Shown: piece by piece, positions 1-23,955 of the stretch
How positions within the stretch are numbered: position 1 is the first letter of the stretch
Layout of the letters: each line of letters opens with the position of its first letter
DNA from: a virus
IMG/VR virus record: IMGVR_UViG_3300000116_000222
Location: 1-23,955 of that record
Reading direction: 5' to 3' (one strand)
Length of the DNA stretch: 23,955 nucleotides
Program-made: the position numbers and the translations under genes
The notes under the pieces: model-generated
Seen by the model: only the letters and a program-made list of their open reading frames with translations
What the model was told of the DNA's origin: nothing
Database searches by the model: none

Positions 1-59
1 TTTGCTACTTCTTCATATGCATCTATTGTTGTAAAAGTACAGTATAATCGATTCGTCAT
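1..59 (-). CDS. Partial hypothetical protein (N-terminal 19 codons)
   Basis: An ATG at 59-57 on the minus strand opens a frame that stays open to the window edge; it reads MTNRLYCTFTTIDAYEEVA. I do not recognise the family from this fragment. Support comes from context: it is co-directional with all other genes, follows the polymerase-like gene by 36 bases, and has a copy of the recurrent promoter-like element (76-90) just upstream. The first four residues, MTNR, also open the LysM-like protein at 6295-6597, which may be coincidence. No Shine-Dalgarno is visible. A hairpin (62-84) ends two bases before the ATG. Confidence 0.55.
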   Translation of the reverse strand, partial: MTNRLYCTFTTIDAYEEVA

Positions 60-61
60 AA

Positions 62-84
62 ATAACCGGAATTTTTCCAGTTAT
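62..84 (-). promoter_or_regulatory. Hairpin directly before a start codon
   Basis: In the minus-strand RNA, AUAACUGGAA and UUCCGGUUAU pair over 10 bp (one U-G wobble) with an AAA loop. The stem ends two bases before the ATG at 59. No U-run follows, so it is not a standard terminator. It overlaps the promoter-like element at 76-90, and if transcription starts near 78 only part of the stem would be transcribed. A role in translation control is possible but unproven. Confidence 0.35.
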
Positions 85-90
85 AAATAT
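76..90 (-). promoter_or_regulatory. Candidate late promoter for the partial gene
   Basis: Sense ATATTTAT followed by four bases and GGA, one of nine copies of the recurrent element. It lies between the polymerase-like gene and the partial gene. If the purine after the 4-nt spacer is the start point, the leader is about 19 nt. Confidence 0.5.
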
Positions 91-95
91 AAAAT

Positions 96-1379
96 TTAAC
101 TTAAAGCACCATAATGAGTACCACTCTTTAATTTTACAGGAAACTTATCACTAAGTATCGTTTGTAAATCAATTAATATTTGTTTACCATCTGACTTAGC
201 AACATCAAATATAAATGCATCATATATATAAAGAACTAATCTTGTTTGTTTTATTTTTAAGTAATCTTGTATAATTTTTATCTTACGAATGTTGGTTTCT
301 GTTTCAGTTGCCTGTATGTAATAATTAAACAATTTTTGTGAATGTATTTTGGGATGGTCTTTTTTTCTAATAGTATAACTACCACATTTTACTTCTCCTT
401 TCTTATTAAATTCTTCCCAAATAATGTTTATAAAGTCCTGTGTTTTTTTAAAGAAAGGGTGGTATAAGTTCGCCTTATCTATACCTCCATATATTTGTTT
501 AAATGTAAGTGTTTTACTTTCCTTATATTGTTGTGGAGTAATATTCTTGGATTTAAAATAAATTTCCGCAAGTGTGTTGTGTACGTTGCCTTCAAATTGA
601 TAGTCGACTATATCGCCTATTAGACGGGGATGATAGCCATCATAATCCATTTCTACAAAAAAGTCATTGTCAGGTTCGAATGTGTCTCTTTCGCCATTGT
701 CGTGTTTTAATCCTACAAAATTTATTCCATTAAAGTTATTTACAGGTCTTCCGGTTGTAGTGTATGGATTATACCATCCGTATATATGGTCTTCTTTTAT
801 AGAGAATTTTTTACACTTTGGTTTGAAATAGTCGTCAAACTTATCATTAAATTTTAAGCTATTCTTTTCCAACTCATATAAAACAGGTAACAATGTGGAA
901 TCATAATACTCATTAGTTTCACTTGGAGAATCATCGATTATAGCGCGTAACTTTGCTTCACAGCGCTCTAGGTGTTTTCCAATTGGTATCATTTTATTCA
1001 CCTTAGTATGTGGGAATTTTCGGTAATACCATTGGTGTGCTTGGGTTGTATGTTTGTCTAAAGGAGCTATTGTATGTTGTATATCCGTATAAGGGATGTG
1101 TGGGGCCGCATGTAAGCTGCTTTTCTTATCTAAAACACAAAATTCATATTCTTCCAATAACCCCAATACATGATCTCTGTCTTGATTTATACATTCTAAA
1201 TGACTTAACGGAATAATGTAGCTTTCTTTATTTACATTAAGATAAATGGCTATAATTTCTGCTAACGCAGGGTGTGTGTTGTCATTGCCTTGAATAAATT
1301 CAAGATAAGGTAAACCATCTAGAGATAATTCCTCTTTTAGTTGGTTTAATTGATTTTTTGTTTCGATAAGGTAGAACAT
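96..1379 (-). CDS. Divergent family A DNA polymerase, palm/fingers core (427 aa)
   Basis: The family A polymerase motifs appear in canonical order. YTTTGRPVN (206-214) matches the T-x-TGR element. EMDYDGYHPRL (243-253) is motif A with catalytic D245. KTLTFKQIYGG (289-299) is the O-helix, keeping the residues equivalent to E. coli Pol I K758, F762 and Y766. FNYYIQATETETN (351-363) matches the conserved Gln motif, and YIYDAFIFD (384-392) is motif C with D387. Two canonical positions differ: the steric-gate Glu of motif A aligns with H250, and the Glu after the motif C Asp aligns with A388. The roughly 200 N-terminal residues contain YIIPLSH and VLDKKSSLH, perhaps a worn 3'-5' exonuclease-like domain without an obvious DxE site. 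At 427 aa it is far shorter than Pol I and shorter than T7 Pol (704 aa). It is the last gene of the tail operon, 26 bases after the 297-aa gene. T4-type phages normally replicate with a family B enzyme, so its role here is unclear. Family assignment is good; activity is inferred. Confidence 0.82.
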   Translation of the reverse strand: MFYLIETKNQLNQLKEELSLDGLPYLEFIQGNDNTHPALAEIIAIYLNVNKESYIIPLSHLECINQDRDHVLGLLEEYEFCVLDKKSSLHAAPHIPYTDIQHTIAPLDKHTTQAHQWYYRKFPHTKVNKMIPIGKHLERCEAKLRAIIDDSPSETNEYYDSTLLPVLYELEKNSLKFNDKFDDYFKPKCKKFSIKEDHIYGWYNPYTTTGRPVNNFNGINFVGLKHDNGERDTFEPDNDFFVEMDYDGYHPRLIGDIVDYQFEGNVHNTLAEIYFKSKNITPQQYKESKTLTFKQIYGGIDKANLYHPFFKKTQDFINIIWEEFNKKGEVKCGSYTIRKKDHPKIHSQKLFNYYIQATETETNIRKIKIIQDYLKIKQTRLVLYIYDAFIFDVAKSDGKQILIDLQTILSDKFPVKLKSGTHYGALS

Positions 1380-1405
1380 ACCCTATCAATGTAATAAAGC
1401 TTTAT

Positions 1406-2299
1406 CTAATAACCACCTCCTCCACCACCAGAAGTACTTCCTCCTGTAGTTACACTTGTAGAAGGGGTACTAGGAGTTGTTGGAGATAATATTGTATATT
1501 CAGGGGCTATTTCATTTAATGAAGTAACAGATTTACCTAAAATAATATCACCTCCTGACTGTAACGTGTCTTCAGATTGTTCATAGAATAGAGTTTCATG
1601 TGGTCCAGATATATGTTTAGCACCCACCATAGGTCCTTTGCCTGGATGGATATGATAGGGGCCTTTATATTCTCTTCCATCTTTATAATATAATTCCCCA
1701 CCACTAGTTGAAAGATTTTCTATTAATCTATCTTCTATTTTAGCAAATTCATCTAATTTAGAAAATAAAACATTTAAATTGGGATATTTATCTCTTTGTA
1801 AAAATGTTTGAGCTTTGTTATGTTTTTTAACATTACCGACTAATGACCAAACTATTTGTCCTACATCATACATAGGATGGTTGTATTTTGGTTCTTTTTT
1901 ATTTATAGAATGATATGTTTTTTTATCAACTTCAAAATAACCATATAATTCATTTACCTTTTTTATAAAGTATCTAGTGTACCTTCCTGCTTTATAATCA
2001 TCTTCTGTGGGTTTATTTTTAGTAGCTACTATATTTTGGGATTTTTTTAATTTAGAGTATGTTTTTTTATTTAAAACATTATACTTGGCTGTGTTTCTGT
2101 TTTTACCAAAATTATTTGGTATAGATACTGGTTTAATTAATTGTAGGGAGAGTTTTTTAGGATTACTTCCTGCAAAAAATTTTCTTCCACTAGTTTCAAT
2201 ATAAGGACCAACGTAAGGTTTTCTGGTTTTTTTCAAAATAAATTCACCAGGACCTGCTTCTTGTATGCTTATTTTTGATTTTGGAGTATATTTTGCCAT
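1406..2299 (-). CDS. Putative virion protein with Gly-rich C-terminus (297 aa)
   Basis: I cannot assign a named family. A basic N-terminal half (many Lys, Tyr, Asn) is followed by KAGRYTRYFIKKVNELYGYF (about 104-123) and a C-terminal part. Two related short segments look like an internal duplication: KPYVGPYIETSGRKFFAGSN (27-46) and REYKGPYHIHPGKGPMVGAKH (around residue 220), both fitting Y-x-GPY-x(4,6)-G-x(2,4)-G. Such Y-x-G-Y/H segments are familiar to me from virion proteins of marine phages, but I cannot name one. The protein ends in a Thr/Ser-rich linker and GGGGGGY, a tail shared with the sheath protein. It lies 11 bases after the hub-like gene in the baseplate operon, which suggests a structural or baseplate-associated role. 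The start ATG has an A-rich leader (ATAACTAAAATG). Confidence 0.7.
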   Translation of the reverse strand: MAKYTPKSKISIQEAGPGEFILKKTRKPYVGPYIETSGRKFFAGSNPKKLSLQLIKPVSIPNNFGKNRNTAKYNVLNKKTYSKLKKSQNIVATKNKPTEDDYKAGRYTRYFIKKVNELYGYFEVDKKTYHSINKKEPKYNHPMYDVGQIVWSLVGNVKKHNKAQTFLQRDKYPNLNVLFSKLDEFAKIEDRLIENLSTSGGELYYKDGREYKGPYHIHPGKGPMVGAKHISGPHETLFYEQSEDTLQSGGDIILGKSVTSLNEIAPEYTILSPTTPSTPSTSVTTGGSTSGGGGGGY

Positions 2300-2310
2300 T
2301 TTAGTTATAT

Positions 2311-5300
2311 TTAAGTAGTTCTTGAACCTAATCCTGCAGAAGTACCATTATTATCTTCCCAATCTTCTATGGCATCATCTATATCAAACTTTAAATCTTC
2401 CAATTCTTCAAAATCACTACCAGCTATCGTGAATTCTATTTCTTGATATACAGAATCGTTATAAGCTACTCCAGCTGTAGCTGCTGCTTTTTCATAAACA
2501 TCTGCTCCATTTACTATTGTAGGATCTGGTCTATAGTCACCCCATGTTGTAAGTTCTATATCAATTGATCTATATGTTTCAATAATATTACGTGCAGGTG
2601 GTGGATTTCTTAATTCTGGGAAATCTTCATAAAGAGCTGTAATCCATGGTTCATATCTAGTATAAGCTGCTCCTACATTTTCATTATCTAATCCAGGGAA
2701 ATCTTCAATAAGAAAGTTATATTGATATCTAGACTCATATAAATTAATCATTTCTTTTAACTTTTGGTTTATAGTATTAACTTTAGCGTCATTTCCTCTA
2801 AAAAACTCTTCAGCTAAAGCACCATTTTGGGGATTTTTAGCTGATTGATATAAATAGGCATAAGTATAAGGTGGAGGTCCATTTACTCTCCTTTTTGTTG
2901 ATTCTAATTTACCTGCGTCTATTTCTTCCTGTGTTAATCCTGTATTTCCTATTAAGGCTTTTTCTTCTACAACTGCTTCTTCTAATACACAAGCTTGAAG
3001 TTCTTCATCAAAATATTGTCCTTCAGGACATTGATCTTGTTGTTCTATTTGTTGTTGTTCAGGTGTTTTAGTTTCTACTTTAGATTCTTCTGCAGAATTA
3101 TCTTCATACTTAGCTTCTTCTGAAATAACTACAGATCCTGCTTGTCCACTTCCACCACCATTACCTCCTGTTCCTTCTTTTCTAATTTTAGTTCCTGTAG
3201 CTTGTTCATTAACATCTGATGCTATTATAGTTAATTGTCCTGAAATAGTAGTGGTCCAATCTTGACCTGATGTTATTTTTTGGTCTTCAGCCATTGTTAT
3301 AAATAAAATTTGTCTTCCCTCTGTTTTTTTATAAGCTGCCGGTAGTCTAGATGGATTTATTTTAAATACATTTCCAATTATAATTCCCCCTATACCGTCC
3401 ATTTGAGCATTAAATTTTAAAGGTATAATGTCTGAAACCTGTTCTACTGGTTTTCTTTTTATGTCTCCTTTTGTAAATTTACTTCCATCTGCGTAGGTAC
3501 CATCTTCTAAATGTTTAGTTTCCGTTTTAGTTATTTGACTAATAATGGTTGATAGATTTTGTTTTTGTCTTGCTATTTCTTTACTTTCTTTTGGTTTTCC
3601 ATCACTGTCTAAATCTGAGTATTTTCCTTGTAAAGATTTTGCATAAAATACTTTTAAACTACAAAAAGCAATAAAAGTATCTAATATACTTGTTTCAAAT
3701 GCTGTTCTTTCTCCTTGTTGTGCTATTTTTGCTGATTTTAAAGCTTCTAATTCTTTTTTATCTTGGTCTTCTTTTTCGGCTTTTGTTTTTATTCTTGGTG
3801 CATCTGGTTTAATTGGGGTTGAAAATCTTTGTCTTATATTTTTATTTAAGGCTGAAAATGTAGATTGTTCTAAAGAAGAAATAGAATCGGGATTTTGGGC
3901 TACTACCCCAATTGTAGCCATTAAAGCACTAGGTACAGTTGATGTGTAAGAATAATCTCTAAAAATAGAATCATTACTTTGAATATTTAGTTCTATTATT
4001 TTTCCTTCTTTAACTTCTAAATCTAATTTTGATTCTGGTTGAAATTGAATGTCTATTACTCTAACTACATTAGGTCGTTCATTGTCTGTTTGTATTTCAA
4101 ATCTATGTTGACCCCCACAAGATGCATTTACGTCGTCAAATATCCTTTTTATGTAATCAAACATATTAAAACTGTCATTTATGCTTTGGTCTAGCGTTCC
4201 AGCTTCTGATAAACCAACATTATATCTCATTGATTTGTAAACTCTATCTAAATGTTCAACATTTAAAAAGATTTGGCCTATTTGTCTTTCAGCTACTCCT
4301 TCTACGTTTGTATCAAGATCATAATTACACATTTCTATAACCTTATCATATTTAGTTGTTTGACTCATGTCTTTAGGATTTCCTACACCATCATCAGCAA
4401 ATTGAGGTTGAGGTCTATTATAAAAAGCCTTAACATTAGGATCATTATTTTTTTCCTTTATAAATCTCATCTGGTGAGGTAACATACACACTGTGGGATC
4501 TATAGACATATCTAAAAAATCATCTCTAATTAAATCTTCAAATGTTTTAATACCTACATCTGCTAAGTCACCACCACTTTCTACTAACTTCTCAATATCA
4601 TCTAATCTATCATTTATATCTTCTGCTCCTTCACCAAAAACTTCTTCAAATTGACCATTTCCAATTCCAAACCAACCATTTGTTCTATCATCACTTAATG
4701 CTAGATTATATAATCTTTTAAATTCTTTTATTAATTCAGGAGATAATCTTTTAGAAGTATAAGCTAGAGGTTGTATATGTTTACCTTCTATAGAAGTAGA
4801 ATTATCTTGATTTTTTATTATATCTCGATCTTCATTTACTATAACATCTGTTTTAAAATATATAAGGGGACTATCACCTAATTGGGTTCTTTCCATTATA
4901 TTTCTATTTAATACATGTGCTAAAAAATCCCATCTAATATATGTGTTTTTAGATTTTACACTAGCTATTACTTCATCTTCATCTTCAGGATCTTCTTCAA
5001 CAATTAAATCTTGATCATTTCTTAACATAAAGCTTTGTAATATAAGATCTCTTATTTCTCCATTTTGTAAATCTTTAAAAGGTCCATATATATTTTCATT
5101 AACGTTAGCATGAGTTTTTATCCAATTTAGGTCTAAATAATCAGTTAGATCTCGAGCTTTTTGTAATCCAGATTCTACTCCAAAGAAGTTTTGTGTTGCT
5201 CCCGCTATTTTTCTAAAAAAAGTACCAGTGTTAGATAACCAATTTTCACCCTCATCATAACTATTTTTATCTTTTTGACTAGAATATCCCATTAATATTT

Positions 5301-6291
5301 TAAAAAACTGTTCTAAAGCAGTTTCATATTTTCCATCTCCACCTAATACATCATCTCTACCTTTTAAAGCCTGTAGTACTTCACCCATCCCTGTTAATTC
5401 CGTAGTACAATCAAAACCTCCATCTGCTCTTGCTTTGTAATTGAAATTTTTAACCATTCCTATTACACCATCATAATTACCCCCTGTTTCTATTTTTCTT
5501 TCTATAATTTTTTCATTAATTACATTAGTTGTAGAATCTTGATCCCACCATTCTGATATATAGGGAAAATCTGATCTTCTTTTACCTTCATTATCAATAA
5601 AAGGAGTCCAACCCCATTCTACTAAAACAGGATAACCTGGTCTCATATAAAGTAATTCTAAAATTTCAAGTTGTCTTATGTTATGACAAACAAAATTTAC
5701 TTTAACTTCTCTAAGTGAACCATAAGCTGATTTAGTTTTTATATCTGCATCTACAATACCAGGCATAGGTACTATTCCATAACCATCTGCTGAATTAGCC
5801 CTAATTGATGGATCACCATATGTTTGGCCAAATCTATTTTTACTTGCACCTGTAAATCCCGAACGTGGGGCTGCTCTAAAAACTGTTTCTTTTACTATTT
5901 TTGTGCCCCCACTGTCTGTTTCTTTTTCTGTTTCTTTTACAGACTTATCTATCATAGTAGTACCTCCTTCTAAAACATATCTAAGTGCTAAACCTTCATT
6001 TATTAAATCATCTTTTCTTTCATATGGATTTGAATTATTTTTAATTAATTCATTAGTTTCTTTTAAATCTACTCCAGAAGACATTCTAATAACACATTGT
6101 CTATTAAGTGTATTAGTGTAAAAGGCATGTGAGGGAAGTTGTAATTCTTTAGGACCACCTAAATTAGATAAATCTACTATAGGAGAATTTGTACGTGCTT
6201 CTCCTTCTTTATTACCATGAGAAATTATTGCTTCTCTTATTTTAATTTGTTTTCTAACAAAATTTTTAAAACTTTCTTTAAATATAGACAT
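2311..6291 (-). CDS. Large baseplate hub-like structural protein (1326 aa)
   Basis: The conserved-looking core includes YGIVPMPGIVDADIKTKSAY (171-190) and RQLEILELLYMRPGYPVLVE (206-225) followed by WGWTP, segments I associate with large baseplate proteins of T4-related marine phages. Around 960-1020, GGIIIGNVFKINPSRLPAAY and TTISGQLTII resemble the last beta-domain of gp27/gpD/Mu gp44-type hub proteins. A linker rich in Glu and Gln follows, with CPEGQYFDEELQAC (about 1090-1105), then about 220 residues I do not recognise, ending in an acidic segment. At 1326 aa it is several times longer than T4 gp27 (391 aa), so it may combine hub and other roles. No lysozyme or other peptidoglycan hydrolase motif is evident. 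It follows the LysM-like gene by 3 bases, the usual hub neighbourhood. Hub identity is an inference from the core and from context. Confidence 0.72.
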   Translation of the reverse strand: MSIFKESFKNFVRKQIKIREAIISHGNKEGEARTNSPIVDLSNLGGPKELQLPSHAFYTNTLNRQCVIRMSSGVDLKETNELIKNNSNPYERKDDLINEGLALRYVLEGGTTMIDKSVKETEKETDSGGTKIVKETVFRAAPRSGFTGASKNRFGQTYGDPSIRANSADGYGIVPMPGIVDADIKTKSAYGSLREVKVNFVCHNIRQLEILELLYMRPGYPVLVEWGWTPFIDNEGKRRSDFPYISEWWDQDSTTNVINEKIIERKIETGGNYDGVIGMVKNFNYKARADGGFDCTTELTGMGEVLQALKGRDDVLGGDGKYETALEQFFKILMGYSSQKDKNSYDEGENWLSNTGTFFRKIAGATQNFFGVESGLQKARDLTDYLDLNWIKTHANVNENIYGPFKDLQNGEIRDLILQSFMLRNDQDLIVEEDPEDEDEVIASVKSKNTYIRWDFLAHVLNRNIMERTQLGDSPLIYFKTDVIVNEDRDIIKNQDNSTSIEGKHIQPLAYTSKRLSPELIKEFKRLYNLALSDDRTNGWFGIGNGQFEEVFGEGAEDINDRLDDIEKLVESGGDLADVGIKTFEDLIRDDFLDMSIDPTVCMLPHQMRFIKEKNNDPNVKAFYNRPQPQFADDGVGNPKDMSQTTKYDKVIEMCNYDLDTNVEGVAERQIGQIFLNVEHLDRVYKSMRYNVGLSEAGTLDQSINDSFNMFDYIKRIFDDVNASCGGQHRFEIQTDNERPNVVRVIDIQFQPESKLDLEVKEGKIIELNIQSNDSIFRDYSYTSTVPSALMATIGVVAQNPDSISSLEQSTFSALNKNIRQRFSTPIKPDAPRIKTKAEKEDQDKKELEALKSAKIAQQGERTAFETSILDTFIAFCSLKVFYAKSLQGKYSDLDSDGKPKESKEIARQKQNLSTIISQITKTETKHLEDGTYADGSKFTKGDIKRKPVEQVSDIIPLKFNAQMDGIGGIIIGNVFKINPSRLPAAYKKTEGRQILFITMAEDQKITSGQDWTTTISGQLTIIASDVNEQATGTKIRKEGTGGNGGGSGQAGSVVISEEAKYEDNSAEESKVETKTPEQQQIEQQDQCPEGQYFDEELQACVLEEAVVEEKALIGNTGLTQEEIDAGKLESTKRRVNGPPPYTYAYLYQSAKNPQNGALAEEFFRGNDAKVNTINQKLKEMINLYESRYQYNFLIEDFPGLDNENVGAAYTRYEPWITALYEDFPELRNPPPARNIIETYRSIDIELTTWGDYRPDPTIVNGADVYEKAAATAGVAYNDSVYQEIEFTIAGSDFEELEDLKFDIDDAIEDWEDNNGTSAGLGSRTT

Positions 6292-6294
6292 ACT

Positions 6295-6597
6295 TTAAGA
6301 ATTAATTCTTTTATACTCATCAATTACAGATTGTGTGTCTTGGGGGATTCTAATTTGTAAACCTCCTTTAACAAAAAAAGAATCTCTTTTTACTTTACCT
6401 AAATTAGCCATAGTTATTATCCACCACAATTCTATGTCTCCATAAAATTGTTCTGCTAATAAGTCTAATCTGTCTTCACTTTTAGTTATAATGTATATAT
6501 CATTAAAGGATAAGGGAACCACAGGATATTTAGCATATTTATAATATCTTTTTCTAGAATTTCTTTTTATTGTTAAAGGTACTAATCTATTTGTCAT
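6295..6597 (-). CDS. LysM-like baseplate protein (gp53-like, 100 aa)
   Basis: Residues 38-88 form a LysM-like module: YIITKSEDRLDLLAEQFYGD then WWIITMANLG and a C-terminal QIRIP. This pattern (ITxxxDRLDxLAxxxYGDxxxWWIIxxAN) is characteristic of phage baseplate proteins carrying a LysM fold, such as T4 gp53 and the tail X/LysM proteins that connect tube and baseplate. There is no signal peptide, and it is probably a virion component rather than a secreted cell-wall binder. It is packed between the 848-aa tube-like gene (3 bases upstream) and the hub-like gene (3 bases downstream), so co-translation and joint assembly are likely. The gp53 label is by domain and position; sequence identity to T4 gp53 itself would be low. 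Confidence 0.78.
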   Translation of the reverse strand: MTNRLVPLTIKRNSRKRYYKYAKYPVVPLSFNDIYIITKSEDRLDLLAEQFYGDIELWWIITMANLGKVKRDSFFVKGGLQIRIPQDTQSVIDEYKRINS

Positions 6598-6600
6598 AGT

Positions 6601-9147
6601 TTATTTATCAGGATTATAAGGGGGAACTTTTTGTAAATAAGGAGGTGTACTAACTCCTGTTTCTATCTTTTTAATAGGAATAGGATCTATTTGTGTTGGT
6701 GCATTTTGTTTATCTTGAAAAGCTTTTGTTTTATCTTTATATTCTTGGTTATTATTTGCTATTGCTGCTGTGTCAAATTCTTCTGGATCATCTTCTTCTT
6801 CAATTTCTATTTCTTCCCAATCATCATCATCATCAAAATAAGCCTCTCTTGCTTTTCTTTCTTCTTCTTCTTTAGCATCTTCTGCTGCTTGTTTCTCTGC
6901 TGCTTGTTCGTCTTCGAATTTTTTAGTTGCAGCGTCTCTTTCTGCTGCTTTTCTTCTTTGATCAGCTGCTACTGATTCTTCAGGAACTGCATCTATAGGG
7001 GCTAAAATATCTCCCATACCATTTCTTTGACCTTCTGGGGAAGCTTCTTGTAAAGTTTGAGCTGCTCCTTTTTTATACCATTTTTCTTCTTCTCTCATAT
7101 TACCATTTCTATCATGTTTAAATATAAATGGTGAATCTGTTACTGATTTCTTAGGTATAAAGTTATGTACTGGTGTAAATTTAACACTAACATCTAAAAC
7201 ATGTGGTAATACTTGCATTTCTTTGTCTTTACCTTGTTCTGGACCATCTATATTAATTTCCCAAGGATAATCTTTTTGCCATTTTAAACTTACTGAATTT
7301 ATAATACCTGGTGTTCTATCTAACATAGAACCAATAGTAACTTTAACAAAATTACCCCTCATTCTTGTTCCTTTATAATCAGGAGCTGTTTGTGAACATA
7401 AAAAATTTAGTTTTCTATATAATGGCATCATTTCATGACGTGATTGAGCTGCTATTTTAAAACTAAAATTTATATCTCTTTTAAAACCTTTATAAGTATA
7501 TAATTCTTCTCCTCTACCATTATAAGTAAAGGCATTCCAATCAGCATTAAAATTATCTGAATAATCATCTAAAAATGCTCTAAATACCATTACGTCTGAT
7601 TCTGTGGGTTTATCTGCGTCTATAGCTTCTATTCTAAATCTGATTAAATCTCTAAATGCTTGGTCTGTGAAAGTATTGTCTTTTATTCTAATTACATCTA
7701 AAGCATTAATCATATCTACTGTTCTACGATCATATACACTATAATTAAAACCATGTTTTTGTTTTAATTGTCCAGGATTACCTGTATTTACCCTAGATTC
7801 TCTGTAAAATTTAGCTTTACCCCCAACAGCATCTCTTTGATAATTAGTACTAGGCATTCTATATACCCCTTGTTTTCTTTTTCTTGATCTAAAATCTAAT
7901 AATTTAGAGGAATCTGGATCTGTAACCCCTATTTTTTGAATAGAACTATAAAGCATAATTCCTAAAGAATTAGCTGATTCACTTAAACTATCTGGGAATC
8001 TAGCAAACATAGTAGATGCATATAAACCATGAGAAAAGGGATTTGTATTAAACTCATTATTTCCATAAACATCAAGAAAAGATGAAGGCATACCTATATA
8101 TTGAGCTTTTGGTGGGTTTGCAAATAATCTATTAACATAGATATCTACAGATGAATCTGCACCTCTATATTTAAAAGGTATATAACCTGCTTCTCCTGTA
8201 ATAACATTACCATTTTCGTCTTTTTCCCCTATTAAATGAAAATCATAATCAGGATTTAAGTCTTCTGTTCTTGTATTTGTTGCTCTTATTATTCTTGTTT
8301 TTCCTATACCATATAATGAATTTGGTCCACCATTATAAGCATATAATTCTTCTCCTCCTCGTCCTGTTAGTTCTTTTACTTTATTTCCTATACCTGATAT
8401 AAATTTACCTAATTTACCTTTTTCATCTTCAGAAGTACCTTCTTTATTTCCTAATATAGCAGAATCATATAAAGTTAAAAGTCTATTTCCAAGAGTTATA
8501 CCTTTATTTCTATCTATTTTACCAAAATCAATTCCATCAGTGTATTCTTGACCATAATATTTTTCATATTTATCTACATCAGGAAAAATAGGTGTTGCAC
8601 CCCCTCTATCAAAATGAATACCACTAAAATTAACTCCTGCTTGTGCTATTAAGTTTAAACCTAAATTAAATGTTCTATTTCTATCTAGTTCTAATCCAAA
8701 AAGTGTAGTACTTCCAACAGGTATTCTAGGGTTTGAAAGTTGTAGTGCAACATTTTTAGCTAAAAAGCCTATACCTCTTGAAGTTAAATAAAATTTAGTA
8801 ATACGAGCAACATCTTTAGCTGATCTTGATATAGCATTAACTATACCTCCTCTTACAAAACCATCTGTTAGACTACCAATAAAACCTAAAAAACCTCCTC
8901 CACTAGGAGAATCATTAGGACCTGGTAAGTTAAAATTTTTACCAATTAAAGGTTCTCTACTAAAGTCTTGTCCTGGTCTATCATAGGCGGTGCCTTGCCC
9001 AAAACTAAAATCACGTTGTCTAAAAGTTTTACTATCAAAAATACGAGTTCCTCCATAACCAAAACCCCCTGATGTTGAAGGGGTATTATGGTTTGGGTAA
9101 GATTGTATTCCTTCTTCAAGGTCTGTTAATAGTTCTTTTAGAGCCAT
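6601..9147 (-). CDS. Baseplate/tail-tube-initiator-like structural protein (848 aa)
   Basis: The N-terminal part is Gly/Ser-rich with SGGFGYGG near residue 30; LGLNLIAQAGVNFSG lies around residue 165. The most informative region is about 500-660: FRAFLDDYSDNFNADW, YNGRGEELYTYKGFKRDINF, then SFKIAAQSRHEMMPLYRKLN, ending around PHVLDVSVKFTPVH. This order (tube-like beta segments, basic ygg-x-R-x-I-x-F-x-F strand, 'YxKLNFL' helix, final strand) resembles tube/LysM-associated proteins of contractile systems (CIS tube family) and tail-tube-cap proteins. I infer a baseplate-tube adaptor, not a proven gp48/gp54. The C-terminus carries an Ala/Glu/Lys-rich probable coiled coil and a very acidic run (DDDDDWEEIEIEEEDDPEE, about 770-790). 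It starts 6 bases after the repeat protein. Confidence 0.65.
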   Translation of the reverse strand: MALKELLTDLEEGIQSYPNHNTPSTSGGFGYGGTRIFDSKTFRQRDFSFGQGTAYDRPGQDFSREPLIGKNFNLPGPNDSPSGGGFLGFIGSLTDGFVRGGIVNAISRSAKDVARITKFYLTSRGIGFLAKNVALQLSNPRIPVGSTTLFGLELDRNRTFNLGLNLIAQAGVNFSGIHFDRGGATPIFPDVDKYEKYYGQEYTDGIDFGKIDRNKGITLGNRLLTLYDSAILGNKEGTSEDEKGKLGKFISGIGNKVKELTGRGGEELYAYNGGPNSLYGIGKTRIIRATNTRTEDLNPDYDFHLIGEKDENGNVITGEAGYIPFKYRGADSSVDIYVNRLFANPPKAQYIGMPSSFLDVYGNNEFNTNPFSHGLYASTMFARFPDSLSESANSLGIMLYSSIQKIGVTDPDSSKLLDFRSRKRKQGVYRMPSTNYQRDAVGGKAKFYRESRVNTGNPGQLKQKHGFNYSVYDRRTVDMINALDVIRIKDNTFTDQAFRDLIRFRIEAIDADKPTESDVMVFRAFLDDYSDNFNADWNAFTYNGRGEELYTYKGFKRDINFSFKIAAQSRHEMMPLYRKLNFLCSQTAPDYKGTRMRGNFVKVTIGSMLDRTPGIINSVSLKWQKDYPWEINIDGPEQGKDKEMQVLPHVLDVSVKFTPVHNFIPKKSVTDSPFIFKHDRNGNMREEEKWYKKGAAQTLQEASPEGQRNGMGDILAPIDAVPEESVAADQRRKAAERDAATKKFEDEQAAEKQAAEDAKEEEERKAREAYFDDDDDWEEIEIEEEDDPEEFDTAAIANNNQEYKDKTKAFQDKQNAPTQIDPIPIKKIETGVSTPPYLQKVPPYNPDK

Positions 9148-9153
9148 ATTTTA

Positions 9154-9918
9154 TTATGATGGAAAGTTATTTAAATATTCCCCACTTGATGGTAAACCAC
9201 CATCTAAATCGTAAGTACCACCATTTACTGTAATAACTGGAGTTTGATGTGAATATTGGTAGTTTTGATTTAATAGAGCTTCATGTAAATCTACTCCATT
9301 TAATTGTTTACCTGTTCCCCCTTCATCTCCAAAATTAGGTCCTGGTGTACCATCTAAATCTTGAAATGGTGAATTACTGTCAAATCCTGGTACTTGTGCT
9401 AATGAATTTATATGTTTTTGAGAGGCATCATCAATAGGTAGTTGTGATAGAGGACCTGGGTTTCCATCTAAATCTTGAAAGGGTGAATTACTATCCCCAC
9501 CTGGTACTACTTGTAAACTATCTATATGTTTTTGAGAAGCTGCGTCTGTTGGTAATTGTGATTGTGGGCCTTGTACTCCATCTAAATCTTGGGTGTTAGA
9601 AGGATTATAAGTTTGGCCTGTATTTGTACTTACTGCATTTTGTGTAAGTAAGTCTACCATATGATCCCCAGTTGTACTTTGAAAAGGAGAATTAGTAGTT
9701 CCATTTAAAGTATTAAAATTAGGATCTGGATTTCCATCTAAATCTTGGTGTGGTGAATTTGATGGAGGTCCTGGTACTTGTTGTAATGAATCTATATGTG
9801 TTTGTGAAGCATCTGTAGTTGGTAGTTGAAATGTTGGTCCTTGTTGACCATCCATATTTTCAACTGGATCGTTTCCTGATACTAAATCGTATAATGATGT
9901 TAAATTTTTAAGTCCCAT
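9154..9918 (-). CDS. Tandem-repeat protein with DLDG motifs (254 aa)
   Basis: I do not recognise the family. Most of the protein is a repeat of exactly 38 residues beginning DLDG-x-xGP, followed by QLP-x(3)-ASQxHIxSL and VPG-x(2)-SNSPFQ. Clear copies start at residues 21, 111 and 149; a degenerate, longer copy (52 aa) starts at 59 and a partial one at 187. A distinct C-terminal part (206-254) includes LHEALLNQNYQYSHQ and YDLDGGLPSSGEYLNN. There is no signal peptide or membrane segment. It is the first gene after the candidate promoter at 9928-9942 and sits between tape measure and the 848-aa baseplate-like gene, suggesting a structural or assembly role. Asp-rich DLDG turns could bind metal, but nothing proves this. 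Repeat number probably varies among relatives. Confidence 0.72.
   Translation of the reverse strand: MGLKNLTSLYDLVSGNDPVENMDGQQGPTFQLPTTDASQTHIDSLQQVPGPPSNSPHQDLDGNPDPNFNTLNGTTNSPFQSTTGDHMVDLLTQNAVSTNTGQTYNPSNTQDLDGVQGPQSQLPTDAASQKHIDSLQVVPGGDSNSPFQDLDGNPGPLSQLPIDDASQKHINSLAQVPGFDSNSPFQDLDGTPGPNFGDEGGTGKQLNGVDLHEALLNQNYQYSHQTPVITVNGGTYDLDGGLPSSGEYLNNFPS
9361..9858 (-). repeat. Coding 38-residue (114-bp) tandem repeats
   Basis: Codons 21-186 of the repeat protein form four units with DLDG (first copy NMDG) at the head of each. Spacing is 38, 52 and 38 residues; the units at 9475-9588 and 9361-9474 are the most similar pair, also at DNA level. A partial fifth unit continues to about 9328. Confidence 0.8.
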
Positions 9919-9927
9919 AATTGTTTG

Positions 9928-9942
9928 TTTTATTATAAATAT
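9928..9942 (-). promoter_or_regulatory. Candidate late promoter of the baseplate operon
   Basis: Sense ATATTTAT, four bases, then AAA; a copy of the recurrent element placed in the 27-base gap between tape measure and the repeat protein. No further copy was found down to the polymerase-like gene, so it may drive the whole run 9918-96. The predicted leader is about 12 nt. Confidence 0.5.
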
Positions 9943-9945
9943 AAA

Positions 9946-12447
9946 TTAAGCGAAACTGCTTTGATTTTTTAAAGTGTTATTTTTTATTCCTGTTTGTGCT
10001 AAGTTACTTCTTGAACCGAAATCATCAAATTTAGTAGTAGCTGTAAGGTTTACATTACCCATTGCACTAGCTAATTTATCGTAATCAAATTCAGGTTGAG
10101 CTTGTACTGTTGTATTTGGTGGAGCAAATCCCATTTGGCTTGCTTTACTTAAAGGAACTATAGCTTCGTTTTCTCCTCCTTCACCCACAACTACTTCTAC
10201 TGCTTTAGTTGCTACTCCTCCATCTTTCAATCCTGGTTTTGCCCCTGCTGGTCCTGATGATAAATCGCCCCCATCCATACCATAATCCATCATAGAACCA
10301 TAGCTAGCCGCTGTTGCACCAAAACCAGTCATTTCTTTATCTTTTCCTAAGAAACCCAATGTGAATTTATTTATTGCAATATCAATAAAATCAACTATAT
10401 TTCTTATAACATCTACTACGAATGTTAATATTAATTTTACAGCATTAAGAAGGGGCATTATGTCTTTTACAAATTCTCCTACCATATCCATTATGGGAGT
10501 AAGAAGATCTAATATAGGAAGTAAAGGAGAAATAATGTCTGCTAGTAGACTTTTTAATTTATCCATAGTAGCATTAAATTTATCTTGAGCTGTGGTTTTT
10601 TCCAATGTAGCTGCTAATTCATCTTTCCCCATTGCTCTTAATTCTCGAGCTGTTTTACCTTGTACTTCTTGTTTCATTAAAACATCAGCTAATTGATCTG
10701 ACTGCATACCCATAGATTTGGCTAATGCATCTTGTTGGAGTGTATTCATTTTACTAAATTCAGTAAAATTACCCATATTAGCTGCTAATTCTTTTGCAAG
10801 GGTAGCTTGATCTCCCGTTAAGGCTGCCATTCTAGCTTTTTCTAGGTTTAATTGTTTACCTGTTAGTAATTCAGCGTTTAATTCATTACTTATAGAGGAT
10901 TCAAATTCTAATAATTGTTTACCAGCTGCTGCTACATCTCCTAATTCCATTCCTAGAACTTTTGCTTGAGTAACAGCTTTTGCTATTTCTTCAGTACTTC
11001 CTCCTAATTGTGCTCTTAATTGGCCTGTAGTTTTACCTACTGCTTCCATTACTTGTCTAAGATCAATAGCAACACCTGATTGTCTTTGCATTTCGTAAGA
11101 AGTTGATAATGCAGACTCATAATTGTCTCGCATTGATCCCCCTGTTACAACAGTTTGTCCTGCTAAACCAGCTGCTGCCTCCCCAGTCATTTTCATTTTT
11201 TCTAATAACTGTGTAGATGTTGTAAGTATTTCTGAATTAAATACTACAGCTGTACCTAATGTTTGATTTAATGTATTATTTGCTTTTATTAGCTTAGCAG
11301 TAGTTACAAATACATCCCCAGAGGCTGCAGCCATATTAACAAATGCGTCTCTTTGTGCTAGAGCCTCATCTCTGCCTAAGGTAAGACCTTTTCCTAGCTC
11401 TGTTACTTCTTCATCTACTTTTGCTACTGCTTCTACTATTTCCATGATTATTCCTACCCATGGTATAGCTTTTGTAAAAGTCTTCGCTAGTACTTTTACC
11501 ATTTTCCCCATACCTTTAGTTATAGCTTTCATAAAACCACCCGCCATTCCTTTTAATCCTTTACCTGCTTTTGCTACTCCTTTTGTTGCATCAACCCCTC
11601 CTTTTTTAGGTTTTAATTTTTTAATAGGAGTTTCTTTTGCTCTTGTTTGTAATTGTTTTACTTTATCTCCTTTTACAAAACGTTGACCTGGTCCCTTAGG
11701 ATCCATTCCTTTTTTATACCTAAATCTAGTTTGATCTTTACCACTTTTGGTTTTATATGAAAGTTCTTCTATTTTATTTAATTCTTCTTGAGCTGTTTTG
11801 GTTTTATCTTGTTTTTCAATTTTTACTTCTGCTGCTTTTTGTTGTATAGTTTCTTGTTCTTTATATACCTTTTTGGCTTCTTTAGCTCCCTCCTGAAAAG
11901 CATCTTTTATACTTCCAAAAGCTTCACTAACCTTATCAGGTATTAATTCACTTATCCCTTCAAAAAAACTTGCCCCACTTTTCTTTTCAATTTCAGATGC
12001 TTTATCTTGAACACCTCCAGCTGCTTTATCCATTTTTTCCATGGATGATAAGGCTTCATCTATTTCTGCAGTTATATCTTTATATAAAGATACTTCTTCT
12101 TTTAAACCCTCTTTTTTAGCTTTTGCCATTGCTGATTCTGTTAAAGCACGATCAGCTGATAATTGTTTTATTTTGTCTTGGAGTTTTGCTCTTTCTTTTT
12201 CTATGTCTACAGACATAACATCACCTTCATTTGCTTCTTGAACTAAATCTCTTAAAAGTTTTTTATTGTCAACCGCTTTAGACATATCCTGTCTTACCTG
12301 TTTAACAAGCTCGTTTTCTTTAGCTTGTTGTTTATAAGACGCTTTCATAATACTAACTCTCTCAAGTAATTCAGCATTAGCTTCTTTATATGCATTTACT
12401 AATTGATTAGTAATGTCTAAGGATTTTTCGTCGTCTTGTTCAGGCAT
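9946..12447 (-). CDS. Tail tape measure protein (833 aa)
   Basis: The tape measure sets tail length and is threaded inside the tube. Residues 1-170 are charged and probably coiled coil. A Lys/Gly-rich segment follows (about 270-310), then a hydrophobic stretch with KAIPWVGIIMEIVEAV (about 320-340). A long Ala-rich helical region precedes a second hydrophobic region (about 630-700, LLADIISPLLPILDLLTPIM onward). Near the C-terminus is VVVGEGGENEAIVPLS (about 750-770), which matches the GE-x-G-x-E-x-IVPL signature common at the end of tape measures. Position right after the gp26/gp51-like chaperone pair is the standard place for this gene. At the usual 0.15 nm per residue, 833 aa predicts a tail of about 125 nm. 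It has its own candidate promoter (12460-12474) and follows a terminator. Confidence 0.9.
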   Translation of the reverse strand: MPEQDDEKSLDITNQLVNAYKEANAELLERVSIMKASYKQQAKENELVKQVRQDMSKAVDNKKLLRDLVQEANEGDVMSVDIEKERAKLQDKIKQLSADRALTESAMAKAKKEGLKEEVSLYKDITAEIDEALSSMEKMDKAAGGVQDKASEIEKKSGASFFEGISELIPDKVSEAFGSIKDAFQEGAKEAKKVYKEQETIQQKAAEVKIEKQDKTKTAQEELNKIEELSYKTKSGKDQTRFRYKKGMDPKGPGQRFVKGDKVKQLQTRAKETPIKKLKPKKGGVDATKGVAKAGKGLKGMAGGFMKAITKGMGKMVKVLAKTFTKAIPWVGIIMEIVEAVAKVDEEVTELGKGLTLGRDEALAQRDAFVNMAAASGDVFVTTAKLIKANNTLNQTLGTAVVFNSEILTTSTQLLEKMKMTGEAAAGLAGQTVVTGGSMRDNYESALSTSYEMQRQSGVAIDLRQVMEAVGKTTGQLRAQLGGSTEEIAKAVTQAKVLGMELGDVAAAGKQLLEFESSISNELNAELLTGKQLNLEKARMAALTGDQATLAKELAANMGNFTEFSKMNTLQQDALAKSMGMQSDQLADVLMKQEVQGKTARELRAMGKDELAATLEKTTAQDKFNATMDKLKSLLADIISPLLPILDLLTPIMDMVGEFVKDIMPLLNAVKLILTFVVDVIRNIVDFIDIAINKFTLGFLGKDKEMTGFGATAASYGSMMDYGMDGGDLSSGPAGAKPGLKDGGVATKAVEVVVGEGGENEAIVPLSKASQMGFAPPNTTVQAQPEFDYDKLASAMGNVNLTATTKFDDFGSRSNLAQTGIKNNTLKNQSSFA

Positions 12448-12459
12448 GTTATATAGTTA

Positions 12460-12474
12460 TTCCCGTATAAATAT
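12460..12474 (-). promoter_or_regulatory. Candidate late promoter of the tape measure gene
   Basis: Sense ATATTTAT, ACGG, GAA: recurrent element with a predicted leader of about 15 nt. The T-run of the preceding terminator runs directly into it, so read-through from the chaperone unit is blocked and transcription restarts here. Confidence 0.55.
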
Positions 12475-12504
12475 AAAAAAATAAAGGCATCTATGATGCC
12501 TTTA
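12475..12504 (-). terminator. Rho-independent terminator after the gp51-like frame
   Basis: On the minus strand TAAAGGCATC and GATGCCTTTA form a 10-bp stem (12482-12491 with 12495-12504) around a 3-base loop, followed by a T-rich tract (TTTTTTT with one A). It begins two bases after the gp51-like stop codon. Confidence 0.85.
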
Positions 12505-12505
12505 C

Positions 12506-12772
12506 TTAAAAGTTATATGTTGAAGAAGGATTTACATTAGGACCTGCTACTTTATTATTTGTTGATTTATTTCTTTGCGTAGTCTTATTTCGTTCTTCTT
12601 CTTGTTTTCTGTGGTAATCGTTTATCTTTTCAATGTGATAACGTCTTAACCAAATTGGCATGTTATATATTTCCGAGTGTATGAACCCACCACCTCCATG
12701 GTACACTAAATCGTGAATTTCGGTAAATATAACACCCCGGTATTTAGGCGTCAGGCCAAAAAAACGAAACAC
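12506..12772 (-). CDS. gp51-like reading frame, probably expressed by frameshift from gp26-like gene
   Basis: The frame has no ATG. It opens after a TAA about 10 codons upstream of the T-run, and the only start is a GTG (12772-12770) buried in the gp26-like gene without a ribosome binding site. Its sequence includes FTEIHDLVYHGGGGF and IYNMPIWLRRYHIEKIN, a pattern I associate with gp51-like tail/baseplate assembly proteins of T4-type phages (histidine-aromatic helix, NxPxWLR, then charged coiled coil). It overlaps the end of the gp26-like gene by 29 bases in the +1 (equivalently -2) frame, and the overlap contains TTTTTTT at 12764-12758. The most economical reading is a programmed frameshift giving a 345-346-aa fusion, as in the G/GT chaperones of lambda and equivalents in Mu and P2. 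The C-terminus is Asn/Ser-rich. The coding frame is well supported; the frameshift is inferred. Confidence 0.8.
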   Translation of the reverse strand: MFRFFGLTPKYRGVIFTEIHDLVYHGGGGFIHSEIYNMPIWLRRYHIEKINDYHRKQEEERNKTTQRNKSTNNKVAGPNVNPSSTYNF

Positions 12773-13544
12773 CGAGGGGAATGTTTACATCCTCGATGGT
12801 ATCGCCGTTTTCGAAATCGATGTCAACTGACATATCAATATCGGGCATAATTTTTGATAGATAATTTCTAAATGCTTTAGAATCTCTTGCTAAAAATTTA
12901 TAATCTACAAATTCTCTAATTTCTTTCATATCTCTATCACCATTTACTGATAATAAAGTATGTTTTAATCTTGTAGTTAATTCTGAGGAAGATTGTTTGT
13001 TAATCTTCTTAAGTCCTTTTAATTCTTTTTGGATTTTTTCTTCATCACCATGAGTTAAAAATTTAAAAGTAATTTCTACTTTAGATGTAGGAAGAGTAAA
13101 AGCAAATTCATTTCTTTTTTCTATCATTAAGCTTTCATCTAACTCCTTATCATCTAATTCAGTTAAATCAATAGTAATTTCTTCTGAATCTCCTGTTTTT
13201 GGGTTAGTGTAAGTAAATGTATAATCACTACCATAACCTAAAATACGAGCTGCTATTAATATTGCATTTTTATCTCCAATTAGTAAATCATTATAATTTA
13301 TTGATGTTACAATTAATGATTGTAACAATTTATTGATAACTGTACCATTTTTTATATAGTTTTGGTTAGTCAATATATCTTCTTCACGAGCTGTCATATA
13401 TTTCATTTTTATGACTCCCGATCTTAAAGGATGCCCATCAGGATACAATAAACCTTTTGAAGGTAATGTAACATCTTCAGTAGGATATTGGTATGTTTCT
13501 TCCTGAATTTTAGGGACTTGGGGGGTGTTTGGTATTTGTTCCAT
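12744..13544 (-). CDS. 26: T4 gp26-like baseplate hub/tail assembly chaperone (266 aa)
   Basis: The protein contains the hallmark segment of the T4 base plate protein family (gp26, Pfam T4_baseplate): DVTLPSKGLLYPDGHPLRSG (24-43), then IKMKYMTAREEDILTNQNYI and NKLLQSLI. A beta-rich middle (about 105-170) has TYTNPKTGDSEEITIDL and FLTHGDEEKIQKEL, followed by a helical C-terminal part ending IPLGVSFFWPDA. T4 gp26 is about 208 aa. In T4 it is needed for baseplate hub assembly; the location between tube and tape measure here points to a tail-assembly-chaperone role. It has its own candidate promoter (13571-13585), and terminators lie on both sides of the gp26/gp51 unit, so its dosage is probably set separately. 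The last codons carry the T-run where the ribosome may shift into the gp51-like frame. Confidence 0.85.
   Translation of the reverse strand: MEQIPNTPQVPKIQEETYQYPTEDVTLPSKGLLYPDGHPLRSGVIKMKYMTAREEDILTNQNYIKNGTVINKLLQSLIVTSINYNDLLIGDKNAILIAARILGYGSDYTFTYTNPKTGDSEEITIDLTELDDKELDESLMIEKRNEFAFTLPTSKVEITFKFLTHGDEEKIQKELKGLKKINKQSSSELTTRLKHTLLSVNGDRDMKEIREFVDYKFLARDSKAFRNYLSKIMPDIDMSVDIDFENGDTIEDVNIPLGVSFFWPDA
12758..12764 (-). promoter_or_regulatory. Candidate programmed frameshift site (T7)
   Basis: In the sense strand the gp26-like frame reads TCG TTT TTT TGG, four codons before its stop. A +1 shift at the second TTT continues as GGC CTG ACG (Gly-Leu-Thr) in the gp51-like frame; a -2 shift gives one extra Phe. 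A -1 shift hits TGA after two codons, so classic -1 slippage is not productive. The slip window between the upstream stop in the new frame and the gp26-like stop is only about 40 bases, and this run is its only slippery tract. Confidence 0.72.
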
Positions 13545-13570
13545 AACGTTATTTATTTTATTAAAACTAG

Positions 13571-13592
13571 TTCAGATATACATATATGTAAA
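13571..13592 (-). promoter_or_regulatory. Candidate promoter of gp26-like unit (palindromic variant)
   Basis: Sense ATATGTAT, ATCT, GAA. It contains the perfect 12-bp palindrome TACATATATGTA (13579-13590) and matches the copy at 17651-17672 at 21 of 22 bases. The predicted leader is about 29 nt. It lies directly after the terminator of the tube gene. Confidence 0.55.
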
Positions 13593-13594
13593 AC

Positions 13595-13622
13595 AAAAAA
13601 AGCGCCAAAAATAGGCGCTTTT
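13595..13622 (-). terminator. Rho-independent terminator after the tail tube gene
   Basis: AAAAGCGCC (13598-13606) and GGCGCTTTT (13614-13622) pair over 9 bp around a 7-base loop. On the minus strand the stem is followed by a run of seven T. It lies about 20 bases after the tube stop codon. Short T-runs on the other side mean it could act in both directions. Confidence 0.88.
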
Positions 13623-13641
13623 CTTTTATATAAGTTAACTT

Positions 13642-14127
13642 TTAGTAATTTAAGATGGCGTAATCCATTACTATAGTCATATTAATGTTAGCTGGTGTGT
13701 CTGATGTCCAATCCATATCTCCAAAATTAGCTGACTGACAATAAGCACCTTTTAAAATCCATTCTTCAACAACATCTCCTACAGGACCTAATGTATTAAT
13801 TCTAATGTCTTTTTTATAAAAATCAGAATAACCATCTCTACCTGTAACTGACTCATGTGACAAACGAACCCATTCCATTACTGCTTGTGCACCTGATGGT
13901 GTTACTGGATCATAAAGATCACAGGTAATGTTTTCCCAGTTAGCTTTTCCTTTAATTTTTCTTTTCACGTTAATATGATCAAGAACTACTTCATTAAATG
14001 AAATACTTGGTCTTCCTATTTTTTTAATAAGGTATGCTGGGATACCATCGATGAACATTAGGAACCTGTTTTGCAACTTTGGTTCAAATGCTGTGAACAT
14101 CATTTCGTTTGTGTTTAATATTGCCAT
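13642..14127 (-). CDS. 19: Tail tube protein, T4 gp19-like (161 aa)
   Basis: The protein has the size of T4 gp19 (163 aa) and the family layout: an N-terminal arm then FEPKLQNRFLMFIDGIPAYL (14-33), the loop-strand segment RPSISFNEVVLDHINVKRKI (39-58), DLYDPVTPSGAQAVMEWVRL (71-90), and the C-terminal strands ILKGAYCQSANFGDMDW and INMTIVMDYAIL. It polymerises into the inner tube of the contractile tail. It lies directly after the sheath gene, the usual order. It has its own candidate promoter (14149-14163) and terminator (13595-13622), making it a single-gene unit, which fits a protein needed in high copy. The leader is AATAAAACAAAAAGATG. Confidence 0.93.
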   Translation of the reverse strand: MAILNTNEMMFTAFEPKLQNRFLMFIDGIPAYLIKKIGRPSISFNEVVLDHINVKRKIKGKANWENITCDLYDPVTPSGAQAVMEWVRLSHESVTGRDGYSDFYKKDIRINTLGPVGDVVEEWILKGAYCQSANFGDMDWTSDTPANINMTIVMDYAILNY

Positions 14128-14148
14128 CTTTTTGTTTTATTTAAATTG

Positions 14149-14163
14149 TTCTATTATAAATAT
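14149..14163 (-). promoter_or_regulatory. Candidate late promoter of the tail tube gene
   Basis: Sense ATATTTAT, AATA, GAA, one of the best matches to the recurrent element. The predicted leader is about 24 nt. It lies in the 52-base gap between sheath and tube genes. Confidence 0.58.
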
Positions 14164-14179
14164 AATACTTTTTAACTTT

Positions 14180-17100
14180 TTAGTAACCTCCGCCACCACC
14201 TGCTCCACCACCACCATCAAATGTAGCTCCTGTAGGTAATACGTTAAAGTCTAATACTATGAATTCAGCTGTTTTGGCTGGTTGTAAATATATCGCGCCA
14301 ACTAATTGGTTTCTATCAATTACATCTGGTGTGTTATTGCCTTCGTCCATTTGTACTCTAAATGCATATAATCCTTGTCTTTGTTGTACTGATTCTAAAT
14401 ATGGATTAACAATATTTAAGAATCTATTTCTTGTAGCTTGTGTATTTTGTTCAAATACTAAGTATCTTGATGAACTTGCAATAAATTTCTTAAGAGCAAT
14501 CATTAATCTACGAACGTTAATTCTATCTAATGCTGTTGATCTTTCTTGTAATGTTTTCTGACCCCAAATACAAACTCCTGTTTGTGGGAATGTTGCAATT
14601 GGATTAATTTTAGCATCATATAAAACATCTCTTTCAGCTTGATTTAATCTCATTTTAGCTTCAATAACATTTCCTAATACACCTCTATTTAAACCTGCTG
14701 GTGCAAACCACTCTGCTGCTATTCTATCTGAAGCTGCTATAGCACCTGGTACAATTACTGAAGGCGGTACTAATACTGGCTTATTCTTGGCAGTATCTAA
14801 TACTTTAACCCATGGATAATATACTGCAGCGTAATTAGTGTCTAAACCTGCTACTTTACTTACTGCTGTGTTTACTGATGCTCCTACTTCATTTAAATCC
14901 ATTACGAAAAATGCATCTCCTCTTTCTTCACACATGTCAATACCCGCATTTGTAACTAATGGGTGTAATGAGTGAATAACACCTGGCATAGCTAACATAT
15001 TGATATCATATTCATCTTGGTTTGCAATTATATCTAATGCTTTTTTATATCCTGTGTATCCTGCTTTTGATGTTGTACTTAAATCAAATCCATATAAATT
15101 AGCTGCTGTGATATTAGCTCCAATTTGTTTTACAACATCTGAACTAATACCATCATCTCCACCTTGGAAAGGAACTGTAAATTTAAGTTGGTTTGCAGTT
15201 GGTCCTGTTGCTCCTGTTGAATCAATTGAAGCACTTAATGAACTTGTCCATAATGCTGAGTTTGCATGACCGTTATAATTTTCTACGTTAAAATCACCTG
15301 ATACATTTGCTGTGTTATTATCTGGTAATGGTTGTAAGAAATTTTCATTATCTGATGCTTTATCAATAAATTTAAATCCTAAATATGCTTTAGAACTATA
15401 ATTTCCACCTATTACTTGATCCCCTTCATAAGAAGCTGATGGGAAAGCCATGTCTATACCAAATGAACTTGTATTTATAGTATTTCTTACTGCTTTAAAT
15501 CCTTTAGGAGATAATTTAGGTGAAAGTGCTCTTTCTTCTACTGCATTTGATACTTCTATTCTAATATAATTTGAAATATTTGGATAATTTCCAAGTAATT
15601 CAACTTTTCCTAATGTATCATTATATTGTGGGTATCTATCTCCAATTGATCTCGCAATATATCTTGGAGAATCTGGATCTAAGGATACATTATTAAATTG
15701 TTCTAAAATAACAGGAGCTTTATCTTTATCACCTGTTTTTCTTATAATAACTGAAAATTGTGAATATTGTTCAATACCATCAATGTCTCCTGGCTCCTTT
15801 AAATTTGCAATTGAAACCTTATAATCATGACATAAATGTTTTCCATGATCTAAAGTATGAACTTTAAATAATTCTTTTGTTGTTTTATTAACATCTAAAA
15901 ACTGTGAAGTAATAAATGGTGTAGAAGCATATCCATATCCTTCTGTTTGACCAATTTCTCCACTATATACCATATCAGTCGATTGTGTAACAAATAAAAC
16001 TGATTTTCCTGATGATAATTGATATCCTGATACATCTGTACCTTCCTGAGTTATAGCTACTGAGGCTGTTGTTGCACCAAAAGATGTAAATGCTGCAGCT
16101 GTTGTAAATCCTGCATCATTACTTGTAACAGTTACTTTAAAACCTGTAGTATCTATAGATGCTGAAAAACCTGCTATACCAAGTTGATCAGATGATGTAT
16201 TATCATTATGTAAACCATTGATTGCATCTCTAGTTGCTTGAGCTAATTGTTCTCCTGTAATTGTTCCCGCTAATACTGCGTAAGTATCTAAATTAATTGG
16301 AACTGCTGATCCAGTTGTTCCTGTTGCAGGAGTTGCATCTATTGATGTGTCTACTGTTGCTCCTGCTACTGGTGTAGGGATTAATCCTGAACCAGAGAAG
16401 AATAATGTGTGTGAATATGCTGCTGAAGAATGTGTTAAATCTTCATCGTCTGAAATTTGTAAGAAAATTGCACCCGAAGCTTGCAATGTCATATTTACTA
16501 AACTTGAAGTACGGAATGTTGCATTAGCGAAAGTAATGTCTACATTTTCTGCTTTAGTACTAAAAATAGATGTTTGTAAGTTCTTAAAATTTAAGTATGT
16601 GTATCCAGGAGTACCTGCGTAAGCATTTGCTCCTGTTTTACTATTATTTGGATTACTACCTAACTGCTTAAATACATAATTTTTATTAGCAGGATTCATT
16701 GAAACAGATGACAATGTTGTAGTAGTAACGTTAGTTCCTTGAAGTGTTAAACCAAAATTTTCTGATAAATCTGGTCCTATATGAGTATTAATAGATGCTG
16801 ATTGCATTGTTGAATCCCCTAAAGAAGGTTTAGCTAATGCTTTAGAAGGATAAACTGCACCTAACATTACATGCTTTCCTGATGAACCCGAAGCTGCTAG
16901 TACAAAAAATTCATTAGTACCATTAGCATATGTGTAACCACCTCCTGCTAACACTCTACATACAGTAACGGATCCTGCGTTTTTTAAGTATTCTCTAACT
17001 GTTTGTGGGACATAAGTTTCTGAACTTATAGGTCCGAATCTTCTTTCATATTCTGCGAAACTTCTTACTACTGTTGGTACAAACGCAGGACCTTTTTCCG

Positions 17101-17203
17101 TTGGTCCAATAATTGCAGCGCCAATTGCGCCAACTCCTTGTGGTAAGAATGATAGGTCGTTTTCTCTTGTAAATACACCTGGTGAAATAATTTGTTCTGC
17201 CAT
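14180..17203 (-). CDS. 18: Contractile tail sheath protein, T4 gp18-like, enlarged (1007 aa)
   Basis: The N-terminus ISPGVFTRENDLSFLPQGVG (5-24) followed by AAIIGPTEKGPAFVPTVV (28-45) and YERRFGP is diagnostic of myovirus sheath proteins. The central sheath core includes YKKALDIIANQDEYDINMLA (about 710-730) and MPGVIHSL. The C-terminal domain has GVCIWGQKTLQERSTALDRI (about 880-900), RRLMIALKKFIASSSRYLVF and QLVGAIYLQPAKTAEFIVLD, which form the inner ring contacting the tube. T4 gp18 has 659 aa; the extra length seems to lie between about residues 120 and 460, rich in Thr, Ser, Ala and Gly, probably surface-exposed domains. The protein ends GGGGAGGGGGY. One candidate promoter lies 40 bases and another about 100 bases before the start. 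Confidence 0.95.
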   Translation of the reverse strand: MAEQIISPGVFTRENDLSFLPQGVGAIGAAIIGPTEKGPAFVPTVVRSFAEYERRFGPISSETYVPQTVREYLKNAGSVTVCRVLAGGGYTYANGTNEFFVLAASGSSGKHVMLGAVYPSKALAKPSLGDSTMQSASINTHIGPDLSENFGLTLQGTNVTTTTLSSVSMNPANKNYVFKQLGSNPNNSKTGANAYAGTPGYTYLNFKNLQTSIFSTKAENVDITFANATFRTSSLVNMTLQASGAIFLQISDDEDLTHSSAAYSHTLFFSGSGLIPTPVAGATVDTSIDATPATGTTGSAVPINLDTYAVLAGTITGEQLAQATRDAINGLHNDNTSSDQLGIAGFSASIDTTGFKVTVTSNDAGFTTAAAFTSFGATTASVAITQEGTDVSGYQLSSGKSVLFVTQSTDMVYSGEIGQTEGYGYASTPFITSQFLDVNKTTKELFKVHTLDHGKHLCHDYKVSIANLKEPGDIDGIEQYSQFSVIIRKTGDKDKAPVILEQFNNVSLDPDSPRYIARSIGDRYPQYNDTLGKVELLGNYPNISNYIRIEVSNAVEERALSPKLSPKGFKAVRNTINTSSFGIDMAFPSASYEGDQVIGGNYSSKAYLGFKFIDKASDNENFLQPLPDNNTANVSGDFNVENYNGHANSALWTSSLSASIDSTGATGPTANQLKFTVPFQGGDDGISSDVVKQIGANITAANLYGFDLSTTSKAGYTGYKKALDIIANQDEYDINMLAMPGVIHSLHPLVTNAGIDMCEERGDAFFVMDLNEVGASVNTAVSKVAGLDTNYAAVYYPWVKVLDTAKNKPVLVPPSVIVPGAIAASDRIAAEWFAPAGLNRGVLGNVIEAKMRLNQAERDVLYDAKINPIATFPQTGVCIWGQKTLQERSTALDRINVRRLMIALKKFIASSSRYLVFEQNTQATRNRFLNIVNPYLESVQQRQGLYAFRVQMDEGNNTPDVIDRNQLVGAIYLQPAKTAEFIVLDFNVLPTGATFDGGGGAGGGGGY

Positions 17204-17240
17204 CTTATATTTTATTTAATAATGTTATGTCTTCGATTGG

Positions 17241-17255
17241 TTCTATCATAAATAT
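17241..17255 (-). promoter_or_regulatory. Candidate late promoter of the sheath gene (proximal)
   Basis: Sense ATATTTAT, GATA, GAA; recurrent element with a predicted leader of about 40 nt. It lies in the 133-base gap between the 97-aa gene and the sheath gene. Confidence 0.57.
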
Positions 17256-17304
17256 AAAAGAAAAATACAAACCCAAACAAAGTGGTTATCTAATTTATAA
17301 CCTA

Positions 17305-17319
17305 ATCATTGATAAATAT
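17305..17319 (-). promoter_or_regulatory. Possible second (distal) sheath promoter
   Basis: Sense ATATTTAT, CAAT, GAT: the 8-base core is exact but the GAA part is imperfect. It lies 17 bases after the stop of the 97-aa gene and about 100 bases before the sheath start. Weaker than the other copies. Confidence 0.35.
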
Positions 17320-17336
17320 AAGATGATTTTTAAAAA

Positions 17337-17630
17337 CTATTCTGCAGGAGTAAAGGTTCCTGTTTCTATATCAAGAGATCCTTTACCATATTTATCTGAT
17401 AAAGATTTTGCTATGTTAATTTCTTCTTTTTCTAATTCACTTAACTGTTTTTTTACCTCATTTTCAGCTTCTTCTAATTTAAGTTTATTAATAGCTAGCT
17501 GACCAAACTGAATTGTTGTTTGATTAACACGTGCTTGAAGATTTCTTAATTTTTCAATTTCTTCATTTGTAAATTGAATTGGACTTTTTTTAATGTCTGT
17601 AGGTGTAGGGATTTTATCTTTTACTGCCAT
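17337..17630 (-). CDS. Small coiled-coil phage protein of unknown function (97 aa)
   Basis: The protein is mostly one predicted helix: FTNEEIEKLRNLQARVNQTT (20-39), then FGQLAINKLKLEEAENEVKK (42-61) and QLSELEKEEINIAKSLSDKY, ending GKGSLDIETGTFTP. Heptad-spaced Leu/Ile point to a coiled coil. The closing YGxGxxDxxTxxFTP is a pattern I have seen in small conserved proteins of marine phages, without a known function. There is no transmembrane segment. It is preceded by its own candidate promoter (17651-17665) and stands alone between fibre and sheath genes. The ATG follows AATAATAAAAGTT with no Shine-Dalgarno. It could be an assembly or scaffold helper; this is speculation. Confidence 0.78.
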   Translation of the reverse strand: MAVKDKIPTPTDIKKSPIQFTNEEIEKLRNLQARVNQTTIQFGQLAINKLKLEEAENEVKKQLSELEKEEINIAKSLSDKYGKGSLDIETGTFTPAE

Positions 17631-17650
17631 AACTTTTATTATTGATTAAT

Positions 17651-17672
17651 TTCGGATATACATATATGTAAA
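17651..17672 (-). promoter_or_regulatory. Candidate promoter of the 97-aa gene (palindromic variant)
   Basis: Sense ATATGTAT, ATCC, GAA, with the perfect palindrome TACATATATGTA at 17659-17670. Matches the element before the gp26-like gene at 21 of 22 bases. Predicted leader about 23 nt. It starts at the base next to the stop codon of the 676-aa fibre gene. Confidence 0.55.
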
Positions 17673-19703
17673 TTAGAAAGACCCACCATTTATTGTAATA
17701 ATATCTGAAGAAAGAGCTATTATATTACCACTTGCACTTATAACGCCTGAGGAAGTAATTGACCCTATAAAATTATGTGAATCGTCTGCAGAATCACCAA
17801 ATACAGTAGATCCTGAGGATACACTATGTACAATTATACTTTCAGATACAATATAAGATTGTGCTATAACTGCTCCTGAAGCTTTTATATTACCATCTAC
17901 TGTTAATTTTTCATCAGGTATATTTGTTCCTATTCCTACTCTATCATTACCAGCATCTATGAAGAATAAGTTAGCATTATTGTTTCCTTCTATTCTAAAA
18001 TCTATATCATTACTAGATTCATTAAAAACAACACCTGTGTTACTTAATTTTAAAACTTGTGAAGTGTTTGAGTAAAAATCAATGTCAACCCCACTATTAG
18101 AAAAGTCTATTCTTGTTTGTGAGTTTTCTGATCCTCTTGGCTGTATAAAACCTGAAGTTCGAATACTACCAAGAACATTTAATGATCCAGTTATTTGATG
18201 TTCATTACCCGCGTCTATTAAGAATCTTTGTGTTGCTGCACCTTCTTTACCCGCAACACTAAAAATTAAGTCTGCTTGAACCCCTGTAGCATTAACATCA
18301 CTTACAACTGCTTTAATTACTGCTGTTTCTCCCGTTCCTCTAGGATTAAAGGCTAAACTTGAACCTGATTGTGCTACCCATCTCATGGCACCTAACGTGT
18401 CTCCTGTATTTGGTGGGGTTATAAGTCCTTTTTTTTCACCTATAGCTATTATTTTTGCTTGTAAATCGGGGGTTTGTGAATTAAAAAAACTAACTGCTGC
18501 GGCATCATTTACAAGAGGTACACTGTTGAGTATTAGAGCTATATTTGCAGCTGTTATTTCAACTCCTCTTGAATAATTTAAAATAAATTCACTACCTGTT
18601 GTTGCTGATTCTGGGGTTTTATCAAAACTTTCAATATTACCTTCAGTGTTAATTTTTAGTCCTTTTTTTTCCTTTACTCTTTGAATTTGAAATTCATCTG
18701 CTCTAATATCAACGTTAGTTAAAGGGTCTTTAGTTCCTATTCCTAATTTTAATACTGCTGGGGAATTTTTTGATGAAGATATATAAAGAGGTATTAAATC
18801 TTCTTCTGATCCAGCAGATTGAGAAGGTACCATAAATTCAAAACTTATTTTATCAATTGGATCTATTCTTTGAATTAAAGAAGCTGAAGCCTCAGGTACT
18901 TTCCCTTCAAAAAAAGGTTGATTTTTTGCTCCAGAACCTGATGTGATAATATTATATTTAAATGTATTAGGTGAACTTCCTATTTTAAAAGAAGAACCTA
19001 TCATCATTCCTCCTACTTGTGCTTGTGTACCTGAAAAATCAGGTAAAGCTACAGAACTACTATTTATACTAGTTATAGTAAATTTTCCTTCAGAACCATC
19101 AGTCAATGAATTGGTTCCTAAAGAGGCAGAATTTCTAACTTTAAAACCAGAACCTATAGTCATATTTCCTATAGAAGCTGTTAAAGAAACTAAGTTACTT
19201 CCATCATTTATTAAAGCTGCATTAAATGAATTATTAAATGCGGGGGTTTCATTTAATGCTTCTACTGTTCTATATGCTACTAGAAACGAATCATCATTAC
19301 TGTTTATAGGAATATCTACTAAGGTATCGTTTGAAAGGGTATTTGAAAATTTTAAATCTGTTAAGTCATCATCTTCATCTGTAGCATTTGTTTTTGCTAA
19401 TTGGGAAATATTGGATTTATCTGAAGCAAAAGAAGAACTATTTATATATCTTAAAACTAATCTTTTATTGTTTTCAGTATCTTTACCCCCGTTATTTAAA
19501 GTAATTATACCAAATGCATTTATAGTAGTAAGCTTAGTTAATCTATTATTAAAATTAGAAGAACATGTTATTGCTAAAACTTGAGGTATTGAAGCTGATA
19601 TAGCTGTGTTAGAATCCGTTTTAGATCCTGAAGATATAAAAACTATACTACCAGAGTCATTAGATATATTTATCTGATTTTTATTTATGCTATAAATAGT
19701 CAT
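17673..19703 (-). CDS. Fibre-like protein with GIGT and ASG repeats (676 aa)
   Basis: The N-terminal half (1-300) is Ser/Thr/Asn-rich beta-type sequence without a family I can name. From about 315 come fibre-shaft signatures: LGIGTKDPLTNVDI (about 316-330) and DRVGIGTNIPDEKLTVDGNI (about 585-605), the V-GIGT-x(2)-P-x(3)-L-x-V motif common in phage fibres. The C-terminal part has a cassette (about 614-659) starting QSYIVSESI and running through FGDSADDSHNFIG to ISASG, closely related to the N-terminal part of the 239-aa protein at 22662-23381. Both proteins end INGG(S/T)F. It overlaps nothing and starts 2 bases after the S74 fibre gene, so it belongs to the same operon. A tail fibre or fibre-associated virion protein is likely; the exact position on the virion is not shown. 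Confidence 0.75.
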   Translation of the reverse strand: MTIYSINKNQINISNDSGSIVFISSGSKTDSNTAISASIPQVLAITCSSNFNNRLTKLTTINAFGIITLNNGGKDTENNKRLVLRYINSSSFASDKSNISQLAKTNATDEDDDLTDLKFSNTLSNDTLVDIPINSNDDSFLVAYRTVEALNETPAFNNSFNAALINDGSNLVSLTASIGNMTIGSGFKVRNSASLGTNSLTDGSEGKFTITSINSSSVALPDFSGTQAQVGGMMIGSSFKIGSSPNTFKYNIITSGSGAKNQPFFEGKVPEASASLIQRIDPIDKISFEFMVPSQSAGSEEDLIPLYISSSKNSPAVLKLGIGTKDPLTNVDIRADEFQIQRVKEKKGLKINTEGNIESFDKTPESATTGSEFILNYSRGVEITAANIALILNSVPLVNDAAAVSFFNSQTPDLQAKIIAIGEKKGLITPPNTGDTLGAMRWVAQSGSSLAFNPRGTGETAVIKAVVSDVNATGVQADLIFSVAGKEGAATQRFLIDAGNEHQITGSLNVLGSIRTSGFIQPRGSENSQTRIDFSNSGVDIDFYSNTSQVLKLSNTGVVFNESSNDIDFRIEGNNNANLFFIDAGNDRVGIGTNIPDEKLTVDGNIKASGAVIAQSYIVSESIIVHSVSSGSTVFGDSADDSHNFIGSITSSGVISASGNIIALSSDIITINGGSF
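17727..17864 (-). repeat. Fibre cassette copy B (shared with 23100-23231)
   Basis: Encodes AQSYIVSESI through ISASG in the 676-aa protein. Near 17836-17864 the DNA is almost identical to about 23200-23231 (ATTATACTTTCAGATAC and ATATAAGATTGTGC are shared), so this is a true duplicated segment rather than only similar composition. Confidence 0.8.
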
Positions 19704-19705
19704 TT

Positions 19706-20584
19706 TTAAGGTTTAAATAAAGATTTAAGTTCATCTATTTGTTTTTGTTGTTCTTTAATACACTCTACTAATAAAGGTATAATTCTATTATACTTAATAG
19801 TTTTATACTCATTATCAAAGGGTGCAGGTTCAATTGCTTGAGGAATTATTTGTTCTATTTCTTGGGCTATCATTCCTATTTCATTTGTCTTTCTACTAGG
19901 ATTAAAACCTTTTTCTTCTACATCTTTTTTCCAATCATAATAAACACCTCTTAATTGTTTAATTTTATCTAAGGGATTAGGTATTTCTATTATATTTTCT
20001 TTTAAACGTTTATCTGAAGCAAATTCTATAACATCACCATCTGTTTCTATTTTTCCTGCAGATGATCCGTGTGCCTTAACATTAAGATTTCCATATACTT
20101 CTATTAATGTATTAGTATCAGTATTTTTAAGTACAATTCTTGATTTTGATGTGTCTCTATTACATCTTAAATCTAAATCAGTATTATAGGAACTAATTTT
20201 CCCCGTATTCACACTTATTTGATCATTAAAATAATATCCTAGTGAAGCACCCTGTTGCATAAAATGACAAAAAGAACTATTAGCTGGTCCTACATCAATA
20301 TGACCAAAAGAAGATACAATTCTTAAAGTACCCTGAGTAGCATCATCTCTTTTTCCTATTTGGACAGTAGAACCATCAGATGGTGTGCTGGGGACATTTG
20401 ATAAAATTATAGGATCATTTGTGGTACTTTCTTGTAAGGCATTTAAATCAAGAGTAGTAGCTACTTTAAAAATAGATTGATTTGCTTTATAATATAAGTC
20501 TCCCTTCTTATCATCAATTACTAAAATTTTGGAATTAATTTCAGTTAGTGAAGGGGCTCTAAATTTTATTTTAACATTATTCAT
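19706..20584 (-). CDS. Tail fibre/spike with C-terminal S74 self-cleaving chaperone (292 aa)
   Basis: Residues 1-185 form a fibre-like beta part, including ATQGTLRIVSSFGHIDVGP and the strand-rich SRIVLKNTDTNTLIEVYGNL. From residue 186 the protein is an intramolecular chaperone of auto-processing fibres (Peptidase_S74): FASDKRLKENI (188-198) holds the catalytic pair Ser190 and Lys195 in the S-D-x-R-x-K arrangement of endosialidase-type chaperones. It continues with LRGVYYDWKK, GMIAQEIEQIIPQAI (237-251), YNRIIPLLVECIKEQQKQID and a terminal coiled coil. The family rule is that the domain trimerises the fibre, then cuts itself off just before the Ser, here Ala189|Ser190. It may fold other fibre proteins of this operon only if they interact; that is speculation. 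It begins 17 bases after the 164-aa gene. Confidence 0.9.
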   Translation of the reverse strand: MNNVKIKFRAPSLTEINSKILVIDDKKGDLYYKANQSIFKVATTLDLNALQESTTNDPIILSNVPSTPSDGSTVQIGKRDDATQGTLRIVSSFGHIDVGPANSSFCHFMQQGASLGYYFNDQISVNTGKISSYNTDLDLRCNRDTSKSRIVLKNTDTNTLIEVYGNLNVKAHGSSAGKIETDGDVIEFASDKRLKENIIEIPNPLDKIKQLRGVYYDWKKDVEEKGFNPSRKTNEIGMIAQEIEQIIPQAIEPAPFDNEYKTIKYNRIIPLLVECIKEQQKQIDELKSLFKP

Positions 20585-20601
20585 TACTTATTTATTATGA
20601 G

Positions 20602-21096
20602 TTAACTCATTGTTATGTCTGCTGTTTTTGTTACTCTACCATGAGTTACAGTAAACGTTAATGTATAAACACCTCTACTCTCTGCTACTGTTGCTTTAAG
20701 TGTCATCCCTGTAGTAACAGATAAATCTGTTTCAGTGCCTACCTTTGCTGTATTTGCTGTTATAGCATTTGCTTGAGAAGTTGATATTCCTGTCTTTGCA
20801 GTATTAGCTGTTATTGCTGAAGCTTGTGAAGTTGATATCGTTGTGGTATTACCAGCCTTTGCATTTCCAGATTCTGTTCCAATAGTTAATACTGTCTTAT
20901 CTGAATTCGTATTTACAGCATCGATACACTCATCTATTTTTTTATTTATATATTGTAATGCATCATCATAAGGATTGTCGTTGTCTGTGGTATCGTCAAA
21001 TCTTTCAGTTATTATTGCTAGTTTTTTTGTTCCTTTTGACTTATTAAACTTACTGTCTGTTTCGTTTGCTATATCATTTGATTTTCTAATTGCCAT
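20602..21096 (-). CDS. Fibre-associated protein with 17-aa tandem repeats (164 aa)
   Basis: The N-terminal 65 residues are charged (KSKGTKKLAIITERFDDTTD, 19-38) and include LQYINKKIDECIDAVN (47-62), a likely helix. Two near-identical 17-residue units follow at 87-103 (ISTSQASAITANTAKTG) and 104-120 (ISTSQANAITANTAKVG); SQAxAITANTAK repeats are common in fibre proteins of marine phages and probably form a trimeric coiled coil. The C-terminal 44 residues form an immunoglobulin-like set of strands (GVYTLTFTVTHGRVTKTADI). It is short, so it may be a connector or a fibre tip. It lies 7 bases after the 510-aa fibre gene and 17 bases before the S74 fibre gene. The exact role is unknown. Confidence 0.7.
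   Translation of the reverse strand: MAIRKSNDIANETDSKFNKSKGTKKLAIITERFDDTTDNDNPYDDALQYINKKIDECIDAVNTNSDKTVLTIGTESGNAKAGNTTTISTSQASAITANTAKTGISTSQANAITANTAKVGTETDLSVTTGMTLKATVAESRGVYTLTFTVTHGRVTKTADITMS
20737..20838 (-). repeat. Two 51-bp coding tandem repeats
   Basis: Codons 87-120 of the 164-aa protein are two adjacent 51-bp units encoding ISTSQA(S/N)AITANTAK(T/V)G. The protein copies differ at two of 17 positions. Confidence 0.8.
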
Positions 21097-21103
21097 AATT
21101 TAT

Positions 21104-22636
21104 TTATTTTGCTATTCTATATTGTACTGCTAATTGGAAGTCGTAACCTGTTGTACCAGCTGCATCTGATGTTTTCTTGAATCTAGGATAAAGCATTGTC
21201 ATCGCACCAACAGGTATTGCAAATTGATCTCTTCTGTCTAATACGTAAAAATTATTCGCACTTGCTATTGTTATTGTTTGGGCCCCTTCTGCTTCTACTA
21301 GGGTTTGTGACGTACTCGTTACGTTACCATCCCACATACCATCACTATATACTAAAGTAAAAGATATGTTATCATTTGTACCTCTTCCTTGTATGTTTAA
21401 ATGATATCCTGTCAATATAGCTTTATAAGGTAATTTAAAACCAGAATTCATTGTAGATTGTTTTGATGTTATTGTTGTAGAACTTGTTCCTAAATCTCTA
21501 TTCCAAAAATAATAATTAGTTCCTTGTGGGTTAGGTCCAAAATAGTTTGTTGTATTATCATCAACAGTTAGTCTTGCAGTTGTTGACCAATATTGTTCAT
21601 TGTATGAGTAAACCTTTCCACTTGCACTTATATTACCTGAGGCTGTTATATTACCGTGGATTTCTGTTTGGCCTTCACTCTTTAAAGTTAATACACTATC
21701 ACCACCTTGGTTTTTAAATATTATATCATCACCAGCTACACTTGGAGAAATTACTTGAGCTCCATCAGTACCATCCATATCAAAATGTAACTGATTTGCA
21801 CCTGCATCTCTAAATCTAATATCACCTCCTGCAGAGTCTAGTCCTATAAAACCAGCAGAATCTAATATTATTCCTCCTCCTGTAGTCTGGTTTGTAATAG
21901 TGTCTACTTGAAGATCTTCTGTTATTATAGTTCCACTTGCACTTATATTTCCTGAGGCTGTTATATGTCCTGTGGTTCTAAATTCGCTTGCGCTAATATA
22001 ACTAGTTGCTTCTATATTACCTGAAGCTGTTACATTAGTCGTATTAACATTTGCTATTGTGCCTAAAGTTGCGGTACCTGTTGTAGTTATGGCTCCTGAT
22101 CCTACATCTATTGAAGTAAATCCTGAAGTTATTGATCCAGCGTTTAATGCTCCTACTGTTACTATGTTTGCATGTCCTGTAATTGGAGCAAATGCATCAT
22201 TTATAAGAGTACTACCTTGAGCTAACCTAACTCCAGTTACTATTCCACTTGAACTTATATTACCTGAGGATGTTATATGAGAAGTAAATGTTGATGTACC
22301 TGTAACTTTTAAATTATTTCCACCTGTCGGAATTGCTGAACTACCAAGAGTTAGTATACCTTCTATTTTGTTTAAACCAGTACCACTAGTAAATAATTCA
22401 CCTGAAGCTACTATATCATCACTTGAAACAATATGTTCTGCTGTTATTGTTCCACTTGAACTTATATTACCTGAGGCTGTTATGTTGGTAAAAGATTCTA
22501 ATTGTTTTGTTGTATTAGTAGAACCAGAACCATAATAAACTAAACCATTATCTATATTAATAGCAACTTCTCCTTGTGTTAAAGAAGAAGGTACTGCTGA
22601 TCCTGTTCCTGTTTTTAATTGTATTGTACTTGCCAT
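21104..22636 (-). CDS. Tail fibre-like protein with ASGNIS repeats and globular C-terminus (510 aa)
   Basis: The N-terminus STIQLKTGTGSAVPSSLTQG (3-22) followed by EVAINIDNGLVYYGSGS resembles the small N-terminal domain of many phage fibres and receptor-binding proteins (similar to that of Mtd). Residues 50-345 are a shaft built from repeats of the type ITASGNISASG separated by 20-80 residues; four near-identical DNA copies lie at 21618, 21933, 22245 and 22452. The last 165 residues (from about YSYNEQYWSTTARL) look like a separate globular beta-domain, with GTNYYFWNRDL and GTTGYDFQLAVQYRI, probably the receptor-binding or tip domain. It is the first gene after the candidate promoter 22647-22661. 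No C-type lectin signature or diversity-generating repeat was found. Confidence 0.8.
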   Translation of the reverse strand: MASTIQLKTGTGSAVPSSLTQGEVAINIDNGLVYYGSGSTNTTKQLESFTNITASGNISSSGTITAEHIVSSDDIVASGELFTSGTGLNKIEGILTLGSSAIPTGGNNLKVTGTSTFTSHITSSGNISSSGIVTGVRLAQGSTLINDAFAPITGHANIVTVGALNAGSITSGFTSIDVGSGAITTTGTATLGTIANVNTTNVTASGNIEATSYISASEFRTTGHITASGNISASGTIITEDLQVDTITNQTTGGGIILDSAGFIGLDSAGGDIRFRDAGANQLHFDMDGTDGAQVISPSVAGDDIIFKNQGGDSVLTLKSEGQTEIHGNITASGNISASGKVYSYNEQYWSTTARLTVDDNTTNYFGPNPQGTNYYFWNRDLGTSSTTITSKQSTMNSGFKLPYKAILTGYHLNIQGRGTNDNISFTLVYSDGMWDGNVTSTSQTLVEAEGAQTITIASANNFYVLDRRDQFAIPVGAMTMLYPRFKKTSDAAGTTGYDFQLAVQYRIAK

Positions 22637-23129
22637 ATTTGTTTTATTCTATAATAAATATTTAAAAAGTCCCTCCATTTATAGTTCCTGTTAGTGTATT
22701 GAATTGAATATCTCCACTTGAATTTATATTACCTGAAGCTGTTATATTACCATCGAAGAAATGTGATGTTCCGGGGCTTATTCCTGCTTTTATACCCCCA
22801 TACACTTGTAATGCATGAGTATTACCTGCAAATGCGGGGCCATTTTGATTAGGATTAATATTTAGAGTATTATTTCCAAATATTGTATTTGTATGTATTG
22901 CTCCACTTGCACTTATATTACCTGAGGCTGTTACGGCTCCAGATAAGGTTATAGGTGTTACATCTTGTCTACCTATTGTGATAGGATTTGTATTAGAATT
23001 ACCTATAACTAGTCCAGATATACCACTAAAAGCTACAGGTTGGCCATTTGATCTATATTCATTTGTAATATTTACATTACCCCCAAATGTATGATTATTT
23101 CCACTTGCACTTATATTACCTGAGGCTGT
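21618..23129 (-). repeat. Dispersed 29-bp coding repeat, seven copies
   Basis: A 29-bp sequence encoding the ASGNISASG core occurs at 21618-21646, 21933-21961, 22245-22273, 22452-22480, 22714-22742, 22903-22931 and 23101-23129 in the 510-aa and 239-aa fibre genes. On the plus strand it opens CCACTTGCACTTATATTACC and closes TGAGGCTGT. Three copies are identical (21618, 22903, 23101); the others differ at one to four bases. A diverged copy lies at 17728-17756 in the 676-aa gene. Spacing is irregular (about 190-315 bp). Confidence 0.85.
22647..22661 (-). promoter_or_regulatory. Candidate late promoter of the fibre operon
   Basis: Sense ATATTTAT, TATA, GAA, in the 25-base gap before the 510-aa fibre gene. 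Predicted leader about 13 nt. No further copy appears until 17665, so it may serve the four fibre genes down to 17673. Confidence 0.55.
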
Positions 23130-23381
23130 AATATTACCTATAAATGTATGAGTATCATCTATAGAATTACCAAATGCAGTAGAACCAGAAGAGACATTAA
23201 TTATACTTTCAGATACTATATAAGATTGTGCTTTAAGTGCTCCTGGAATTATTACATCATTACCCTCAAAAGATATGGGAAGTAAACTACCTGTTCCATC
23301 AGCTAAATTAGTTCCATCTGTTTGGACTACTTTTTGATAAGTGTCCTGAATATTTTTTCCTGTGAAGTCGTTGACTGCCAT
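22662..23381 (-). CDS. Fibre-like structural protein with ASGNIS repeats (239 aa)
   Basis: The N-terminus MAVNDFTGKNIQDTYQKVVQ followed by TDGTNLADGTGS is a conserved opening I associate with fibre-like proteins of marine T4-type phages. A cassette at 51-94 (QSYIVSESIINVSSGSTAFG, then DDTHTFIGNITASGNISASG) recurs near the C-terminus of the 676-aa protein. Further ITASGN or VTASGNISASG units occur around 150 and 215. The C-terminus TGTINGGTF matches that of the 676-aa protein. Beta-rich repeats without hydrophobic segments suggest a fibrous virion protein, perhaps a connector since no distinct tip domain is seen. It starts 12 bases after the 186-aa gene, with no promoter element between them. 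Confidence 0.75.
   Translation of the reverse strand: MAVNDFTGKNIQDTYQKVVQTDGTNLADGTGSLLPISFEGNDVIIPGALKAQSYIVSESIINVSSGSTAFGNSIDDTHTFIGNITASGNISASGNNHTFGGNVNITNEYRSNGQPVAFSGISGLVIGNSNTNPITIGRQDVTPITLSGAVTASGNISASGAIHTNTIFGNNTLNINPNQNGPAFAGNTHALQVYGGIKAGISPGTSHFFDGNITASGNINSSGDIQFNTLTGTINGGTF
23100..23231 (-). repeat. Fibre cassette copy A (shared with 17727-17864)
   Basis: Encodes residues 51-94 of the 239-aa protein, the N-proximal counterpart of the C-terminal cassette of the 676-aa protein. DNA identity is highest at about 23200-23231. Confidence 0.8.
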
Positions 23382-23393
23382 TTATAACCATTT

Positions 23394-23954
23394 TTATTTC
23401 TTTTTTTCAAGAACTTTTAACACACCATTTATCACTTTACTCGTGTTTTTCACGCGATTTTCTTTGAGATACGTTGCTACTATGTTATTTAGTGCGTTAC
23501 GCTTATAAGAAATATTGTCTACGTTTATATCGTCTTTTATTAAAAGTTTAAACAAATTTATAACGTGTTGTGTTTCAGTAAGTGTTGGGGTATTTTCTTT
23601 TACTTTAACTTTTACTTTAGCTTCTACAATAGGTTTTTTAGTTGTTTGAGATTTCACTTCAACAGTTACCTTTTTACTTGCATCTACTTCAAAGTCACTT
23701 TCCCAAGGGGTAAAATAAGTGTCTTCAGCAATAACTTCTAAACGAATGTTACCTGAAGTGTTTTCATCTATTAAACCTTTTAATTTTCTAATTGGGATTT
23801 CACACTTTCCACCAGAACTAATAGATCCATTGAAAAGTAAAGAGTAGTCTGAAGTTTCAACTACTAAACGTGCTTTTGATTTACTTAAACTGGCACCCTC
23901 TAATTTAATGTCACACTCAAAGAGTTCAGACTTGTCAGTAAATAATTTATACAT
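23394..23954 (-). CDS. Unrecognised phage protein, two domains (186 aa)
   Basis: The ATG lies one base from the window edge, so the start is plausible but an upstream extension cannot be excluded. Residues 1-100 look like a beta-sandwich: LFTDKSELFECDIKLEGASL (4-23), ARLVVETSDYSLLFNGSI, then IRLEVIAEDTYFTPWESDF, a pattern I associate with unnamed conserved proteins of marine T4-type phages. A Lys/Val-rich linker (about 101-125) leads to a helical C-terminal part (HVINLFKLLIKDD onward) ending in KVLEKKK. No signal peptide or membrane segment is seen. It is 12 bases before the 239-aa fibre-like gene, so a virion or assembly role is likely. The function is not known to me. Confidence 0.68.
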   Translation of the reverse strand: MYKLFTDKSELFECDIKLEGASLSKSKARLVVETSDYSLLFNGSISSGGKCEIPIRKLKGLIDENTSGNIRLEVIAEDTYFTPWESDFEVDASKKVTVEVKSQTTKKPIVEAKVKVKVKENTPTLTETQHVINLFKLLIKDDINVDNISYKRNALNNIVATYLKENRVKNTSKVINGVLKVLEKKK

Positions 23955-23955
23955 A

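Follow-up and report, generated by a model that had tools for sequence, protein, structure and literature searches.

The analysed stretch of DNA, a 23,955-base IMG/VR virus fragment (hereafter the window), very probably carries a tail assembly chaperone gene pair in which a +1 shift at the site TTT TTT T|GGC makes a 345-aa GT-like fusion protein. Programmed +1 frameshifting at this conserved site is strongly supported by sequence comparison, because the downstream frame keeps a fixed +1 offset and a dN/dS of 0.15, the site retains its TTT codon, the relatives share no start codon, and constraint acts on both frames of the overlap. On the same comparative grounds the architecture of the locus, the conservation of the site and its offset, the coding selection in both frames and the homology to a -1 version of the pair, and via that version to T4 gp51, can be taken as established, while ribosomal (not transcriptional) slippage, the +1 step, its efficiency and a chaperone function of the products are what we infer.

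The genes in question lie on the minus strand in the order sheath, tube, gp26-like gene, +1-frame ORF, tape measure and further tail genes, and the order of tube gene, gp26-like pair and tape measure gene is identical in Flavobacterium phage immuto. The gp26-like protein matches PF12322 (T4_baseplate; E 7.3e-9, 36.1 bits, above the curated cut-off of 24.5) and phrog_150 (E 3.1e-16), and the +1-frame ORF gives a weak match to DUF6760 (PF20546; E 6.4e-4, 20.2 bits, below the curated cut-off of 27). For the tape measure protein no convincing family match was obtained in Pfam and phrog profile searches.

Features of the tail gene region in the window, with the basis of each assignment
Feature	Position	Strand	Basis
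gp26-like tail assembly chaperone, short form ("G"), 266 aa	12744..13544	-	PF12322, phrog_150, location between the tube and tape measure genes
Slip site, seven T, 0-frame TCG TTT TTT TGG	12758..12764	-	G at 12765 (non-T) precedes the run
Dual-coded overlap, slip site to gp26 stop (FFWPDA* / FFGLTPK)	12744..12763	-	CCT and GAC codon conservation
+1-frame "T" domain coding, 85 aa after slip	12506..12763	-	Weak DUF6760 match; dN/dS 0.15
Predicted +1 frameshift product ("GT"), 345 aa	12506..13544	-	Translation with TCGT=S
Tape measure protein, 833 aa, next gene downstream	9946..12447	-	Position and length; annotated counterpart in Flavobacterium phage immuto
Tail tube protein, next gene upstream	13642..14127	-	phrog_4542 tail tube, E 5.6e-29
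Tail sheath protein	14180..17203	-	phrog_23, E 2.1e-74
gp53-like baseplate wedge protein	6295-6597	-	Among tail genes past the tape measure

Some other products of the window are of separate note. The tail sheath protein is 1007 aa long, far longer than the 71-kDa T4 sheath, with the sheath domains within its last third. The tape measure gene is followed by a gene for a 254-aa repeat protein (9154-9918, minus strand) with repeats such as QDLDGxPGPxSQLPxDDASQKHIDSL, for which profile searches gave no convincing family match. A tail-fibre-type protein (19706-20584, minus strand) has a C-terminal S74 self-cleaving chaperone domain (E 8.2e-17), and a 427-aa protein (96-1379, minus strand) matches DNA polymerase family A in its C-terminal part only and below the cut-off.

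At the junction the gp26-like ORF, whose C-terminus reads ...GVSFFWPDA*, ends with the 0-frame codons TCG TTT TTT TGG CCT GAC GCC TAA, from which the downstream frame is offset by +1 (equivalent to -2). A sequence-only reading of the window had proposed that the two overlapping ORFs are joined at the T7 run (12764-12758) in the +1 or -2 frame into a product of 345-346 aa; the coordinates, run and offset are all correct, and translation yields exactly 345 aa with the +1 step and 346 aa with the -2 step, both reaching the same frame. It was equally right that a -1 shift leads to a dead end, TTG GCC TGA bringing a stop after two codons, and that the downstream frame lacks an ATG. This frame opens 38 nt upstream of the gp26 stop, with about 7 codons between its opening and the T run. 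Ahead of the conserved domain the only mechanical start is a GTG at 12772, whose counterpart is missing in some relatives. In the same genes of the 107 relatives described below, T7 occurs elsewhere only 15 times in 73,866 nt, and the T-run site with its offset at the end of the gp26-like gene can be regarded as more than chance.

The relatives were gathered by protein searches (about 36-99% identity) and comprise 107 distinct loci from IMG/VR contigs, MAGs and two isolate phages, mostly marine T4-related phages; the counts cover related sequences and not independent events, and no probability is attached to them. Comparison of the junction across related phages, which the sequence-only reading had proposed as a check, bore the arrangement out: the downstream frame is +1 in 107/107 loci, the first Phe codon of the site is TTT in all of them, and a T7 or T8 run is present in 101, being broken as TTTCTTT or TTTCTTC in the remaining 6. 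The slip site reads TTTTTTTGGCC in 96 of the 107 loci, TTTCTTTGGCC in 4, TTTTTTTTCCC in 3, TTTCTTCTCCC in 2, and TTTTTTTACCC and TTTTTTTATCC in 1 each. The base preceding the first TTT is C in 82 loci, G in 23, A in 2 and T in none, in contrast to the third codon positions of these genes, which are about 40% T and 41% A. Distant phages with a like layout (Bacillus SP-15, Listeria LIS04, Streptococcus GXN1 and LR756508, the last with the site TTT CTA TTC) also have the +1 frame at a Phe-Phe or Phe-Leu site.

An assembly error in the homopolymer was ruled out, as 107 distinct sequences, two isolate genomes among them, share the arrangement, and the loci L073 and L076 were ruled out as exceptions, both showing the usual site and +1 offset when read from inside the gene. 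Contigs binned as Woesearchaeota and Thaumarchaeota MAGs (L230 and L234) have this phage locus and its slip site, and these assignments are probably binning errors. Another distant relative, LR756511 (L031, about 4001-4989), combines a G GGT TTT heptamer and a TAATG restart with a downstream frame in -1.

The broken runs bear directly on how the frame is changed. The same frame would be reached if the ribosome moved -2 and not +1, as in Mu-like phages, giving the 346-aa product, and T7 does permit the second Phe codon to be re-paired two bases back; at TTTCTTT and TTTCTTC, however, a -2 move from TTT fails to re-pair and from CTT the Leu tRNA would have to sit on TTC, whereas the +1 move from TTT to TTC re-pairs fully at all six sites, and the LR756508 site fits only +1 from TTT. 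The -2 step is accordingly rated as unlikely, and +1 is favoured on these pairing grounds. It is very unlikely that slippage of RNA polymerase on the T run, rather than of the ribosome, makes the fusion: the seven-base homopolymer it would use is found in most members, but the +1 offset survives at sites left with a run of three T (the six loci with TTTCTTTGG and TTTCTTCTC, and also LR756508), and the strong constraint on the base before the run falls outside the homopolymer. Both a -2 move and polymerase slippage would be best served by the homopolymer, which is interrupted in these six loci and in LR756508.

No start codon of the downstream gene is conserved among the 107 relatives; a conserved ATG with a ribosome binding site had been named in the sequence-only reading as an outcome that would speak against frameshifting. 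Over the span from the opening of the frame to 20 codons past the slip, ATG is missing in 73/107 loci, ATG, GTG and TTG are all missing in 27, and in 25 loci the +1 frame opens merely 1-3 codons ahead of the slip site. Within the overlap the Pro codon has the highest synonymous conservation excess in the gp26-like gene and is CCT in 107/107 loci, where the rest of these genes uses CCT for 43% of its Pro codons. Of the 91 loci with Asp, 90 have GAC, against 22% elsewhere; the bases fixed in CCT and GAC are those required by the +1 reading for Leu and Thr. The +1-frame constraint starts at the slip site, inside the overlap, and past the gp26 stop the dN/dS among the relatives (677 pairs) is 0.15 in the +1 frame, the two alternative frames giving 0.96 and 1.87. 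Translation of the +1 frame from the slip site and coding selection in both frames across the overlap are thus strongly supported by the pattern of substitutions.

Separate translation of the T domain from an internal or coupled start could draw on weak GTG/TTG starts in some members, including GTG 12772 in the window, and on the -1 relatives, in which an ATG follows the gp26 stop in 34/62 and KVP40 has TAATG. Nevertheless, this explanation is very unlikely for the +1 clade, which has no conserved start codon and in 27/107 loci none at all, in which the constraint of the +1 frame begins at the slip site within the overlap, and whose two domains are fused in one polypeptide in other lineages (T4 gp51; in-frame genes). 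In public annotation the T domain of Flavobacterium phage immuto (L025:4722-4970) is mis-annotated, only from an internal codon at 4860, and that of Microcystis phage Mel-JY01 (L026:4737-4973) is mis-annotated from a non-ATG start within the overlap.

In the proposed mechanism of programmed +1 frameshifting most ribosomes would complete the G-like protein of 266 aa, and a minority would shift +1 at TTT TTT T|GGC, where the Phe tRNA in the P site would re-pair one base downstream, on TTT (or TTC), and decoding would go on in the +1 frame to give the 345-aa GT-like fusion with the T domain. All 107 sites permit such one-base-forward re-pairing of the Phe tRNA (TTT to TTT or TTC). On the lambda model, the tape measure protein would be coated by the short form, and a few copies of the fusion would recruit tube subunits. 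Among possible stimulators, downstream RNA structure gave no strong signal (mean z -0.36), and Shine-Dalgarno (SD)-like sequences were not consistent (36% versus 13% background), with none adjoining the site in the window. GGG is the codon at position -9 in 35 of the 71 loci with a Gly codon there, against 8% background, and is absent from the window; it is suggestive of an SD-like stimulator in part of the clade.

A second group of phages, comprising cyanophages, KVP40, Sinorhizobium phiM12, Delftia phiW-14 and Pelagibacter HTVC008M, has, behind its gp26 homologue, a short -1-frame "gp51" that is preceded by the slip site T TTT TTC or T TTT TTT. This pair is homologous to the window pair and is likewise joined at a Phe-Phe poly-T site, in the same gene; in contrast to the window pair, the frame is -1 and the base before the run is always T, whereas in the +1 clade it never is. 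The distinct cyanophage-type IMG/VR contigs (L146-L225) have T TTT TTC as their heptamer and a -1 offset in 62/62 cases, and the ATG after the gp26 stop, used to annotate a separate gp51, is present in 34 and missing in 28. In profile comparison the +1 fusion matches the -1 cyanophage fusion (278 columns, E 2.6e-12), which in turn matches the complete T4 gp51 end to end (231 columns, E 1.2e-17), 0/25 column shuffles reaching the score in either case. The sequence-only reading had called the downstream frame gp51-like, which holds insofar as the whole fusion corresponds to the whole gp51; the downstream ORF, however, represents only the final ~45 aa of the T4 protein. Direct profile comparison of the +1 T domain with the gp51 C-terminus gives no match (E 0.54, no better than shuffles), the connection being made via the cyanophage -1 domain (E 1.5e-7, then 3.3e-10).

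In T4 itself the two proteins are paralogues. PF12322 is matched in its entirety by gp26 and by gp51, the latter having ~47 extra C-terminal residues, so that gp26 resembles a short form and gp51 a fused one. The T4 proteins share their family with the window pair but, as the sequence-only reading had stated, come from two separate genes, which are divergently transcribed so that no frameshift is possible there. Campylobacter phage CP81 (L145, 1443-2755, minus strand) has two gp26-like ORFs in succession, of which the second is a little longer; this suggests a duplication into a short and a long copy as in T4. In two Bacteroidota genomes (L248:859-1623 and L249:859-1623) PF12322 (E 2.5e-9) and DUF6760 (PF20546, E 1.5e-6) share a single 255-aa frame in injection-system-like loci, adjoining sheath and tube genes. 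In a 45-sequence tree, with long branches and arbitrary rooting, a branch with support 94/68 sets off all the +1 members, and the T4 pair falls among the -1 members.

According to PMC10885494 and PMC12846349, T4-like tail assembly chaperone genes were identified by Vladimirov, Gautam and Davidson (2022); the former source describes some T4-like phages with a short and a fused copy in place of frameshifting, and the latter poly-T -1 signals in T4-like chaperone genes. The proposal of the sequence-only reading that gp26/gp51 is the G/GT equivalent therefore stands, in part, as an idea already published. In the study of Sullivan et al. 2010 the cyanophage and vibriophage gp51 were found to be without about the first 200 residues of T4 gp51 (PMC3037559), and T4 gp51 is essential but absent from the finished particle (PMC3004832). 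No description of the +1 clade was found in the part of the literature covered, and, with the general idea of a frameshifted T4-like chaperone known, the conserved, dual-coded +1 site with a non-T base before the run looks new. We give an even chance to a joint reading in which there is no earlier description of the +1 branch, to which Bacillus phage SP-15 and Flavobacterium phage immuto belong, and an ancestral gp26 plus T-domain family has long kept a fused chaperone by four means: +1 (the window clade), -1 (the cyanophage/KVP40 side), in-frame fusion (the Bacteroidota loci) and duplication (T4). In this joint reading it would largely be the base ahead of the T run that sets the direction of the shift at the same Phe-Phe codons, being T in every -1 case and in no +1 case.

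A clear and testable +1 site thereby joins the T4-like tail chaperone family, alongside the reported -1 sites and the no-frameshift solution of T4, and missing or cut-off annotations, such as that of the T domain in Flavobacterium phage immuto, are corrected. Moreover, the +1 and -1 members, slipping at the same two codons, constitute a natural experiment on the direction of ribosome slippage.

Structure prediction of the fusion against known tail chaperones had also been proposed in the sequence-only reading. The AlphaFold2 model of the 345-aa fusion has a pLDDT of 83.7, with high confidence in the gp26 part (above 90 in most blocks) and low confidence in most of the T domain except the helix 297-328, the alignment having been made without T-domain rows. 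Fold search in a viral library returned gp26-family baseplate hub proteins, and in the PDB nothing significant, the HK97 tail assembly chaperone 2ob9 being listed only at E 4.0 (TM 0.47 by target, probability 0.16); the gp26 alignment likewise found no match among PDB sequences.

Among known systems, lambda gpG/gpGT and other frameshifted chaperones have, as in the window, a short ORF and an overlapping downstream frame between the tube and tape measure genes, the two being joined at a slippery site near the 3' end. The lambda shift is -1 (PMC5009743), unlike the +1 of the window. For the SPO1 gp10.2/gp11.1 tail assembly chaperone the record annotates a +1 ribosomal slippage joining two tail chaperone frames; the SPO1 pair is not recognisably homologous to the window pair, because the SPO1 genome has no phrog_150 match. 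In prfB (release factor 2) the +1 slip occurs at CTT TGA C, with the P-site tRNA moving from CTT to TTT. The variant sites TTTCTTTGGC (CTT TGG C) of the present clade resemble this prfB slip, which however has a stop codon in the A site, whereas the variant sites have Trp there and no consistent SD-like stimulator.
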